Shown here in pieces: positions 1 through 64,000 of a stretch of 64,000 nucleotides of DNA. Position 1 is the first letter of the stretch. Every line of letters begins with the position of its first letter. This DNA comes from Alphaproteobacteria bacterium (GTDB taxonomy: Bacteria; Pseudomonadota; Alphaproteobacteria; Sphingomonadales; Kordiimonadaceae). The translations under genes were made by a program, and so were the position numbers. Location of the stretch: assembly GCA_013372975.1 (NCBI GenBank), contig JABXIS010000008.1:1-64000 (forward strand), written 5' to 3'. Below the pieces are notes generated by a model. It was given only the letters and a program-made list of their open reading frames with translations. It searched no databases and was not told the DNA's origin.

Positions 1-254
1 CCTACAAGATCCCGGCCTGTTCGGACCGTCCAGCGGTGATGAATATCGATCTGTATGCCAAAGGGCGGAATGTTGAAGCCACGATCCACCGATCGAAAGC
101 CGTGGGGGAACCCCCGTTTATGCTGGCAAACAGTGTGTTCCTCGCCATCCGGGATGCGGTGGCCAGCGTGGATAATTATAAAACATCACCCGCCCTCAAT
201 GCGCCTGCAACACCCGAAGAGGTGCTGATGGCCATCAGGAATCTGCAAGGGTAA
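1..254 (+). CDS. xdhB: xanthine dehydrogenase, molybdenum-binding subunit (3' end)
   Basis: This is the C-terminal end of the large, molybdopterin-binding subunit of xanthine dehydrogenase, which oxidises hypoxanthine and xanthine to urate. The gene enters the window already open; the reading frame runs from base 3 to the TAA at 252-254. The motif GEPPFML is the conserved active-site segment whose glutamate acts as the general base in this family. The tail after it (FLAIRDAV, then TPEEVLMAIR) is typical of the last helices of XDH. The next gene, xdhC, starts 4 bases after the stop, as in most xdhABC operons. The 5' part lies outside the window, so nothing can be said about the rest of the enzyme. 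Confidence 0.9.
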   Translation, partial: YKIPACSDRPAVMNIDLYAKGRNVEATIHRSKAVGEPPFMLANSVFLAIRDAVASVDNYKTSPALNAPATPEEVLMAIRNLQG

Positions 255-258
255 CCAT

Positions 259-1017
259 ATGAGCGGCGCGTTCGGTGTTTTGATCAGCATATTGGAAACC
301 AAAGGCTCTGCCCCGCGTGAGGCGGGTACTGTCATGTGGGTGGATGCCCGCGGCATTCAGGGCACGATCGGTGGCGGCAATCTGGAGTTTCAGGCGATCG
401 AGCAAGCCCGCAAGCTGTTGGCCGATGATAGCCTGATGGAGACCACGCAAACCTACGCGCTCGGGCCTCTTCTGGAGCAATGTTGTGGCGGCAGTGTGGT
501 GCTGCATCTTCACAAAAAACCAATCGCTGAGCGCACGGCGCTGATGGTGGATCATCGCAGGCTCACACCCCTTTATATGTTTGGGGCAGGCCATGTGGGC
601 AGGGCGGTGATGGCCGCCATCCACAAGCTGCCCTTCGCCGTGACTTGGTTTGACGAAAGGGCACAGGAGTTCCCTACCTTTGTGCCCCGGTGTGCCCAAA
701 AGGTTGCTGAAGGCAGCCCGATTGCACTGGTTGAAAAGGCGCCTCCGGGCAGCCTGTTCCTGATTTTCACCCACAGCCACCAGCTGGACTATGCCATCAC
801 GGCGGCGGTGCTTGCGCGCGGAGACGCACGTTTCTGCGGTTTGATCGGGTCAAAAACCAAGAGGGCAAGATTTGAAAACCGCATGCTGAAAGAACGCGTA
901 ATCTCGGAAGCTGACCTGCCAAATCTCACCTGCCCCATCGGCGTAGAGGGCATCACCGGCAAGGAACCAGAAGTCATCGCCGCAGCGGTCGCTGCCCAGT
1001 TGTTGCAGCAGCTTTAG
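259..1017 (+). CDS. xdhC: xanthine dehydrogenase accessory protein XdhC
   Basis: XdhC binds molybdenum cofactor, helps insert it (with its terminal sulfur) into XdhB, and is not part of the mature enzyme. The 252-residue protein has the family layout: an N-terminal XdhC/CoxI domain with the EQCCGG cysteine motif and a C-terminal Rossmann-like domain with the GAGHVGRAV nucleotide-binding loop. The ATG follows an AAGGG-like ribosome-binding site that overlaps the end of xdhB, so the two are cotranscribed. Its TAG stop at 1015-1017 overlaps the stop of a leftover LysR 3' end on the other strand (see 1014-1078). Confidence 0.93.
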   Translation: MSGAFGVLISILETKGSAPREAGTVMWVDARGIQGTIGGGNLEFQAIEQARKLLADDSLMETTQTYALGPLLEQCCGGSVVLHLHKKPIAERTALMVDHRRLTPLYMFGAGHVGRAVMAAIHKLPFAVTWFDERAQEFPTFVPRCAQKVAEGSPIALVEKAPPGSLFLIFTHSHQLDYAITAAVLARGDARFCGLIGSKTKRARFENRMLKERVISEADLPNLTCPIGVEGITGKEPEVIAAAVAAQLLQQL

Positions 1018-1078
1018 ACAAAGGCCTCTTTGGGCGGCGTCTTCCCAAACCTGCCGTCCGCCTCCATGGCCTCCATAA
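1014..1078 (-). pseudogene. leftover 3' end of a LysR-type regulator gene
   Basis: Read on the minus strand, this stretch encodes EAMEADGRFG followed by KTPPKEAFV and a TAA stop. The intact LysR gene at 3927-4862 ends NAMKADGRFG, AKPPEDAFIC, stop. By hand, 39 of 54 bases match over 18 aligned codons. The copy stops being recognisable exactly where the AT-rich three-gene cassette begins (its last gene ends at 1091). I infer that xdhC and a LysR gene were once convergent neighbours with overlapping stops, and that the cassette came in together with a homologous but diverged LysR end, leaving this fragment. It is too short for an independent gene. Confidence 0.6.
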
Positions 1079-1090
1079 TGTGATATCGTT

Positions 1091-2272
1091 CTAGATGAGC
1101 GATCCTTGCTTATCGTCAGGTTCAGGGATGCAGGCTGCCACAAGCTCCCGATACAAGCGGCCTGAACCTGAACTACCGGGAAGATACTCTTCCCTATTCA
1201 GATCTTCTTGACGAATATCAACTTCTGCTAGCAGTTGCGAAAACTCTGATTTGCTCACCACCCGCGGATGCTTCTCATCCTTCAAAATATGCAAATACGC
1301 ATCTTTCAGAAAACGTATCAGAGCATTGAAGCCAGTAGTGCGGTTTAGGATTTGGCCTTCAACTGAATCATCCCACGCATCAGGCCACTTCTCTTTTACG
1401 GCATCAAAAAAGTTTTCAACCACCTCTAAGATGCTTGCCAGGTCTTCACGTCTGTAAAACTCGACAAATATTCTATCTCGCCAGCTTTCATTCGGCTCTG
1501 ACTTTCCTCCGAAGCCAAACAGGCTTTTAGTACGCTCCTTCTCTTGATCTTTTGGCAGATGTCGCAATAAGCCATTCACAACAGTAGCTTGCGCCAAGGT
1601 TTCTGTATCGATCCCAGGAGTTCGAACACCAAGGCGTTTAATTTTGCGTTCAAAAGGCCCACCATCATCAGCGTTGAGCGCTATCACAATTTCATGAGCA
1701 GCCTTATGGGGGCTTTGCTCTTTGGCATAAGATAACAGATCATATGTGAGGGATTTGTTGACTTTCGTCTGCGCCAAATTTACTCGCGAAAATATTTCTG
1801 CTTGGTCGGCAACTGCAGCACCAACAAATATTGAAACGTTAACCTGAAAAGGCTTTCTATCAGCGTGTAAGTTTTCCAGTCCGGCCAGCCTATGTTGCCC
1901 ATCAATAACAAAAGCAGAATTTTCTATCTCTATGGGCTCCTCGCCAGCATCTGGATCGCCTTCGTATGCATGAATTTCAAGGTTGTATAGGCCATTACAC
2001 CCTTCAATTGGCGACAAGTTTACACATCGTTCATCGACCGCTAATATTACTGAAGTCGGAAACGTAGCGTAGGGGAGGTTCACATAACCCCTCAACTCTT
2101 TAAGCCTCGACTTAGACAAATCTCGTTGAATTCCATCAATCGAGTCTGGACGCCCTTCTTCGAACTCCCGAACATCAACTGTAGAAATTGCCAACAGATC
2201 ATCGCTGTTGATCGCACCAATGTAAAATTCGCCAATTGGCTGAGAAACTTTCAATACCTTTAGGTCTGTCAT
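1091..2272 (-). CDS. DGQHR-domain (DndB-like) protein
   Basis: This 393-residue protein carries the DGQHR motif at residues 124-128, followed by RLAGL and, about 40 residues on, a conserved N-LAQTKVN stretch near 165-172. The DGQHR fold is related to ParB/sulfiredoxin-type nucleases or ATPases. Known members include DndB, the regulator of phosphorothioate DNA modification, and DpdB of the 7-deazaguanine system. It is the last gene of a three-gene operon; its ATG overlaps the TGA of the membrane-protein gene by 4 bases. Base composition is clearly lower in GC than the purine genes on both sides. Its role here is not known. Membership in the DGQHR family is solid; a defence or modification role is inference from the linked methylase. 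Confidence 0.8.
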   Translation of the reverse strand: MTDLKVLKVSQPIGEFYIGAINSDDLLAISTVDVREFEEGRPDSIDGIQRDLSKSRLKELRGYVNLPYATFPTSVILAVDERCVNLSPIEGCNGLYNLEIHAYEGDPDAGEEPIEIENSAFVIDGQHRLAGLENLHADRKPFQVNVSIFVGAAVADQAEIFSRVNLAQTKVNKSLTYDLLSYAKEQSPHKAAHEIVIALNADDGGPFERKIKRLGVRTPGIDTETLAQATVVNGLLRHLPKDQEKERTKSLFGFGGKSEPNESWRDRIFVEFYRREDLASILEVVENFFDAVKEKWPDAWDDSVEGQILNRTTGFNALIRFLKDAYLHILKDEKHPRVVSKSEFSQLLAEVDIRQEDLNREEYLPGSSGSGRLYRELVAACIPEPDDKQGSLI

Positions 2273-2787
2273 TGAGCTTCTCCTTCGGCTCTTTTCCTTC
2301 TCTCATTTTTCTCGTTTATAATCTGTTCGGCCCGCGCTTCAGTTCCCCTTGTGGGCGTCTTGTAGGTACCTTTATAAATTAGAGTGACCAGCCAAGTAAT
2401 GATCATAGCGAGATATATTAAGAACCCTGCTATAAAAACAGTCTCATCAAGTGCGTTGGTAAAGCTATTGCTTCCATTTAGGACAGTTCCACACATCAAC
2501 AATAGAGACAACAAAGACACCATCATAAACACACGATAACCGGACGAGAATTTCTCGGAGTGAAGAGTAATCAGTGAAATCAATGCCCCACAGGTTGCAA
2601 TAATGGGGAGTACTAACTGTCCGTTTTTCCAATAGGTTAGAAAAGCGTCAAAGAATGGCAGTTGACCGCTACCTTGGAAAAGCGGAACAGAAATCACCAA
2701 GAACGGTACAAACGTGCATAGTACTGTTATGCCCACTTCCCAGAAGCTGTTCTTAATCTCTGTTTTATACTCCACCCAATTACTCAT
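2269..2787 (-). CDS. small integral membrane protein of the methylase/DGQHR operon
   Basis: I do not recognise the family. The 172-residue protein has four clear hydrophobic segments, roughly residues 15-38 (VGITVLCTFVPFLVIS), 52-75, 84-105 and 115-138, and then a charged, lysine/arginine/glutamate-rich cytoplasmic tail of about 30 residues. The ATG lies inside the end of the methylase gene (8-base overlap) and its stop overlaps the start of the DGQHR gene (4 bases), so all three are translationally coupled. A small multi-helix protein between a DNA methylase and a DGQHR protein resembles membrane effectors of abortive-infection systems, but nothing in the sequence shows such activity. Hand GC count of the line 2401-2460 is 23/60, low for this window. 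Confidence 0.7.
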   Translation of the reverse strand: MSNWVEYKTEIKNSFWEVGITVLCTFVPFLVISVPLFQGSGQLPFFDAFLTYWKNGQLVLPIIATCGALISLITLHSEKFSSGYRVFMMVSLLSLLLMCGTVLNGSNSFTNALDETVFIAGFLIYLAMIITWLVTLIYKGTYKTPTRGTEARAEQIINEKNERRKRAEGEAQ

Positions 2788-3643
2788 GGCTCTCTTGCCC
2801 CCGTGCTAGACCGCCTTCGTCAATCCCGAAATAATAGAGTGCTTCGGAAGTAGCTCGCCGCATCTCACTTTTTCCTGAAATTACTGAACTTCTAGGTACG
2901 GAAATCACGTCTCCAACACCCTGATATAGTTCATGGATGCTCTGATGATCCGCGTTAGTCAGGACTACCTGCGCATTCCGGTAAAGAGCACGCACAATAG
3001 CTTCCTTCAACCTCACCTGATCATCCCAGGTAAAGATGTTCTGATTATACTTAACAAAACCATTCATATTGTGGGCGGTTGTATATGGGGGATCTACGAA
3101 CACAAGATCACCATCTTCGGCCCGGTCAATAGTACATTCGAAGTCGCATGTAACTATCTCGGCAGCCGTAAGTACAGAACTGATTAGAGCAAAGTCCTCA
3201 TCTTCATAAATTACTTTGTCTTTTGTGCCGATTGGAACGTTAAACTCACCCTTCAAGTTTTCTCTATACAGACCATTCCAGCAGGTTCGGTTCAGATATA
3301 GAAATTGGGCTGCTCGTTTGTGCAATGAGCGCCGCTTTCGACTTCTTTCTTTATAATAAAACGATTTATCGTGATGCTTTTGTAAGTAAGCGAGCTGCTC
3401 AAGAACTCTTTCGTGGTCATCTCGGATAGCCTGATAGGTCTCTATGAGCCTTGGATTAACATCGCTAAGAATTGCTCTCTGAGGCCTCACGTGAAAGAAG
3501 ACAGCCCCACCACCAAGAAATGGTTCGATATAACGCCCACTAAACTGGGGGAGCCCAAACTCTCTACGGTTTAGCAGCCACCTTTTACCCCCAGCCCACT
3601 TCAAGAAGGGTAGAACCGAAATTTTTTCATCTTTGTTCGTCAT
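2780..3643 (-). CDS. dam: DNA adenine methylase, Dam/D12 class
   Basis: It transfers a methyl group from S-adenosylmethionine to N6 of adenine in DNA. The 287-residue length is that of Dam-type enzymes. Visible motifs are KWAGGK at 15-20 (motif X), EPFLGGGAVF at 40-49 (motif I, SAM binding), the NRTCWNGLYR segment near 118-127, and the catalytic DPPY at 184-187 (motif IV). It is first in the three-gene operon with the membrane and DGQHR proteins. A GATC target is likely from the family but cannot be read off the sequence. No restriction endonuclease is adjacent. Its low-GC sequence and position in the middle of a purine operon point to horizontal acquisition. Alternative: the methylase of an otherwise lost restriction system. 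Confidence 0.9.
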   Translation of the reverse strand: MTNKDEKISVLPFLKWAGGKRWLLNRREFGLPQFSGRYIEPFLGGGAVFFHVRPQRAILSDVNPRLIETYQAIRDDHERVLEQLAYLQKHHDKSFYYKERSRKRRSLHKRAAQFLYLNRTCWNGLYRENLKGEFNVPIGTKDKVIYEDEDFALISSVLTAAEIVTCDFECTIDRAEDGDLVFVDPPYTTAHNMNGFVKYNQNIFTWDDQVRLKEAIVRALYRNAQVVLTNADHQSIHELYQGVGDVISVPRSSVISGKSEMRRATSEALYYFGIDEGGLARGQESHE

Positions 3644-3926
3644 ATTTACCGAGCTTCTGTAATAGCCTCTGCCCTTTCAGACATTTAAACAAAGCCTACC
3701 AAGTAATATCCCAAATATCAGTCCCTATGCATAAGCATTCTAGCTCGACTCTGGTGCTTTGTTCGAAGCTAGGGTTTGGGTACCGTATTTATATTCAACC
3801 TATAGATCAATAATTTCTACACCCTGTAGTATATTTCATATCATATTGGCTTGAGGTTTCACTGCGCCAGTCAAGTATTCTAGGCAGTGACGTCCATGTG
3901 TTTGTTCCATCATCTTTCGTTGTCCC
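3644..3926. other. AT-rich spacer upstream of the methylase operon
   Basis: This 283-base gap separates the start of the methylase operon from the stop of the LysR gene; both read leftward. It is AT-rich like the cassette and must contain the promoter of the methylase gene, but I could not pick a -35/-10 pair with confidence. A CTAGCT...AGCTAG inverted repeat with a long loop lies near 3740-3775. I see no gene, tRNA or integrase fragment in it. Confidence 0.5.
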
Positions 3927-4862
3927 CTAACAAATGAAAGCATCCTCTGGCGGCTTGGCCCCAAATCTTCCGTCCGCCTTCATGGCGTTGTCCAGAAAGT
4001 CGATGAAGGCACGCACGCGAGGCGGGATATATTTTTCATACGGGTACAGGGCGGCGATATAGGCGTCCTGGGGCATATGGTCCGCGAGCACGATCTTCAG
4101 CCGCCCGGCTTTTACATGGTCGGCCACCTCGAAATAGGTTTTGAACACGAGCCCCGCGCCCATAAGCGCCCATTCGAGCAAGGCCTCGCCATTGTTGCTG
4201 TCGAGCGTGCCTTCAACACCCACATCATAATCTTCGCCGCTTGCCTCCTGGAAGCGCCAGCGGAACTGGCGCGAGCCGGGGAAGCGCAAGAGAAGGCAGT
4301 TATGGTCAATCAGATCACGGGGTGTTTCGGGGATGCCTTGTTTGGCCAGATAGTCGGGGGCCGCGAAAATATAGCGCGGGCAGGGGCTGAGGATGCGGGC
4401 CTTGAGGCTGCTGTCAGCCAGAGGGCCGATGCGCACAGATATGTCCATGCCGTCGCCGAACACATCCACCAGTGCGTCTGTCATGCGGTATTGCAGGCTG
4501 ACGTCCGGGAAGCGGTTTGCGAACGTTGGGATCTGGTTCGCGAGAAATTGGCGCCCGAACGAGGTGGAGCTTGTGAGCCTGAGGATGCCTGAGGGCATGG
4601 TGTCATGTTCACTTACCCGTGCCTCCGCGTCGGCCACCCGCCTGCGGATATCAAGGCAATCATCATAGTAGCGGCGCCCTGCCTCTGTCACTGTTACCCT
4701 GCGAGTGGTGCGGTTGAACAGGCGGACCCCAAGGTGCGACTCGAGCCGTGCTATACGGCTGGAAACAAGTGCGGGAGACATCCGGAGCGTGCGCCCTGCG
4801 CCCGAGAAGCTGCCCTGTTCCACCACGCGGGTGAACACCGCCATATCATCAAAAACACTCAT
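3927..4862 (-). CDS. LysR-type transcriptional regulator
   Basis: The 311-residue protein has the standard LysR layout: an N-terminal winged helix-turn-helix (MAVFTRVVEQGSFSGAGR to about residue 65, with the LFNRTTRRVTVTEAGR wing) and a C-terminal substrate-binding-like effector domain. It is transcribed divergently from the malate synthase gene across a 144-base AT-rich gap, the usual arrangement for a LysR protein that controls the neighbouring operon. The likely target is therefore aceB-puuD-allA, with a purine breakdown product as a plausible inducer; this is inference. Its last 20 codons have a diverged second copy beside xdhC at 1014-1078, evidence of rearrangement around the inserted methylase cassette. 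Confidence 0.88.
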   Translation of the reverse strand: MSVFDDMAVFTRVVEQGSFSGAGRTLRMSPALVSSRIARLESHLGVRLFNRTTRRVTVTEAGRRYYDDCLDIRRRVADAEARVSEHDTMPSGILRLTSSTSFGRQFLANQIPTFANRFPDVSLQYRMTDALVDVFGDGMDISVRIGPLADSSLKARILSPCPRYIFAAPDYLAKQGIPETPRDLIDHNCLLLRFPGSRQFRWRFQEASGEDYDVGVEGTLDSNNGEALLEWALMGAGLVFKTYFEVADHVKAGRLKIVLADHMPQDAYIAALYPYEKYIPPRVRAFIDFLDNAMKADGRFGAKPPEDAFIC

Positions 4863-5006
4863 ACAATTTGATTATCAAAATATTTTTGAAAATCCTATCA
4901 AAATTCAATGATTATTCAGATTGATAAGTTGGTGTAGACTGCAGGCCTGCCAGATTGGCGTTTCCTTCTGATTTGGCGAACCCCCAAGTGTGCGAGGAGG
5001 CAGGAC
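4863..5006. promoter_or_regulatory. divergent lysR/aceB control region
   Basis: This AT-rich 144-base gap lies between the divergent lysR and aceB starts. It contains the palindrome TTGATTATCAA at 4868-4878, partly overlapping the probable lysR leader, and a further imperfect ATCAAAATTCAATGAT element near 4897-4912. Both fit the T-N11-A dyads bound by LysR-type regulators. A strong GAGGAGG ribosome-binding site precedes aceB. The promoter elements themselves are not assigned. Confidence 0.45.
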
Positions 5007-6608
5007 ATGCAACATGCAGGCGTAACCGTTACGGCGAATGTTTCCCCCGACATGGCGGATATCCTGGGGCCAGATGCCCTCGGTTTTGTTGCCGAAGTAG
5101 AGCGTAAGTTTGGCGCGCGGCGGCGGGATCTGATGGCAGCAAGGGCTGCATACCAGAAGCGGCTGGATGGTGGGGAGCTCCCCCTTTTTCTCCCCGAAAC
5201 AGCTGATATTCGCAACCGTGACTGGACAGTCCGTCCTGCCCCCTCGCCCCTTCTCAAGCGTGCTGTAGAAATCACCGGGCCGGTCGATCGCAAGATGGTG
5301 ATCAACGCGCTGAACTCGGGCGCCGATTGTTTCATGGCCGACTTTGAAGACAGCTCCACGCCCACATGGGATAATATGGTCGGTGGCCAGATCAATCTGC
5401 GTGACGCGGTTGCGGGCACCATCAGTTTCACCAACCCCGCAAACGGCAAACAATATGCGCTGAATGACGACCACGCGGTGCTGCTGGTGCGCCCGCGCGG
5501 CCTGCATATGGAAGAAAAGCATGTGCTGGTGGACGGCAAACCTGTCTCAGCCGGTTTCTTCGATTTCGCGCTGTTTCTGTGGCATAACGCCAAAACGCAG
5601 CTGGCGAACGGTGTTGGCCCCTATTTCTACTTGCCCAAGATGGAACATCATCTTGAAGCCCGGCTGTGGGAAGAGGTGATTGCGTTCGCAGAAGACGAGT
5701 TGGACCTTGAGCGTGGTACTGTGCGTGTGACTGTGCTCATTGAAACCATCACCGCCGCTTTCCAAATGGACGAAATCCTTTATGAGCTTCGCGATCATAT
5801 CGTCGGGCTGAATTGCGGGCGCTGGGATTATATTTTCAATTTCATCAAACGCTTTGCCCGTCGTGCGGACTTCGTGCTGCCAGACAGGGCCCAGGTTGGC
5901 ATGGACCAGCATTTCCTTACGTCCTATAGCCAGCTTCTGGTGCAAACCTGCCATAAGCGCGGTGCGCATGCCATGGGCGGCATGGCGGCGCAGATCCCGA
6001 TCAAAAATGATGAAGCCGCAAATGCGGCCGCAGTGGCCAAAGTGCGTGCCGACAAGGAGCGCGAGGCAAAAAATGGCCATGACGGCACGTGGGTGGCGCA
6101 CCCGGGCCTGATCCCGGTCGCGCGCGAGATATTTGACGCCCACATGCCTGGCCAGAACCAGCTGGATACCCTGCGCAAGGATGTACAGGTCACAGCGGAA
6201 GACTTGCTCAAGCTACCGAAGGGTACGATCACCGAAGCGGGCGTGCGCGGCAACATCAATGTGGGGTTGATGTATCTGGCGGCGTGGCTTGACGGTATGG
6301 GCTGTGTGCCCATCCATAACCTGATGGAAGATGCGGCGACGGCAGAGATTTCGCGCACCCAGCTTTGGCAGTGGCGCACTCACGGCGCGGCGTTGGATGA
6401 CGGCCGTATCATTAATGAAGCATTGATCGACGCATTCATGGGCGAAGAAGTAGCGGCGCTGAAGGATGTTGCCTTCACCGGGCGTAACCGGCTGGAGGAT
6501 GCAGCGGCCCTGTTCCGCTGCATGGTGATGGATGATGAACTGGAAGAGTTCCTGACCCGCCCGGCTTACGAACTGGTGCTGGATTACGAATTGGCTGACG
6601 CGGCCTGA
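5007..6608 (+). CDS. aceB: malate synthase A
   Basis: It condenses glyoxylate with acetyl-CoA to give malate. The 533 residues match the length of the A-type (AceB) enzymes rather than the longer G type. Characteristic blocks include ADFEDSSTPTWDN near 111-123, RGLHMEEKH near 166-174, the LIETITAAFQMDEI active-site segment near 247-260 and LNCGRWDYIF near 271-280. No isocitrate lyase is present; instead the gene sits with puuD and allA, whose pathway ends in glyoxylate. Here it most likely serves purine catabolism. The start is set by a strong GAGGAGG ribosome-binding site. Confidence 0.95.
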   Translation: MQHAGVTVTANVSPDMADILGPDALGFVAEVERKFGARRRDLMAARAAYQKRLDGGELPLFLPETADIRNRDWTVRPAPSPLLKRAVEITGPVDRKMVINALNSGADCFMADFEDSSTPTWDNMVGGQINLRDAVAGTISFTNPANGKQYALNDDHAVLLVRPRGLHMEEKHVLVDGKPVSAGFFDFALFLWHNAKTQLANGVGPYFYLPKMEHHLEARLWEEVIAFAEDELDLERGTVRVTVLIETITAAFQMDEILYELRDHIVGLNCGRWDYIFNFIKRFARRADFVLPDRAQVGMDQHFLTSYSQLLVQTCHKRGAHAMGGMAAQIPIKNDEAANAAAVAKVRADKEREAKNGHDGTWVAHPGLIPVAREIFDAHMPGQNQLDTLRKDVQVTAEDLLKLPKGTITEAGVRGNINVGLMYLAAWLDGMGCVPIHNLMEDAATAEISRTQLWQWRTHGAALDDGRIINEALIDAFMGEEVAALKDVAFTGRNRLEDAAALFRCMVMDDELEEFLTRPAYELVLDYELADAA

Positions 6609-6632
6609 TAGCGCGAACGAGGGGAACGGGGA

Positions 6633-7823
6633 ATGGAACTTGATATTACACCATGGCTTAATCTGGCCATTCGCTGGTTGCATGTGATCACAGGCATTGC
6701 CTGGATTGGTTCCAGCTTCTATTTCGTTTGGCTGGATAACCATCTGGAAGAGCCCAAGGAAAAGAAAAAGGGCATGTCAGGCGAACTGTGGTCCGTGCAC
6801 GGTGGTGGCTTTTACCACAAGCAGAAATATGCGGTGGCGCCAGAGCAGATGCCCGAAAAGCTGCACTGGTTCAAATGGGAGGCCTATTTCACCTGGATGA
6901 GCGGGTTTGCGCTTTTGGCGGTGATCTATTATCTGGGTGCTGACCTGTTCCTGATCGATAAATCAAAGATGGACCTTGGCCAGTTTGAAGCCATCGGCAT
7001 CAGTCTTGCCTTCATCGTCGGTGGTTGGGTGTTTTATGATGGCTTGTGCCGCTCCCCCATCGGGCAAAACAACAAGCTGACAGGTATCATCTGGTTTGCC
7101 ACGCTCGTGGCCGCGGCGTATGCCCTAACACAGATATTCTCCGACCGGGCGGCCTTTATCCATGTGGGTGTGATCGTGGGCACAGCGATGGCGCTGAATG
7201 TGTTTATGGTGATCATCCCCAACCAGAAGAAAGTGGTTGCTTCGCTGACTGCGGGCGAAGACCCGGACCCGCGCCTTGGCCAGATCGGTAAGCAGCGCAG
7301 CTTGCACAATAACTATATGACCTTGCCGGTCCTGTTCCTGATGGTATCGAACCACTATCCGATGACATTTTCAAACCCCTACAATTGGGTGATCGTGGCA
7401 GGTATTGGTCTTGTGGGCGTGATGGTGCGTCATTTCTTCAACCTGCGGCACAAGGGGAAATCCAGCCCCGGGCTGGTGTTTGGGGCCGTGGGGCTATTTA
7501 TCCTGATTGCCATGTTTGCAGCCGATACGGACAAGCGCGCCCGCAAAGCGATCACGCCTGAGGCCGCAGCATTTACCGACGTGCAGGCGATTATTGGCAA
7601 ACATTGTTCGTCTTGTCACGCCGCCCAGCCAACGCACGAGTTGTTCCCTGAAGCGCCGGGTGGTGTGATGCTGGACCGGCCTGAACTGATCGAACAATAT
7701 GCACCGCGCATTCTTGAACAGGCCGTGAAGTCGGATATCATGCCTTTGGGGAACGAAACAGGCATGACAGATGAAGAGCGTGCGCTTCTTGGCAAATGGA
7801 TCGAAGACGGCGCAAAGCGGTAG
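6633..7823 (+). CDS. puuD: urate oxidase/hydroxylase PuuD with C-terminal cytochrome c domain
   Basis: PuuD oxidises urate to 5-hydroxyisourate and passes electrons to its own cytochrome c domain instead of producing hydrogen peroxide like uricase. The 396-residue protein has the PuuD membrane core (RWLHVITGIAWIGSSFYFVWLD at 14-35, with about eight hydrophobic segments up to residue 297). A periplasmic cytochrome c domain follows, with the heme motif CSSCH at 325-329 and a likely axial methionine in SDIMPLGN near 370. It follows aceB by 24 bases and precedes allA by 8, so the three form one operon. Confidence 0.93.
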   Translation: MELDITPWLNLAIRWLHVITGIAWIGSSFYFVWLDNHLEEPKEKKKGMSGELWSVHGGGFYHKQKYAVAPEQMPEKLHWFKWEAYFTWMSGFALLAVIYYLGADLFLIDKSKMDLGQFEAIGISLAFIVGGWVFYDGLCRSPIGQNNKLTGIIWFATLVAAAYALTQIFSDRAAFIHVGVIVGTAMALNVFMVIIPNQKKVVASLTAGEDPDPRLGQIGKQRSLHNNYMTLPVLFLMVSNHYPMTFSNPYNWVIVAGIGLVGVMVRHFFNLRHKGKSSPGLVFGAVGLFILIAMFAADTDKRARKAITPEAAAFTDVQAIIGKHCSSCHAAQPTHELFPEAPGGVMLDRPELIEQYAPRILEQAVKSDIMPLGNETGMTDEERALLGKWIEDGAKR

Positions 7824-7831
7824 GGTGAGCC

Positions 7832-8329
7832 ATGCGAGAATTGATAGCAGAACCATTGACAGCAGAAGCCTTCGCTCCTTTCGGGGATGTGATCGAGGCA
7901 TCGGATGCTGCGCAACAGATCGCTATCAATTATGGCAATACAACCCGTTTTCACGATCTGGCGCAGGTCAACACCATGGTGGATGGCGGTAAAACGGGGG
8001 TCAGTATTTTTCGCTCCACCCCGCTTGCTCAGCCTTTTACGGTCAACGTGATGGAATATCACCCCAAATCCTCGCAGGCGTTTGTGCCCTTGTCAGGCAA
8101 GCCATATCTGGTTGTGGTTGCCCCAAAAGGCGAATTTGACGCGCGCAAGATGCGAGCCTTTTTGGCAAGCGGTCAGCAAGGCGTGAATTATCATGCAGGC
8201 ACCTGGCATCACTTCTCACTCGCGCTTGAGGACGTGAGCGATTTTCTTGTGATTGACCGGATCGCGGAAGATGACAATTGTGTGGAATACGAACTATTGG
8301 CGGACGAACAGGTGCGCCTCAAATCCTAG
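7832..8329 (+). CDS. allA: ureidoglycolate lyase
   Basis: AllA splits ureidoglycolate into glyoxylate and urea, the last step of allantoin breakdown. The 165-residue length and cupin-type sequence fit the family; conserved stretches are AFAPFGDVIE near 11-20, RSTP near 55-58, EYHPKSSQAFVPLSG near 69-83, and the metal-side GTWHHFSLAL near 125-134. It is the third gene of the aceB-puuD-allA operon, with aceB consuming the glyoxylate it makes. Hydroxyisourate hydrolase, OHCU decarboxylase, allantoinase and allantoate-degrading genes are not in this window. Confidence 0.9.
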   Translation: MRELIAEPLTAEAFAPFGDVIEASDAAQQIAINYGNTTRFHDLAQVNTMVDGGKTGVSIFRSTPLAQPFTVNVMEYHPKSSQAFVPLSGKPYLVVVAPKGEFDARKMRAFLASGQQGVNYHAGTWHHFSLALEDVSDFLVIDRIAEDDNCVEYELLADEQVRLKS

Positions 8330-8365
8330 ATGACCAAAAGCAAGCCATTGGTTGTCTTGCAGTGA

Positions 8366-9091
8366 TTATCGTGGAGCACTTTTATTGGCCAGCGCGCGAA
8401 ACTCATCCATTTCTGCATTAACGGCCTGCAATTTGGCGATGACCGCCGGATCAGTGTTTAGGTTACAACCCAAAGCAACCACAGTGTCGCGAAAATGAAG
8501 GGCTTTGACAGGCAGCGGTGTATTGGCGTTCTTGGCAACAAAAGGAACCTCTGTGTCCCCGATCAAAAGCAAGTCCACCCGGCCGTGAAACAAGAGCTGC
8601 ATACTCCTTTCATTGCTGGTAGCCAATAATGTTTTCTTGTGGCCTGTGGCCTCAAGGGCTGCCGCTGTGGCATAGCCAGCTGTAGCGACAACCTTATAGG
8701 TGCTGATGTCTTCAATCGATGCAAGCTCAATATCAGAATCGGGGCGCTTGTAGAAAGACCAAGGGCCGGCAAACAGCGGTGAAACCCAAAGGAATTTATC
8801 TTCCCGTGCAGGCGTCCTGTTCATGCCAAATACACAGGTGTTTTTTCTGTGCAGGGCCTGCGCATAGGCCCGATTCCAAGGGATCAGTTCCACTGAATAG
8901 GGGATATTTGCCCGGCGCATCAGCTCTTTAACCACCGTCATGGTGATGCCGTCGATTTCCCTGCTACCCTCCTGAAGGTAGGTGAATGGCGGATTGTGTT
9001 CAGTGTAGAACTGTAAAGTTGGCGAGCCTTCCAAGGGTTGCATCAGTAACGTGGATATTAAAGTAAAAGCAGAAAGCAAGCGCGACCCCAC
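8366..9091 (-). CDS. orphan family 3 solute-binding-like periplasmic protein
   Basis: The 241-residue protein begins with a signal-like segment (RLLSAFTLISTLLMQP) and continues as a type II periplasmic binding fold of the amino-acid type (SBP_bac_3): FYTEHNPPFTYLQ, DGITMTVVKELMRRA, and TAGYATAAALEATG. No ABC permease or ATPase gene is nearby, as is common for the many stand-alone members in marine alphaproteobacteria, so it may act as a sensor or scavenger rather than a transporter part. The start is a GTG at 9089-9091 because the in-phase region upstream has no ATG; the ribosome-binding site is weak, so the start is uncertain. It sits between allA and guaD, but a purine ligand is not shown. 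Confidence 0.75.
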   Translation of the reverse strand: MGSRLLSAFTLISTLLMQPLEGSPTLQFYTEHNPPFTYLQEGSREIDGITMTVVKELMRRANIPYSVELIPWNRAYAQALHRKNTCVFGMNRTPAREDKFLWVSPLFAGPWSFYKRPDSDIELASIEDISTYKVVATAGYATAAALEATGHKKTLLATSNERSMQLLFHGRVDLLLIGDTEVPFVAKNANTPLPVKALHFRDTVVALGCNLNTDPAVIAKLQAVNAEMDEFRALANKSAPR

Positions 9092-9152
9092 ATCATTTAA
9101 ACTCGATTAAACGGAGACTATATCCTACCCAGGCAGTGATACAATATTCTAC

Positions 9153-10457
9153 TTATTTTCGTTTGCTATATCTGCAGGCGCCAGCCACATAGGTATGCTC
9201 CACTGCACGATCATCCCCCAGCATCGACAGCACAAACAGCGTTTCATCGATGGATTTGCAGTTTTTGAGCCGGCGCTCGAGGAGTGGGGTGGCGGCCATA
9301 TCGAGAACCAGGAAATCTGCTTCCTTGCCCACTTCGAAATTGCCAACCTTGTCACCCATATTGAGCGCGCGTGCGCCGCCAAGGGTGCTCAGGTAGAAAG
9401 ACTTATAGGGGTCAAGTTTATGGCCTTTCAGGTGGCAAACTTTGTAGGCCTCGTTCATGGTCTGAAGAAGCGAGAAGCTGGTACCTGCGCCCACGTCAGT
9501 GCCCATGCCCACTTTCACGCCGTATTTTTCGGCTTCCTTCAGGTTAAAGAGCCCACTGCCGAGGAATAGATTGGAGGTAGGGCAATAGCTGATAGCGGCA
9601 TCGGCTTCCGCCATGCGCTGGAATTCTTCACCCTTCAGGTGAATACAATGGGCAAACACGCTTTGGTTGGTGAGAAGACCAAAGCTGTCATACACATCAA
9701 GATAATCCTTTGCATCGGGGTATAGCTCTTTCACCCAATCCATTTCACCCAAGTTTTCTGACATATGGGTGTGCATCAATACGTCTGGAAATTCTGCCAG
9801 CAATTTGCCTGCGCGCGTCATCTGCTCATCGGAACAGGCGGGGGCGAAACGCGGGGTGACAGCATAGCCAAGGCGCCCCTTGCCGTGCCAGCGCGCGATC
9901 AGGTCGCGGCTGTCGCGGTCCCCACTTTCGGCGGTATCACGCACCGCTTCGGGCACATTACGGTCCATAAGCGCTTTGCCCGCAACGAGGCGCATATTAC
10001 GCGCGAACGCGGCTTCAAAAAGGGCATCCACCGATTCCTTATGCACGGTGCCATATACCAGGGCGCTGGTGGTACCATTCCTGAGAAGCTCTTCAAGGAA
10101 AAAATCCGCACACTCGGCGGCATGTGCAGGGTCCAGGAATTTTGCTTCTTCGGGGAAAGTGTATCGCTCAAGCCAATCCAGCAGTTGTTCACCAAAGGAC
10201 GCAATCATATCCAGTTGTGGGAAATGAATATGGGTATCGATAAAGCCTGGTACGATCAGGCTGCCTGTATGATCGATTCTGGAGACATCAGGGCCAAGAT
10301 TTGGTTCGATATCAACGCGCGCACCAAACGCTGTTACTCTGCCAGCTTCAAGCACAAGAAGGCCATCTGGTTCATACTGATGCGCGGCAGTTACGCCAAC
10401 AACAGAAGGATCATCCAAAAGATGAAAAAAGGCACCTTTTATCGCTGTTGTTGTCAC
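9153..10457 (-). CDS. guaD: guanine deaminase
   Basis: It deaminates guanine to xanthine, feeding the xanthine dehydrogenase at the left end of the window. The 434-residue amidohydrolase has the zinc-binding DTHIHFPQ motif near residues 74-81, HTHMSEN near 229-235, a FAHCIHL segment near 269-275 and the aspartate of GTDVGAGTSFS near 318-328. The length is right for GuaD. It is a single gene on the minus strand with no strong terminator visible after it. It completes a guanine to urate to glyoxylate route spread over the first 10.5 kb. Confidence 0.93.
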   Translation of the reverse strand: MTTTAIKGAFFHLLDDPSVVGVTAAHQYEPDGLLVLEAGRVTAFGARVDIEPNLGPDVSRIDHTGSLIVPGFIDTHIHFPQLDMIASFGEQLLDWLERYTFPEEAKFLDPAHAAECADFFLEELLRNGTTSALVYGTVHKESVDALFEAAFARNMRLVAGKALMDRNVPEAVRDTAESGDRDSRDLIARWHGKGRLGYAVTPRFAPACSDEQMTRAGKLLAEFPDVLMHTHMSENLGEMDWVKELYPDAKDYLDVYDSFGLLTNQSVFAHCIHLKGEEFQRMAEADAAISYCPTSNLFLGSGLFNLKEAEKYGVKVGMGTDVGAGTSFSLLQTMNEAYKVCHLKGHKLDPYKSFYLSTLGGARALNMGDKVGNFEVGKEADFLVLDMAATPLLERRLKNCKSIDETLFVLSMLGDDRAVEHTYVAGACRYSKRK

Positions 10458-10504
10458 TTTTAATCCTCAAGTTCTTGGCCATGCATTTGCAGGCGCGCAC
10501 ACAT

Positions 10505-10527
10505 AAAAATCCCTGCCGGGGGCAGGG
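10505..10527 (-). terminator. rho-independent terminator of the PAS_5 gene
   Basis: Read on the minus strand, a 7-bp stem (CCCTGCC/GGCAGGG) with a very short loop is followed by ATTTTTAT. It lies about 107 bases past the stop of the leftward PAS_5 gene ending at 10635. Confidence 0.7.
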
Positions 10528-10634
10528 CTTGATTTGCCTGATTTGCGGGGGGCCAAGGTTCGATTAACCATCAATCCTGACTCCTTGGTCAGTAAACCAC
10601 TTTTTCCGCAGATATCAAAGGGTTTTCGACGAGA

Positions 10635-11225
10635 TCAGGCTGTGAAATCCCGCTTTCTGCTCAGCGACAAAACATCTACTGCCACCATGATTTTTTCAAC
10701 ATCATCGCTATCACCAAAAAGCGGCATGTAGAGTGCGTAAGCCTCCAGATATTGACGGTCTGGCGCGAAAGCAGGGGTCACGCTCATTTGGGGTATTTTG
10801 TGGGCGATCACCAATCCGCTGAGATGGTATATCCTGTTAACAGCGTTCGGGTTTTGAATGGCTTTGATATCTTGCCCGGATATCTCACCATAGAAATTGG
10901 CTACATGAGTACCGATCAGCCTTACCTTGAGGGCGAAACTATCCGAGTCCCTTACCACGTCCATGATCACCACATGATCAAGGTGCCGTGCTACTTCGCT
11001 CGGCCGGATATCGGAACGCCTTGGCAAGTGCCCCTCAGAATGTTTCGAGAGCCAGTAGTGATAGAAAAAATCCATGACGGGATTTTTCCCCATCACCTCT
11101 TCACCTGCATGGAGGTTAAATTCCCCGAAGCGTGTGCCCGGGGGCAATATGCTTTCATTCAAACTCAGCAATGCCTGTTTCCTGATTTTGAAGTGCCTGC
11201 CTGATAGCAGGTCCCTATTTACCAT
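10635..11225 (-). CDS. PAS_5-family (PF07310-like) protein, copy 1
   Basis: This 196-residue cytoplasmic protein is of the alphaproteobacterial PAS_5 type: FYHYWLSKHSEGHLPRR, then SDIRPSEVARHLDHVVIMDV, VRLIGTHVANFYG, and GQDIKAI near the centre. Family members are single-domain PAS sensors; MopJ of Caulobacter, a redox and cell-cycle linked factor, is a studied relative. Two further copies lie at 13627-14235 and 40313-40849. It is a single gene followed by a clear terminator. Ligand and output are unknown. Confidence 0.75.
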   Translation of the reverse strand: MVNRDLLSGRHFKIRKQALLSLNESILPPGTRFGEFNLHAGEEVMGKNPVMDFFYHYWLSKHSEGHLPRRSDIRPSEVARHLDHVVIMDVVRDSDSFALKVRLIGTHVANFYGEISGQDIKAIQNPNAVNRIYHLSGLVIAHKIPQMSVTPAFAPDRQYLEAYALYMPLFGDSDDVEKIMVAVDVLSLSRKRDFTA

Positions 11226-11260
11226 ATTATTGGCGTGAAAAGGTAAATATCAGGAAAAGA

Positions 11261-12220
11261 TTAGACTTTTTCGGTTGTGAGTGAATTGTCGCGGTTCATT
11301 CCAGGCAGGTGCGCCAGCGCAAATGCACCCAGATTGTATATTTGCCCCAACACACCGGCGGCGAAGAACATGCCTGCCAGCTCAGCCTTTGGTGCATCCA
11401 GCATCCCCATCATTGTTACGCCAAGGCCAGCCAAGAGTAGGTCAGTGTTGGGCAGGAAGGGTACTCTTGTCAGCACCAGCTGGGCCGTCAGAAGCAGAAG
11501 CCAGGCATCGAGAGGGGCCTCTGGTACCGCGATTGCCCACATGGCAACCTGCGCCAAAAGGGTGATGATCTGCCTGGCCAGATGAATGAGAAACACGTGT
11601 TTTGCTGTGGCTGCGTCAAGAGCCAGAATATGATTTTTGAAGTGGATCACGAGGGGCACAAGCACAATCCCCACGGCGAAAGCAAGGCCCAGATAATATT
11701 CAAACTGTGCATCTGCATCCGTGATGAAATGAAGCTGATTTGTGCTGAAAAGTAGCGCTAGCAACAGGATTGTGAAGCTGTTGGAGGCAAGGGCGGAAAG
11801 GATGTTGCTATCCTTGATCGACGAAAAAATACGACGATTACGCATGCTGGAATTTCGTTGCGCCCACATGGCGAGGAAGGCCTCTCCGGAGTAGCTCAGT
11901 ACCGCCAGATTATAGACCCGCATGCGCAGGAATACACCGAAGGACATAGGGGCTTCGCCAGCCCAGAGCATGCGGTAAACCCGTTGTTCAGCGAGCGGAT
12001 AGGCAAGAAAAGTGATTGTGAAAAAGACATAGAACCATGGCGTGTCGGGCAGGGATGCCATGACACGGTCCCACCCGACATTCTCAAGTTTGCTCGACAG
12101 AAAGACAACAACACCAAAGACAAGCAATATCTGCAGGCCCTTGAGTGCAAGGGTCACAAATTGGTTATCCTTCAGGCACTGAAAGGTGCCAGCGATCGAT
12201 TGTAGTGTGTCTGTTTTCAC
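11261..12220 (-). CDS. LPG-synthase-TM/flippase-like integral membrane protein
   Basis: This 319-residue protein is mostly hydrophobic, with about seven or eight membrane segments starting at LALKGLQILLVFGVVVFLSS (residues 25-44). The overall look resembles the membrane domain of lysylphosphatidylglycerol synthases and related lipid flippases, but I see no defining motif, so the family call is tentative. It starts 7 bases after the glycosyltransferase gene upstream, so the two form an operon. A plausible role is moving or holding a glycolipid made by that glycosyltransferase in the inner membrane; this is inference from context. Confidence 0.55.
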   Translation of the reverse strand: MKTDTLQSIAGTFQCLKDNQFVTLALKGLQILLVFGVVVFLSSKLENVGWDRVMASLPDTPWFYVFFTITFLAYPLAEQRVYRMLWAGEAPMSFGVFLRMRVYNLAVLSYSGEAFLAMWAQRNSSMRNRRIFSSIKDSNILSALASNSFTILLLALLFSTNQLHFITDADAQFEYYLGLAFAVGIVLVPLVIHFKNHILALDAATAKHVFLIHLARQIITLLAQVAMWAIAVPEAPLDAWLLLLTAQLVLTRVPFLPNTDLLLAGLGVTMMGMLDAPKAELAGMFFAAGVLGQIYNLGAFALAHLPGMNRDNSLTTEKV

Positions 12221-12226
12221 GTGTCG

Positions 12227-13498
12227 TTATTTTGCGAGATGTGTGTCCCGCCTTACAGTTACATGAGGACGCCTGTTCCAGTAACGGGTGAGGGCTTCCT
12301 CATATTGTTCAAGAAGATTGGTCAAAACCGCATTCCAGCTGTATTTCGCTGACGCCTGCATGCTGGCTTTGGCCATGGCGGTGCGCAGCGTTGGGTCTGA
12401 AATCAACGTTTCCAGTTTATCAGCAAACGCGTGCGCATTGCCGGGCTCCACCAGATAGCCGGTTTCACCGCTTGTGACAAGCGAGCGGCTGCCTGAGGCA
12501 TCCGCGCATACAGCCGGGACGCCGGAACACATGGCTTCAAGTGTCACGTTGCCAAAGGTTTCAGTGATGCTGGTGTTGAAAAATATGTCTGACGATGCAT
12601 ACGCTCTGGCAAGGTCCTCTCCCTGCAGGTATCCGCAGAAGTGGCCGTCTTTCAGGCGTTTGGCGAAATAGTCCCTCTCGGGCCCCTCGCCAACCACCAG
12701 CGCTTTGAAGGGCACGCCGCGTTTGCGCAGTTCGTTAAGTGTGTCGGCAAACACATCAAGCCCTTTTTCAAGAACCAGACGGCCAACGAAGGTGATGACC
12801 ATGTCGTTTTCCTGAATGCCAAGGCTCTTTCGCCAGGCCATGTCGCGTTTGCCGGGCGAGAATAGCCGGGCATCCACGCCTCGTGTCCAGATTCGAATGT
12901 CATGCGCCATATTCTGAGCGTTCAGGATGTTGCGCATGCAATCTGACGGTACGTAAACCTGCTCACATTTATTATAGAAACGCCGCATGAAAGCGGTGAC
13001 CACAGGTTCCAGCCAGCCCAGGTGATAGTAGCGTGGATAGGTATCAAACCGCGTGTGAAAGGATGATACAGCCGGAACCCGGTTTTTCTGTGCCCATTTG
13101 AGGGCACCACAACCAAGAAGATCCGGTGCGGCAAGGTGAATGAGCTGTGGGTCAAAGTCGCGAAGAATCTTTTTGATGCTGCGCGGAAGGCCTGCCGCGA
13201 CCCGATATTCGCTGCGCCCCGGCAACGCGAAAGAGGGTACCGAAATCAGGGTGCCCTTGTGCTCGAAAGCGGGTTCGTCCGCCGTGGGTGCAAAAACGAG
13301 GACCTCGATACCCTGTTCTTCAAGGAAGCCTACAAGATTGTTGAGCGCCCTTACCGGGCCATCCATCACATAATTGTAGTTGCCGGAAAAAAGCGCGACG
13401 CGCTTTGGTCTCAGGTTCTGAATATCAAAAGGCATTTTTTCGCCTATTTGCTGAAGCGACCCGAAATTCGGGCGCAGATGGTTTGTGTCTGGCGCCAT
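12227..13498 (-). CDS. family 4-type (GT-B) glycosyltransferase
   Basis: The 423-residue protein is a retaining GT-B glycosyltransferase of the MgtA/SqdX kind. The N-terminal acceptor domain starts VALFSGNYNYVMDG (a YNYV..GPVRALNNL variant of the usual glycine-rich start), with HLAAPDLLG and SFHTRFDTYPRYY. The C-terminal nucleotide-sugar domain has FVGRLVLEKGLDVFADTL and ITETFGNVTLEAMCSGVPAV (the E-x7-E region). Relatives transfer mannose or sulfoquinovose to diacylglycerol-type lipids. It is first in an operon with the membrane protein at 11261-12220. An internal ATG at residue 22 (13435) is an alternative start, since no strong ribosome-binding site precedes 13498. Confidence 0.85.
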   Translation of the reverse strand: MAPDTNHLRPNFGSLQQIGEKMPFDIQNLRPKRVALFSGNYNYVMDGPVRALNNLVGFLEEQGIEVLVFAPTADEPAFEHKGTLISVPSFALPGRSEYRVAAGLPRSIKKILRDFDPQLIHLAAPDLLGCGALKWAQKNRVPAVSSFHTRFDTYPRYYHLGWLEPVVTAFMRRFYNKCEQVYVPSDCMRNILNAQNMAHDIRIWTRGVDARLFSPGKRDMAWRKSLGIQENDMVITFVGRLVLEKGLDVFADTLNELRKRGVPFKALVVGEGPERDYFAKRLKDGHFCGYLQGEDLARAYASSDIFFNTSITETFGNVTLEAMCSGVPAVCADASGSRSLVTSGETGYLVEPGNAHAFADKLETLISDPTLRTAMAKASMQASAKYSWNAVLTNLLEQYEEALTRYWNRRPHVTVRRDTHLAK

Positions 13499-13626
13499 TA
13501 GAGTTCGCCTGCTCTTCCATAGCCTTAGTAGGGTTTGATGAAACTTTTAGGACAAACTGTGTCTGGTGCACTTATTGCTGGTAATTTTGTCGGGGTGAGG
13601 GCGTAAAAAAGGCAATAATGACGATA

Positions 13627-14235
13627 TTATTCAGGGAGGCCGAAACCAATATCTATGAAGCCGATCCGGTCAATCTTGCGATGTTCCGCCGGTGCTTCAT
13701 GATCTGGTACGTCAAGAAACGTTGCTTCGGAAAAATGATAACTTGTCAGGAACTGGGTGACCTTGCCTTCAGCATTTGTCAGCGGGAGTTTCAGCGCTGT
13801 GACATAGGCTTGTTTACCGCGGCTCAGCATGATGGCTTCGGCGATGTAAAATCCGCATGGCTTGCCAAGCACATTGTCATAGACAGCACCCACCCGTTTC
13901 CGCTGGGCCGGAGGCACCAACGCGAGCGGATCACTGCCGGTCAACTTGTGTTCCATCCATGCTTCAACTTCGGTCCCGGCCAGGCGGATTTTGTAATCGC
14001 CCGTATCCATTTGTTCGAAAATAACAATATTTCTGGCGGTGCTCCCCAGCGCTTTCATGGACACACTGGACCGTGTCGGTATGGCACCGGGTGATTCCCT
14101 CAATCCGGACCAAATAGCGGCCCATAACACCAATTCGGGTGGGAGTTTTGCCTCGGCAAGGGAGGTAAGTGTCAGGTCTGCCCGGTCAGGAACTGCCGGA
14201 AAATCGAAGGTTTCTGCTTTTGTGGCTTCTGTCAT
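13627..14235 (-). CDS. PAS_5-family (PF07310-like) protein, copy 2
   Basis: This 202-residue relative of the proteins at 10635-11225 and 40313-40849 has LWAAIWSGLRESPGAIPTR, ARNIVIFEQMD, YKIRLAGTEVEAWM, and CGFYIAEAIMLSRGKQAYVTALKLPL. The layout fits a single PAS domain with a short N-terminal extension. It is the most diverged of the three. It stands alone; the region between it and the glycosyltransferase (13499-13626) shows no gene or terminator. Sensing function is inferred from the fold. Confidence 0.65.
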   Translation of the reverse strand: MTEATKAETFDFPAVPDRADLTLTSLAEAKLPPELVLWAAIWSGLRESPGAIPTRSSVSMKALGSTARNIVIFEQMDTGDYKIRLAGTEVEAWMEHKLTGSDPLALVPPAQRKRVGAVYDNVLGKPCGFYIAEAIMLSRGKQAYVTALKLPLTNAEGKVTQFLTSYHFSEATFLDVPDHEAPAEHRKIDRIGFIDIGFGLPE

Positions 14236-14389
14236 TCAAGAGCCCTGCCATGGGAAATTTTCTCAATGATAGCATAGAGATGACACCAAAAACATCAGAG
14301 AGTTTATCGTCTATATGAGCGGTCGCTACCGGCGCAAACCCATTGTGGCTGGCGGTTGTAGCGTTTTTTATATTGACCGCCCTAGCGCT

Positions 14390-14420
14390 ATTCGCTAATG
14401 ATATTGCGAATTGTTCGCAA
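14390..14420 (+). promoter_or_regulatory. overlapping palindromes upstream of bfd (Fur/iron-box-like)
   Basis: A perfect 7-3-7 palindrome TTGCGAA-TTG-TTCGCAA occupies 14404-14420. A second dyad, ATTCGC at 14390-14395 with GCGAAT at 14406-14411, overlaps it. The core resembles TGCRAAT-type sites reported for Fur-family regulators in alphaproteobacteria. The position, 22-53 bases before the bfd start, suits a repressor site. Iron control of bfd by Fur is the common pattern; the regulator itself is not in the window. Confidence 0.5.
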
Positions 14421-14442
14421 CTTAAGAAGGTTTGAGTGCACC

Positions 14443-14634
14443 ATGTATGTATGTCTTTGCAATGGATATACCGACCGCGAGATCCGCTCCGCAGTGCGCG
14501 AGGGTGGTGTCAGCAATGCAGAAGAAGCTTACATGTCGCTCGGCAATGGTTTTTGCTGCGGTGCCTGCCGGGATTGCGCGAATAACCTTGTAGAAGAAGA
14601 ATTGCCGAACCGCCGCGTGTTGGCGGCAGAATGA
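14443..14634 (+). CDS. bfd: bacterioferritin-associated ferredoxin
   Basis: Bfd is a small [2Fe-2S] protein that binds bacterioferritin and passes it electrons to release stored iron. The 63-residue protein starts MYVCLCNGYTDREIR and has the four cysteines in the family pattern CxC (residues 4 and 6) and CCGACRDC near 39-46. I chose the ATG at 14443 because the family begins at this MYVC sequence and an AAGAAGG ribosome-binding site lies 12 bases upstream; a longer in-frame start at 14398 would run through the palindromic control site. It is convergent with bfr, with a terminator shared between them. Confidence 0.92.
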   Translation: MYVCLCNGYTDREIRSAVREGGVSNAEEAYMSLGNGFCCGACRDCANNLVEEELPNRRVLAAE

Positions 14635-14638
14635 GATT

Positions 14639-14699
14639 ATGCACCCTGGTGCATGATAGGGGTCAAAGAAAAGACCGCCCGAAAAGGGGCGGTCTTTTT
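14639..14699. terminator. bidirectional terminator between bfd and bfr
   Basis: Two hairpins lie between the convergent genes. A perfect dyad ATGCACC-CT-GGTGCAT is at 14639-14654. A strong 11-bp stem AAAGACCGCCC/GGGCGGTCTTT at about 14669-14698 has T-runs on both strands, so it can end transcripts from both bfd and bfr. Confidence 0.85.
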
Positions 14700-14722
14700 G
14701 ATTCCGGGCGATCGGTCGCCGA

Positions 14723-15202
14723 TCAGTCTTCTGCTGCCGGTGTCTGCAGTTGAATGTAATTCTGGTAACCCATTTTCTCGATCAGGCCCAACTGGGTTTC
14801 AAGCCAGTCAATATGTTCTTCTTCAGATTCCAGGATACTCTCCAGAAGCTCGCGGCTCACATAGTCGCGTACCTCTTCACAATAGGCGATGGCGTCCTTG
14901 AGGTCCTTGTGTGCGGTGTGCTCCATTTTCAGGTCGCATTCGAGCATTTCTTTGACATCTTCGCCGATCATCAACTTGCCCAGATCCTGCAGGTTTGGCA
15001 GGCCTTCCAGGAACAAAACACGCTCGATCAGTTCATCGGCATGTTTCATCTCGTCGATGGACTCTTCATATTCTTTATCAGCCAGCTTCTTCATGCCCCA
15101 GTCTTTGAGCATACGGGAATGCAGGAAATACTGGTTGATGGCGGTGAGCTCGTTTTTCAGAATTACATTAAGGTGCTGGATTACCTTCTTATCGCCTTTC
15201 AT
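14723..15202 (-). CDS. bfr: bacterioferritin
   Basis: It forms the 24-subunit, heme-containing iron store that oxidises ferrous iron at a di-iron centre in each subunit. The 159-residue protein shows the ferroxidase ligands in [12 protein letters not shown] near 17-28 (E18), [12 protein letters not shown] near 50-61 (E51 and H54), [17 protein letters not shown] (E94) and [14 protein letters not shown] near 126-139 (E127 and H130), and the heme methionine M52 in DEMKHAD. The ATG at 15202 follows an AGGAGG ribosome-binding site; a longer open frame upstream lacks one and adds an unrelated stretch. It is convergent with bfd. Confidence 0.95.
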
Positions 15203-15444
15203 GACGAGCCTCCTGTGCCGGTGAGATATGATTGAATTGGGCGCAACTATAACAAGTGCAGGTGCCTGAGCCAACCATAAATGGCAGGTAAGAGACGTTC
15301 TTAATTGCAGGAAAATAAAGGGTTTTTTCGCCATTCGCCCTCAATTTTCGGCGGCTGTTTTACAGGGGCAGGCAATCTTGCTATAAGGCGCCAGATTTTG
15401 GATTCGGCTTTACGCGCCGGTCTTCTGAAACGAATGGAAAAAAC

Positions 15445-16392
15445 ATGTCTAATTATCTTGTAGCTGCGCTCTATAATTTCGCAGCTTTCTCCGACTATAA
15501 AAACTGGCAAAAACCAATTTACGACACCTGTGTGGCAGAAGATGTAAAAGGCACGCTTCTTCTGGCCTCTGAAGGCATCAATGGTACCATCGCTGGCCCG
15601 GAAGCCGGTATTCGCAAGGTGTTGGCCTTTCTTCATGGCATCGAGCCTATCAGTGGCTTTGTGCACAAGGAAAGCTGGGCGTCTGACGAACCGTTTCTGC
15701 GCATGAAAGTCCGTTTGAAGAAGGAGATCGTTACCATGGGTGTTGAGGGCATTGACCCCAAGAAAGTGGTTGGTACCTATGTGAAGCCACAGGACTGGAA
15801 TGCCCTGATTTCCGATCCCAATACCGTGGTGGTTGATACTCGGAACGATTATGAGGTCGCGATAGGTACCTTCAAGGGCGCTATTGACCCGAAAACCAAA
15901 TCTTTCCGCGAGTTTCCTCAATGGGCCGAAAACAACAAGGACTTGTTGAACAAGCCCAAGGTAGCGATGTTTTGTACCGGCGGTATTCGGTGCGAAAAAT
16001 CTACAGCCTTCATGAAAGAGCAGGGGTATGACGAGGTTTTCCATCTGGAAGGCGGCATTCTGAAATATCTGGAAGAAGTGTCAGAGGAAGAAAGTCTGTG
16101 GGAAGGCGACTGTTTCGTGTTTGACGACCGCGTATCTGTGCGACATGGCCTTGCAGAAGGGGATTACACCATGTGCCGCGCCTGCCGCCGCCCGGTGTCG
16201 CCTGACGCCAAGCTATTGCCTGAATACGTGGAAGGCGTGAGTTGCCCTCACTGTATTGATGAAACTACGCCCGAGCAGAAAGAACGTTTCGCAGAGCGCC
16301 AGCATCAGATCGAATTGGCGCAACAGCGGGGTCACCGACATGTTGGCATCACCCGTCCGCCGCGCGCCGCAGCCGAGGATGGCGCCGAATAA
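15445..16392 (+). CDS. trhO: tRNA uridine(34) hydroxylase, rhodanese family
   Basis: TrhO (YceA) makes 5-hydroxyuridine at wobble position 34 of certain tRNAs. The 315-residue protein has the N-terminal acylphosphatase-like domain ([14 protein letters not shown], then [14 protein letters not shown]), a central rhodanese domain with the active cysteine in [13 protein letters not shown] near 178-190, and a C-terminal cysteine cluster [11 protein letters not shown]...CPHC. Its TAA overlaps the ATG of the following glutathione transferase gene by one base, so the two are cotranscribed. An unassigned 240-base gap upstream is shared with the divergent bfr gene. Confidence 0.93.
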
Positions 16393-17042
16393 TGAAAACG
16401 GGCGTGCCCATCCTTTATAGCTTTCGCCGGTGCCCGTATGCCATGCGGGCCCGTCTGGCGATTGCGAAGGCATGTGTGGCTGTCGGTCTTCGGGAAGTGG
16501 TCCTCAGGGACAAGCCCGCCCAAATGCTGCAGATATCGCCCAAGGGTACGGTGCCAGTGCTGCAGTTGGTGGATGGTGCCGTCATTGATGAGAGCCTGGA
16601 TGTGATGGTCTGGGCGCTGAACCAGCATGATCCGGATGGCTGGTTATTGCCTGCGGCAGGAACCGCAGAGAAGATGTTCGCGCTGGTGTCAGCCTGTGAC
16701 ACTGACTTCAAGCACCATCTGGACCGGTTCAAATATGCCACTCGGTATGATGATGTCGACCCGATTGAACACAGGGCAGCAGCCGAGGTGTTTCTGCAGC
16801 AACTGGAAGCGCGGCTCGCCGTCGGCGGCTGGCTGTTTGGCGATCGGGCATGTCTGGCGGATTATGCCATAGCGCCCTTTGTTCGCCAGTTCGCAAGTGC
16901 TGCAGGTGTGTGGTTTGAGGAAGCGCCTTATCCCGCCGTCAGGGCGTGGCTGCGCGACTTTGTTGAAAGTGATCTATTCAGATCAATCATGAAAAAATAT
17001 CCCCAGTGGCACGAAGGGGACGCTGAAATTCCCTTTTTCTGA
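16392..17042 (+). CDS. glutathione S-transferase family protein
   Basis: The 216-residue protein has an N-terminal thioredoxin-fold domain starting ILYSFRRCPYAMRARLAI (a CPYA motif at the glutathione site), the cis-proline segment KGTVPVLQL and the DESLDVMVWA helix. A helical C-terminal domain follows with FGDRACLADYAIAPFVRQF, the family's N-capping region. The CPYA motif suggests a thiol-reductase or glutaredoxin-2-like activity more than classical conjugation. It is translationally coupled to trhO (TAATG). Confidence 0.85.
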   Translation: MKTGVPILYSFRRCPYAMRARLAIAKACVAVGLREVVLRDKPAQMLQISPKGTVPVLQLVDGAVIDESLDVMVWALNQHDPDGWLLPAAGTAEKMFALVSACDTDFKHHLDRFKYATRYDDVDPIEHRAAAEVFLQQLEARLAVGGWLFGDRACLADYAIAPFVRQFASAAGVWFEEAPYPAVRAWLRDFVESDLFRSIMKKYPQWHEGDAEIPFF

Positions 17043-17054
17043 GGTTGGGTGTGC

Positions 17055-17396
17055 CTATCCTGGTACCGCGGCAACATGGTGCCTAAGGTCTGGATCGTCA
17101 TGCTGGAATGTAATCGCGCAGGTGACATTCACTTCCCTGTTGTCCCCGCTTTTTTCCATTGTCCGTAACAACTGTACACTTGCGTCATCTTCGCGGGTGA
17201 AATTCTGGTCAATCAGGACATCCAAAAATTCACCCAAATGGTTGCGTTCAATCACCGCATGCAATGTGGCCGCTGTATTGGAATAAAAGGCGTGGCCTGC
17301 AATCCAGCCAGTAGCGGAAAGGGCAGCGTCTTTGATTGTCTGCAGTGCCTCGTGCCTCGGGGTCGCTGTATAGATATTGATGGTCATTGCTGTCAT
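17055..17396 (-). CDS. hypothetical protein
   Basis: I do not recognise this 113-residue protein. It has no signal peptide or membrane segment and reads as a small soluble alpha/beta protein (MTINIYTATPRHEAL, then a helix-like TLHAVIERNHLGEFLDVLIDQ). The ATG at 17396 has a GTGAGG-type ribosome-binding site 5 bases upstream, which supports a real gene. It lies in the same direction as the BLUF gene downstream of it on the map; the 94-base gap leaves open whether they share a transcript. Confidence 0.5.
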   Translation of the reverse strand: MTAMTINIYTATPRHEALQTIKDAALSATGWIAGHAFYSNTAATLHAVIERNHLGEFLDVLIDQNFTREDDASVQLLRTMEKSGDNREVNVTCAITFQHDDPDLRHHVAAVPG

Positions 17397-17490
17397 GTGG
17401 GCCTCACATACTTTTCACCAACATAGCCGTGATGGACGCAATGGGACAATACCATGCGGCAGGTTGTTCATCTGTGTCGATGGCCGGAAT

Positions 17491-17919
17491 TTAAATGCTG
17501 TTCACAGCACTGACGTGCCGCGCCATTTCCAGATATCGCATGAAAGTTATCAAGCTGGAAGCAGACATGGTTCGCGGCGAAAAGCCTTCGCCAACCGAGA
17601 ATTTTTTTACCACATCAATCTCGTCCTTTGACGCATGATAATAGGCCATAGACCAGTCTGAGAAAATGCGTTCGGGGGCAGGCTCAAAAAATACAATTTC
17701 GAAATTCTGGTGCACGTCAGATCGCATAATACGCCCAAGCACTGCCGAAAGCGCGGCCCGCCCGCCTTCGAGCATTTGCACAAAGGTTGTGCCATCAAAC
17801 CACAGTGCGCCGGTAATATGATGGTTCTTGTTATATACCTTCGAACTTTGGACGATGGCGTCCATGTCGTACGTGCCGTCGTCTTTGAAGTCGCTGATAT
17901 AAAGAAGATGGTAGAGCAT
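17491..17919 (-). CDS. BLUF-domain blue-light photoreceptor
   Basis: BLUF domains bind FAD and switch on blue light. The 142-residue protein starts MLYHLLYIS and shows the three flavin-pocket residues in the right spacing: Y7, N30 (in VYNKNHHITG) and Q48 (in TTFVQMLEG). It then has the capping segment with FEPAPERIFSDWSMAYY, giving a tryptophan in the usual region. I chose the start at 17919 because of a GAGAGG site just upstream; the longer frame adds a segment unlike the family. There is no output domain, so it belongs to the short BLUF class that acts through partner proteins. Confidence 0.85.
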   Translation of the reverse strand: MLYHLLYISDFKDDGTYDMDAIVQSSKVYNKNHHITGALWFDGTTFVQMLEGGRAALSAVLGRIMRSDVHQNFEIVFFEPAPERIFSDWSMAYYHASKDEIDVVKKFSVGEGFSPRTMSASSLITFMRYLEMARHVSAVNSI

Positions 17920-18066
17920 ATTGGCCTCTCTGCCGTTAACCATGATCGAGCCTAGGGTATTCTTGATAAAGATAGCGTTAACAACCACATGAGCTTTCCC
18001 TCATTGCAGTGAGGCCCTGTGGTGCGCTACAAGCGGCGGAAACAATGACACATTCGGGAGCATCCA

Positions 18067-18495
18067 ATGAGCAGCAAAAAAGCACGCGTGAAATGGGCCG
18101 GCGACATGACCTTCATTGGCGAATCGCCATCCGGCCATGCGGTGGTGATGGATTCAGGGTCTGCAGACGGTGGCCTTGATCATGGTATCCGGCCGATGGA
18201 AATGCTGCTTCTGGGCATGGGGGGGTGTTCCAGCATCGATGTGATGATGATGCTCAAGAAATCGCGCCAGAAAGTGACGGACTGCTGGGTAGAGCTGGAT
18301 AGCGAACGCGCGCCAGAACCGCCTCGTGTTTTCACCAAAATTCACGCGCATTTCGTGATCACCGGGCATGACGTTGACCCACGTGCGGTCGAGCGCGCTA
18401 TCCAGCTCTCCAAGGATAAATATTGTTCCGCGTCAGTGCAGCTTGGTGCGATGGCCGAGATTACGACCGATTTCGAAGTCCGCGAAGCCGAGTAA
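18067..18495 (+). CDS. OsmC/YhfA family protein
   Basis: The 142-residue protein is of the OsmC fold, whose members reduce organic hydroperoxides with two cysteines. It has the expected GIRPMEMLLLGMGGCSSIDVMMMLKKSRQ segment with the first cysteine in GGCSS, and the second in the KDKYCSASVQLG segment near 117-128. The sequence is closer to the YhfA branch than to Ohr. Its 3' end overlaps the convergent phosphatase gene by 35 bases. Confidence 0.87.
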   Translation: MSSKKARVKWAGDMTFIGESPSGHAVVMDSGSADGGLDHGIRPMEMLLLGMGGCSSIDVMMMLKKSRQKVTDCWVELDSERAPEPPRVFTKIHAHFVITGHDVDPRAVERAIQLSKDKYCSASVQLGAMAEITTDFEVREAE

Positions 18496-19207
18496 AAATC
18501 GACGGTTTCACTTCTGGCGGTATGGCTAGCGCTTGCTCGGTTGAGACAAGCGTCAGCGTACCGCCATAGACACATCCTGTATCGATGAAGAGGGCGCTTC
18601 CAAGCTTCCGCGGTGCCTTGATGGGCGTGTGGCCATGTACTGTAAGGACGGCTGTGCGGTCGTTTTGCGGCTTGCCTTTGGTGAGAACGCGCCGCCCCCA
18701 CAACATTGCCTGAACCTGATAAAGATCGCGTACCATCTCGTCAATATGGCCCCAGTCTTCGCCCGGCCATTCGGCATGGGTGACGCCGATCGAACGGCCA
18801 TCCGGGATTTCCAGCGTGATCGCCAATGGCAGGCTCTGGGCCAGCTTGGTGCATTCGTCTTTTTGCTCGTCTGTCAGTTTCAGGAACCAGTCGCCGCCAT
18901 TTTGCATCCACATGGCAACGGCCCCTTCGAACTGGGCGTCCAGAAGCATGGTTTCATGGTTGCCACGGGTAGCGAAAAACCAGGGTTCATACAAAAGCTT
19001 CAGGCATTCGTAAGATTTCGGCCCGCGATCGATCAGGTCCCCGACCGAGATGACACGGTCGCAACGATAGTCGAATTTAACGCGCTTCAGTTCGGCTAAA
19101 AAGGCATCCAGCTCGCCATGTACATCGCCCAACAGAAAATCCCGTCCCTCCCGGTTAGGGGGGATCGTGATATGCCGTGGTGGGCGTTGTTCAGGTGTGC
19201 CTTGCAA
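18461..19207 (-). CDS. PPP-family metallophosphatase (PrpA/ApaH-like)
   Basis: The 248-residue protein has all the metal-binding motifs of the PPP phosphoesterases in order: GDVHGELD near 27-34, GDLIDRGP near 55-62, RGNHE near 80-84 and VHGHTP near 194-199. The length fits bacterial serine/threonine or diadenosine-tetraphosphate phosphatases such as PrpA or the lambda enzyme; the substrate cannot be told. The start is a TTG at 19205-19207 with a GGAG site 6 bases upstream, since no ATG exists between the upstream in-frame region and the first metal motif. It follows the aminopeptidase P gene at 19223 by 15 bases, so it may be read from the same transcript. Confidence 0.85.
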   Translation of the reverse strand: MQGTPEQRPPRHITIPPNREGRDFLLGDVHGELDAFLAELKRVKFDYRCDRVISVGDLIDRGPKSYECLKLLYEPWFFATRGNHETMLLDAQFEGAVAMWMQNGGDWFLKLTDEQKDECTKLAQSLPLAITLEIPDGRSIGVTHAEWPGEDWGHIDEMVRDLYQVQAMLWGRRVLTKGKPQNDRTAVLTVHGHTPIKAPRKLGSALFIDTGCVYGGTLTLVSTEQALAIPPEVKPSIFTRLRGLRNRS

Positions 19208-19222
19208 TTGCGTCTCCGGCCT

Positions 19223-21013
19223 TTAGGGGCGTGTGATAGGGGTGGTTACAGCTTCCAGCCAGGTAAGAACTTCGCCTTCCACTAGCGGCGCGATTTTTTC
19301 CCGCACTTGTGCGTGATAGTCGTTCACCCAATCCAGCTCATTATCTGTCAAGATTGCGGTGTCTACAAGGCGGCGATCAAGCGGTGCCCATGTCAGGTTT
19401 TCAAACTCGAACATTTCGCGTTCTGTCTCTTCTGCCACGGGGCGTACAAGGATCAGGTTTTCGATCCGGATGCCGTAAGCACCTTCCTTATAGTAGCCCG
19501 GCTCATTCGACAGGATCATGCCCGCCTGAAGGGGCACTGTGCTGCCTGCTTTGGCAATACGCTGCGGACCTTCGTGCACGCCGAGGAAGGCGCCAACACC
19601 GTGTCCAGTGCCGTGGTCATAATCAAGGCCGGCCTCCCAGATGGGGCGTCGTGCGATGGCATCCAGCGACATGCCGTAGGTGCCCTTCGGGAAACGAGTG
19701 GTCGAAAGGGCAATATGACCCTTCAGTACACGTGTAAAGCGATCCCGCATTTCGGCTGTCGGTTCGCCGATTGCCACGGTACGGGTGATATCGGTTGTGC
19801 CGTCCAGATACTGGCCGCCGCTGTCCACCAGATAAAGTTCGCCAACCTTCAGTGGGCGATTGGTTTTCTCGGTAACCCTATAGTGCACGATTGCGCCATT
19901 GCCGCCTGCGCCCGAGATTGTGTCAAAGCTTTTGTCACGGAGGAGGTCACGTTTCTTTCTGCAGGCCCATAATTTGTCCACAGCTATCAGCTCATCAATC
20001 CCGCCCTTGGGGGCTTCGGTTTCAATCCAGTGCAGGAATTCAGTGATTGCTGCGCCGTCCCGAATATGGGCGTCCCGGCTGCCTTGCTGCTCGACTTCAT
20101 TTTTGATGGCCTTTGGCAGTATGCACGGGTCATCTGCCTTCACCAGTGTGGCACCACTGACTTCAAGCGTTTTGAAAACTTTGGCGTTGTTGGTGTTGCG
20201 GTCTACCAGGATTTTACGCCCCGCGCCGCCCATGGCCGCGAGCGCCGTATAAAACATCTGCCGCGGCTCAACCTGCACATTGTTGCCCAGATGGGCTTGC
20301 AGTTCAGGTGTTACCTTTTCGGGCGCAATATAGAGATTGGCGCTTTCGTCTGCGTGCAGGATGGCCCAGGCGTGGGTGACGGGTGTGTTTGCAACATCTG
20401 TGCCCCGGATGTTGAAAGCCCAGGCAATGCTATCCAGCATGGTGATGATGGCGGCGTCCGCACCTTGGTCACGTAGGGATGCGGCAATCTCGGCCCGTTT
20501 CTGTGTGGCCGATTTCCCCGAATATTCATCGGCGTGAGGCACTGCCACTGCCAGCGGCTCCGACGGACGATCCGTCCAGATGGCATCGATGGGGTTGGCG
20601 CTGATGACCTCAAGCTTAAGGCCTTTTTTTGTGAATACCCGCTCGGCTTCTTCAACCCATGCAATGGTTGTCAGCTCGGGGTCATAACCGATTGTTGCGC
20701 CGTCAGCCGCGTGATCCGCAACCCAATTGAGCATGGGATATTCATCAAACAGATGGTGCTCGAAAAGGGCGGGGTCAAGCTCTGCTGCGGCTTGAATGGT
20801 ATAGCGGCCGTCTATGAACACACTGGCCTTGTCGGCAAGCACTGCGGCATTGCCCGCCGATCCGGTAAAGTTGGTCAGCCACGGCAGGCGCTGGGCATAG
20901 GATCCTACATATTCGCTCATATGCTCGTCTGTCAGCGGTACAATAAAGCCATCAAGATTGCGGCTTTTGAGTTCTGCACGCAAGGCGGCCAGACGGTCGG
21001 CATGTGAGGACAT
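19223..21013 (-). CDS. pepP: aminopeptidase P (Xaa-Pro aminopeptidase), M24B
   Basis: It removes the N-terminal residue from peptides with proline in second position. At 596 residues it has the long, three-domain form of eukaryote-like aminopeptidase P: two creatinase-N-like domains, the catalytic pita-bread domain, and a C-terminal extension. The dimetal site is visible: VDSGGQYLDGTTDITRT (two aspartates, near 402-418), DHGTGHGVGAFLGVHE (histidine), SNEPGYYKEG (glutamate) and the EN/RIENLI glutamate. The ATG has a TAGGAGA ribosome-binding site. It has no signal peptide, so it is cytosolic. It is divergent from the oligopeptidase B gene. Confidence 0.93.
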   Translation of the reverse strand: MSSHADRLAALRAELKSRNLDGFIVPLTDEHMSEYVGSYAQRLPWLTNFTGSAGNAAVLADKASVFIDGRYTIQAAAELDPALFEHHLFDEYPMLNWVADHAADGATIGYDPELTTIAWVEEAERVFTKKGLKLEVISANPIDAIWTDRPSEPLAVAVPHADEYSGKSATQKRAEIAASLRDQGADAAIITMLDSIAWAFNIRGTDVANTPVTHAWAILHADESANLYIAPEKVTPELQAHLGNNVQVEPRQMFYTALAAMGGAGRKILVDRNTNNAKVFKTLEVSGATLVKADDPCILPKAIKNEVEQQGSRDAHIRDGAAITEFLHWIETEAPKGGIDELIAVDKLWACRKKRDLLRDKSFDTISGAGGNGAIVHYRVTEKTNRPLKVGELYLVDSGGQYLDGTTDITRTVAIGEPTAEMRDRFTRVLKGHIALSTTRFPKGTYGMSLDAIARRPIWEAGLDYDHGTGHGVGAFLGVHEGPQRIAKAGSTVPLQAGMILSNEPGYYKEGAYGIRIENLILVRPVAEETEREMFEFENLTWAPLDRRLVDTAILTDNELDWVNDYHAQVREKIAPLVEGEVLTWLEAVTTPITRP

Positions 21014-21182
21014 GTGTGAGTTCTCCTACGGGTTCACTTGAAAACAATCTGGGCCTTACATGGCAGTCCCGCACCTGTTTTGCAAGGAAAGTCGGATGAT
21101 TTGCGACGGGCTGCACTCGTGGCTTTACAGGGCGAGGCAGCCGACTTACCAATGTGAAAAACCAGACAGTCAGGAAACGAAA

Positions 21183-23243
21183 ATGCTCAAGGCACCAGAA
21201 TCGCTCACCCCGCCAAAAGCCGCACGGAAAACCTATTCGGCCAGCCACCATGGCTACAGTTTCGATGATCCGTATTTTTGGCTCAAGGATCCCGGCTATC
21301 CTGAGGTGAAGGATGAGGAAATTCTGGGATATTTGCGCGAGGAAAACAGCTATTTCGAAGGGGTGATGGGCGCGCACAAAGCACTTTCCGATACCCTCTT
21401 TGAGGAAATCAAGGGCCGCATCAAGGAAGATGACGAAAGCGTGCCATGGTTTGACGGCGCCTATGAATATCGCTGGGCCTTCGCCAAGGGAACGGAATAT
21501 CGCCTTTGGTCCCGCCGCCCGCGTGCAGGTGGCGATTGGACCGTGTTTCTGGATGAAAACAAGGAAGCGGAAGGCAAGGAGTTCTTCAAGCTCGGCGGTC
21601 TGTCCGTCAGCCCCTGTGGCCGGTATCTGGCATTTTCAGCCGATACCAATGGGTCAGAGCGTTTCACCATCTGCGTGCGGGATCTGGAGGCCGGTTCCGA
21701 GCTCGCTGATGAAGTGGCTGAAACATCGGGTGAAATTGTCTGGTCGGCGGATAGCGGTGGCTTCTTCTATGTTCATGTGTCCAAGGAATGGCGCCCCTAT
21801 CTGGTGAACTTTCATGCGCTTGGGGATTCTGCTGACCGGAAGGTGTTTGAGGAAACAGATACCAGCTTCTTCGTGCATATCCGAGCAACCAGCTCCGAAA
21901 GCCATCTGGTGATCAAAAGCGCCGATCATGTGACGGCGGAATGCCATACATTGCCGCTTGATGCGCCCGATGCTGCACCGTCCCTTATCAGTGCACGCAC
22001 AACCAAACATGATTATGGTGTGGATCATGATGGACGTGGGTATTTCTACATCCGATCCAACCGCGATGAGCAGAATTTTTCTGTCTATAAGGTGCCTGAG
22101 GATGAGCCGGCGGGAGAGAATTGGCAGCTTGTTCTGGCCGGCAGCGATCGCCTGTATCTGACAGGCATGAAAACATTCAGGGATTTTGTCGTTGTTGAAG
22201 AACGGCAGGATGGGCTCGATCAGATTCGCCTGATGTTCGCGGATGGCAGCAGCCGTCATATTGCCATGCCTGAACCTGTTTATGAAGTGGGGCTCGCCAC
22301 CAACGCCGAATTTGATCAGGCGCATGTGCGGCTGGCCTATTCAAGCCTCGTTACGCCCCCCAGTGTTTTTGATTATCACATTGAAGATGGTGCCCTCACG
22401 CTCAGGAAAGAGCAGGAGATCCCGTCGGGCTACGACAAGCAGGATTATGCGTCCGAACGCCTGCTTGTAACAGCGCGCGACGGTGTTCAGGTGCCGGTGA
22501 GCCTTGTTTACAAAAAAGATTGGCAAAAAGGCGGGCCAGTACATCTGTATGGCTATGGTGCCTATGGCCTTGGCATGAGCCCGAGTTTTTCGGTGACACG
22601 CCTGAGCCTGTTGGATCGTGGTTTTGCCTATGCCATCGCCCATATCCGGGGCGGGGACGAGCTGGGCTATGGCTGGTATGAAGACGGCAAGCTCGAAAAA
22701 CGTACCAACACCTTCAATGATTTTGTCGATGTGGCGCGGCACCTTGAGGCTGATGGTTACGCTGCCAAGGGCAGTATCAGTATTTCAGGTGGCAGCGCAG
22801 GCGGCGAGCTGATGGGCGCGGTGGTCAATCAGGCACCGGAGCTGTTCAAGGGTGTGGTTTTGCATGTGCCGTTTGTGGATGTTCTTAATACCATGCTGGA
22901 TGCTGACCTCCCGCTCACACCTATCGAATGGCCCGAGTGGGGCAACCCGATTGAGGATAGGGCCGCCTATGAAAACATCCATGCCTATTGCCCCTATACC
23001 AATATCGAAGCCAAGGATTATCCACCCATGATGGTAACAGGTGGGCTGAATGACCCGCGTGTTACCTATTGGGAGCCAGCCAAATGGACGGCCAAGCTGC
23101 GTGCCACCAAAACAGACGACAATCTCCTGCTGATGAAGATCAATATGGGCGCAGGCCATGGCGGGAAGTCAGGCCGGTTTGAGCGTTTTCACGAAGTCGC
23201 AGAGGAATATACTTTCCTTCTGATGGCATTTGATCTTATTTAA
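21183..23243 (+). CDS. ptrB: oligopeptidase B (protease II), S9A
   Basis: It cleaves short peptides after arginine or lysine. From the ATG at 21183 the protein has 686 residues, the usual size. The N-terminal HGYSFDDPYFWLKDP is the family start, followed by the seven-bladed propeller and the hydrolase domain with catalytic serine S538 in GGSAGGEL. The charge-relay aspartate lies in GGLNDPRVTYWEPAKW, and the histidine in MGAGHGGKSGR. The open frame begins at 21060 but the extra 41 residues look unlike the family, and an AGGAAACG site precedes 21183. It ends 24 bases before the GNAT gene. Confidence 0.94.
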   Translation: MLKAPESLTPPKAARKTYSASHHGYSFDDPYFWLKDPGYPEVKDEEILGYLREENSYFEGVMGAHKALSDTLFEEIKGRIKEDDESVPWFDGAYEYRWAFAKGTEYRLWSRRPRAGGDWTVFLDENKEAEGKEFFKLGGLSVSPCGRYLAFSADTNGSERFTICVRDLEAGSELADEVAETSGEIVWSADSGGFFYVHVSKEWRPYLVNFHALGDSADRKVFEETDTSFFVHIRATSSESHLVIKSADHVTAECHTLPLDAPDAAPSLISARTTKHDYGVDHDGRGYFYIRSNRDEQNFSVYKVPEDEPAGENWQLVLAGSDRLYLTGMKTFRDFVVVEERQDGLDQIRLMFADGSSRHIAMPEPVYEVGLATNAEFDQAHVRLAYSSLVTPPSVFDYHIEDGALTLRKEQEIPSGYDKQDYASERLLVTARDGVQVPVSLVYKKDWQKGGPVHLYGYGAYGLGMSPSFSVTRLSLLDRGFAYAIAHIRGGDELGYGWYEDGKLEKRTNTFNDFVDVARHLEADGYAAKGSISISGGSAGGELMGAVVNQAPELFKGVVLHVPFVDVLNTMLDADLPLTPIEWPEWGNPIEDRAAYENIHAYCPYTNIEAKDYPPMMVTGGLNDPRVTYWEPAKWTAKLRATKTDDNLLLMKINMGAGHGGKSGRFERFHEVAEEYTFLLMAFDLI

Positions 23244-23267
23244 CCGAACGATTGGTTGGGAATAAAA

Positions 23268-23870
23268 ATGGCTGCGCCAGAGACATATAAAAGGGACAGT
23301 TTGTTCCTCGACAAAACACCGATCGAAACCGAAAGGCTGTATCTGAGGCCGTTTGAAGAGGGGGATGCGCATGCCATGTGGCTGATGCTGTCTAACCCCA
23401 ATGTGCTCCGTTTTATCCCGCGCGAAGTGGCTACAGACGAACAGACCGAAAAGGTGGAGTTCCTCAATTGGCTGAGGGGCGGCGAGCGGTTGAGGTTCTT
23501 CTATGCTGTCACCTGGAAAGACACGGTGCTCGCGCTCAAGGACGGGATGCTTGGCTGGGTGATGATGCGCCCCACCGAGGATGGCCGATTTGTGGAAGTG
23601 GGCTATTGGTTCCGCGAAGAGTTTTGGGGCATGGGGCTCGCAACCGAAGCCGGGCATGCCGCCATGGCGGCGGGGCAGGCAAACCTGAAAGTGCCGGACC
23701 ATGACCTGTATGCCTTCGTGCTGCAGGGCAATGAAGGAAGCCACAAGGTGCTTACAAAGCTCGGCCTGGAGCATCGGCAGGATGCCGTGGTGGACGGGAA
23801 AGCGGTGTGGGAATTTTATGGACCCGGTGCGACCCCTTATGAAGAGACAGTCCGGGGGTCAGACCACTAA
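23268..23870 (+). CDS. GNAT acetyltransferase, RimJ/RimL-like
   Basis: The 200-residue protein shows the RimJ/RimL subfamily pattern: TPIETERLYLRPFEEGDAHAM near the start, LGWVMMRPTEDGRFVEVGYWFREEFWGMGLATEA (motif A with the acetyl-CoA loop) and NEGSHKVLTKLGLEH. Such enzymes acetylate protein N-termini or small molecules; the substrate is unknown. I use the ATG at 23268 with a GGGA site 6 bases upstream over a TTG at 23256. It is downstream of ptrB in the same direction and its end overlaps the convergent DUF442 gene by 4 bases. Confidence 0.87.
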   Translation: MAAPETYKRDSLFLDKTPIETERLYLRPFEEGDAHAMWLMLSNPNVLRFIPREVATDEQTEKVEFLNWLRGGERLRFFYAVTWKDTVLALKDGMLGWVMMRPTEDGRFVEVGYWFREEFWGMGLATEAGHAAMAAGQANLKVPDHDLYAFVLQGNEGSHKVLTKLGLEHRQDAVVDGKAVWEFYGPGATPYEETVRGSDH

Positions 23871-24310
23871 CCGTGCTGGATCTGCCGCAGGTGGTCAAGC
23901 GTTGGCACCATGCCTGAAACGTCATACCCGGCCTTGGCGGCGTGGTCGACAATATCGGGTGTTTCCATGCTGCCCATAAAGGCCTGTGCCAGCGACCAAA
24001 GCGTGCAGGACCGTGTGCCCGACCGGCAATAGGCGAGAACAGGGCCAGAGGTATCCTTGAGGGCCATGGCCATCATTTCAATCGATTCGAATGTCAGCTG
24101 CCCGCCCACAACCGGGATTGACGCCCATTTGAGGCCCTTTTCCGCTGCATAGGCTGCAAGGTCTGCATTCGCCGGTTGGCCGCCCTCTTCGCCATCGGGA
24201 CGATTGTTGATGATCAGCTCAACGCCAGCTTCTGCCGCAGTATCGATATCGGCCTTGCTGATCTGCGGGGAAACAGAAACCTTGTCTGTCACTTGCTTGA
24301 AGTCGCTCAT
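23867..24310 (-). CDS. DUF442/TIGR01244 sulfurtransferase-phosphatase-like protein
   Basis: The 147-residue protein belongs to the DUF442 group (the N-terminal part of beta-lactamase-hydrolase-like proteins), which has a dual-specificity-phosphatase fold. Visible are QISKADIDTAAEAGVELIINNRPDGEE and the P-loop cysteine motif AYCRSGTRSCTLW (CxxGxRS). Members are tied to hydrogen sulfide detoxification or act as phosphatases; the substrate is unknown. It starts 21 bases after the AlkA-like gene, and the three leftward genes from 25219 to 23867 probably form an operon. Confidence 0.82.
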   Translation of the reverse strand: MSDFKQVTDKVSVSPQISKADIDTAAEAGVELIINNRPDGEEGGQPANADLAAYAAEKGLKWASIPVVGGQLTFESIEMMAMALKDTSGPVLAYCRSGTRSCTLWSLAQAFMGSMETPDIVDHAAKAGYDVSGMVPTLDHLRQIQHG

Positions 24311-24331
24311 GTCTGTCTCCTGTGATCTGAC

Positions 24332-24967
24332 CTAATCAATGGCGGGAGCGTTAGAATAATAATGCCAGGCCAGAAGTGCAATGGCGCTCCTGTGCGGTCG
24401 CCATCTTTCGCCGATCGCTTCGCATTCTTTTTCCGTGGGGCGTTCGACCCTTTCAACGATACGTCCTGCGCCCACGCGTACGGCCAGGTCACCCACCGGC
24501 CAGATATCCGGGCGGCCAAGGGAGAACATCAGATACATATGGGCTGACCATACACCCAGGCCCTTCACCGCGGTGATGGCCCGAACGGCTTCATCGTCTG
24601 ACAAGTTTGGCAGCGCCGTGACATCGAGCGTGCCATCGCGAACGGTTTCACAGAGCGACCGGGCGTAGGATATCTTCTGCCAGGAAAGGCCAGCCCCCCT
24701 TAACTGTTCGTCAGATATGGCGTCATAACAATCCGGGTTGGCCGGGTCTTCAACCAGTGCTTCCACCCGGTCCCGGATGGTTGCGGCGGCCTTGACGGAA
24801 AGCTGCTGGCCCACAATCACACGCATGAAGGTGCGGAAGCCCTGTTCGCCGCGCCGTTCGCCCGGGTATCCCACAAGCGACACCGCGCGCGCCACAAACG
24901 GGCAGGTTTCAGCCACCAGATCAAGACGGCGCCTGATCTCTTCTTCCGTCAGAATGAATTCGGTCAT
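24332..24967 (-). CDS. AlkA-like DNA-3-methyladenine glycosylase (HhH-GPD)
   Basis: It excises alkylated purines from DNA. The 211-residue protein is the short bacterial form of the HhH-GPD superfamily. The helix-hairpin-helix is in the ITAVKGLGVWSAHMYLMFSLG segment, and the catalytic aspartate is in WPVGDLAVRVG just after it. VGQQLSVKAAATIRDRV is the conserved first helix pair. It has no iron-sulfur cluster cysteines. Its ATG follows directly on the stop of the small gene at 24968 with no gap, so the two are coupled. Confidence 0.9.
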   Translation of the reverse strand: MTEFILTEEEIRRRLDLVAETCPFVARAVSLVGYPGERRGEQGFRTFMRVIVGQQLSVKAAATIRDRVEALVEDPANPDCYDAISDEQLRGAGLSWQKISYARSLCETVRDGTLDVTALPNLSDDEAVRAITAVKGLGVWSAHMYLMFSLGRPDIWPVGDLAVRVGAGRIVERVERPTEKECEAIGERWRPHRSAIALLAWHYYSNAPAID

Positions 24968-25219
24968 CTATCCCACATAATGCTCAAGCTTGGCCCGCAG
25001 AACTTTTGTATCCTGCTTCAGATCATGCTGGATAGCACGGGCATTGGCCTCGGCCAAATTCTTCGCGATGATGGTGACCGAAAGTGTCCCGTCGCGGTGG
25101 CGCGCGGTATTGACCCTTGCAGGCGCAAGCGGAAAGTGGCTGAGGACGGTGTCGAGAGCGTGGGGCCCTTGGGCTACAAGGACATCGAATCTATTGGCTA
25201 TTTCAAACGGCGCAGTCAT
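24968..25219 (-). CDS. small hypothetical protein upstream of the AlkA-like gene
   Basis: I do not recognise this 83-residue protein. It reads as a small soluble alpha/beta protein (RFDVLVAQGPHALDTVLSHFPLAPARV, then GTLSVTIIAKNLAEANARAIQHDLKQD) with no signal peptide. Its TAG stop directly abuts the ATG of the glycosylase gene (no bases between), which argues for a real, coupled gene. A role linked to repair is possible from position only. Confidence 0.55.
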   Translation of the reverse strand: MTAPFEIANRFDVLVAQGPHALDTVLSHFPLAPARVNTARHRDGTLSVTIIAKNLAEANARAIQHDLKQDTKVLRAKLEHYVG

Positions 25220-25387
25220 GGTGCGCGACTCCCATAAACAAATTGTAGTTGGATCGAACGACAGAGACCCGGCTTCCTTTGGAAACCGGGCGGATCATTC
25301 GCCAGCACATTCGTTTATACGCACCAATTTGTGTCATGGGCGGGACCCTAATGTGGAATTCCCGAGAAATCAATAGCCAGAAAGCCG

Positions 25388-27112
25388 TTAATATGCGGAA
25401 AAAGTCCCGGCCACGCCCCAGATTACGGTGGTGAGGAACAGGGCAATGGCGGCCAGGGAAATCAGCCCCAGATGCGGGCCTGCAAACAAAAGCGCGACAC
25501 CATCCTTGGGCATATTCTGGCGCCTCACAAAAGACATGGCGAACATGGGCAGGCTAAGCACCAGCATAAGCCCGATGTTGAGGCCGGTGCGCCACAGGGC
25601 GATCAGCCAGGGCTGCTGCCATTCATAAAGAACGGTGGGCCACCAGTGCCAGTCGGCAAAGAGCCCGAAGGCAGTCAGGGCGGTGCCCAATGTGCCCATC
25701 ACCGCAAATCGACGCCACTGTACAGATGTGGTGCTCTTCAGATGCAGCATGGAGGACATCAGCACAATTACCATCAGGGGCAAATATATATGGAGCCGTT
25801 CCTGAATAAGCCCAAGAAGATCGGTGCGCACATATGTTTGCCCGCCCCAAACGGCATAACCGCCTGCCTTGTAGGGACTGAGGATAAGGGGCGGCGTGTC
25901 ACCCGGTGTTTCGTATAAATAGGGCGCTGTATTGGATACAGTGGCATTTCTGATTGCGTCATAGTTGAAACCGCGCAGGGTGAGCCCATCCCCCCCGGTT
26001 TGCCGGACGACCAGTTTGCAGGCTGATGTATGTGCGATGCGGGAATATAATCCCGGCGGGCTATCGGCGCAGGCAAAATGATGGCCGATTTCGGTGGGGG
26101 GTACGAGTATTGCCGCTTTCTCCCGAAGGGCAGCCTTCTGGAATGTTGGTGGCACCTGTGCGTCCAGCAAAGCAGTGGCTGTCTTGACAAAAGCGATGCA
26201 TCCAATGTCTGACAAGTCTGCAAAAACCAGTCCAGCCTTTGGCAATGCCAGCAGGGTTATACCCCGAAGGCACGTGTTTCCCGCCAGCATCAACGGGGCA
26301 TGATATTCAGAGTGAATTTGTTGGAAGGCCGGGAAGCGTGTCGGCCCCATTGGGTGCATTTGCCAATCGGGTGTATCTGCAAGAATGTCGTGCGCGGCTT
26401 GGGACAAAAATCCGGTGCGTTGCGACTGACTGTCATGGACAAGGACTTCCAGTATTCGGGCAATCAGCGCACCTGTTGCCTTTGCCGACGATAGCGGTAT
26501 TTGCCAAGGCGTTTCCCTACCATATTGCAGGGAAGCACTTGCCATGCCGAGGGGAGTGAGAAGTTCGTCATTGATAACGTCAGACAGCGGTTTTCCCGTC
26601 TGTTCTTCCATATATGCACCGAGCAGCCGCCAGCCGATGGGGTCATGTACCGCGATTTGTCCGGCCCCTCTGATCTTGATCAGGAAATATTGAAGGGGGG
26701 CTGTCTCGGCGCGTGCGGTCAAGCCGGGTTCAGGCTTCGCAAAACCCGCAGTCTCAGTCAGCAAGTGACGCGGTGTGATTGCCACCTCGAACGGGTTGAA
26801 CTCCAGAAGGTCGGGCAGTGCTTTGGCGACAGATTCATCAAGGTTGATCACTCCCCGGTCAGCAAGGCGGAGGGTTATAAGCGCCAGAACCAGCTTTGCG
26901 GTATCGCCAAGCTCATAATAGGTGGTGGCCATTTCATCCGACAAACCATGAACCATCGGGCCGTTGATATAGAAGGCATCCGCCGAAGCTTCCTTGAGGC
27001 GCGGCAATACATCATCGGGCCTGAGCACAATGGCTTGCGCAAAGGCATTCACTGCCATGCAGGCAGCTAGAAGGAATGTCAGTAAAGCAAATGTGAACGC
27101 CCTGAAGGCCAT
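25388..27112 (-). CDS. beta-lactamase-fold membrane protein lacking catalytic residues
   Basis: The 574-residue protein has a signal peptide (FALLTFLLAACMAVNAFA), an S12/AmpC-like domain of about 300 residues, a spacer, and four C-terminal hydrophobic segments from residue 435 on. In the S12 fold the catalytic SxxK should stand in YELGDTAK; here the serine position is D70 (D-T-A-K73). The YxN motif should stand in VHDPIGWRLLG; here it reads H156-D-P158. Both catalytic motifs are thus altered, so the protein is probably not a hydrolase. Conserved fold signatures (LADRGVINLDESV, LTPLGM) make the family clear. I use the ATG at 27112, where the signal peptide begins, over an upstream one at 27253. 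Confidence 0.8.
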   Translation of the reverse strand: MAFRAFTFALLTFLLAACMAVNAFAQAIVLRPDDVLPRLKEASADAFYINGPMVHGLSDEMATTYYELGDTAKLVLALITLRLADRGVINLDESVAKALPDLLEFNPFEVAITPRHLLTETAGFAKPEPGLTARAETAPLQYFLIKIRGAGQIAVHDPIGWRLLGAYMEEQTGKPLSDVINDELLTPLGMASASLQYGRETPWQIPLSSAKATGALIARILEVLVHDSQSQRTGFLSQAAHDILADTPDWQMHPMGPTRFPAFQQIHSEYHAPLMLAGNTCLRGITLLALPKAGLVFADLSDIGCIAFVKTATALLDAQVPPTFQKAALREKAAILVPPTEIGHHFACADSPPGLYSRIAHTSACKLVVRQTGGDGLTLRGFNYDAIRNATVSNTAPYLYETPGDTPPLILSPYKAGGYAVWGGQTYVRTDLLGLIQERLHIYLPLMVIVLMSSMLHLKSTTSVQWRRFAVMGTLGTALTAFGLFADWHWWPTVLYEWQQPWLIALWRTGLNIGLMLVLSLPMFAMSFVRRQNMPKDGVALLFAGPHLGLISLAAIALFLTTVIWGVAGTFSAY

Positions 27113-27206
27113 ATATCCTACCTGTCGGTACTGGTTATCTTTATCACAATGATTTAAGCACGAGATTGAAGCGATTACCACTGATGCATCAGAAGGGGCA
27201 ACTGAC

Positions 27207-27875
27207 GTGGCAGATGAAAAATTCATCCCGCTTGAGGGGTATGTGGAACGCACGGGCGACGAGATGGTGGATCGGTCCGCCGATTTTTATGATCTGATGC
27301 GCAGGCGGCGCACGATCAGGGAATTCTCTGACAAGCCTGTGCCGCGTGAAGTGATCGAAAATGCCATCCGCACGGCGGGTACGGCACCCTCGGGCGCAAA
27401 CAAACAACCCTGGCATTTTGCCGTGATCACCGATCCGGCGATCAAGGCAAAATTGCGCGCTGCGGCTGAGGCCGAAGAACAGGAATTTTATGGTGGCCGC
27501 GCAACAGAGGAATGGCTGCAAGACCTGGAACCCTTTGGCACGGATGCCCAGAAACCTTTCCTTGAGACTGCGCCATATCTGATTGCCGTATTCCGCGAGA
27601 ATTACGGTATTGATGAAAATGGTGAGCGCACCAACAACTATTATGTGCATGAAAGCGCAGGGTTGGCGGCAGGACTATTGATCGCCTCTCTCCACAATGC
27701 AGGGCTTGCCACACTCACGCATACCCCGTCGCCGATGGGTTTCCTCAATGAAATTTGTGGTCGTCCAAAAAACGAGCGCCCCACCATGCTGGTAGTGGCC
27801 GGCTACCCGGCTGATGGTGTTCAAGTTCCCAATATAGGCAAAAAACCGCTCGAGGAAATTTCAAGCTGGATTTAA
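27207..27875 (+). CDS. nitroreductase-family FMN oxidoreductase
   Basis: The 222-residue protein is of the nitroreductase superfamily, which uses FMN to reduce nitro compounds, quinones or flavins, or to dehalogenate. Seen are [18 protein letters not shown] near 31-48 (phosphate-binding arginines), [16 protein letters not shown] near 63-78, and [23 protein letters not shown] with the FMN-side GYPAD near the end. The HTPSPM segment and length are like the iodotyrosine-deiodinase-like group, a tentative placement. The start is a GTG at 27207 with AAGGGG 9 bases upstream. It is convergent with the MipA-like gene, with three bases between the stops. Confidence 0.85.
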
Positions 27876-27878
27876 CGC

Positions 27879-28772
27879 TTAAAACTGAAGCGTGATCCCG
27901 GTGCCTGCGATGACCTGAAGGTCAGAACCGGCAGCGCCGCTGGATAACGGGCTTGTGGAAGCGCTGCCGAACAAGTGCCCTACAGAAACAAGGCTAAGAA
28001 GCCGGACCTTGTCAGTAATGCGGTAGGCGCCGATCACATTCACGGAAGCCTCTGAAATGCCCGCCTTGGCTTCAAACGGGGCGAACCCATATAGCGAATT
28101 GGCGGATTGGGTTTCGGTAATCCCGAAGTTGGTTTGCATGCCTTTCTTAGACATGTACCGCAGGCGAAAGCCGGCCCCGGCTGCGAAGTTGCCGTTCTGA
28201 TATATGCCGTGTCCCGCAGTGAAGCGCACAGCCATGCCCTGGCCAGCCCCCAACGCCTGACGCACATCTGCCTCTATCAGCAGTGATTTGGATTTGATGC
28301 GGGCAAATGCCCCTACATCAAGGGTTGTTGATATATCTCCAAGGCCGGCTAGAAACTGGTTGTTGGATTCCGACCGGCCAAAATGAAGATTCAGAAGCGG
28401 CCCCGCTTCGAAATTACCATTTTTGTAGGCGGCATAGGTAAATTTGCTGCCGTTCAGGCGCCAAACTTCCTTGTAGCGGAAATCAATGATGGGCAGAACG
28501 CGGAAGCGGTAACTGTCGGACCCGACATAATCTGGCACCCAGCCAAATCCAAAACCCAACCGTGCGTTGACATGCTCTGAATCCAGATCACCTGGCCAGA
28601 TAATATCGATGCCTTCCTGCACGGCTTCAATGGCATTGTTGAAACGGTCAGCCAGATTGAAGCCCTGGCTGGCATGGGATGCCCCGGTTGCGCACAGGCT
28701 TGTAAAAATGGCGGCCACTGACGGCACCAGTAATCTACCGATTTTCCATTTTCCTGTTCGCGCCATAAACAT
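27879..28772 (-). CDS. MipA/OmpV-family outer membrane protein
   Basis: The protein is about 297 residues from the ATG at 28772. It has an N-terminal signal (KIGRLLVPSVAAIFTSLCATGASHA), then the family start ARLGFGFGWVPDYVGSDSYRFRVLPIIDFRY, alternating beta strands and a final TGITLQF ending in phenylalanine, typical of outer membrane barrels. MipA/OmpV proteins are 12-strand barrels, some tied to cell-wall enzymes. The open frame extends to 28829, but no ribosome-binding site precedes that ATG; another candidate is 28766. Confidence 0.85.
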   Translation of the reverse strand: MFMARTGKWKIGRLLVPSVAAIFTSLCATGASHASQGFNLADRFNNAIEAVQEGIDIIWPGDLDSEHVNARLGFGFGWVPDYVGSDSYRFRVLPIIDFRYKEVWRLNGSKFTYAAYKNGNFEAGPLLNLHFGRSESNNQFLAGLGDISTTLDVGAFARIKSKSLLIEADVRQALGAGQGMAVRFTAGHGIYQNGNFAAGAGFRLRYMSKKGMQTNFGITETQSANSLYGFAPFEAKAGISEASVNVIGAYRITDKVRLLSLVSVGHLFGSASTSPLSSGAAGSDLQVIAGTGITLQF

Positions 28773-28862
28773 GGTTTCCAGCGGTTTCCTGTTGTTCCTC
28801 ACGTTTACTTTCAGCAAAAATCCATGCAATTAGGAGGCCATAAAAGGGTAAAAGTAAGGCAA

Positions 28863-28891
28863 ACAAAACCTGAAAATTTTTTAGGTTTTGT
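28863..28891 (-). terminator. stem-loop after the MATE gene
   Basis: A perfect 9-bp stem ACAAAACCT/AGGTTTTGT with an AT-rich loop lies 16 bases past the stop of the leftward MATE gene and is followed, on that strand, by TTTGCCTT. It is a weak but plausible terminator. Confidence 0.45.
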
Positions 28892-28906
28892 ATCTTTTGG
28901 GCAGAT

Positions 28907-30277
28907 TTAGAGGCGGGTTTTCGCAAGATACCTGAAGCGCGCAATCTGCAGCACCCAGGATGTTGTGACACCAATGCCCATACCCTCCATCAGACCGGCC
29001 CAACCGTGGCCAACCGGAAAAGCCATGATGTAGCAAGCGGGCAACATCACCACCACGAATGCGAAGCCCTGCAAGTAAGTGGGCCACCAAGTCTCTTTGT
29101 AACCACGAAGGATCATGGAGGCGACCATCTGCGATGCATCCATGACCATCGCAAGGGCATAGACGGCAACTGGCGGGATCAAAATCGCGATAACATGTTG
29201 CTTGTCCGTGATCAGATTGAGCAAGGGTTCGATATAAAAATATATGAAGATTGCGAAAGCGCCCGTCAGCACAAAGTTGAGTATAATACCGGACAGGCCA
29301 GCAAGCGCCGTGTCTGCCTTGTCATTGCGGGCGTATGCGATGCCCACCCGTACGCTGGAGGCCACGCCAATGCCGATGGAGATCATCAAGGGCACCCCGA
29401 CAATCTGGAACACCAGGCCATGGGCAGCCAGCGGCAAGGTACCAAGCCACCCGGCGAAAATCGCGAGGGCGCCAAAAGCCAAAACTTCGGTAGCCAGCGA
29501 TACAGCGGAGGCATATCCCATTTGCCGCTGATCGCGCCAGTCAGACCATTTCTGACCGTGGGGTATCCTGACACCATAACCGCGTACACTGGGCGCCAGC
29601 CATACATAGCCGATCGCCGCGATAGCCATGAACCAGCGCACGCCTGTTGAGGCCCATGCCGAGCCTGCTGCGCCCAATTCCGGTGCACCCCAGTTGCCGA
29701 AGATCAGCATGTAGTTCAGGATCAGGTTGACAATATTGGCCCCTACCATGAGGTAGAAGCCGACTTCAGCGCGTTTGATTCCTTCCAGAAAGCTGACGCA
29801 GCAAACGAACAGCATGTGGCCTGGAATGCCGAGGGCGAGAATCTGAACGAGCTTGCCACCTTCAAAGGCCTTTTCTGGTGTTTGTCCCAACAGTGTGAAC
29901 CAAAACTCAGCAGGCCAGATAACAGCTGCGAGTGCAATGCCGACACTGAGCGCAAAGGGCATATTGCGGCGCCACACACGGCCCGCTTCACGGGTGTCAT
30001 CAGCGCCGATGGCATTTGCAACATACACGGTGATGCCACCCAATAGCCCCAATCCGACAACAAGGGCAAACATGATGATCGATTGGTTGGCCAGGTTGAG
30101 CCATGCCAGATGCACTTCTGAGTAGCGGATGACCATAAATGTATCCACCATCGCGAGGCCAAAGATGCCGATACGCATCATCACTGCTGGCAAAGCCAGC
30201 CTTGCCAGTTCGCTGAAATGACGCGTCAGCCGTTCCCGGAGCCAGGCCGGGGTGATTTTTGTCTCTAGGTCGGACAT
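28907..30277 (-). CDS. MATE-family multidrug/toxin efflux transporter
   Basis: It exports drugs or metabolites across the inner membrane in exchange for sodium or protons. The 456-residue protein has about twelve hydrophobic segments in the two-bundle MATE pattern; ALPAVMMRIGIFGLAMVDTFMVI near 28-50 is the NorM-type first helix. The glycine- and asparagine-rich connections (NIVNLILNYMLIFG near 184-197) are typical of the family. The gene is divergent from the OPT transporter across a 153-base gap. Substrate cannot be told. Confidence 0.92.
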   Translation of the reverse strand: MSDLETKITPAWLRERLTRHFSELARLALPAVMMRIGIFGLAMVDTFMVIRYSEVHLAWLNLANQSIIMFALVVGLGLLGGITVYVANAIGADDTREAGRVWRRNMPFALSVGIALAAVIWPAEFWFTLLGQTPEKAFEGGKLVQILALGIPGHMLFVCCVSFLEGIKRAEVGFYLMVGANIVNLILNYMLIFGNWGAPELGAAGSAWASTGVRWFMAIAAIGYVWLAPSVRGYGVRIPHGQKWSDWRDQRQMGYASAVSLATEVLAFGALAIFAGWLGTLPLAAHGLVFQIVGVPLMISIGIGVASSVRVGIAYARNDKADTALAGLSGIILNFVLTGAFAIFIYFYIEPLLNLITDKQHVIAILIPPVAVYALAMVMDASQMVASMILRGYKETWWPTYLQGFAFVVVMLPACYIMAFPVGHGWAGLMEGMGIGVTTSWVLQIARFRYLAKTRL

Positions 30278-30398
30278 TGTTCTTCGCTGCTATCTATTGT
30301 TGGGGTCGCTTGAGCGCCCTTGTTGTGATACTGCTAGGCTGGTTTTGCGCGGCTGGCAAGCAAATGAAAGCGCGGGGCCGATAAAAAGAACCAAATAT

Positions 30399-30416
30399 CT
30401 CAGGAAAATACCTGAG
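30399..30416 (+). promoter_or_regulatory. leader hairpin just before the OPT ribosome-binding site
   Basis: CTCAGG-AAAATA-CCTGAG forms a 6-bp stem that ends right where the purine-rich ribosome-binding site (GGGGGAGAGG, 30416-30425) begins. It could shape initiation at the GTG start, but no riboswitch class is recognised. Confidence 0.3.
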
Positions 30417-30430
30417 GGGGAGAGGTAAAG

Positions 30431-32179
30431 GTGTCACAAGAAACTGCAGTGAGCCAGGGGCCGATTACGCGCGGCGCATACCCTGAGCTTTCACCCCAGG
30501 CCGTGATTGTCGGCTATTTTCTAGGCGTGATTATCGCCATATCCATCGGCTATGCATCGCTGAGGCTTGGTTTCTCGATTGAGGGATCTGAGCTGGCGGC
30601 GATTTTGGGCTTTGGTATTTTGCGCGGCATTTTGCGCCGTCGGTCTATCGTTGAAAACAACGTAACCCAAACTGTTGCAAGTGCGGTCAATGGTGCGTCA
30701 TCTGGCATGATGTTCTCCGTGCCCGCCATTTTCATTCTCGGTTACGGCTATGAATTTGATCCCTATGTTCTGACGTTCGGCGCTATCGCCGGTGCATTCC
30801 TCGGGATTGCTTTCATCATTCCGCTTCGGAAGCAGATGATTGATTTCGAACGCCTTACCTACCCTGGTGGTGTGGCTGTGGCCTCGATCCTCAAGTCTCC
30901 GGGTGCAGGTGTTCAGAAAGCTGTACTCCTGTTGGGGGCCGGTGTTGTTTCGGCGCTTGTGTATCTGATCACGGGCGGCGCCAACTTTGACCTGTTTGGC
31001 TGGATCAATTCGGTTGCCGGTAGCGATATCCTGCCGGAATATCTGAACGGTGTGTGGTTCCTGTCTCTGATGACAGTAGGCGTTGGCTTCATTGCGGGCC
31101 GCGGTGGTATTGCATTTATCATCGGGGGTTATGTTTGTTACTGGATTTTGGCGCCGCTCCTGGATGTTACCGGCATGTTGCCAGTGATTGATGGTGTAAC
31201 AGTAACCAACCCTGAAGCGCTGCGTGGCAGCTTGTTCCGCCCAACTGGTATCGGCATGCTTATCGGTGGCGCAGTAGTTGGTGTGTTTTTCGCTTTCCCG
31301 CTGATCAAATCCGCGATCGGTTCCATGCAGTCTTCTTCCAAGAATGAAAGCGCCATGAGCCGGGATGAAATGCCGATCAAACTTCTCTATCTGGCAATCG
31401 GTGGTGCGGCCATTCTCCTCGGGATTATGGCCTATACCGCAAATGATCAGGTTGGCCTCGTACGTGGCCTGATGATGGCTGGTCTCGGCACCCTTTGGAT
31501 CTGGATGGCAGGCATTATCCTGTCGGAAGCCATTGGCCGGACCAACTGGTCACCCCTGTCGGGCATGACCTTGATTGCAGTAACGCTTCTGATCGTGATT
31601 ACCCAAAGCTTCGGTGGCATGGATACAGGCCCTGCTATCGTTGCAGCGATCACAGTAGGCGCAGCAACCTGTGTGGCCATGAGCCAGGCGACAGACCTGA
31701 TGCTTGATCTGAAGACGGGCTATCTGGTGGGTGCGACACCGCGCATGCAGCAGCTTGGCCAGTTTATGGGGGCATGGCTTGGCCCGATCGTGATCATCGG
31801 CCTGATCTTTGTGTTGGCGGAAAGCTATGAATTTGGTTCTGCCGAATTACCAGCCGCGCAGGGTGTTGCTCTTGCGGAAATGGTGAAAGGCATCACCGGT
31901 GGTGAAGTGCCGCACGAGAAATATTTCGCGGGCGCCGCACTTGGTGGCTTGCTGACAGCCCTTCAGGGTGGTCTTGGCATTACCGTGGGTCTTGGGTTCT
32001 ACCTGCCTTTCAATGTGGTGCTGACCTATTCCATCGGCACGCTTCTGCGCGAGATTACAGATCGCAAAAAAGGCAAGGTCTGGTCTGAAAACACCGGTAT
32101 TCCGATTGCGGCTGGCCTGATCGTAGGTGAAGCGCTTGTGGGCGTGGGTATCGCCGTCCAGATGATCTTGGCAGGCTAG
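30431..32179 (+). CDS. OPT-family oligopeptide transporter
   Basis: The 582-residue protein is a many-helix membrane transporter of the oligopeptide transporter superfamily, taking up short peptides or metal chelates. Signature segments are ELSPQAVIVGYFLGVIIAISIGYASLRLG at the start, FGILRGILRRRSIVENN with NVTQTVASA near 76-86, and LTYPGGVAVASILKSPG near 142-158. It is the bacterial short form. The start is GTG with a strong GGGGGAGAGG site. The next gene starts 12 bases downstream, so they are an operon. With the amidohydrolase, M24 and POT genes nearby, peptide uptake is the likely role. Confidence 0.9.
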   Translation: MSQETAVSQGPITRGAYPELSPQAVIVGYFLGVIIAISIGYASLRLGFSIEGSELAAILGFGILRGILRRRSIVENNVTQTVASAVNGASSGMMFSVPAIFILGYGYEFDPYVLTFGAIAGAFLGIAFIIPLRKQMIDFERLTYPGGVAVASILKSPGAGVQKAVLLLGAGVVSALVYLITGGANFDLFGWINSVAGSDILPEYLNGVWFLSLMTVGVGFIAGRGGIAFIIGGYVCYWILAPLLDVTGMLPVIDGVTVTNPEALRGSLFRPTGIGMLIGGAVVGVFFAFPLIKSAIGSMQSSSKNESAMSRDEMPIKLLYLAIGGAAILLGIMAYTANDQVGLVRGLMMAGLGTLWIWMAGIILSEAIGRTNWSPLSGMTLIAVTLLIVITQSFGGMDTGPAIVAAITVGAATCVAMSQATDLMLDLKTGYLVGATPRMQQLGQFMGAWLGPIVIIGLIFVLAESYEFGSAELPAAQGVALAEMVKGITGGEVPHEKYFAGAALGGLLTALQGGLGITVGLGFYLPFNVVLTYSIGTLLREITDRKKGKVWSENTGIPIAAGLIVGEALVGVGIAVQMILAG

Positions 32180-32190
32180 GGAGAAGAGAT

Positions 32191-32727
32191 ATGCAAATGT
32201 TACCAAAACTTCTTGTTGTTCTTGCCTTCCTCGGCGGTGCATTCTTGGCGTCCCTTGATCCAACAAAAATGGACTGGCCGGTATTTATCCCGGTTATCCT
32301 CGTTGGCGTGGTTGGCGTTATTCTTTCAAAGCGGGCGGAAGCCGCTGCTGCGAAAGACGATACTGTGCTTGTTGCCAACAAGCGCGAGTTGCAGGAAAGC
32401 CTCGGGAATATCCTCAAGAATCTGGAAGACCTTCATGGTCGCAAAGACAAGGTGCCTACCTATGACATGCGGTTTGAGATCGATAAATTGTTCCGTGAGG
32501 ACCTGATCCGGTTTGCTGAAGCGCGTGAAAGCATGAAGCATATATTCGGACTTCAGGCTTATGCGGACATCATGTCCAGCTTCGCCGCGGGTGAGCGCTA
32601 TATCAACCGGGTGTGGTCAGCGTCCACCGATGGCTATGTGGATGAAGTACTGATGTATGTGGACAAGTCCCTTGATCAGTTCCGTCATGCAAAGGAAGAG
32701 TTTGAAAAAGCGGCGGCCGCCGCATAA
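32191..32727 (+). CDS. membrane protein with coiled coil, cotranscribed with the OPT transporter
   Basis: I do not recognise a named family. The 178-residue protein has two N-terminal hydrophobic segments (LLVVLAFLGGAFLASL and WPVFIPVILVGVVGVILS) and then a charged helical region of about 130 residues (ANKRELQESLGNILKNLEDLHGRK, FRHAKEEFEKAAAA). It lies 12 bases after the OPT gene and shares its terminator. Position suggests an accessory subunit of that transporter; the sequence itself shows no activity. Confidence 0.65.
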   Translation: MQMLPKLLVVLAFLGGAFLASLDPTKMDWPVFIPVILVGVVGVILSKRAEAAAAKDDTVLVANKRELQESLGNILKNLEDLHGRKDKVPTYDMRFEIDKLFREDLIRFAEARESMKHIFGLQAYADIMSSFAAGERYINRVWSASTDGYVDEVLMYVDKSLDQFRHAKEEFEKAAAAA

Positions 32728-32752
32728 GCTTTTCATGGATAAAATCAGAAAG

Positions 32753-32785
32753 GCGGCGTCCAATAGGGCGCCGTTTTTTATTTTT
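32753..32785 (+). terminator. rho-independent terminator of the OPT operon
   Basis: A GC-rich stem (CGGCGTCC with GGGCGCCG, one mismatch) with a 4-base loop is followed by TTTTTTATTTTT, 26 bases after the stop of the OPT partner gene. Confidence 0.85.
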
Positions 32786-32811
32786 GCCCCACAGGCAGGG
32801 GGTGCATGCCT

Positions 32812-32829
32812 ATACACAAATTTGTGTAT
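32812..32829 (+). promoter_or_regulatory. perfect 18-bp palindrome upstream of the amidohydrolase
   Basis: ATACACAAATTTGTGTAT is a perfect inverted repeat, 107 bases before the amidohydrolase start and just after the OPT terminator. Length and symmetry fit an operator for a dimeric repressor. The regulator is not identified. Confidence 0.5.
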
Positions 32830-32936
32830 CAGATTTCGGTCGCACGCTGTTTGTGCCGATGGACAAACAGTTCCAATCTACTTACGCTCCCACGCTGACA
32901 TAATTTCAAAATACTCATGCCTCGGGGAGGTTTCCA

Positions 32937-34217
32937 ATGCGTTTTCTATTGTCCACTGTGATGGTTGCGGCTGTATCTTTCGGCGTTGCAGCAAAAGATA
33001 CCTATCTAACCGCTGATGCCATGATTGATGTGGTAGAAGGCAAGCGTGTTGAAAGCCCGGCCATTATTGTCCGTGACAATATGATTGTGGCAATTGGCAA
33101 ACAGGGCTCGCTGCCGATACCTGAGGATGCAGAGGTGGTGAACCTGGAGGGCCAAACACTGGTGCCCGGTTTCATGGATATGCATGTGCACCTCACCAGC
33201 GATGCGGAAACCCCGTTTATCGATTCTTTTGGTCAGTCAGTGCCGCGCCAGACAGTGGTTGCCGTCAAAAACGCAAAAACAACTTTGATGGCGGGCTTCA
33301 CGACGGTTCGGAACTTGGGCGCCGAAGGTTACAGCGTGATTGCTGTGCGGGACGGCATCAACGCTGGCGAAATCGATGGCCCGCGCATTTTTGCCGCCGG
33401 CCCATCGCTGTCGATCACAGGCGGGCACTGTGACAATAATTTCTCGGCCCCGCAGAAAAAGGATGTGGCTGAAGGCGTAGCCGATGGCCCTTGGGCAGTT
33501 CGCCACAAGGTGCGCGAGAACATCAAATATGGCGCCAACACCATCAAGATTTGTGCAACAGGCGGTGTATTTTCAAAAGGCACCAAGGTGGGTATCCAGC
33601 AATATACCGTTGACGAGCTGAAAGCTGCAGCAGACGAAGCACATCGCCGTGGCCTGATCATCGCTGCTCACGCACATGGCACTGACGGTATCAAGGCCGC
33701 TATCGTGGCCGGTGTGGATTCCGTGGAGCATGTAAGCTTCCTTGATGACGAAGGGGTGGAGCTGGCAAAACAGTTTGGCACTTACCTGTCGCTTGATATC
33801 TATAACACCGAATATACCCTCACTTACGGCGCCCAGAACGGTGTGCCAGAGGAGAATATCAACAAGGAACGTCAGGTTTCACAACGGCAACGTGACAGCT
33901 TTACCAAAGCTGTGAAGGCTGGGGCAAAGTTGGTATTCGGTACTGATGCCGCCATTTATCCGCATGGCGATAACGCCAAGCAGTTCAGCACCATGGTGCA
34001 GTTTGGCATGACCCCGATGCAGGCGCTTCAGGCCGCTACCATCAATTCCGCTACGCTACTGAAGCAGGAAAACAAGCTGGGTGCGATACGGGAAGGTGCT
34101 CTGGCCGACCTCGTTGCTGTGCCCGGAAACCCGCTTGAAGACATCAGCGTTACTGAAAAAGTATCCTTCGTAATGAAAGATGGCGTGATTTATCGGCAGG
34201 ACGCAGACATCCAATAG
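32937..34217 (+). CDS. exported amidohydrolase (imidazolonepropionase/Xaa-Pro dipeptidase-like)
   Basis: The 426-residue protein starts with a short signal peptide (FLLSTVMVAAVSFGVAA) and is a metal-dependent amidohydrolase. The HxH metal ligands are in MDMHVHL (H83 and H85), a bridging lysine in NTIKICATGGV, later histidines in AAHAHGTDG and SVEHVSF, and the aspartate in GTDAAIYPHG. The best-characterised relatives with this arrangement are prolidases and other dipeptide hydrolases of the amidohydrolase superfamily, located in the periplasm. The surrounding genes for peptide transport and hydrolysis support a dipeptidase role. The ATG follows a GGGGAGG site. Confidence 0.88.
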   Translation: MRFLLSTVMVAAVSFGVAAKDTYLTADAMIDVVEGKRVESPAIIVRDNMIVAIGKQGSLPIPEDAEVVNLEGQTLVPGFMDMHVHLTSDAETPFIDSFGQSVPRQTVVAVKNAKTTLMAGFTTVRNLGAEGYSVIAVRDGINAGEIDGPRIFAAGPSLSITGGHCDNNFSAPQKKDVAEGVADGPWAVRHKVRENIKYGANTIKICATGGVFSKGTKVGIQQYTVDELKAAADEAHRRGLIIAAHAHGTDGIKAAIVAGVDSVEHVSFLDDEGVELAKQFGTYLSLDIYNTEYTLTYGAQNGVPEENINKERQVSQRQRDSFTKAVKAGAKLVFGTDAAIYPHGDNAKQFSTMVQFGMTPMQALQAATINSATLLKQENKLGAIREGALADLVAVPGNPLEDISVTEKVSFVMKDGVIYRQDADIQ

Positions 34218-34267
34218 TGTTGCATATACAACTTTGGTTTGTTAATTCCTGATGTGATTGGGTATAA

Positions 34268-34303
34268 CTTGTGCTTCAGAAATCCGGCTTCTTGAAGCAC
34301 AAG
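34268..34303 (+). repeat. 11-bp inverted repeat in the leader of the HEXXH gene
   Basis: CTTGTGCTTCA and TGAAGCACAAG form a perfect 11-bp stem with a 14-base loop, ending 19 bases before the next start codon. No T-run follows, so it is more likely a leader structure or operator than a terminator of the amidohydrolase gene. Confidence 0.5.
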
Positions 34304-34322
34304 GGCACATCGGGGGATTTTT

Positions 34323-35831
34323 ATGCGCTTTTATCTTGTGTTTGGCTTTCTAATTCTGGGCTTGTCAGATCCTGCCTTTGCTGGCTGGACAAAAACTGAA
34401 ACACCAAATTTCATCGTTTATTCCGAGAAGGGAAAGGGCAAGACGGAGGACTTCGTCGAAGAGCTGGAGACCTTTCGCTATTATCTTGGGAAGGTGTTCA
34501 GGATTCAGCCAGAGGGCGATCCGCTGCGATTGAAGATATTTGTGCTCGGAGATGCTTCCAGTTACCGCAGATTGACAGGTTCAAGCGGAACGGCAGGCAT
34601 GTTCACCAACTCAAGCGCAGGGCCTGTGGCGGTTTTGTATTTTGCCAAAAGCGGGCACGAGTTTAGCCAGGACAGCAGGCAGGTGCTGTATCATGAGTTT
34701 GTCCATCATCTGCAACATATGGGACCGCCTGTTTCCTATCCACTCTGGTATCAGGAAGGGTTCGCGGAGTTTATCTCAGCTTTCAAACTTACCCGTAAGT
34801 CGATTGAATTTGGCGAAATCCTCAAGGGGCGTGCGGTTGGGCTGTTTGAGCGCAAACATCGCTTTACGGCAAAGGAGCTTCTGGAAGCAACACGCGCCCG
34901 AAAAGAGGGAGGGCGGCGGATCAGCGGCAGCGTTTTTTATTCCCAAGCCTGGCTACTGACACACATGTTGTTTACAGAGCCAAAATATCAGAGCGGTCTG
35001 TCTGATTTTATCACGCTTCTGGTAAGCCGGGTGCATCCGGAGAAGGCGCTCAGGCATGTCTATGACATGAGCTATGAAGAGCTGGATGAAGCGATGGATC
35101 GCTATTTCGAGTTTGGGAAATTGTCGAGACTGGCATTCCCTCTCGCCAAAAAAGGTGTGGTGCCGCCTTACAAGACCATCAAGCTCGATTCTGAAGAAGG
35201 CCAGCACATTGAGCAATTTATCTCGCTTAAATTTCTCCGTGACGATTCGAAACTGAGCGATCTTGCAGACGATGCGCAGGCCCTATCTGCAAAACATGGC
35301 GGTGGCCCCCGCTTCTTGGCTACGGCTGTTCTGGCAAAGGTGCGCGAGGAAAACTGGGAAGCTGCAGGCAAGATCACGGCTCAGGCCCAGAAACAATTTC
35401 CGGAAAGCCTGGATATAAAATTTGCGGCAGCAAAATATAGCGTCTTGCACCAGGCCTATCTCTATGAAGAAAAATTTGAACGAGTGGAACAGCCAGTGCT
35501 TGCCGAGGCGATTGGTTCCCTTGAGCAAATAACCAAAGCAGACAAGCGCAATGCAGAAGCCTTTTCCCTGCTGGCCCGGGCTCATATGCTTTTGAAAACC
35601 TATGATTTCGATCAGGTATCCGGCTATATTCAGACTGCGTGTGCGCTGTATCCGCAATCCAGGGAAATCCGTTTCCAGTTTGGCGAATTTCTTGGCCAGG
35701 AAAAACGAATAGATGAGGCCTGTGAGGCGGTGCGGCCTTTGTTGCACACGGCGCATAGCGATGAAGAATGGGAAGAGCTTTACAACTTCCTGAAAGCATT
35801 GCCTGGAGGGCTCGAAGCATGCCCGATATAG
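34323..35831 (+). CDS. secreted HEXXH protein with C-terminal repeats (DUF1570-like)
   Basis: The 502-residue protein has a signal peptide (FYLVFGFLILGLSDPAFA) and then a gluzincin-like domain. The zinc-binding HEFVH is at 124-128 and the downstream WYQEGFAEF glutamate region at 142-150, as in DUF1570 putative peptidases. The C-terminal half (from about 300) is helical and has the spacing of TPR-like repeats (EAFSLLARAHMLLKTYDFDQVSGYIQ, REIRFQFGEFLGQEKRIDEA). It is followed after 24 bases by the exported M24 peptidase, so the two are likely an operon. Protease activity is inferred from the motif. Confidence 0.75.
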   Translation: MRFYLVFGFLILGLSDPAFAGWTKTETPNFIVYSEKGKGKTEDFVEELETFRYYLGKVFRIQPEGDPLRLKIFVLGDASSYRRLTGSSGTAGMFTNSSAGPVAVLYFAKSGHEFSQDSRQVLYHEFVHHLQHMGPPVSYPLWYQEGFAEFISAFKLTRKSIEFGEILKGRAVGLFERKHRFTAKELLEATRARKEGGRRISGSVFYSQAWLLTHMLFTEPKYQSGLSDFITLLVSRVHPEKALRHVYDMSYEELDEAMDRYFEFGKLSRLAFPLAKKGVVPPYKTIKLDSEEGQHIEQFISLKFLRDDSKLSDLADDAQALSAKHGGGPRFLATAVLAKVREENWEAAGKITAQAQKQFPESLDIKFAAAKYSVLHQAYLYEEKFERVEQPVLAEAIGSLEQITKADKRNAEAFSLLARAHMLLKTYDFDQVSGYIQTACALYPQSREIRFQFGEFLGQEKRIDEACEAVRPLLHTAHSDEEWEELYNFLKALPGGLEACPI

Positions 35832-35855
35832 GCGGCACATTAGGGCGGAGATAGT

Positions 35856-37124
35856 ATGATTATCAATAAACGGGATTTGCTGAAACTTGGTGCGGCTTCA
35901 AGTGGTGCATTGGCCCTTGGTGGTGCGTCGGCGTTCGCCTCTGCGGAGAGCGGACCAGGCCTGCAAAATATCACCGGTTCGGCACAGCCTATCGGGGTTG
36001 CGGAACGCAAGGCGCGGGTGGCAAAGGCGCAGGCCTTGATGCAGGAAAAAGGTCTTGATGCCATTCTCCTGGAGCCCGGCTCTGCGATGCTGTATTTCAC
36101 CGGCATTCGCTGGTGGCGCAGCGAGCGTTTAACCGCCGTTGTGATCCCGCGCGAGGGTGATATCGCGGTGGTGACCCCTTATTTTGAAGAACCAAGCGTG
36201 CGCGAAAGCATGAGCTTTGGCGACGATGTGCGCACTTGGCACGAACATGAGAGCCCCTTCGAACGTGTGGCGGGCATTTTGAAGGATCGCGGGCTCAATG
36301 CAGGGAAAATCGGGCTTGAGGATACTGTTCGCTATTTTGTGGTTGAAGGGCTCAAGTCAGCCGCTCCCGATTTTGAGATTGTTTCTGCCCTTGATGTCAC
36401 ACTGGGGTGCAGAATGTATAAGTCCGCCGCTGAAATAGCGCTGATGAAAAAAGCCAACGAGGTCACCCTCACGGCTTATTCGCATGTGTGGGGTAATCTG
36501 GAAGTGGGCATGACACCTGCTGATATCACGGCCCTGATGGCAAAGGCTCAAGGTGCGCTTGGCGGCGGCGGTATTTGGAATATGGCCTTGCTTGCAGAAG
36601 CAAGCGCTTACCCTCATGGCACCGGCCAGCCGCAGACCTTGAAGGAAGGCGATATCGTCTTGATGGATTGCGGCTGTAATGTGCATGGCTATCAAAGCGA
36701 TATCTCCCGCACGTTTGTTTTTGGTGAGCCTACAAAACGCCAGCGCGATGTTTGGAACACGGTTCGGCGCGGCCAGCAGATCGCGTTTGAAACAGCACAG
36801 GTAGGCACGCCAGCGGGAAAGGTGGATGATGCCGTCCGGCGCATGTATGAAGGCCTTGGCTATGGGCCGGGATATAAAACGCCCGGGCTCAGCCACCGGA
36901 CCGGGCATGGCATCGGCATGGACGGGCATGAAAGCGTGAATTTCGTGCACGGCGAGGCCACGCCACTGGCGCCTGGCATGTGTTTCTCCAACGAGCCAGG
37001 GCTTTATATCTATGGCGAGTTTGGTGTCCGGCTTGAGGATTGCATCCATATGACCGAGGCCGGGCCAGCATGGTTTACTGTGCCGCCAGAAAGCCTCGAC
37101 AGCCCGATCGGCAGAATGGGGTAA
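35856..37124 (+). CDS. exported M24 peptidase (Xaa-Pro dipeptidase/aminopeptidase-like)
   Basis: The 422-residue protein has an export signal (NKRDLLKLGAASSGALALGGASAFA) that looks like a twin-arginine signal with lysine-arginine in place of the arginine pair. The M24 metal ligands follow: LMDCGCNVHGYQSDISRTFVFG (two aspartates), HRTGHGIGMDGHE (histidine), NEPGLYI (glutamate) and RLEDCIH (glutamate). The enzyme therefore probably works folded in the periplasm, cutting proline-containing peptides. It is a paralogue of the cytosolic enzyme at 61232-62449 (shared FVFGEP..RQR, YKTPG..HRTGHGIG). Confidence 0.9.
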   Translation: MIINKRDLLKLGAASSGALALGGASAFASAESGPGLQNITGSAQPIGVAERKARVAKAQALMQEKGLDAILLEPGSAMLYFTGIRWWRSERLTAVVIPREGDIAVVTPYFEEPSVRESMSFGDDVRTWHEHESPFERVAGILKDRGLNAGKIGLEDTVRYFVVEGLKSAAPDFEIVSALDVTLGCRMYKSAAEIALMKKANEVTLTAYSHVWGNLEVGMTPADITALMAKAQGALGGGGIWNMALLAEASAYPHGTGQPQTLKEGDIVLMDCGCNVHGYQSDISRTFVFGEPTKRQRDVWNTVRRGQQIAFETAQVGTPAGKVDDAVRRMYEGLGYGPGYKTPGLSHRTGHGIGMDGHESVNFVHGEATPLAPGMCFSNEPGLYIYGEFGVRLEDCIHMTEAGPAWFTVPPESLDSPIGRMG

Positions 37125-37235
37125 ACCCGAGTTTATTTAGGCCCGCTATCTTACCTAAATTTTTTCTAGGTAGCCAAATACCGGGCAAAAGGCCATTCTC
37201 ACACTTAGTCGACTGGTGATCGGCAAAAACTATAT

Positions 37236-37274
37236 GGGGCGTGCCATTGATGGGGGTGGCACGTCCCTTATTTT
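37236..37274 (+). terminator. terminator after the exported M24 gene
   Basis: GGGGCGTGCCA pairs with TGGCACGTCCC (10-base loop) and is followed by TTATTTTATT. It faces the rightward M24 gene ending at 37124; the 110-base space before it holds no gene. Confidence 0.65.
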
Positions 37275-37289
37275 ATTCAGCTTATGCTT

Positions 37290-37328
37290 AAAAAAGAAAG
37301 GCCGCAGGCAAGGATGCCCACGGCCTTT
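37290..37328 (-). terminator. terminator of the POT transporter gene
   Basis: On the minus strand AAAGGCCG pairs with CGGCCTTT around a 16-base loop and is followed by CTTTTTT. It lies 20-58 bases past the stop of the leftward transporter gene. Confidence 0.8.
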
Positions 37329-37347
37329 GTTTCGTTATGCGAATCCA

Positions 37348-38919
37348 CTATTCCGCAGGGGTGGCCTGCGGCTGAGTGTCATCCTGTTCTTTGATGGATG
37401 CAATTTTATATGTCCATTTGCCATAGTGATAGAGGCCGAACGCAGAGATAATGCCCACTGTTGCCATGATGTACCAAACAGTACCGATATCATTGGCGGC
37501 ATAAAGCTGGGCTGTCAGTGCTTCAGTTGTTTGGCCGGTTACCTCGACAAGCTTCTCGAAGGCTTCACCATTGGGAACAGCAGCAACCTGCTCAGCGCTC
37601 CAGCCTTCGCTTTCCAGCATGCGGCGGGAGATCTGCTCTTTTGATGCCAGTTCACCATACAGATAAAAGCCGACAAAGCTCTCTGTCATCCAACCGATTG
37701 CCAGCGGCAGTTGGCTGAAGCCCAGATACATGGCCTTCTTTTGTGGTGGCGCAATATTGCCGATATATTCGCTTGATTTCGGGCTGGCGAGCATTTCCCC
37801 AAGCGAGAAGATCACAACCGCCAGAACGATGAGCCAGGCGTAGTTGAAGCCACCGAAGATCAAAAGCGCGCCGGATGCCAGGAAAGTACCAACTGCCATG
37901 GAATTGGCAGCTTTCATCTTGGCACTCATGCCGGCAACCCAGAAGCAGATGACCATGATCAGCATGGAGTTCAGGTTCACCATACCTTCCGGCATGATGG
38001 CTGTACCTTCATTATTCATGGCAAAGAAGCGTTTTGCGAAGGCGCCCGGGCCTTCCTCGCCCCAAATATCGCGTACGATAACACTGGTATCAACCCAGTC
38101 ACGGAAATAGAGCGGTCCGATGTCCCAGAAGATGTAGAGCATGAACCAGAAACCGGAGAACAGAACAATATACCAGACAAGTACTGGATTGGAGAGCTCC
38201 TGCAGGCTGTCCCGCCACAGCGGTTTTTCGACAATCTCGCCACTTTTTACCTTCGCACGGTGCGCGAGGCGCTCTTCCTTGCCCACTTCCTTGTAAGTAA
38301 GGAGCAGCAGGAAGTTGAGGGAGATGATTGCAGCGCATGCATAGAAAACATAGGCCCATTCAAGCTGCCGCATATAGGCCGCCAACACTGGCCCAAGGAA
38401 GCCGCCGATGTTCACTGTCTGATAGAAAATCCCCCAAGCCATCGAGCTGTTTTGCCGATTGGTTGATTTGACGATGGTGCCCTGAATACCGGGTTTGAAA
38501 ATACCGGTACCAAAAGCAAGAACAACCGCACCAGCCATGAAACCCCAGAAAGTGGGAAAAATGGCCATCAGCAGATATCCAGCAATTTTTACAACGGTGG
38601 ATGCAAAGATTGTTTCCTTGTATCCGATCCTGTCAGAGATGCCGCCTGTGAAAACAGGCACAAAGGTCTGGGTAATCACCCAAACCGTCATAATGATGCC
38701 AACCTGCGCTTCAACCAGGCCCAGCCCGCCGTTTGAGACGGCATCGGTCCCATATAGGCCGGCAACTTGACGTGTTCCATAAAAGGCAAGGCGTTCGACC
38801 ATTTCCATGCCGCCGCATATCCAGAAAACATAGGACAGGCTGGCGATCGCGGCGAAGGTGCCAAGCTGTGGTACGTCTTTGATAGACGTGCTTGTGAGGT
38901 CCTTCTCTCCCTCAGACAT
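37348..38919 (-). CDS. POT/PTR-family proton-dependent peptide transporter
   Basis: The 523-residue protein is a major-facilitator transporter of the proton-coupled oligopeptide (POT) family. The first helix region WICGGMEMVERLAFYGTRQVAGLY carries the family's E-x-x-E-R-like motif (EMVERLAFYG). GIFKPGIQGTIV near 139-150 and the long loops and roughly twelve helices fit too. I chose the ATG at 38919 (MSEGEKD) because of an AGGGGAAAG site; the longer frame to 38985 has none. It imports di- and tripeptides with protons. It is single, with its own terminator. Confidence 0.9.
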   Translation of the reverse strand: MSEGEKDLTSTSIKDVPQLGTFAAIASLSYVFWICGGMEMVERLAFYGTRQVAGLYGTDAVSNGGLGLVEAQVGIIMTVWVITQTFVPVFTGGISDRIGYKETIFASTVVKIAGYLLMAIFPTFWGFMAGAVVLAFGTGIFKPGIQGTIVKSTNRQNSSMAWGIFYQTVNIGGFLGPVLAAYMRQLEWAYVFYACAAIISLNFLLLLTYKEVGKEERLAHRAKVKSGEIVEKPLWRDSLQELSNPVLVWYIVLFSGFWFMLYIFWDIGPLYFRDWVDTSVIVRDIWGEEGPGAFAKRFFAMNNEGTAIMPEGMVNLNSMLIMVICFWVAGMSAKMKAANSMAVGTFLASGALLIFGGFNYAWLIVLAVVIFSLGEMLASPKSSEYIGNIAPPQKKAMYLGFSQLPLAIGWMTESFVGFYLYGELASKEQISRRMLESEGWSAEQVAAVPNGEAFEKLVEVTGQTTEALTAQLYAANDIGTVWYIMATVGIISAFGLYHYGKWTYKIASIKEQDDTQPQATPAE

Positions 38920-39106
38920 TTCTTTCCCCTTTATCTTGTTGGGCACTTTTTCTTTTTTGGCAGCCTCCCAAGCTGCGTGCCACACTCCAAACTGCGGCGC
39001 ATTAGGGCGCAGAAGGACTAGGGGGTCAATGGCTATCCGGTAAACGGCTGTTTTTCTGCGATAAAAAGAAAGCGGACAGGTGCAGTGACAGGGAATTTTT
39101 TAGCAT

Positions 39107-39137
39107 GCTTTTGGGAGCGACTTTCGCCCCCAAAAGC
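39107..39137 (-). terminator. strong stem-loop after the 39146-40135 gene
   Basis: GCTTTTGGG-A-GCGA pairs with TCGC-C-CCCAAAAGC, a 13-bp stem with one symmetric mismatch and a 3-base loop, 9 bases past the stop of the leftward gene. No T-run follows on that strand, so it may protect or process the mRNA end rather than terminate on its own. Confidence 0.5.
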
Positions 39138-39145
39138 GAACTGGA

Positions 39146-40135
39146 TCAATATCCCATTGTGAATTCAATGGTTTCGATTTCGGCGTTGCCATCGAAAACT
39201 TGTTCAGAACGAATGGTGCCGGATGATGGCAGGCCCGTTTTCATGTCGAGGACATACTCGGCCTGACGTGTCAGTTTCAGGTTGCGGTATTTTTCAACCA
39301 ATGCATCAACGGCGGCTTCCTTTGCGGGCCCATGTTGTTCCATCAACATGGTTTTCAGGCGACCTAGAAATGCCTGATATTCCTCGTCGTTCAGATTCTG
39401 GTCCAGACTGATAACGGCTTCGCCTTTTTCCTCGTCGATGCTGACGACCGCCCAGCTATCGATGGTATGAAACGTTGCCTGACCCGGCTCGAAGTATCGG
39501 GTGGTGTTGAATTCGGTGTAATAGTCAAGATAGAGCGAGCGCCCCGTGCCGTAGAAAATCAGTTGACCCTGTTCCAGAACTTTTGGCCCAAGCGCTTCCT
39601 CATCTTCGGGGAATTCTTCCAAAAATGCCTGCTCCGTAGCGGCGAGAACATTGGCTTCTTGCTCCTTACCGAGCTTGTTGGCCTTGGCGTATTTTTTCGC
39701 CCACTTCATGAGGCTTTTGCGAGCCTTCTTCACCATGGCCTTGATGTCTTTCGACCGAGTCAGTTCCAAAGGATAGCCAGTTGCATCCGCTGCATATTCG
39801 TATGTAACCCCTGTCGCTGCTGCACCGATTTGCGCGACAAGCTCCTCGAAAAGAGGTGGCAGGCCATCAGTTTTTACAAGCTCGGAATCGACGGACTTGT
39901 AGCGGTAAATTACTTGATCGCCTTTTTGTTTAAGCGGCGTCAATACCACAGTCTCGTTTCCGGAAACGTGCGCCGGCCCGTTTTGCATGGTGTAAGTTGT
40001 GTTCAATGTAATCGGTTTTTTCATCTCAACGATGAAAGGAAACTCAATTGTCTCTGCCGTTTCTTCTTCCTGTGCGAAAGCCGAATGAATGCCAGAAGAG
40101 AACAGCAGCAAGGCTGCTAACAGGATTTTTTTCAT
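39146..40135 (-). CDS. secreted hypothetical protein
   Basis: I do not recognise the family. The 329-residue protein has a clear signal peptide (KKILLAALLLFSSGIHSAFA) and then a soluble, mainly beta-looking periplasmic domain with a charged helical insertion near 130-175 (KDIKAMVKKARKSLMKWAKK). The C-terminal part (KTGLPSSGTIRSEQVFDGNAEIETIEFTMGY) resembles DUF6263-like proteins whose end measures a modified product, but this is only an impression. A CGCCGA/TCGGCG hairpin lies 8 bases before its start. It stands alone. Confidence 0.6.
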   Translation of the reverse strand: MKKILLAALLLFSSGIHSAFAQEEETAETIEFPFIVEMKKPITLNTTYTMQNGPAHVSGNETVVLTPLKQKGDQVIYRYKSVDSELVKTDGLPPLFEELVAQIGAAATGVTYEYAADATGYPLELTRSKDIKAMVKKARKSLMKWAKKYAKANKLGKEQEANVLAATEQAFLEEFPEDEEALGPKVLEQGQLIFYGTGRSLYLDYYTEFNTTRYFEPGQATFHTIDSWAVVSIDEEKGEAVISLDQNLNDEEYQAFLGRLKTMLMEQHGPAKEAAVDALVEKYRNLKLTRQAEYVLDMKTGLPSSGTIRSEQVFDGNAEIETIEFTMGY

Positions 40136-40312
40136 GTAAAATTCGCCGAGATGTCGGCGCCCCCAAAAGGTGTAATTAGTATGCGCGGTACATATACGAC
40201 GGTTCAGGCCAACTGCAACATGCTATTGAACTGCAACAGCCGATTCTGTCATTAACCATTCCGTGATTGTCACGCGCTAGAATGGCCTCGATGCCAGACT
40301 AGGAGCAAGCAA

Positions 40313-40849
40313 ATGTCTTCCTTCCAGGACACGGAAGAGATCGCCGAACGTATCCAAAAGGGTTTGCCCGGATTTACGATCCACGATGTGGATGGGTTCC
40401 GTGCCACGGATCGGAAAATTGCACGTGTGCTTTCTTACTTTGACGAAAGGACTGGCGGTAAAAGGCTACCGAGCAGGACTGATATATCACCCCGCGAACT
40501 GACAGACCTTTTGCCAAACGTGGTGATGCTTACGGTTGTGCGGGACGATGCCGGCGCTATTTGCGATGCGGTTCTTACACTTATGGGTACGTCGGTTGTA
40601 GAATTTTACGGTGAATATTCCGGTCGTAGCATTTTTGAACATCCAGCCCCGCAGGTGGGCGAACGAATCATGATGTCGATGCGGGAATCAGAACGACGCA
40701 GGGCTCCTGTAGTTGGTGAAGCGTATCAGCTTTCGGAAGAAAAAAACCACCTGCGTGTTACCATTCTGTATGTACCGCTCGAGGAAGAAAGTGGTCAGAT
40801 TGAGCGATTTTTCCTGCTCACGCAGGTGCGTTCAAACGTATCAGGATAG
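40313..40849 (+). CDS. PAS_5-family (PF07310-like) protein, copy 3
   Basis: This 178-residue member shares SRTDISPRELTDLLPNVVMLTVV, LTLMGTSVVEFYGEYSGRSIFE and a C-terminal VTILYVPLEEE with the copy at 10635-11225 (RRSDIRPSEVARHLDHVVIMDVV, GTHVANFYGEISGQDI). It lies 142 bases upstream of the response-regulator and kinase pair in the same direction, so it may feed into that pathway; that link is only positional. No transmembrane or output domain is present. Confidence 0.75.
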   Translation: MSSFQDTEEIAERIQKGLPGFTIHDVDGFRATDRKIARVLSYFDERTGGKRLPSRTDISPRELTDLLPNVVMLTVVRDDAGAICDAVLTLMGTSVVEFYGEYSGRSIFEHPAPQVGERIMMSMRESERRRAPVVGEAYQLSEEKNHLRVTILYVPLEEESGQIERFFLLTQVRSNVSG

Positions 40850-40991
40850 GGGCGATTGCAATTAACCTTCCATAAAAGGGTTTGTGCCATGATGAAGCCC
40901 ATAGATTGTAAAACAGTTTTCTCGTTGTAAGTGTCAGGGCACTGTAGGGGGGCGAACAGTCGTTTCCTTCCGCATTGTCAAAAAGCATCTG

Positions 40992-42608
40992 ATGCATAGC
41001 CGGAGACGCCGGGTGGACGACGACTATTTGGTTCTTGAAGACGATGATGAAGAATTAATCATCATAGATGATGACGCAGAAGGCTCTGCACCATCGACAT
41101 GCTGTTGGAAAATACTGATTGTTGATGACGAGCCGGACGTGCATGTAGCCACCAAGCTTGCGCTCAAGGGGTTCCAGTTTGATGGCAGGCCGCTTGAATT
41201 TCTGGAAGCGCTGTCGGGTGAAACTGCCCGTGAAATCCTGAAAAAAGAAAATGATATTGCGATCATCCTCCTTGATGTGGTGATGGAAAGCGATGACGCT
41301 GGCCTCAATCTGGTGGATTTCATTCGCAACGAGCTCAAAAATTCCATGGTGCGGATTGTCCTCAGAACCGGGCAGCCGGGGCAGGCGCCCGAACGTGATG
41401 TGATCGTCAGGTACGATATCAACGACTATAAGGAAAAGACGGACCTGTCGGCGACCAAGCTTTTTACCTTGATGTACGCCACGCTTCGAAGTTACCGCGA
41501 TATCAACATCATTGAAGCCAGCAGACGCGGCCTTGTGCGGGTGATCGATTCGTCGGCTGAAATGTTCAAGGAACAGTTTCTGGATAATTTCGCCAGTGGT
41601 GTCCTGAAGCAGGTTTCATCGCTGGTTGCGGGGGGCCGGGATGTTGCCTTTTCGCTTGAGGATGCCGCCGCAGCAACACACGACAAGAAAGAAATGACGC
41701 TCGTTGCGGGTACAGGGCGTTTTGCCAAAAGTGTTGGGCTTTCTGCCTGGGATCATTTCCCGCCTCGTGTTGCCGCCGCCATTGAAGAACACCGCGAACG
41801 CGGCCGAGGCGAATATGGCTTCTGGGTGGATGGCTCCTACATCGGCATGGTGGTAGGCAACAGTGGCCGTGCCAGCATCCTGTATCTTGTGGGGGAGGGT
41901 CGCCCCGCCGAGATCGACACTCATCTTATCCAGATATTTGTGCGCAATGTGCTTATTGCCGTCGAAAACCTGTATCTCAGAAATGCCCTGATCGATACCC
42001 AGCGCGAGGTTGTCTACCGGTTGGCACAGGCTGTGGAAACCAGAAGCAAGGAAACGGGCAATCACGTCAAACGTGTGGCCGAACTTTCGAAGCTTATGGG
42101 GCTTGAGATGGGTATGAACGAACGGGACGCTGAAACGTTCCGGTTGGCTTCGCCCTTACATGATATAGGCAAGATCGGTATTCCTGATGCCATCCTCAAC
42201 AAACCCGGAAAGCTGACCGATGAGGAATTTCATGTGATGCGAACCCATGCGCAGCTTGGGTACGATATTCTCAAACATTCCGATCGGGAACTTCTCCAGA
42301 TTGCTGCTTCTCTGGCATATGAACACCACGAAAAATGGGATGGTAGCGGTTATCCAAATGGCCTGAAGGGGACCGAAATCTCCCTCGTTGGCCGCATCAC
42401 AGCTCTTGCCGACGTTTATGACGCGCTCGTCTCTGAGCGTTGCTACAAAAAACCGTGGCCGGAAGAGAAGGTACATGCATTGCTGCGGGACGAAAGAGGC
42501 AAACATTTTGATCCCAAGCTTATTGATGCCTTCTTCAAACGCATGGATGATGTGCGAGAAATTTATGCCAAATATGCAGATGAACCTGAAGGTGGAGCGG
42601 CAGGCTGA
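40992..42608 (+). CDS. response regulator with DUF3369 and HD-GYP domains
   Basis: The 538-residue protein is a likely cyclic-di-GMP phosphodiesterase. An unusual acidic N-terminal extension (residues 1-37, with two aspartate/glutamate clusters) precedes a receiver domain (ILIVDDEPDV, phosphoacceptor D95 in LLDVVM). A DUF3369 sensor region follows at about 170-330, then an HD-GYP domain with HDIGKIGIPD at 390-399 and HHEKWDGSGYP at 445-455. The catalytic HD and GYP residues are intact. Its TGA overlaps the ATG of the kinase gene by one base, so the pair is coupled. Confidence 0.92.
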   Translation: MHSRRRRVDDDYLVLEDDDEELIIIDDDAEGSAPSTCCWKILIVDDEPDVHVATKLALKGFQFDGRPLEFLEALSGETAREILKKENDIAIILLDVVMESDDAGLNLVDFIRNELKNSMVRIVLRTGQPGQAPERDVIVRYDINDYKEKTDLSATKLFTLMYATLRSYRDINIIEASRRGLVRVIDSSAEMFKEQFLDNFASGVLKQVSSLVAGGRDVAFSLEDAAAATHDKKEMTLVAGTGRFAKSVGLSAWDHFPPRVAAAIEEHRERGRGEYGFWVDGSYIGMVVGNSGRASILYLVGEGRPAEIDTHLIQIFVRNVLIAVENLYLRNALIDTQREVVYRLAQAVETRSKETGNHVKRVAELSKLMGLEMGMNERDAETFRLASPLHDIGKIGIPDAILNKPGKLTDEEFHVMRTHAQLGYDILKHSDRELLQIAASLAYEHHEKWDGSGYPNGLKGTEISLVGRITALADVYDALVSERCYKKPWPEEKVHALLRDERGKHFDPKLIDAFFKRMDDVREIYAKYADEPEGGAAG

Positions 42609-44365
42609 TGTTGCCGCGCGATCCGAACGAAGGGCAGTTATCCCCGTCGGCGGTTGCCTATCTGGTTTATGGTGCTGACGGCAAACTCCTCAGTTTCAAT
42701 GAACGCCTGCGGGAACTTTTCCCAGGTTTTGCCAATGATCACATGATCGGCAAAAGCAGGGACGAAGTGCGCGCGCTCCTCAGCGAAAGTGAGCCCGCAG
42801 CAGGGGAAGCGCTGGACCATCTAAACAAGCTTAATGACCAGCATACGTTTCTGACATCGGAAATGGGGGTCTTCGAGTTTGGCGAGGGTCGCTATTGCGC
42901 GCTGGATGATTTGCCTCTGCCTGACGGTGGTACGCTGACATTGGTGCGCGATCTGTCAGAGAAAAAAAGAAGCCTCGATTCAATCGCCCGGCTTGAGCAG
43001 GCGATCTCGCAGCTTGCCAACGAAGAAGCCATCTATAATGGGACCAAGGACCGGGCCTATCTGATCATGACAGAAGTAGCCTGCCACGCCCTTGAGGCCA
43101 CGCGTACAGACATCTGGCTTATGAATGTGGATGGAACGGCACTTTACCCGCAAGAGTCTTTTTGGGCCCCTACAGGTGAACATGTGGAACTGAACAGGGT
43201 TGATCAGGCCGATACCCCTGATTTGTTTGAAAAGCTGAAGGCTGGTGACCCCATAAATGTACCTGACACCACAGAGGCCACTTTCCTTAAAGGTGTGCGG
43301 GCGGGCACAGAAGATATGGCGGAAATGAAATCCCTGCTGATTGTACCCATTATGCGGGGGCCAAGGGTTGTGGGAGCAATCGCGGTTGCTGAAGAACAGG
43401 AAAATCGTGTTTGGGATCATAGCGAAATCGCCTTCGTCTCATACCTGTGTGACCTGATCCTCCGGATGTTGGAAGCGCACGACAGGCAGGTGGCCGAAGA
43501 GGGGTTGCGGGGCTTCAATGAATTGCTTGAGATGAAAGTCAAAAAGCGTACCCAGGATCTGGAAGAAACGCTTGAAACCCTCAAGTTGGCACAGGAAGAA
43601 CTTGTCCGGTCTGAGAAGATGGCCTCCCTTGGCGGATTGGTTGCCGGCGTGGCACATGAGATCAACACGCCGCTTGGGGTTGCGCTTACCAGCATCACCC
43701 ATATGGCTGGGGCTTGTGACGAATTCAAATCGGTGGTGGAAAGCGGAAAAATCCGAAAATCTGACCTTGTGAGTTTTATGGAGACTGCCGATGAAGCCAC
43801 GCTCGTGGTGCAGCGCAATCTGGACCGGGCGGCCCACCTGATTCGAAGCTTCAAGATGGTGGCAGTTGATCAGTCTGCCGATGACACGCGGCAGATTGAT
43901 GTGGGTGACTATATTGGCGAAATTGTAGACAGCCTGATCCCGACACTTAGGAAAAAAGGGGTGAAGGTGTCAGCGGAAGCCACAGGGAAACTGGTTGTGA
44001 ACACAGTGCCGGGTGATCTTTCCCATATTCTGACAAATCTGATCATGAACGCCACCCTGCACGCCTTCGCCGACGATGTTGCGCGGCCAGAGAAAGCAAT
44101 TTGCGTATCCGCAAAAAGGCTGAAGACAAGAATTCGGCTGGAGGTGGCCGATAATGGGCGCGGTATTCCCGAGGATATCAGGGAAAAGATTTTTGAACCT
44201 TTCTTTACCACAGCACGCGGTTCGGGCGGATCGGGCCTTGGGCTCAATATCGTCTATAATACCGTTTACCAAAAACTGGGCGGCACCATCGAGGTGAAAG
44301 AAGCTGAGGGCGGCGGCACACGTTTCTGCATCCATCTGCCAGTTCAGGAAGAAACGGTTGTCTAA
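42608..44365 (+). CDS. sensor histidine kinase (PAS, GAF, HisKA, HATPase)
   Basis: The 585-residue soluble kinase has a PAS domain near 15-120, a GAF domain near 130-290 ([22 protein letters not shown]), a coiled-coil linker, the H-box [11 protein letters not shown] with the phosphorylated H350, and an ATPase domain with [11 protein letters not shown] and [12 protein letters not shown]. It has no membrane segments, so it senses a cytoplasmic signal. It is the likely phosphodonor of the HD-GYP regulator to which it is translationally coupled. Confidence 0.92.
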
Positions 44366-44380
44366 AAGAGACATAGGCAT

Positions 44381-44406
44381 AAAAAATGGCGCCCTCAGGC
44401 GCCATT
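44381..44406 (-). terminator. terminator of the peptidase operon
   Basis: On the minus strand AATGGCGCC-TGAG-GGCGCCATT is followed by TTTTAT, 24 bases past the stop of the leftward M49-like gene. It also lies downstream of the convergent kinase gene, but no T-run faces that side. Confidence 0.85.
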
Positions 44407-44429
44407 GCTAGTCCCCAATCCGATCAGGA

Positions 44430-46133
44430 TCAGATTTTTTCTGGATAGATCGGCTGCACATCAACGGGGATATCGGCAGTGCGCTCGATCGCTGCGCGTG
44501 CCGCATCATCCAGTTGGCCATAGGTATCCAGGAAAGTTTTGGCAGCGTCATAGTCGCCATTGCCCTGAAGGATCACCACGCGGCGAACGATATCGGTAAC
44601 CGTGGCTTCCATCTTGTCATAGTCAAGGCTGTAGCGGCCGGTAACCGGATCGGCTACTGCTGCGCCCGCTTCCATCAGCATATTATACTGGAAAGCGGCG
44701 CCGCGGCCGTGGGCTTCATCGGTGCCGAAGCGCATCGCCCGGAACAGGCCGACAAAATAGGTTGCCATCAGATTATCGCGCTCGGCTTCCGGCAGTTCGC
44801 CCTTCTCCATCATAAAGAGGATGTTATAGGCGCCCATGGCGTCTGCCTTGCCTTCCTCGACGGCGCTATAAAGCTCTTTCAGTTCGGCATTCACGGTGGT
44901 TTCTACACCGTTTTTGACGATGCTGCCCGGGCCGAGGCTGTGGCTCAGTTCGTGGAACAGGGTTTCATTTGCCATATATTTGGCCATCAGCTTTTCGGCA
45001 TCCGCAGGTGCCAGAATATGTTCGGCCATTGGCGCAAGGATCAGTTTGAATTTGGCCTCAAGCACATTGTTCAGGAGAACCTTCTTGGCGCCCTTGGCTT
45101 CCCGAACACGTTCGTCGTTCGGCAAGTTGAAGGCGATTGTCTGAACACCCGGAACGTTGTCACCCCCGCCGTGCACCTGATAGGTGGCTGCGATCGGGCT
45201 TTCAAAACCGCGCTTGAAGTTTTTGTAGCTGTCATCGACCGGCAGGTTGGCTTCCATGTCCCGCAGGTATTTTTTATAGCGGGCAAGCGCCGCGCTTTCC
45301 TCCGGGTTGCGAATGGTGATGAAAGCCTCGTAGGCAGCCTTATAGCCGAACATGCCGTCGGTATAGACTTCATACGGCCCGATCGCCACTTCGATCGGGG
45401 TGCCTTCAAGATCCATCCAGGCCATTTCGCTTTCGAAATAATCGTCGCTCAGGAAGCTTTCCGCGCGCATGGACAGGAATTTCTTCAGGCTTGGATTGCT
45501 GGTGATGTCAGCCGCTTCCTTGAGAAGCTTGGCAGCTGGCTCAAGCCATTCTTTATAGTGTTCACGGTAAGGCACCGCCACCAGGCGGTCGCCGTCGCGG
45601 CGGATCACTGTATAGAGGCTCGTGAAGGCTTCCCTGTCTTCAGGGTGGGCTTCGATCCAGGCATTAAATTCCTCCTTGGTCATGTCTTCGGGGTAGAAGG
45701 CAGCGCCCGCTGGCATGTCTTTGGTGCCGTAGAAAGCATGGCTTTCCGCAATCGTGTCCCATGGGCCGAAATGCAGGTCAAACATATCAAGGACAAGGTC
45801 TTTGTTTGCCATGTCGGATGCCGCAATTTCGGCGCGGATTGCCGGGTTTTCTTCACTGCGTTGGCGCAGGTAAATTGCCGACATATAGTTGGCGGCTTCG
45901 ATCAGTTTGTTGACAACGGCTTTTTCCTCATCACTCAGGTAGCTGGTGTCCACATTCATGTCGATCTTGGCGATTTTGGCACGCTGGGTGGCCAGATCAT
46001 AGGCATGTGCTTCTGCGTCATGCGCTACGGCAACCGGTGCTGCATCCGGCACATTCTGGCTGGATACATAATAGTATCCGCCAGCAAGCGCGAGTGCGGC
46101 AGCCGTCAGGCCCAATACAGTTTTAGACATCAT
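44430..46133 (-). CDS. dipeptidyl-peptidase III-like (M49-related) metallopeptidase
   Basis: The 567-residue protein has an N-terminal hydrophobic export or anchor segment (TVLGLTAAALALAGGYYYV). Its zinc site reads HELSH at 394-398, one residue shorter than the HEXXGH of classical M49 enzymes, and is followed at 426-431 by EEGKAD, matching the EEC(R/K)AD glutamate motif of that family. Family members cut dipeptides off peptide N-termini. It starts 10 bases after the tricorn-like gene, so the two form an operon for periplasmic peptide breakdown. Confidence 0.82.
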   Translation of the reverse strand: MMSKTVLGLTAAALALAGGYYYVSSQNVPDAAPVAVAHDAEAHAYDLATQRAKIAKIDMNVDTSYLSDEEKAVVNKLIEAANYMSAIYLRQRSEENPAIRAEIAASDMANKDLVLDMFDLHFGPWDTIAESHAFYGTKDMPAGAAFYPEDMTKEEFNAWIEAHPEDREAFTSLYTVIRRDGDRLVAVPYREHYKEWLEPAAKLLKEAADITSNPSLKKFLSMRAESFLSDDYFESEMAWMDLEGTPIEVAIGPYEVYTDGMFGYKAAYEAFITIRNPEESAALARYKKYLRDMEANLPVDDSYKNFKRGFESPIAATYQVHGGGDNVPGVQTIAFNLPNDERVREAKGAKKVLLNNVLEAKFKLILAPMAEHILAPADAEKLMAKYMANETLFHELSHSLGPGSIVKNGVETTVNAELKELYSAVEEGKADAMGAYNILFMMEKGELPEAERDNLMATYFVGLFRAMRFGTDEAHGRGAAFQYNMLMEAGAAVADPVTGRYSLDYDKMEATVTDIVRRVVILQGNGDYDAAKTFLDTYGQLDDAARAAIERTADIPVDVQPIYPEKI

Positions 46134-46143
46134 TATCCCTCTC

Positions 46144-49100
46144 TTATTGTTCTTTGGCTGCGTCGAGATCGGCCAGCATCAGCTCAACAGCTTTCTCAAG
46201 TTGGCTGTCTTTGCCGGTTGCCACATCTTCTGGCGCGTTTAGAATTTTCACATCTGGTTCCAGTTGCTTGTTTTCAAGCCAGTCACCTTCTGTGTCCAGA
46301 ATGCCCAGTTGTGGAATGCCAAACACCACATCGCCTGACATCAGGCGTTCCCACCATACGTAGGAACAGGTGCCTGGTACCGGCGCACCAACGGTTTTGC
46401 CCATCTTCAGGTTGCTGTAACCCGCCGGGAAACAATGGCCATCGGAATAGTTGCCTTCATTCATCAGAACGATGGTTGGCTTGGTCCAGCGCGTGAGGGG
46501 TTCGCCCTGCGCTTTACGTCCATGGGGCATGTTGGTCATATATTGCTTGCCGCCTAACAGCCTCACCAGATCGTCCGTAAGGTCACCGCCACGGTTGAAG
46601 CGGGTATCCACCACAACAGCTTCAGCGCCCATGTAGCGACCGAACAGATCACGGTACACACTTCTGTATACGCTGTCTGCCATGCGCGGCACATGGACAT
46701 AGCCAAGGCGTCCGCCCGACAGTTCTTCAACGAGCGCGCGGCGGCTTTCCACCCAGCGCTCATACATCATGTTGTTTTCCGCCCCCAGGCTGGTGGGCTT
46801 GATCACAACATCAAAGGCATCGGCCCCTTCAGGCTTGAAGGTAAGGCGGGTGCGCTCACCCGATTTGCCGTTCAGCAGCTTGTGAAGGTTGGTGCTGGCG
46901 TCAAGTGATTGGCCGTCAATGGCAGTCAGGGTCATGCCTGCAGACACAGCTGTCTCCTGTGCATTGACCGGGCTGTCTTTCAGGACTTCGGCAACTTTGA
47001 AAGAGCCGTTTTCAAACAAGAGGCCCAGGCCTGCTGTTTCGTCCCCGCTAGCACCGCCGCGGAAATAGGCACCTGTATGGGAACCGTTGAGTTCCCCAAG
47101 CATTTCTTCCATCAGGCGGGCGAAGTCACGGTTGTTGCCAATGCTGTCCACCTTCTTGGCGTAATCCCGGCGCATGGCATCCCAGTCCTGTCCATGGAAG
47201 CCAGGCTTGTAGAATTTGTCATTCACCTGCCGCCAGATATGCTCGAAGAAATACCGGCGTTCGGCACTGGCGCTGATGGTTTGGTCGCCTGAAACGCCGA
47301 TGCCTTCAACCTTGCCGCTGGCTGTTGCGATTTTCTTGAGGCTGCCGTCCGCCAACACGATCAGATGCTTGCCATCAGCTGTCATGCTCATGCCTACCCG
47401 GCCCGCACCCATTGGTACCAGCTTCTTGGTCTCAGATTCCTTGAAATCATGAACCCAGAGATCATAGCCACCCTCGAAAGCCGACAGATAGAAGAGCTTG
47501 TCAGCGTCCTTTGAAAGAACAGCGCCGGCGATATCAGAAGAATGGATTGTCAGGCGGGCCTGACGGTCCTCGATGGCATCCCATTCGATGGTGATGGGGG
47601 TTGCCTCGTCTGCTTTTTCGTCACCGTCTTTGGCTTCTTTATCCTTGTCGGCGTCGTCTTTTTTTGCGTCCTTGTCGGCTTCTTCCCGAAGCGCCAGTTC
47701 TTCCTTGTTCAGGTTGAATTTGTCCCAGGCGTCCTTGTTGAGGAAGCTCGCGAAAATATCAAACTGAGTGCCGTGGCTGCCGTGGTCGCGCTGGCCATAG
47801 CGGGCGCTGGCCCAATAGACAATGCCGCCGTCAGCATGCCACTGCGGTGCTGTGTCAGTATAACCTGAAAGGCTGATGTCGACAGGTGCAGCGCTGCCGT
47901 CAGCGGGCATGATGGCAATGTTTGTAAAGAAGAGGCGGCCGCTCTTTGCGAAATCGGCTGTCAGCCATTTGCTGTCGGGTGACCAGGCAAAGGTGATGTC
48001 CCCATCCACATAGGAATAGTTATATTCGTCACCGAGCACCGTGGTAACCGACTTGGATTCCCGGTCAAAAACACGGATGGTGTGGCGGTCGCCAATGAAG
48101 GCCACTTTTTTATTGTCCGGCGAACCTAGCGGCTGGAAGGCATCGTCTTCGCTTTCAAACAGCTCTGATTCGTCGAACCCAGTTGCCGCGAAGAAGTATT
48201 TTTCGCCATCATAGCGCTTCTTTGTTTCCATGATGCGCCATTTACCGTCGCGCTCAGCGGCGTAGATCAGGCTCTTGCCGTCCGATGCGAAACTGACGCT
48301 GCGTTCCTGCCCGGCGGTATCTGTGATGCGGCGGGTGGTATCAAACTCGGTTGAGGTAACAAACACATCGCCGCGGGCCACGAAGGCAATTTCCTTCCCG
48401 TCAGGGGAGATGGCAAATTCGCCCATCCGGCCGCGCACTGGCATGCGCTCTTCCGCGACACCGTGGCTATCGGTTGCAAACGTTACCGTCACTGCCTTCG
48501 GCTTTTTACCGGGCTCCATGGTGTAAAGGTCACCAAAGAACAGATAGGCCAGCTTGTCTTTGCTGGAAGCAGATAGTGACCGCACAGCGTGCAGCGAATG
48601 ATCGGTCAGTTGTTTGGCTTCCTTGCCCTCGTCCTGTTGCCAAACGTTGAATGTGCCCGAACGGTCGCTCAGGAAATAAACGGTATCGTCTTTTCTGCCC
48701 CAAACCGGTTCCTGATCACCTGCGGCATCGCTGGTGAGCTGGGTGTGCGCGCCTGTTTTGGCGTCATACATCCAGATATCGCGCGCAAAAGCCGAGCGGT
48801 CATGTTTGCGCAGGTCTGATTCGAGGCCCTTCTTATCCTGATACACAAGTTTGGTACCGGCTTTGTTCCAATGGGCATTTTCCGCCGGTGTGGTCAGAAC
48901 CTGTGCCGGTGTGCCGCCTGAGGTTTCCACCTGATATAATTCAGGGAAACGGCTCAGCGGGTTGAAGGCGCTCGCTGCTGCTTCAAGGCGGGCAGAGCTG
49001 AACAGAACGCTTTTGTCGCCTTTGCCGAAGCTTGTCGGGATGTCATTGGCTGAATGATAGGTCAGGCGATTTGCCTTACCGCCAGCCGACGGCATCACAT

Positions 49101-49392
49101 ACACATCCATGTTGCCGTTGCGGTCACTTGCGAAGGCAAGGGATTTTCCGTCATTTGACCAAACAGGGTGGCCTTCCCACGCAGCGTTAAGGGACAGGGG
49201 AACCGCAGTACCGCCTTTGGCATCCACTTTATAGATATCACCGCGGTAACTGAAGGCGATTTCCTTGCCGTTAGGTGAAATGGCGGCATGTTGAAGCCAG
49301 TGTTCGCTAATTTTGTCCGCTGCATTCGATGGTGCGGTTAGCATGGTGGCAGCCGAAAGCGCCAGCAACATGGTTGATGTTTTTTTGATCAC
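46144..49392 (-). CDS. secreted tricorn-protease homologue (S41)
   Basis: The 1082-residue protein has a signal peptide (KTSTMLLALSAATMLTAPSNA) followed by two WD40-like propellers (TolB/PD40 repeats such as HWLQHAAISPNGKEIAFSYRGDIYKVD) to about residue 700. A tricorn-type C1 domain with S771-H772 in NGSHTG comes next, then a PDZ domain near 815-880, and an S41 core with the catalytic S983 in NYSDGHCFP. These match the tetrad of tricorn. Tricorn trims peptides to di- to tetrapeptides. A lysine/aspartate-rich insert (KDAKKDDADKDKEAKDGDE) lies near 570-600. It leads the operon with the M49-like enzyme, which would finish the job. Confidence 0.93.
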   Translation of the reverse strand: MIKKTSTMLLALSAATMLTAPSNAADKISEHWLQHAAISPNGKEIAFSYRGDIYKVDAKGGTAVPLSLNAAWEGHPVWSNDGKSLAFASDRNGNMDVYVMPSAGGKANRLTYHSANDIPTSFGKGDKSVLFSSARLEAAASAFNPLSRFPELYQVETSGGTPAQVLTTPAENAHWNKAGTKLVYQDKKGLESDLRKHDRSAFARDIWMYDAKTGAHTQLTSDAAGDQEPVWGRKDDTVYFLSDRSGTFNVWQQDEGKEAKQLTDHSLHAVRSLSASSKDKLAYLFFGDLYTMEPGKKPKAVTVTFATDSHGVAEERMPVRGRMGEFAISPDGKEIAFVARGDVFVTSTEFDTTRRITDTAGQERSVSFASDGKSLIYAAERDGKWRIMETKKRYDGEKYFFAATGFDESELFESEDDAFQPLGSPDNKKVAFIGDRHTIRVFDRESKSVTTVLGDEYNYSYVDGDITFAWSPDSKWLTADFAKSGRLFFTNIAIMPADGSAAPVDISLSGYTDTAPQWHADGGIVYWASARYGQRDHGSHGTQFDIFASFLNKDAWDKFNLNKEELALREEADKDAKKDDADKDKEAKDGDEKADEATPITIEWDAIEDRQARLTIHSSDIAGAVLSKDADKLFYLSAFEGGYDLWVHDFKESETKKLVPMGAGRVGMSMTADGKHLIVLADGSLKKIATASGKVEGIGVSGDQTISASAERRYFFEHIWRQVNDKFYKPGFHGQDWDAMRRDYAKKVDSIGNNRDFARLMEEMLGELNGSHTGAYFRGGASGDETAGLGLLFENGSFKVAEVLKDSPVNAQETAVSAGMTLTAIDGQSLDASTNLHKLLNGKSGERTRLTFKPEGADAFDVVIKPTSLGAENNMMYERWVESRRALVEELSGGRLGYVHVPRMADSVYRSVYRDLFGRYMGAEAVVVDTRFNRGGDLTDDLVRLLGGKQYMTNMPHGRKAQGEPLTRWTKPTIVLMNEGNYSDGHCFPAGYSNLKMGKTVGAPVPGTCSYVWWERLMSGDVVFGIPQLGILDTEGDWLENKQLEPDVKILNAPEDVATGKDSQLEKAVELMLADLDAAKEQ

Positions 49393-49500
49393 GAATTTTC
49401 CTCCCCTTGGGCGCGGTCACGGCATGACCGACGCTGTCGTGATCAAATAGGTGCCACGGCATGGTTTCCAATGCAACCAACCATTGGTGTAGTGGGGCAC

Positions 49501-49530
49501 AAAAAAAGGGACGGTAAAAACCGTCCCTTT
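49501..49530 (-). terminator. terminator of the cold-shock gene
   Basis: On the minus strand AAAGGGACGGT pairs with ACCGTCCCTTT around a 4-base loop and is followed by a T-run. It is 25 bases past the stop of the cold-shock gene. Confidence 0.9.
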
Positions 49531-49554
49531 CCTACCTGTGAAGGTATAAATCTG

Positions 49555-49761
49555 TTAGCGAAGCTTCAGCTCGCCAGCAGACATGCGACCACGACGGTCT
49601 TCAACCAGTTCGTAAGAAACTTCCTGGTTGTCGTCGAGGCTGGTCAGGCCAGCGCGCTCAAGTGCAGAAATGTGCACGAACACGTCATTGCCGCCATCTT
49701 CTGGTTTAATAAAGCCGAAGCCTTTAGTGGTGTTGAACCATTTTACAGTACCGTTTGCCAT
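49555..49761 (-). CDS. cold-shock domain protein (CspA family)
   Basis: The 68-residue protein is a single OB-fold nucleic-acid-binding domain with the RNP1-like [11 protein letters not shown] near 16-26 and RNP2-like DVFVHIS near 29-35. It acts as an RNA chaperone at low temperature or in stationary phase. I use the ATG at 49761 ([10 protein letters not shown]) rather than 49776, as family members start here. A gene-free stretch of about 200 bases upstream leaves room for the long 5' leader typical of csp genes; no motif was assigned there. Confidence 0.93.
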
Positions 49762-49976
49762 CTTAGTGGTCTCCAATATCGCGAAGTCAGTCGTGGCAAC
49801 GTAGTGTCGAACAGTTCGGTACCAAGCAGATCAGTCGCAGTCCGCATTCAGATAGGGCGCGTTTGTCGCCAAATCCATGCAAAAAGCACCTTATACGAAG
49901 ATGTAAGTCTGTCCAGCGAATTCATTGGGTTTAATGATGAAATTTGTATGACGGTGCGTATTTGCCAGTTGTAAAT

Positions 49977-50507
49977 CTATTCTCTGGTTTGAAGCGCAAG
50001 CAGCTTCTTGAGGGCTTGTGGATCATTGATGTTGGTGAACTTGTCCAGCAACGTACCTTCGAGCGTCAGTTTCCGAACACCAAATATGCGGAGCAAATCC
50101 TGGATTCTTTGCGCGTCCGGTGCTGTGCCAGGATGGACATGGGCGGTGAACGGCAGATAGTGGCCCTCAAAATAGCCACCGCTATCTTCCTTGATCAAGA
50201 GAGATAGAATTTCAGGCGTTAGAAGGGGCATATCTATTGGAATAACAAGAGCTTGAGTGGGTTTCTGGAGCCCTGATGCCCATGCGCTGATTGCACGCGC
50301 CGGACCACCATATTGAATATTGTCTGCCACACCCAATGGGTGATCAGGGCGCCCCAATATGGTGATTGATGTGGCGCCGGCCTGGTGTGCAAGGTCAATG
50401 GCCCGGTCCAGCAATGACATGCCATCCAGCATGATGGTGGCCTTGTCATATCCCATGCGCGATGACCGGCCGCCTGCGAGTATCAATGCTGTAAGTGTTT
50501 CAATCAT
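49977..50507 (-). CDS. mobA: molybdenum cofactor guanylyltransferase MobA-like
   Basis: It attaches GMP to molybdopterin to make the bis-MGD cofactor. The 176-residue protein has the nucleotide-binding start LILAGGRSSRMGYDKA and PIDMPLLTPEIL (metal-binding aspartate) near 93-104. It is near the small end for the family. MobA-type enzymes serve the DMSO-reductase family; xanthine dehydrogenase normally uses MPT or MCD, so a link with xdh is not implied. Upstream (50508-51049) holds no gene. Confidence 0.88.
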   Translation of the reverse strand: MIETLTALILAGGRSSRMGYDKATIMLDGMSLLDRAIDLAHQAGATSITILGRPDHPLGVADNIQYGGPARAISAWASGLQKPTQALVIPIDMPLLTPEILSLLIKEDSGGYFEGHYLPFTAHVHPGTAPDAQRIQDLLRIFGVRKLTLEGTLLDKFTNINDPQALKKLLALQTRE

Positions 50508-51049
50508 AAAATAAAGTCTGTCCTTGCTGAAGTCTTAGCGCGAATTCAGTGGGATTTCCACGATTGAGGTTGAGGAATGGGTCGAATCATCCGGTCTGGA
50601 CTAATCTTCAGCCAGTACGGCGTGTTACTATAGTTTATGGACAGGCAAGGGCTCGTCTTACATCTCATTGTGAAAATATACCGACCAATCCATTTTGGTT
50701 TTGCGGTTTCTCCCTCGGGAAATGTCACTCGCCTTAGGCCGCTGAGAAGTTCCAGAACGGCGAAGTTCAATTAGAAAGAGCGTTTGTTTTCATCGGGATA
50801 AAAAAGAAAAAGCGGAGAAACCATAAGGCTTTCTCCGCTTGGAAAGTTGAAACATGAGAGGAAACACCAACTGTGTTTCATTTCCTATGACAAGCGCACC
50901 GAGGCAATCCCTCCATTTTTTTATTGAAGGTATAAATCGGGCGATCTATCACCAAACGAAGGCTGGTATACTGCAGACCATAGCATTCTGTCCCGTATGT
51001 GGGGCCGGTGCCCAGGAATGCGCCGTCCAGCAGTGTTGATAGGTGACGA
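50508..51049. other. 541-base gene-free stretch with hairpins
   Basis: No open frame here looks real: the longest two (50546-50770 minus, 50549-50737 plus) mirror each other and lack ribosome-binding sites. The stretch does contain a strong orphan hairpin at 50810-50840 and a second dyad GAAACAC-caact-GTGTTTC at 50861-50879. The promoter of the sigma-factor gene must lie near 50950-51049 but I could not assign it. Confidence 0.5.
50810..50840 (-). terminator. orphan terminator, possibly of a small RNA
   Basis: On the minus strand AAGCGGAGAAA pairs perfectly with TTTCTCCGCTT (9-base loop) and is followed by a T-rich run (TTTTCTTTTTT). No minus-strand protein gene ends here; the nearest in that direction would lie between 50841 and 51049, where none is seen. 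It could end a small RNA whose body includes the dyad at 50861-50879, or an antisense transcript from the sigma-factor region. Confidence 0.5.
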
Positions 51050-51721
51050 GTGTTTAAAAGAACGCCCCATATTAGATTGATAGAAGATACTGGCAGCGAG
51101 GCCAGTGGGGGAGAACCTGGCTCGTCTGCAGATCTTGATGCTCAGGCCAAACAAAAAAATATCCGCGCGCTTGAGGCTTGCATCAAGACCAATCACAGCA
51201 TGTTGGTGGGTTGGATTGCCAAGAAAGTTGGCAATCAGGACGATGCGTTGGACGTTGCCCAGGATGTTTATATGAGGGTTTACCGCTTTGCGAATGTCGA
51301 AGTGATAGAAAACCCGCAAGCGCTTTTGTTCAAGACAGCTGCCAATCTGGCAATCAATGAACTCAAGCGCCGTGGCCGGATATTGAAACGCCATGTTCAA
51401 GTTGATGATGAGAATGTGGCGCAAACAGTTGCCGACCTGCCTGCTGATGACCCGACGCCCGAACAAGCGCTGGGGCAAAAGCAGGGTGTAGGAGCCATGA
51501 TGGAGGCCATTCGTGCGTTGCCTGAAAAGCCGCGCACGGCTTTTGTCAAAAGCCGGTTTGAGGACAAGACCTATGCAGCGATTGCTGCGGAGATGAATGT
51601 GTCTGAGAGCACGGTTGAAAAATATATGATGGACGCGCTCAAACGGTTGCGGTCTAGGCTTCTGAAGAAGCAGACAGCAACTGTTTTGCCGATGCCGCGC
51701 CGATCGCGCCGTGGTTCGTGA
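51050..51721 (+). CDS. ECF RNA polymerase sigma factor
   Basis: The 223-residue protein has an unconserved 40-residue start, sigma region 2 (HSMLVGWIAKKVGNQDDALDVAQDVYMRVYRF near 63-94) and region 4 (MMEAIRALPEKPRTAFVKSRFEDKTYAAIAAEMNVSESTVEKYMMDALKRL near 150-200, with a helix-turn-helix). It is of the FecI-like type. The start is GTG with AGG six bases upstream. It is followed by a FecR anti-sigma gene and a TonB receptor with an N-terminal signalling domain, the standard cell-surface signalling set. Confidence 0.92.
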   Translation: MFKRTPHIRLIEDTGSEASGGEPGSSADLDAQAKQKNIRALEACIKTNHSMLVGWIAKKVGNQDDALDVAQDVYMRVYRFANVEVIENPQALLFKTAANLAINELKRRGRILKRHVQVDDENVAQTVADLPADDPTPEQALGQKQGVGAMMEAIRALPEKPRTAFVKSRFEDKTYAAIAAEMNVSESTVEKYMMDALKRLRSRLLKKQTATVLPMPRRSRRGS

Positions 51722-51736
51722 TGGGTTGTGCAGCGC

Positions 51737-52759
51737 ATGAATAATGAAAAGGCGAAAGGCCTTGAGATGTTAGCGATGAATAGTAAGCAAGAGCAGGACG
51801 ACCAGGCGGCCCGTTGGGCAGCCCGAATGCTTTCCGGCGACAATCGCACGCCGGCCAATCTCGATCTCGACGATTGGAAAAGCGAAAACCCTGCGGAAGC
51901 GAAAGATCTGGACGAGCTGCTTGCCATGACCCAGTCGCTTGATGCCGTTGGCGAACAGGCGCTGGAAGAAGAATGGTTTCATGAGCTTGAAACTCTTGCG
52001 GAAGAAAAAAAGCGCCAACGTTGGTTTGCAGGCATCTCCTCAGTTGCCGCGGGGTTTGTTGTTGTCGCGGTTATGGCGGCCAGCATGTTATTTGGTGGGC
52101 CGGAAGCAGTCACTTTCGAGACTGTTAAGGGGCAGCGCTCCACTATTGCCCTTGAAGATGGCTCGGTTGTTCAATTGAACACCGATACAAAGCTAGTGGC
52201 TTTGTTTGAAGATGACCAGAGACACATTGTTGTTGAACGCGGTGAGGCCTTCTTTGACGTAAAACGTGATGAAGACCGGCCTTTCACAGTTGCGGCAGGC
52301 GATACGAACGTCCGTGTTCTTGGCACCAAATTCAATGTGAGGCTTGGTGCATCCTCGAATGTAGTTTCTGTTCTGTCCGGGCTGGTTTCTGTTGCGCAGC
52401 GAACTGACGACACCCCAAAACGGGAAGTGGCTCTTTTGCACAAAGGCGAGCAAGTCATTGTGGGTGAGGAACAGGCAAATCCGGTTGTTGGCCGATTTGA
52501 CGAGGGAAGTGTCCTCGCATGGCGGACAGGCAAGGCGCTATACAGGGCCGTGCCGCTCAGCGATGTCATCAAGGATCTGAACCGCTATTTTGATGCAAAG
52601 CTGGAAATCGGTGATCCGTCCATCGAGCAGCTGCCAGTAACAGCAACTTTTAACCTGAACGACCAGAGTGTTGTTATTGATGCGCTCGAATCTGCTTTCT
52701 CGATTATGGCTGTCAAGAAAATGGATGGTGTTATCCTGCTTTATGCCAGGGAAACATAG
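51737..52759 (+). CDS. FecR-family anti-sigma factor/transducer
   Basis: The roughly 340-residue protein sits in the inner membrane. A cytoplasmic N-terminal domain (DDQAARWAARMLSGD and an acidic helix) binds the sigma factor, one membrane segment (ISSVAAGFVVVAVMAASMLF, near 97-116) follows, and then comes the periplasmic FecR domain (FETVKGQRSTIALEDGSVVQLNTDTKL, RGEAFFDVKRDEDRPFTV, GTKFNVR). The C-terminal YRAVPLSDVIKDLNRYFDAKLEI is the STN-like end that contacts the receptor. An upstream GTG at 51728 and internal ATGs at 51767 and 51776 are other possible starts; no clear ribosome-binding site decides. Confidence 0.9.
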   Translation: MNNEKAKGLEMLAMNSKQEQDDQAARWAARMLSGDNRTPANLDLDDWKSENPAEAKDLDELLAMTQSLDAVGEQALEEEWFHELETLAEEKKRQRWFAGISSVAAGFVVVAVMAASMLFGGPEAVTFETVKGQRSTIALEDGSVVQLNTDTKLVALFEDDQRHIVVERGEAFFDVKRDEDRPFTVAAGDTNVRVLGTKFNVRLGASSNVVSVLSGLVSVAQRTDDTPKREVALLHKGEQVIVGEEQANPVVGRFDEGSVLAWRTGKALYRAVPLSDVIKDLNRYFDAKLEIGDPSIEQLPVTATFNLNDQSVVIDALESAFSIMAVKKMDGVILLYARET

Positions 52760-52812
52760 TCGCCTGATTGCCGGGCAAGAGGTGACGTGTTGGGGAGGCA
52801 TGGAAAAGCCGC

Positions 52813-55800
52813 ATGACAAATAAGAGGTTGCTCAAAATAGCATTGATGGCAGGTGTTGCCCTGTCTGCGCCCGTTTCGGCATCTGCCGGAGCGGTTTTTG
52901 CCGATTTTGCGGGCCTTCATACCCTTGTGCGCTTTGATCTGGATACAAAGCCCCTCACTGAAACACTTATCGAATTTACTGACATTACCGGTTTGGGCCT
53001 GGTTTTTGACAGCCGTCTTGTGGCGGGCAAGACAGGCCCTGCGCTCAGTGGCGAATTTTCAGCAAAGGTGGCACTGGACCTGCTCTTGGCAGACAGCGGA
53101 TTGATGGTGGTGGATGTGGGCGGCGACACGCTTGCTCTCGTTAAGAAAACTGAGAAAGTCGACACACAGACATTGAGGCTGGAAGTTGCACCGGAAATCA
53201 TTTCCACTGGTATCGACACGGCAGCGAGCTCGGTTATTGACGAACTATTGATCCTGGGCACCAGAACAGCAAATCCGCCCTATCACAAGTTTAAGCCGAC
53301 TGTTGCAATCAGTGGCGAAAAACTGCGCTCATCAGGCACAGTCAATGTATCAGATTACCTGTTCCAGCTACCGAGCATGTTGTCGGATATCACTGCGGCG
53401 AGCACCACCATTTTCGGTACCCCGGCAGGGTTGAACCTGGCAGACCTGCGAGGCATGGGAACCGAACGGACACTTGTTCTGATCAATGGCCGCAGAGCTA
53501 TTCCTACTTATGGCGGCTCATTGACGCTTTATGGAGTCGACCTGAATACCATTCCATCGGGGTTGGTGGAGAGGATCGATGTCATCAATGGCGGAGCTTC
53601 CACAACATTTGGCCCTGAAGCAGTGGCTGGCGTTGTAAATTTTGAGCTACGAAAAGATGTTGATGGCTGGGGCGCTGCCGTGCAAGCAGGTATCACCGAA
53701 AGAGGCGATAGGGAAGAACTGCTGGCAACCTTGACGTATGGGACGGATTTTGCCGATGGTCGCGGCAATTTCGTCATAAGCCTGACTGCCGACGATCAGG
53801 CGGGCCTTCTGTTGGGGGAGCGAGAAGTTACAGCCGATCCCGGCTGGTTCGCCATCAATGGCATGCGGGGGGCGTTCGGTGAGGGCGAATTTACCCCAGG
53901 ATTTGGCGGCAGTCCGACTATTTCACAGGGTCTTTGGCAAGGAGTTGTATATGAGGATGGTGCTGTCGAGTTTTTTCCTCAAACTTATACCTTTTCCGAT
54001 GACGGCACCGCGATTGAAGCAAATACCGGGCAATTGCATCAGCTCTATAATTATGCGTCAGAACAAACACTGGTAACCCCGCTTAACAGAACATTTGTAA
54101 CGACTTATGGGTCCTATGAGGTCGGATCGGGGCACAAGTTGATTTTTCAGGGGAATTTTGCCGATACAAATGTAACGTCGCAACTGGCGCCAATTCCGCT
54201 AAGTGCCTTGTCCGGTTTGGCCACGGAAACAGGCAGCGTTACCGCAGTGCCATTTAGCAACCCCTATGTGCCATCCTCCCTTTTGGACCAGGTCGCGACT
54301 ATGGGGCTTGTGGACCCAGCGGGCATTATTTTGTCTCGCCGTTTCGAGGAGTTGGGGCCCCGGGCAACAAATATCTCCCGGTCCACGCTTGGCGGTATGG
54401 TTGGTCTGCAAGGCATGCTCGCGCCTGGCTGGTCCTATGATTTTTATTATCAATATGGGCGCAATAAAGTGAATGAAGAGCGCGACGGCCTACTGGATAT
54501 GACGAATTTCCGCGCATCACTTGATCCTGAACTCTGCGCGCAGATTGTCGGCTGCAGTGTGATAAATCCATTTGGTGTGGGCAATATTTCCTCTGAACAG
54601 GTTGCCTTTCTCAAAGCGCCAAACGCAATTCGCAATATTGAAGCTGGCCAGCATATCGTAAGTGCGGTCTTTTCCGGCCCGCTTGATATGTTGCCCGAGA
54701 CCGAAGGAAAAATATCGTTTGGCCTGGAATATCGGCATGAATATCTCAAGGATACGCCGGATCCGGCGCTAGAAGCGCGCCCGGTTTCAGGATCACTGAT
54801 TTTCCCGGGCTCAAACGGCAACTTTGATGCTTTTGAAGCCTTTGCTGATGTAACATTGCCCTTGTTGTCGGGGCAGGAGATGTTTGAAGAACTGACAGTT
54901 ACTATGGGCGGGCGTGTATCTGAGTTCTCGACAACCGGGACTATCGGAAACTGGCATGTCGGCGGAGTATGGAAGCCTTTTGAGGAGTTGGCGTTTAGAG
55001 TTTCCTATCAGTCCGGTCGGAGAGCACCGAATATTGCAGAGCTTTATTCAGGGGGGCCGGGCGGCACTGCTTCGTACGATGACCCTTGCTCCAATTTGCA
55101 GGATAGTGACACTGGTGTGGTTGCCCAGAACTGTCGGTCTGATGTTCGGCTCGGTGTACCGGAAGATTTTGTTCAATCCAGATTTGTTGCAGACGTTAAC
55201 AGTTTTGGAAATCCGAATCTGAAAGCGGAAAAAAACTCAAATCTTTCCTGGGGCGCGACCTTTGAAGTTAAAAATGTTTTCAATCCCGTTCACGATCAGT
55301 TTCGCCTTTCGGTCGATGCTTACGTGATCGAAGTGAAAGATTTCATCAGCACACTGGGCGCCGCACAGGTATTGGATCTTTGTTATGAAAGCGCAAATTT
55401 TGACAATGCGTTCTGCGGCATAAACCCTATTACGGATGCCCCTTATATCTTACGGGATCCAAGTACATCTGACCTGTCTTTGGTTACAAGCTCGATTATC
55501 AACGCGGGCCATTACAGGCTAAAAGGTTATGATGTGGAGATGCAATATGTGGCGGACCTCTCGGCCTTGGGAACAGACCTGTTTTTTGACCAGATATCTT
55601 TTACCGGGCTTTATACCCGCAGTCTGGAAGTCACTTTTCAGGCAGAAGAAGGCGGCACTGTTGATAATATTCTAGGCGACGCAAAATATCCAAAACACCG
55701 TTTTCAGGGTGGCATTACCCTGTCCAAGGACAGGTATGCACTGGACTGGGATGTAAGGTATCGCGGAAAGGCAACCTCTTTGCCCGATATGGAAGATCCT

Positions 55801-56010
55801 TTGCCCGAGGCGCTACTGCCCGATGTCTGGTATCATGATGTGGGTATGCGATATGGCCTCAAGGACGGCCTGACAATATATGGAGGCGTGCGCAACCTAT
55901 TTGACAGGAAAGCGCCCCGTGTTTTCCTAGGGTCTGTCAGCAATACCTTCCCTGAATTTTATGACACACTTGGTCGACGTTTCTATCTAGGTGCTGTGAT
56001 CGATTTCTAG
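52813..56010 (+). CDS. TonB-dependent outer membrane receptor with STN signalling domain
   Basis: The 1065-residue protein has a signal peptide (LLKIALMAGVALSAPVSASA), an STN/secretin-like signalling domain (DLDTKPLTETLIEFTDITGLGLVFD, SAKVALDLLLADSGL; about residues 37-115), a plug domain beginning near 150 (SGTVNVSDYLFQLPSM, GTERTLVLINGRRAIPTYGG, ERIDVINGGASTTFGPEAVAGVVNF) and a large beta-barrel ending in FYLGAVIDF. The STN domain pairs it with the FecR and sigma genes just upstream. The substrate is unknown; the plug resembles the large receptors that import carbohydrates or peptides as well as siderophore types. Confidence 0.93.
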   Translation: MTNKRLLKIALMAGVALSAPVSASAGAVFADFAGLHTLVRFDLDTKPLTETLIEFTDITGLGLVFDSRLVAGKTGPALSGEFSAKVALDLLLADSGLMVVDVGGDTLALVKKTEKVDTQTLRLEVAPEIISTGIDTAASSVIDELLILGTRTANPPYHKFKPTVAISGEKLRSSGTVNVSDYLFQLPSMLSDITAASTTIFGTPAGLNLADLRGMGTERTLVLINGRRAIPTYGGSLTLYGVDLNTIPSGLVERIDVINGGASTTFGPEAVAGVVNFELRKDVDGWGAAVQAGITERGDREELLATLTYGTDFADGRGNFVISLTADDQAGLLLGEREVTADPGWFAINGMRGAFGEGEFTPGFGGSPTISQGLWQGVVYEDGAVEFFPQTYTFSDDGTAIEANTGQLHQLYNYASEQTLVTPLNRTFVTTYGSYEVGSGHKLIFQGNFADTNVTSQLAPIPLSALSGLATETGSVTAVPFSNPYVPSSLLDQVATMGLVDPAGIILSRRFEELGPRATNISRSTLGGMVGLQGMLAPGWSYDFYYQYGRNKVNEERDGLLDMTNFRASLDPELCAQIVGCSVINPFGVGNISSEQVAFLKAPNAIRNIEAGQHIVSAVFSGPLDMLPETEGKISFGLEYRHEYLKDTPDPALEARPVSGSLIFPGSNGNFDAFEAFADVTLPLLSGQEMFEELTVTMGGRVSEFSTTGTIGNWHVGGVWKPFEELAFRVSYQSGRRAPNIAELYSGGPGGTASYDDPCSNLQDSDTGVVAQNCRSDVRLGVPEDFVQSRFVADVNSFGNPNLKAEKNSNLSWGATFEVKNVFNPVHDQFRLSVDAYVIEVKDFISTLGAAQVLDLCYESANFDNAFCGINPITDAPYILRDPSTSDLSLVTSSIINAGHYRLKGYDVEMQYVADLSALGTDLFFDQISFTGLYTRSLEVTFQAEEGGTVDNILGDAKYPKHRFQGGITLSKDRYALDWDVRYRGKATSLPDMEDPLPEALLPDVWYHDVGMRYGLKDGLTIYGGVRNLFDRKAPRVFLGSVSNTFPEFYDTLGRRFYLGAVIDF

Positions 56011-56020
56011 AGCCATAAAT

Positions 56021-56055
56021 AAAGCCCCGCCGGATCGCTCCGCAGGGCTTTTTTC
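56021..56055 (+). terminator. terminator after the TonB receptor gene
   Basis: AAGCCCCGC pairs with GCAGGGCTT (one mismatch, loop of about 11 bases) and is followed by TTTTTT, 11 bases after the receptor stop. It may also serve the convergent TonB-like gene ending at 56068. Confidence 0.8.
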
Positions 56056-56067
56056 GTGCCTGATGCC

Positions 56068-56427
56068 TTAGTCCAGCGACCAGCTGAGTGGCAGTACAAA
56101 GGTCAGATCGGTTTTGCCGTCAGGCAACGGAGGCAAAGGCGAAAGCTTGCCAATCAAAGACGGGATCGATCTGTCAAGCACGTCCTGGCCAGTGGGCTCA
56201 ACAACTTCATAGTTGCTGATCGTGCCATCTGCATCAATGGTCAGGCGGACCTTTGCTTTCCCTTCGATCTGTCGTGCCACAGCAAGACGAGGATACCCCT
56301 GCTTGGCCAATACTTTTTTCACAACGGCGCGCTGCCAGTCTTCCATGGAAGTGGCGGCATCAGCGACTGGCGTGAGACTAACAACAACAAAAGACGCGAC
56401 TACAAAGCTTAGAAGTCGGATGTTCAT
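56068..56427 (-). CDS. free-standing TonB C-terminal domain protein, exported
   Basis: The 119-residue protein has a signal peptide (RLLSFVVASFVVVSLTPVADA) directly followed by a TonB C-terminal domain: GYPRLAVARQIEGKAKVRLTIDADGTISNYEVVEPTGQDVLDR, with the family's YP and DGT motifs. It lacks the proline-rich spacer and, unless the signal acts as an anchor, the membrane helix of true TonB. It could bind the TonB box of the neighbouring receptor in the periplasm. It is convergent with the receptor gene and not in its operon. Confidence 0.82.
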   Translation of the reverse strand: MNIRLLSFVVASFVVVSLTPVADAATSMEDWQRAVVKKVLAKQGYPRLAVARQIEGKAKVRLTIDADGTISNYEVVEPTGQDVLDRSIPSLIGKLSPLPPLPDGKTDLTFVLPLSWSLD

Positions 56428-56655
56428 TGTTTGAACCCTTTAATAGGGTGGGCTTTGGATACCCACCTGCGTTGCCAGATGTTCATTGTGCACATCATGG
56501 CCAGAATCGGATGAGACAACTATGCCTGCAACCCGTTAACAATCATTAAACCATAGTAGAAATCCTGCTATGCATATTGCAATGCGCAACAACACTGGAT
56601 CAGCGCGCAAAACCCTATTATTTCTATGGAACCGATCAATTCCCAGAGAGCGCAC

Positions 56656-57198
56656 ATGTCCCGTATCATTGTTCTTTACGCACACCCAAATCCACGACGA
56701 TCAAAGGTGAATGCCCGGTTGATCGAGGCCGTCGGGCGCATGGAGGAAGTGCAAGTACGGGATCTTTACGAGCTTTATCCCAACTTACACGTCAATGTGG
56801 CAGCCGAGCAGGAGGCGTTGAGAAATGCATCGGCTGTTGTCATGCAGTTCCCGATCTATTGGTTCAGCGCTCCGGCCTTGTTGAAAGAATGGCAGGACAC
56901 GGTGCTGGCAAAAGGGTTTGCTTTTGGTCCAAATGGTACTGAACTTGCGGGCAAACCCTTTATGTTGGTGGCGACCACTGGTGGTGAGGAAAGTTCCTAT
57001 GCTGAGGGCAAAGCACATGGGGCCGAAATCGGGGCATATCTTAAGCCTTTCGAACAAACTGCCCGCTTCTGTGGTATGAAACTGGTTGAACCCCTCGTGG
57101 TTCATGGTGCCAATTCTTTGACTCCCCTGCTGTTGAGTGATTTGGCAGAGCAATATCAAGAACGTTTGCAGCGTCTGGCGAAGAAAGAAACGGTATGA
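56656..57198 (+). CDS. KefG/KefF-like NAD(P)H:quinone oxidoreductase
   Basis: The 180-residue flavodoxin-fold protein starts IIVLYAHPNPRRSKVNARLI and has FPIYWFSAPALLKEWQDTVLAKGFAFG and TTGGEESSYAEG, the FMN and catalytic segments of the KefF/KefG/modulator of drug activity B family. These ancillary flavoproteins activate Kef potassium channels and reduce toxic quinones. Its TGA overlaps the next gene's ATG (57195-57198), so it is coupled to the KefC-like gene. The start at 56656 follows an AGAGAG site; an upstream ATG at 56626 is less likely. Confidence 0.9.
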   Translation: MSRIIVLYAHPNPRRSKVNARLIEAVGRMEEVQVRDLYELYPNLHVNVAAEQEALRNASAVVMQFPIYWFSAPALLKEWQDTVLAKGFAFGPNGTELAGKPFMLVATTGGEESSYAEGKAHGAEIGAYLKPFEQTARFCGMKLVEPLVVHGANSLTPLLLSDLAEQYQERLQRLAKKETV

Positions 57199-58991
57199 CC
57201 GAATTGGGTTTTCTTGAAAGTGTTCTTGTCTATCTCACGGCAGCAGTGATTGCAGTTCCGATTTTCAAGAAACTGGGATTGGGTTCGGTTCTCGGGTATT
57301 TGGTCGCGGGCATGGCGATCGGCCCTTGGGGGATGAAGCTTATCAGCGACGTGGAAACCATTTTCCATTTCTCTGAATTTGGTGTGGTCCTTCTTATGTT
57401 TCTCATTGGCCTTGAGCTCAAGCCGGCAACCTTGTGGCAGCTCAGGCATCCGGTTTTCGGTGTAGGTGGCGCACAGGTGATCTTGTCCTCTTTGCTGCTG
57501 TGTCTGTGCGCCGTGCTCTTGGGCATGCCGCTTCTGGTTGCCCTGGTGGCTGCACTTGCCCTGACGATGTCTTCCACGCCGATTGCTATTCAGTCACTTG
57601 AGGAACGCGGGCTCCTCAAATCTGAAACCGGGCAACTGACTTTCTCCGTTCTCCTGTTTCAGGATCTTGGGGTGATTCCGGTGCTGGCGATCGTGCCACT
57701 GCTTGGTCAGCAAGCGTTTTCGGAGGCTGCCAGTTTTGGCGATTTCCTCAAACCATTTGCTGTCATTCTGTTGATTGTGGTGGGTGGCCGCTATCTCCTT
57801 CGGCCTATATTCCGTTTCATCGCAGATTCTCGCATGCGGGAAGTCTTTACGGCCTTTTCGCTTCTCCTAGTGGTTGGGTCGGCACTGTTGATGGAAGCGG
57901 TTGGCATATCAATGGCCCTAGGCACGTTCCTTGCTGGCATTCTTTTGGCGGAATCGGAATACAGGCACGAGCTGGAGCTTAATCTTGAGCCTTTCAAAGG
58001 GTTGCTCCTTGGCCTCTTTTTCATTGCTGTTGGCATGTCGGTCGATTTTTCGCTTTTGCTTGCCGATCCTTTCCGGCTACTGGCCCTGTTGGCCGGGTTT
58101 GTGGCAGTGAAAATGATGGTGCTGTTGGCACTTGCACGTACGGCGCGATTGTCTGTGTCCGATGGCTGGTTGTTTGCCTTTCTTCTCAGTCAGGGCGGGG
58201 AGTTTGCCTTTGTCATGATTTCTGTGGCGGCGCAGGTTAGCCTTGTGCCTGCCAACATCGCTGGCGTGCTGGTGATTCTTGCCACCTTCTCAATGCTGAC
58301 CACGCCGCTTTTGCTTTTCCTCTATGACAGGTTCATTTGTCCGAAACTGTGCAAAGAGCAAACTTTCGAAAGTGACGTACGGGATGAAGGCAGCACGGTG
58401 ATCATCGCAGGCTATGGCCGATTTGGTCAGATTATCGGGCGCTTGATGATGTCGCTTGGCATCCCCATCACAGTGTTGGACCACAACCCAAACCATATTG
58501 AAATGCTCAGGAAGTTCGGTTTCAAGGTTTTCTATGGCGATGCGTCAAGGCTGGACCTTCTAGAAAAGGCAGGGGCCAAGAATGCCCGACTGCTGGTGCT
58601 GGCAATTGACGATTCTGAAGTGCTTCTGGAAACAGCAAAACTGGTGCGGAGCAAATACCCCGATCTGACAATACTGGCCCGTGCCTATGGTCGTGGTGAT
58701 GTCAGCAATTTGAGGGAGGTGGGCGTTACTCTTGTGCGGCGGGAGACGTTCTCATCGGCATTGGAAGTGGGCGAGCTTGCCCTCAGGGAACTGGGGTTTG
58801 GGGCGCATCAGGCCCATCAGGCCGCGCAGAAATTCCGCGGTTATGACGAGAAGATGCTGCAAGACAGCTACCAGTTCCGCGGGGACCAGAAAAAGGCAAT
58901 CGACTATGCCATCAAATCCCGGCAGCAGCTTGAGCGTCTAATGCGCGCTGATCAGGATGAAAAGGCCTCTGGCTCGAAAGACTGGGCTTAG
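57195..58991 (+). CDS. KefB/KefC-like glutathione-gated potassium/proton antiporter
   Basis: The 598-residue protein is a CPA2-family antiporter. It has about twelve helices starting LGFLESVLVYLTAAVIAVPIFKKLGLGSVLGYLVAGMAIGP, then a cytosolic RCK/TrkA-N domain with the NAD-binding loop GYGRFGQIIGRL near 408-419 and a conserved YGDASRLDLLEKAG near 449-462. It exports potassium to acidify the cytoplasm and protect against electrophiles and is normally held shut by glutathione. It is coupled to the KefG-like gene just upstream, as in Escherichia coli kefGB and kefFC. Confidence 0.92.
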   Translation: MTELGFLESVLVYLTAAVIAVPIFKKLGLGSVLGYLVAGMAIGPWGMKLISDVETIFHFSEFGVVLLMFLIGLELKPATLWQLRHPVFGVGGAQVILSSLLLCLCAVLLGMPLLVALVAALALTMSSTPIAIQSLEERGLLKSETGQLTFSVLLFQDLGVIPVLAIVPLLGQQAFSEAASFGDFLKPFAVILLIVVGGRYLLRPIFRFIADSRMREVFTAFSLLLVVGSALLMEAVGISMALGTFLAGILLAESEYRHELELNLEPFKGLLLGLFFIAVGMSVDFSLLLADPFRLLALLAGFVAVKMMVLLALARTARLSVSDGWLFAFLLSQGGEFAFVMISVAAQVSLVPANIAGVLVILATFSMLTTPLLLFLYDRFICPKLCKEQTFESDVRDEGSTVIIAGYGRFGQIIGRLMMSLGIPITVLDHNPNHIEMLRKFGFKVFYGDASRLDLLEKAGAKNARLLVLAIDDSEVLLETAKLVRSKYPDLTILARAYGRGDVSNLREVGVTLVRRETFSSALEVGELALRELGFGAHQAHQAAQKFRGYDEKMLQDSYQFRGDQKKAIDYAIKSRQQLERLMRADQDEKASGSKDWA

Positions 58992-59063
58992 CCCCGCCCT
59001 TGACGCTAGCTTTTGGCTGTGCCACACGGGCGCCAGCTTTCCGGCCAACTACAGGAGCCTTTC

Positions 59064-59357
59064 ATGCCCAAGCAATTGACTGTCACTGTCCTGAAGGATG
59101 AACAGCCTTTCCTGAACGGTACTTTTGATGTCAGTGATGCCGACTATCCGGTGATTGTGAATCTGCTTGAGGAAGTGGATATGACGCACGGGCAGGCGGC
59201 GTCCATGCTGTCGGGGTATATGCACGCGAGCGACGTGGGCCGGGTATCTGATGAAATGAGCAAACTGGTGATGCTTGCGGTGGTCTATATGCTGGAAGCA
59301 GGCGAGACGGAGATCGAAATACCGCTCGAAACCGGCCCTGCTGCACCGAATGCCTAA
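59064..59357 (+). CDS. small hypothetical protein
   Basis: I do not recognise this 97-residue protein. It is soluble, acidic, and reads as short strands (KQLTVTVLKDEQPFLNGTFDV) followed by helices (ADYPVIVNLLEEVDMTHGQAASMLSGYM, VSDEMSKLVMLAVVYMLEAG). An AGGAG site precedes the ATG at 59064, which supports a real gene. It lies 72 bases after the KefC-like gene and 173 before the SulP gene; a shared operon is not shown. Confidence 0.5.
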   Translation: MPKQLTVTVLKDEQPFLNGTFDVSDADYPVIVNLLEEVDMTHGQAASMLSGYMHASDVGRVSDEMSKLVMLAVVYMLEAGETEIEIPLETGPAAPNA

Positions 59358-59530
59358 AGGCTGGTATCAATAAACAATTCATACTTATGAAGTAGGGTTT
59401 CGCCCCAAGAAAGCTTGCAATCCGGGCCCGAATGGCCCAGAAGGCACGCTCTGTTTCAGATTTCAGGTCCCTTTGGGCCTTTGCGCGCCATCACGGCCTG
59501 CAACAAATCCAAGACCATAAGGATATCTCC

Positions 59531-61105
59531 GTGCAAGCAGTTGCCGAAAAGAAAAACCCTCTGGCCTCTTTCACGCCAGAGCGCATCAAAACCGAAATCC
59601 TGTCCGGCCTCACGGTCGCACTGGCGCTGGTGCCTGAAGCTGTGGCTTTCGCCTTTGTGGCGCACGTACACCCGCTCGTGGGGCTGTATGCGGCCTTTAT
59701 CGTCGGTCTGATCACGGCGCTGTTTGGTGGTCGCCCTGGTATGATTTCGGGTGCCACGGGCGCGCTTGCGGTGGTGATGGTGTCACTGGTGGTTACGCAC
59801 GGCGTGGAATATCTGTTTGCCACTGTCGTGCTGATGGGCATTCTGCAGGTGATTGCAGGCATTGCGCGGCTCGGGAAGTTCATCCGCATGGTGCCATATC
59901 CTGTGATGCTTGGGTTCGTGAACGGGCTGGCGATCGTGATTTTCCTTGCCCAGCTTGGCCAGTTCAAGGTGAAAGACGCTGAAGGTGCACTGCACTGGAT
60001 GGCAGCCGATCAGCTTTATATGATGCTCGGCCTTGTGGCGCTCACCATGGGTATCATCTATATGTCCGGCCGCTTTATCAAATTCCTGCCGGCCCCGCTT
60101 GTGGGAATTCTGGCTGTTTCAGGCATTGTGATTGGCCTTGATCTGGATGTACGCACGGTTGGTGACATGGCATCCATCGCGGGCGGCTTGCCTGATTTCC
60201 ATATCCCGAACGTGCCGTTCAACTTTGAAACGCTCACGATCGTATTCCCCTATGCGCTTATTCTGGCGGCCATTGGCCTCATCGAATCGCTCCTTACCCT
60301 CAACCTTGTGGCGGAAATTACCGAAACCAAAGGCGGGGCGAGCCAGGAATGTGCGGCGCAGGGTGCAGCCAATATCATCACCGGTTTCTTTGGCGGCATG
60401 GGCGGTTGCGCCATGATTGGCCAAAGCATGATCAATGTGGAATCGGGCGGGCGCACGCGCCTCTCTGGCACATCCGCTGCCCTGTTCCTGTTGGCCTTTA
60501 TTCTGTTCGCAAGTGGCCTCATCGAGCAAATCCCCCTTGCGGCGCTTGTGGGTGTGATGTTCATGGTGGTGATAGCCACTTTCGCCTGGTCCAGCCTGCG
60601 CATCATGCACAAGATCCCGAAGTCGGACGCGTTTGTGCTGGTGCTGGTGTCGGGTGTAACAGTGGTCAGCGATCTTGCCATGGCCGTGGTTGTGGGCGTG
60701 ATCGTATCAGCGCTTGTGTTTGCCTGGAAAAGCTCGGTACGGATCACCGCACGGGTGGAAACAGACGCCAAAGGCCGCAAGGTTTACCGGCTGGTGGGGC
60801 CGATCTTCTTTGGTTCCATCGAAAGCTTCAACGAGCTGTTTGACCCGAAATCCGATCCTGACCGTGTGATTGTGGATTTTGCCGAATCGCGCGTGCTGGA
60901 CCATTCCGGCCTGCAAGCAATCGATAGTCTGGCAGAGCGCTACAAGCGTGCGGGGCGTACGCTCAGGCTTGTGCACCTCAGTTCAGACTGTAAGGCGCTT
61001 TTGAAGAAAGCGGGCACGATGGTTAAAGCCAGCCACGAAGAAGATCCAATTTACGGTGTTGCCGTGGATTACGGCGAAGACCTGAGCAAAAGCAGCAGCT
61101 GGTGA
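59531..61105 (+). CDS. SulP-family anion transporter with STAS domain
   Basis: The protein (524 residues from the GTG at 59531) is a SulP transporter for sulfate, bicarbonate or another anion. About ten to twelve helices include LVPEAVAFAFVAHVHPLVGLYAAFIVGLITALFGGRPGMISGATGALAVV (the family signature); a cytosolic STAS domain sits at the end (VIVDFAESRVLDHSGLQAIDSLAERYKRAG). The open frame begins at an ATG at 59432, but an AAGGA site lies 7 bases before the GTG and homologues start close to that point. It is followed by its own terminator. Confidence 0.9.
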   Translation: MQAVAEKKNPLASFTPERIKTEILSGLTVALALVPEAVAFAFVAHVHPLVGLYAAFIVGLITALFGGRPGMISGATGALAVVMVSLVVTHGVEYLFATVVLMGILQVIAGIARLGKFIRMVPYPVMLGFVNGLAIVIFLAQLGQFKVKDAEGALHWMAADQLYMMLGLVALTMGIIYMSGRFIKFLPAPLVGILAVSGIVIGLDLDVRTVGDMASIAGGLPDFHIPNVPFNFETLTIVFPYALILAAIGLIESLLTLNLVAEITETKGGASQECAAQGAANIITGFFGGMGGCAMIGQSMINVESGGRTRLSGTSAALFLLAFILFASGLIEQIPLAALVGVMFMVVIATFAWSSLRIMHKIPKSDAFVLVLVSGVTVVSDLAMAVVVGVIVSALVFAWKSSVRITARVETDAKGRKVYRLVGPIFFGSIESFNELFDPKSDPDRVIVDFAESRVLDHSGLQAIDSLAERYKRAGRTLRLVHLSSDCKALLKKAGTMVKASHEEDPIYGVAVDYGEDLSKSSSW

Positions 61106-61110
61106 TATAA

Positions 61111-61135
61111 GAGGGGCCTTCTGAGGCCCCTTTTT
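61111..61135 (+). terminator. terminator of the SulP gene
   Basis: AGGGGCC pairs with GGCCCCT around a 6-base loop and is followed by TTTTT, about 6 bases after the stop codon. Confidence 0.85.
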
Positions 61136-61146
61136 CGTATGCCTGA

Positions 61147-61162
61147 AAATTGTATACAATTT
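61147..61162 (+). promoter_or_regulatory. perfect 16-bp palindrome upstream of the second M24 gene
   Basis: AAATTGTATACAATTT is a perfect palindrome 69 bases before the M24 start. Its TTGTATACAA core is the typical operator shape for FadR/FCD-type GntR repressors. No such regulator lies in the window. Confidence 0.55.
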
Positions 61163-61231
61163 CCTTTTGTTTGGCAGGAAAGCTGTTAGTCTGCGCGGAA
61201 ATTACCAGCGTTTTAGTGAGGGACAATCATC

Positions 61232-62449
61232 ATGACCATCGGCGTAGGCGGCTCTAGCGTAGCGGCGGAACTTGAAAAATTGAGCGACATGACAGCGGGC
61301 GTAGTGCCCATTGGCATGGACGAGATCAAAGGCCGCCTCGACAAGGCCGTTCAGTTGATGGCTGATGCGGGCATGAAAGCCGTCTATCTGAACGCTGGCA
61401 CCAACCTCTATTATTTCACTGGCACTCGCTGGTACGCGTCCGAGCGCATGGTTGGTGCTATCCTGACAGCAGGGGGCGAACTGCATTATATCTGCCCGGC
61501 CTTCGAGATTGGCACAGTGAAGGATTTCATGGGTGTTGAAGGCACCATTCACGGCTGGGAAGAGCATGAAAGCCCCTACGAATTGTTTGGTGTGTTGCTC
61601 AAGAAACTGGGGATCGAAGGTGGCACTATTGGCATCGATGAAAGCACCAGTTTTGCCATGTCAAACGGGGTACGGCTCGCGAACCCGCATTATGATTATG
61701 TGGATGCCAAACCTGTAACAGCCGGGTGTCGGACCCGGAAATCGGCGGCTGAAATCGCCCTGATGCAGCGCGCGATGGACATGACGCTTGAAGTTCACAA
61801 AGCCACTGCGCGCATCCTTCAAGAAGGCATGACAACGGCGGATGTGAAGGCCTTTATTCAGGAGGCGCACAAGCGTGTGGGTGCGCCGAAGGGCAGCTAT
61901 TTCTGTATCGTTCTGTTTGGTGAGGCAACGGCTTTCCCGCATGGTGTCAGCTATGAACAGACACTCAAGAAGGGCGATGTGGTGCTGATCGATACAGGCT
62001 GCCAGGTGCATGATTACATCTCCGATATCACGCGCACCTATGTGTTTGGTGAGCCTAATGATCGCCAACGTGAAATCTGGAATGTGGAAAAGGCGGCGCA
62101 GGCTGCTGCTTTCAAGGTGGCACAGCTTGGCACACCATGCGGCGATGTGGATACGGCCGCGCGCTCATATGTGGAAAGCGCTGGATTCGGCCCTGACTAT
62201 AAAACGCCGGGTGTGCCGCACCGTACCGGCCACGGCATCGGCCTTGATATCCATGAGTGGCCCTATCTTGTACGCAGCGACCGCACGCCCCTTGATGTGG
62301 GCATGTGTTTCTCGAACGAGCCCATGATGGTGGTGGATGGCGAGTTTGGCATCCGCCTTGAAGACCATTTCTATATGGCAAGCGATGGCCCGCGCTGGTT
62401 CACCCAGCCCAGCCACAGCATTGATGATCCGTTCGGATATGAAACCTAG
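61232..62449 (+). CDS. cytosolic M24 peptidase (Xaa-Pro dipeptidase-like)
   Basis: The 405-residue protein has no signal peptide. It has a creatinase-N-like domain (LYYFTGTRWYASERMVGAIL) and the M24 catalytic domain with metal ligands in LIDTGCQVHDYISDITRTYVFGEP (aspartates), HRTGHGIGLDIHE (histidine), NEPMMV (glutamate) and RLEDHFY (glutamate). It is the cytosolic paralogue of the exported enzyme at 35856-37124. It likely hydrolyses proline dipeptides imported by the OPT and POT transporters. The ATG follows a GAGGGAC site and a GntR-like palindrome. Confidence 0.92.
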   Translation: MTIGVGGSSVAAELEKLSDMTAGVVPIGMDEIKGRLDKAVQLMADAGMKAVYLNAGTNLYYFTGTRWYASERMVGAILTAGGELHYICPAFEIGTVKDFMGVEGTIHGWEEHESPYELFGVLLKKLGIEGGTIGIDESTSFAMSNGVRLANPHYDYVDAKPVTAGCRTRKSAAEIALMQRAMDMTLEVHKATARILQEGMTTADVKAFIQEAHKRVGAPKGSYFCIVLFGEATAFPHGVSYEQTLKKGDVVLIDTGCQVHDYISDITRTYVFGEPNDRQREIWNVEKAAQAAAFKVAQLGTPCGDVDTAARSYVESAGFGPDYKTPGVPHRTGHGIGLDIHEWPYLVRSDRTPLDVGMCFSNEPMMVVDGEFGIRLEDHFYMASDGPRWFTQPSHSIDDPFGYET

Positions 62450-62515
62450 GTGAGCTTAGGTTTACTTGCCTCCTTCCCGACCTCGTGTTGGAATATTTGG
62501 CAACGGGAGGACGCA

Positions 62516-63097
62516 ATGATGAAATTTCTAGCAAGATCGATATCCATCGTTCTTTTTGCACTGCCTTTGCTGGCGGTTCAGGCCAACGCACAGGACCAAG
62601 CGATCCTGTATCAACCTGATCCGGACAGTCCAATTGGGGAACGCAATCCCAAGGCGCCGCCTGAAACGGCACAGTTTGATTTTGTGATTGGCGATTGGGA
62701 CATTGACATCACATATACACCCGCAGGCGGTAAGCCATTTTCCTATAAGGCAAAATGGCACAATCACTGGGTTGTTGACGGGCATGTTGTGATGCAGGAA
62801 TGGCGTGGGCCCTACTCCACAGGTGCAGAGTTCCGATTCTTTGATCCGCAAAAGAAACGCTGGATCGGTCAAAATGTGTACACCGGTGCCAAATGGCAGG
62901 AGACAAGCGCTGAGTTTGTAGACGGGAAGATGTATATCTACAGTTCACAGTCAGATGCTGATGGAGATTTTCTGGCCCGCGAAACCTATTATGAAATTGG
63001 ACCTGACAGTTTCAAGCTGAAGGCGGAAGTTTCGCGCGACAATGGCAAGAGCTGGCAGGCTGGAAAATACACTTTGGTGGCGACACGGAGCCTCTGA
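62516..63097 (+). CDS. secreted DUF1579-like protein
   Basis: The 193-residue protein has a signal peptide (FLARSISIVLFALPLLAVQANA) followed by a beta-barrel-like domain of DUF1579-type proteins: FDFVIGDWDIDITYTPAGG, VVDGHVVMQEWRG and YYEIGPDSFKLKAEVSRDNGKSW. The function is not known; relatives are predicted lipocalin-like small-molecule binders. The ATG at 62516 follows a GGGAGG site at 62505-62510 and is preferred to the ATG at 62450 because the signal peptide begins here. Confidence 0.75.
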   Translation: MMKFLARSISIVLFALPLLAVQANAQDQAILYQPDPDSPIGERNPKAPPETAQFDFVIGDWDIDITYTPAGGKPFSYKAKWHNHWVVDGHVVMQEWRGPYSTGAEFRFFDPQKKRWIGQNVYTGAKWQETSAEFVDGKMYIYSSQSDADGDFLARETYYEIGPDSFKLKAEVSRDNGKSWQAGKYTLVATRSL

Positions 63098-63098
63098 T

Positions 63099-64000
63099 CT
63101 ATCGCGTGCCTTGCGCGGTTTCTATATGGATGCAATCGGTGTCGGGCATGAACCCCGACACTGCCGCCTGCCACACCGCTTCAGAATAATCTGCTCCTGT
63201 GGGCTTCACGGCCATTGTTTGCTGCGGCAGGCAAAACTCCATCAGAAACTCGGCTTGTCCGGCAGCTTCCAGCAGTTGGCCAGTCAGCACATCGATTTTG
63301 GGCCTGATCTCATCAGCCAACGAGGGCACTTCTGTGAAGGCCGGTTGGTTGTGTGCGGTCCATGCGTCAAAAAGCTCCTGCTGCAATAGTTTGGACGCGG
63401 CCATCTGCATTGAAACCGCCTTGCGCGCGAACGCCGGGTCAAGGTCCATCTTAGTAGCCCTTCGAACGGTAGCGTCGATGATTTTTGCCTCCCGCTGGGG
63501 CGCTTCAATCGGCAGCTTGTTGTTCCACTTATAGCGGGCGACATCGGCCATCACCGCAAGACGGTTCGCGATGGCGTGGCGTAGGGCTGCAACCTTCAGG
63601 TTGTGATCTTGCTTTGGTTTGCTGAAGCTGACGGACAGGGATTTGCTGTCTGCAAGGCTTACCTTGATCACCTGATCGTAAACATCTTCCCCGGCATATT
63701 TGAGCGTGGAATTCGCCAGCAGATTGGCAAGGTGGGGTGTTGTGTTGCTGTGCCCCACAACGAGGAATGTACCGTCTTTCGCTTTCAACTCTGCCGCAAA
63801 CTCTTCAAGCGCACGCGGGTCATAAATCGAAACTGGCAGTCCCGCCATTTTTGCGGTGGGTGCTGCGGTTTGCCGTGTGCGTTTGTAGTTGGTGGAGAAA
63901 ACGGCGGTCAGGCCTCTATCCGCCAGATAGTGCGCAATCCACTGTGCCCGCTCATGGCCCGCGGGCGTCAGATCCGGGTCCCGCGTGCCGTCGGATGCTT
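63099..64000 (-). CDS. histidine phosphatase fused to AroQ-gamma chorismate mutase (5' end missing)
   Basis: The frame stays open from base 63998 to the stop at 63099, so the gene begins beyond the window. The N-terminal part is a histidine phosphatase domain of the SixA/phosphoglycerate mutase-like type: LTPAGHERAQWIAHYL, STNYKRTRQTA and VVGHSNTTPHLANLL; its RHG motif would lie outside. The C-terminal part (about 180 residues) matches the gamma class of chorismate mutase: RHAIANRLAVMADVARYKWNNKLPIE, REAKIIDATVRRA, and DPAFARKAVSMQMAASKLLQQELFDAW. That class is normally exported. No stop, frameshift or start-site signal separates the two parts. The domain calls are firm for the fold families; a joint function is unknown. 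Confidence 0.75.
   Translation of the reverse strand, partial: ASDGTRDPDLTPAGHERAQWIAHYLADRGLTAVFSTNYKRTRQTAAPTAKMAGLPVSIYDPRALEEFAAELKAKDGTFLVVGHSNTTPHLANLLANSTLKYAGEDVYDQVIKVSLADSKSLSVSFSKPKQDHNLKVAALRHAIANRLAVMADVARYKWNNKLPIEAPQREAKIIDATVRRATKMDLDPAFARKAVSMQMAASKLLQQELFDAWTAHNQPAFTEVPSLADEIRPKIDVLTGQLLEAAGQAEFLMEFCLPQQTMAVKPTGADYSEAVWQAAVSGFMPDTDCIHIETAQGTR

Follow-up and report, generated by a model that had tools for sequence, protein, structure and literature searches.

The DNA analysed here (the window) comprises the first 64,000 nucleotides of contig JABXIS010000008.1 (assembly GCA_013372975.1), from an alphaproteobacterium of the family Kordiimonadaceae. At its far end, a minus-strand reading frame without a stop codon extends across positions 63099–63998 and remains open to the window end. 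The contig reaches 82,665 bases, and the gene is complete there (contig 64100–63099, minus strand; L002 2100–3101, minus strand). Its ATG lies at contig position 64100, 100 bases past the window, and the product is a protein of 333 amino acids followed by a stop codon. The window encodes 299 of the 333 residues, and the first catalytic motif of the phosphatase described below falls outside it, R30 and H31 of LVRHAE being encoded just past its end. The features are listed in Table 1.

Table 1. Features of the fusion gene and its neighbours, with related fusions in other genomes of the class. Positions are those of the window unless stated otherwise.
Feature	Position	Strand	Remarks
Fusion gene, in-window part	63099..64000	-	whole gene contig 63099–64100, 333 codons plus stop
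Histidine phosphatase (branch 1) half, in-window part of residues 23–158	63627..64000	-	
His_Phos_1 Pfam match, residues 26–92	contig 63825–64025	-	50.3 bits (cut-off 21.7)
His117 codon, presumed second catalytic histidine (VVGHSNTTP)	63750..63752	-	invariant in 15/15 aligned sequences
Junction/linker, residues 159–172, FSKPKQDHNLKVAA	63585..63626	-	site of phosphatase stop and mutase leader in G010
AroQ-gamma chorismate mutase half, residues 164–333	63102..63611	-	profile matches
CM_2 Pfam match, residues 173–241	63378–63584	-	47.9 bits (cut-off 27)
C-terminal segment between Cys290 and Cys323, presumed disulfide	63132..63233	-	conserved in mutase subfamily
M24-family peptidase, convergent neighbour	61232..62449	+	anchors locus in G000, G001, G010 and G011; G006 partial at contig end
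Gene of 215 aa or less, convergent neighbour	62450..63097	+	signal-like N-terminus, no Pfam match
Mutase–dehydratase-like fusions	L053, L055, L056, L057, L058, L137		genomes G322, G358, G262, G219, G135, G780

A first-pass annotation, made from the letters of the window, had read this frame as a histidine phosphatase joined to an AroQ-gamma (AroQγ) chorismate mutase, and the domain models agree with that reading. A Pfam scan of the fusion gave His_Phos_1 and CM_2, both over their curated cut-offs, and nothing else; no dehydratase (PheC-like, SBP_bac_3) domain was found in the frame. The NCBIfam model for gamma AroQ, TIGR01806, scored 81.5 bits with the 299 amino acids within the window (cut-off 74.15), and 84.4 and 92.4 bits with the corresponding proteins of two relatives, G001 and G010.

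The phosphatase half carries the branch-1 pattern LVRHAEK…RTRQT…GHSNTTP. The RHG-type motif expected beyond base 64000 is there as LVRHAEK, and the VVGHSN reported earlier is confirmed. R30, H31, E33, R74 and H117 are invariant in all 15 aligned phosphatase sequences; R30, H31, R74 and H117 we take to be the catalytic residues, as in the family at large. With a score over the Pfam cut-off and the Arg-His…Arg…His set in place, this half belongs to branch 1 (PF00300). The RHA…R…GHS pattern is common to the fusion and the branch-1 superfamily (SixA, CobC, phosphoserine phosphatase, phosphoglycerate mutase), and a profile of the phosphatase family reached 4ij5, which is phosphoserine phosphatase 1, and 4hbz, a SixA-like chain. 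Compared with that superfamily, however, the phosphatase half is compact and bears a leader, and it fits no named equivalog: the NCBIfam models for PspA, CobC, GpmB and RNase H/acid phosphatase gave at most 38.5 bits against cut-offs of 162.9–350.

The mutase half was aligned with 13 relatives. R180, K191, R203, K237, Q240 and R266 are the same in all 14 sequences. Using the active-site list of the Mycobacterium tuberculosis holotype in PMC10520331, and mapping its positions onto the fusion ourselves, we found 5 of 10 positions identical: Arg49, Lys60, Ile67, Arg72 and Arg134, corresponding to R180, K191, I198, R203 and R266. At the position of the holotype's Asp69 the fusion has Ala200; the residue is Ala in G010 and Asp in G001. 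Of the mutase motifs noted in the first pass, LPIE is present, and the arginine motif is too, with a different spacing: what had been given as R-x6-R-x8-KW reads R174-x5-R180-x10-KW (or R180-x8-R189-Y-KW). Judged from the alignments, the putative catalytic residues of both domains are largely kept. The monofunctional exported AroQγ mutases (M. tuberculosis 2fp1/2fp2; 6cnz; 2gbb) share the domain family with this half by sequence, but they have no fused phosphatase, and the fusion differs from them in the Ala at the Asp69 position. The 2gbb enzyme is presumably that of Y. pestis.

The fusion begins with a signal-peptide-like N-terminus, MKPIHQLAFALLLFCLAPQVAA, which by eye resembles a Sec leader with cleavage near A22. 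The leader belongs to the phosphatase half, and LVRHAEK comes after it. Past the leader there are two cysteines only, C290 and C323, and the G001 protein likewise has two. All 13 aligned mutases that lack a dehydratase domain keep both; the 14th sequence, a mutase–dehydratase fusion whose aligned cysteine sits in its other domain, is left out of this count. In the secreted mutase of M. tuberculosis, a C-terminal disulfide is thought to stabilise the protein (PMC10520331); the fusion, too, has a cysteine pair near its C-terminus. The cysteine pair supports an oxidising compartment as the probable location of the protein. We infer export from the leader of the fusion itself and from the leaders of its unfused relatives. 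Branch-1 histidine phosphatases are mostly cytoplasmic. The first-pass suggestion of an exported two-domain enzyme thus keeps its footing in the leader-like N-terminus, whereas its premise that both domains usually act outside the cytoplasm was too broad for branch-1 phosphatases.

To place the fusion in its genomic context, we compared the locus in the window's genome (G000) and its relatives. The gene order is an FAD enzyme (HI0933-like), an exported-looking alpha/beta hydrolase, the phosphatase, the mutase and a convergent M24 peptidase. In G010, all of these genes are present, and phosphatase and mutase are separate genes in the same order and on the same strand as in the fusion; the phosphatase stop TAA is followed by 5 bases and the mutase ATG, and each protein has its own leader. 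The linker of the fusion is the place where the G010 pair has the phosphatase stop and the mutase leader. The order in G000 is FAD enzyme, fusion, an extra 215-aa gene and M24 peptidase, with the hydrolase missing; in G001 it is FAD enzyme, a 935-aa gene, hydrolase, fusion and M24 peptidase. As read from the DNA, G006 has FAD enzyme, hydrolase and phosphatase and then runs straight into the end of the M24 gene, with no mutase. G011 has FAD enzyme, hydrolase, mutase and M24 peptidase, with no phosphatase. The extra 215-aa gene of G000 has a leader-like segment after an internal Met and ends one base from the stop codon of the fusion; it was not found at the corresponding spot in G001 or G010. 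A 47% relative of it lies near a phosphatase gene in G002. A formate–tetrahydrofolate ligase gene also neighbours the fusion.

The G001 fusion is a stop-free frame of 332 amino acids at the same locus in the same genus, 47% identical to that of G000 over residues 10–323. A missed stop or a frameshift at the joint, which the unfused neighbours in G010 could bring to mind, is therefore extremely improbable: the second species has an independent, full-length frame through both domains, and reading of the joint in either fusion (G000, G001) found no leader-like remnant. The G001 fusion in practice refutes such an artefact. Separate genes elsewhere had been named beforehand as a sign of error. They were found in one relative (G010), and two more keep one half, but since G001 is fused, the separate and single genes are best read as other states of the locus and not as mistakes in the sequence.

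A tree of PyrG proteins (29 rows, of which G014, G015 and G024 are partial proteins) paired G000 with G006 (100/97) and G001 with G011 (100/98), both starred. rpoB had matches in 24 of 29 genomes; as neither the window's genome nor G001 was one of these 24, it was dropped as a species marker. Based on the differing states of G000, G001, G006, G010 and G011 and on these pairings, assembly or dismantling of the phosphatase–mutase pair takes place at a single site. Since G006 has the phosphatase only and G011 the mutase only, the pairing is evolutionarily loose, and each half can do without its partner. A grouping of G000 with G001 could not be rejected for either half (p-AU 0.151 for the mutase, 0.383 for the phosphatase); the gene trees of the halves are too poorly resolved to tell one origin from two. 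The fusion may have arisen once, with later domain losses and a split in G010, or twice from an adjacent pair.

The same observations bear on whether the joining of the halves has any consequence. Two unrelated exported proteins could have been joined by loss of a stop codon, with no functional gain: the genes in G010 are 5 bases apart, sister species keep one half only, and no catalytic benefit from joining was detected in the known mutase–dehydratase enzymes. Against such an accident, two species on separate branches of the pyrG tree carry the fusion, and at 47% identity they still retain the main active-site residues in each domain. We consider a neutral fusion unlikely, though it retains some plausibility.

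The distribution of the fusion is narrow. Searching 98 genomes (its own included, and 29 of them from the family) with the whole protein gave matches in 46, and a full-length, stop-free match in one other, G001, which is thus the one further genome found with the two-domain architecture. Among the 19 genomes of the genus (own included), the halves are fused in 2 (G000, G001) and adjacent as separate genes in 1 (G010), while 8 have a mutase that is not beside a phosphatase. Seven of these 8 have a distant phosphatase (G003, G005, G012, G013, G014, G016, G018), and G011 has a mutase without any phosphatase match. No mutase match was found in the remaining 8 (G002, G004, G006, G007, G008, G009, G015, G017); four of these genomes have a completeness of just 76–83%. 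Outside the genus, the mutase half gave only weak matches among the 98 genomes (E 3.7e-5 or worse, in 4 genomes), so in this sample the AroQγ gene looks confined, as far as its order is concerned, to this one genus.

In five species of the genus (G003, G005, G013, G014, G018; loci L038, L039, L041, L209, L210) the AroQγ gene lies in a second conserved neighbourhood, whose other genes are of ubiD, glyoxalase-like and M20 peptidase-like type according to family scans of G018. The gene beside the mutase in these species encodes 502–514 amino acids; it is UbiD in G018, and the others begin alike. In G014, a 401-aa frame lies between the mutase and the 502–514-aa gene.

In wider sampling, 289 genomes of the class yielded 9 with an AroQγ match over the cut-off, and 398 of the phylum yielded 17, both counts including the window's genome. 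All of these genes lie within the 223 loci retrieved in the searches, which cover the weaker matches in part; the 2,781 open frames of at least 90 amino acids in these loci were compared with mutase, phosphatase, cupin and dehydratase references. Mutase and phosphatase shared one frame in the loci of G000 and G001 only. A mutase–cupin frame was found in L033 only, and mutase–dehydratase frames in six genomes of the class. In a plasmid search, 5 records matched a single domain each, and no record reached 80% coverage of the fusion. A scan of genome contigs, sensitive to close relatives only, confirmed one relative, the cupin–mutase MAG. No description of a phosphatase–AroQγ pairing was found in a literature search, as judged from part of its listings, and the word 'phosphatase' is absent from the main text of PMC10520331. 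The chain with a histidine phosphatase and an AroQγ chorismate mutase is genuine, rare and exported-looking.

The L033 frame (5533–6477, plus strand) belongs to a Hyphomicrobiales MAG; its product of 314 amino acids has a leader-like N-terminus and joins Cupin_2 to AroQγ. As in the window, the mutase is C-terminal of another domain, and the mutase halves of the two proteins are identical at 63 of 161 positions; the N-terminal partner, however, is a Cupin_2 domain and not a phosphatase. No second cupin–AroQγ fusion was seen among the loci retrieved from a 385-genome search of the class. In G220 (L052 1399–1962 and 2335–3276, plus strand), an AroQγ gene is followed on the same strand by a gene for a phosphonate-type periplasmic binding protein.

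Among known systems, the nearest counterpart is the exported fusion of chorismate mutase with cyclohexadienyl dehydratase, represented by AfCMCDT, JbCDTCM and DsCDTCM (PDB 8cq3, 8cq4, 8cq6; PMC10520331), in which an exported AroQγ and a second exported enzyme likewise form one chain. When our mutase half is compared with solved structures, three of the four best matches are such fusions. Four active-site positions of the fusion have changed relative to the M. tuberculosis enzyme: Q76→I207, T105→S236, E106→K237 and E109→Q240. According to PMC10520331, the usual residues of the mutase–dehydratase fusions at these positions are V, S or A, K and Q, so that T105S (CDTCM type), E106K and E109Q are alike. 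They differ from our protein in that the C-terminal cysteine pair, present here, is not conserved in them, and in that the Asp69 position is Ala here. The main difference is the partner, a histidine phosphatase in place of a dehydratase, and the fusion therefore does not supply the next pathway step. A histidine phosphatase is thus a new and rare partner for a known kind of exported mutase fusion. PMC10520331 limits the mutase–dehydratase fusions to nine species, all of them gamma- or beta-proteobacterial. The six mutase–dehydratase-like fusions found here (422–466 aa, start codons as called) are from the window's own class, Alphaproteobacteria, and would extend that range; two of them, in G219 and G358, were checked against solved structures and match known fusions and dehydratases.

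What the phosphatase–mutase chain does may be framed as follows. We think it probable that the protein is an exported two-module enzyme which converts chorismate to prephenate and hydrolyses a phosphate monoester, with the modules acting in parallel, and that it arose from two adjacent exported genes. A Sec-type leader would send the chain to the periplasm. There, the C-terminal AroQγ module would convert chorismate to prephenate, a prediction with good support, and the N-terminal branch-1 module, by analogy with its family, would hydrolyse a phosphate monoester through a phospho-His31 intermediate. Because chorismate and prephenate carry no phosphate, the modules are not consecutive steps, and direct chemistry between them is unlikely. 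They would be made, exported and kept together in equal amounts, co-delivered rather than channelled. The single chain presumably came from neighbouring exported genes arranged as in G010, with the phosphatase upstream of the mutase, when the stop of the former and the leader of the latter were lost. Equal dosage and joint export have been suggested as gains for the known mutase–dehydratase fusions (PMC10520331) and, by analogy, may be the simplest gains of the phosphatase–mutase fusion. A tight functional link between the halves is disfavoured by the sister species with one half and the seven species with distant halves. Two further CM_2 genes over the cut-off in the window's genome suggest that the fusion mutase is dispensable for housekeeping phenylalanine and tyrosine synthesis.

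A periplasmic route to phenylalanine was considered for the window's genome and is not supported: no close cyclohexadienyl dehydratase was seen, the best match to a query whose own dehydratase activity is a prediction having 27.7 bits and 29% identity over part of the domain. The PmrA regulon of Salmonella is said to include aroQ and a periplasmic histidine phosphatase, an idea not used in this analysis.

Alternatively, the two modules could serve one pathway, the phosphatase acting on shikimate 3-phosphate or EPSP from lysed neighbours and the mutase removing chorismate, for salvage or sensing of leaked metabolites. The presence of the fusion in two species speaks for such sharing; exported mutase fusions have been proposed to detect chorismate from lysed bacteria (PMC10520331), and fusions of neighbouring pathway enzymes, including the periplasmic chorismate mutase–cyclohexadienyl dehydratase, are listed in PMC4921024. 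However, the named phosphatase models all scored far below cut-off and give no pointer to a substrate, sister species keep either half alone at the locus, and the window's genome lacks a close cyclohexadienyl dehydratase match. We regard a shared pathway as improbable, and keep to parallel, co-delivered modules as the preferred reading.

According to PMC10520331, the role of the exported mutase–dehydratase enzymes is 'still an enigma'. It would be a long shot, slightly longer than the shared pathway itself, that exported AroQγ mutases at large are part of a periplasmic processing or sensing of shikimate-pathway metabolites leaked from lysed cells, with interchangeable fused partners (dehydratase, histidine phosphatase, cupin) and the phosphatase acting on a phosphorylated intermediate. 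If true, such a periplasmic shikimate-metabolite system would hint at what exported chorismate mutases are for, a role long missing. Direct evidence on the working companions of an orphan exported enzyme is scarce, and a fusion partner is one such clue. The phosphatase alone, the mutase alone, the adjacent pair and the fused pair, all at one locus in one genus, provide matched material on whether the two activities are linked.
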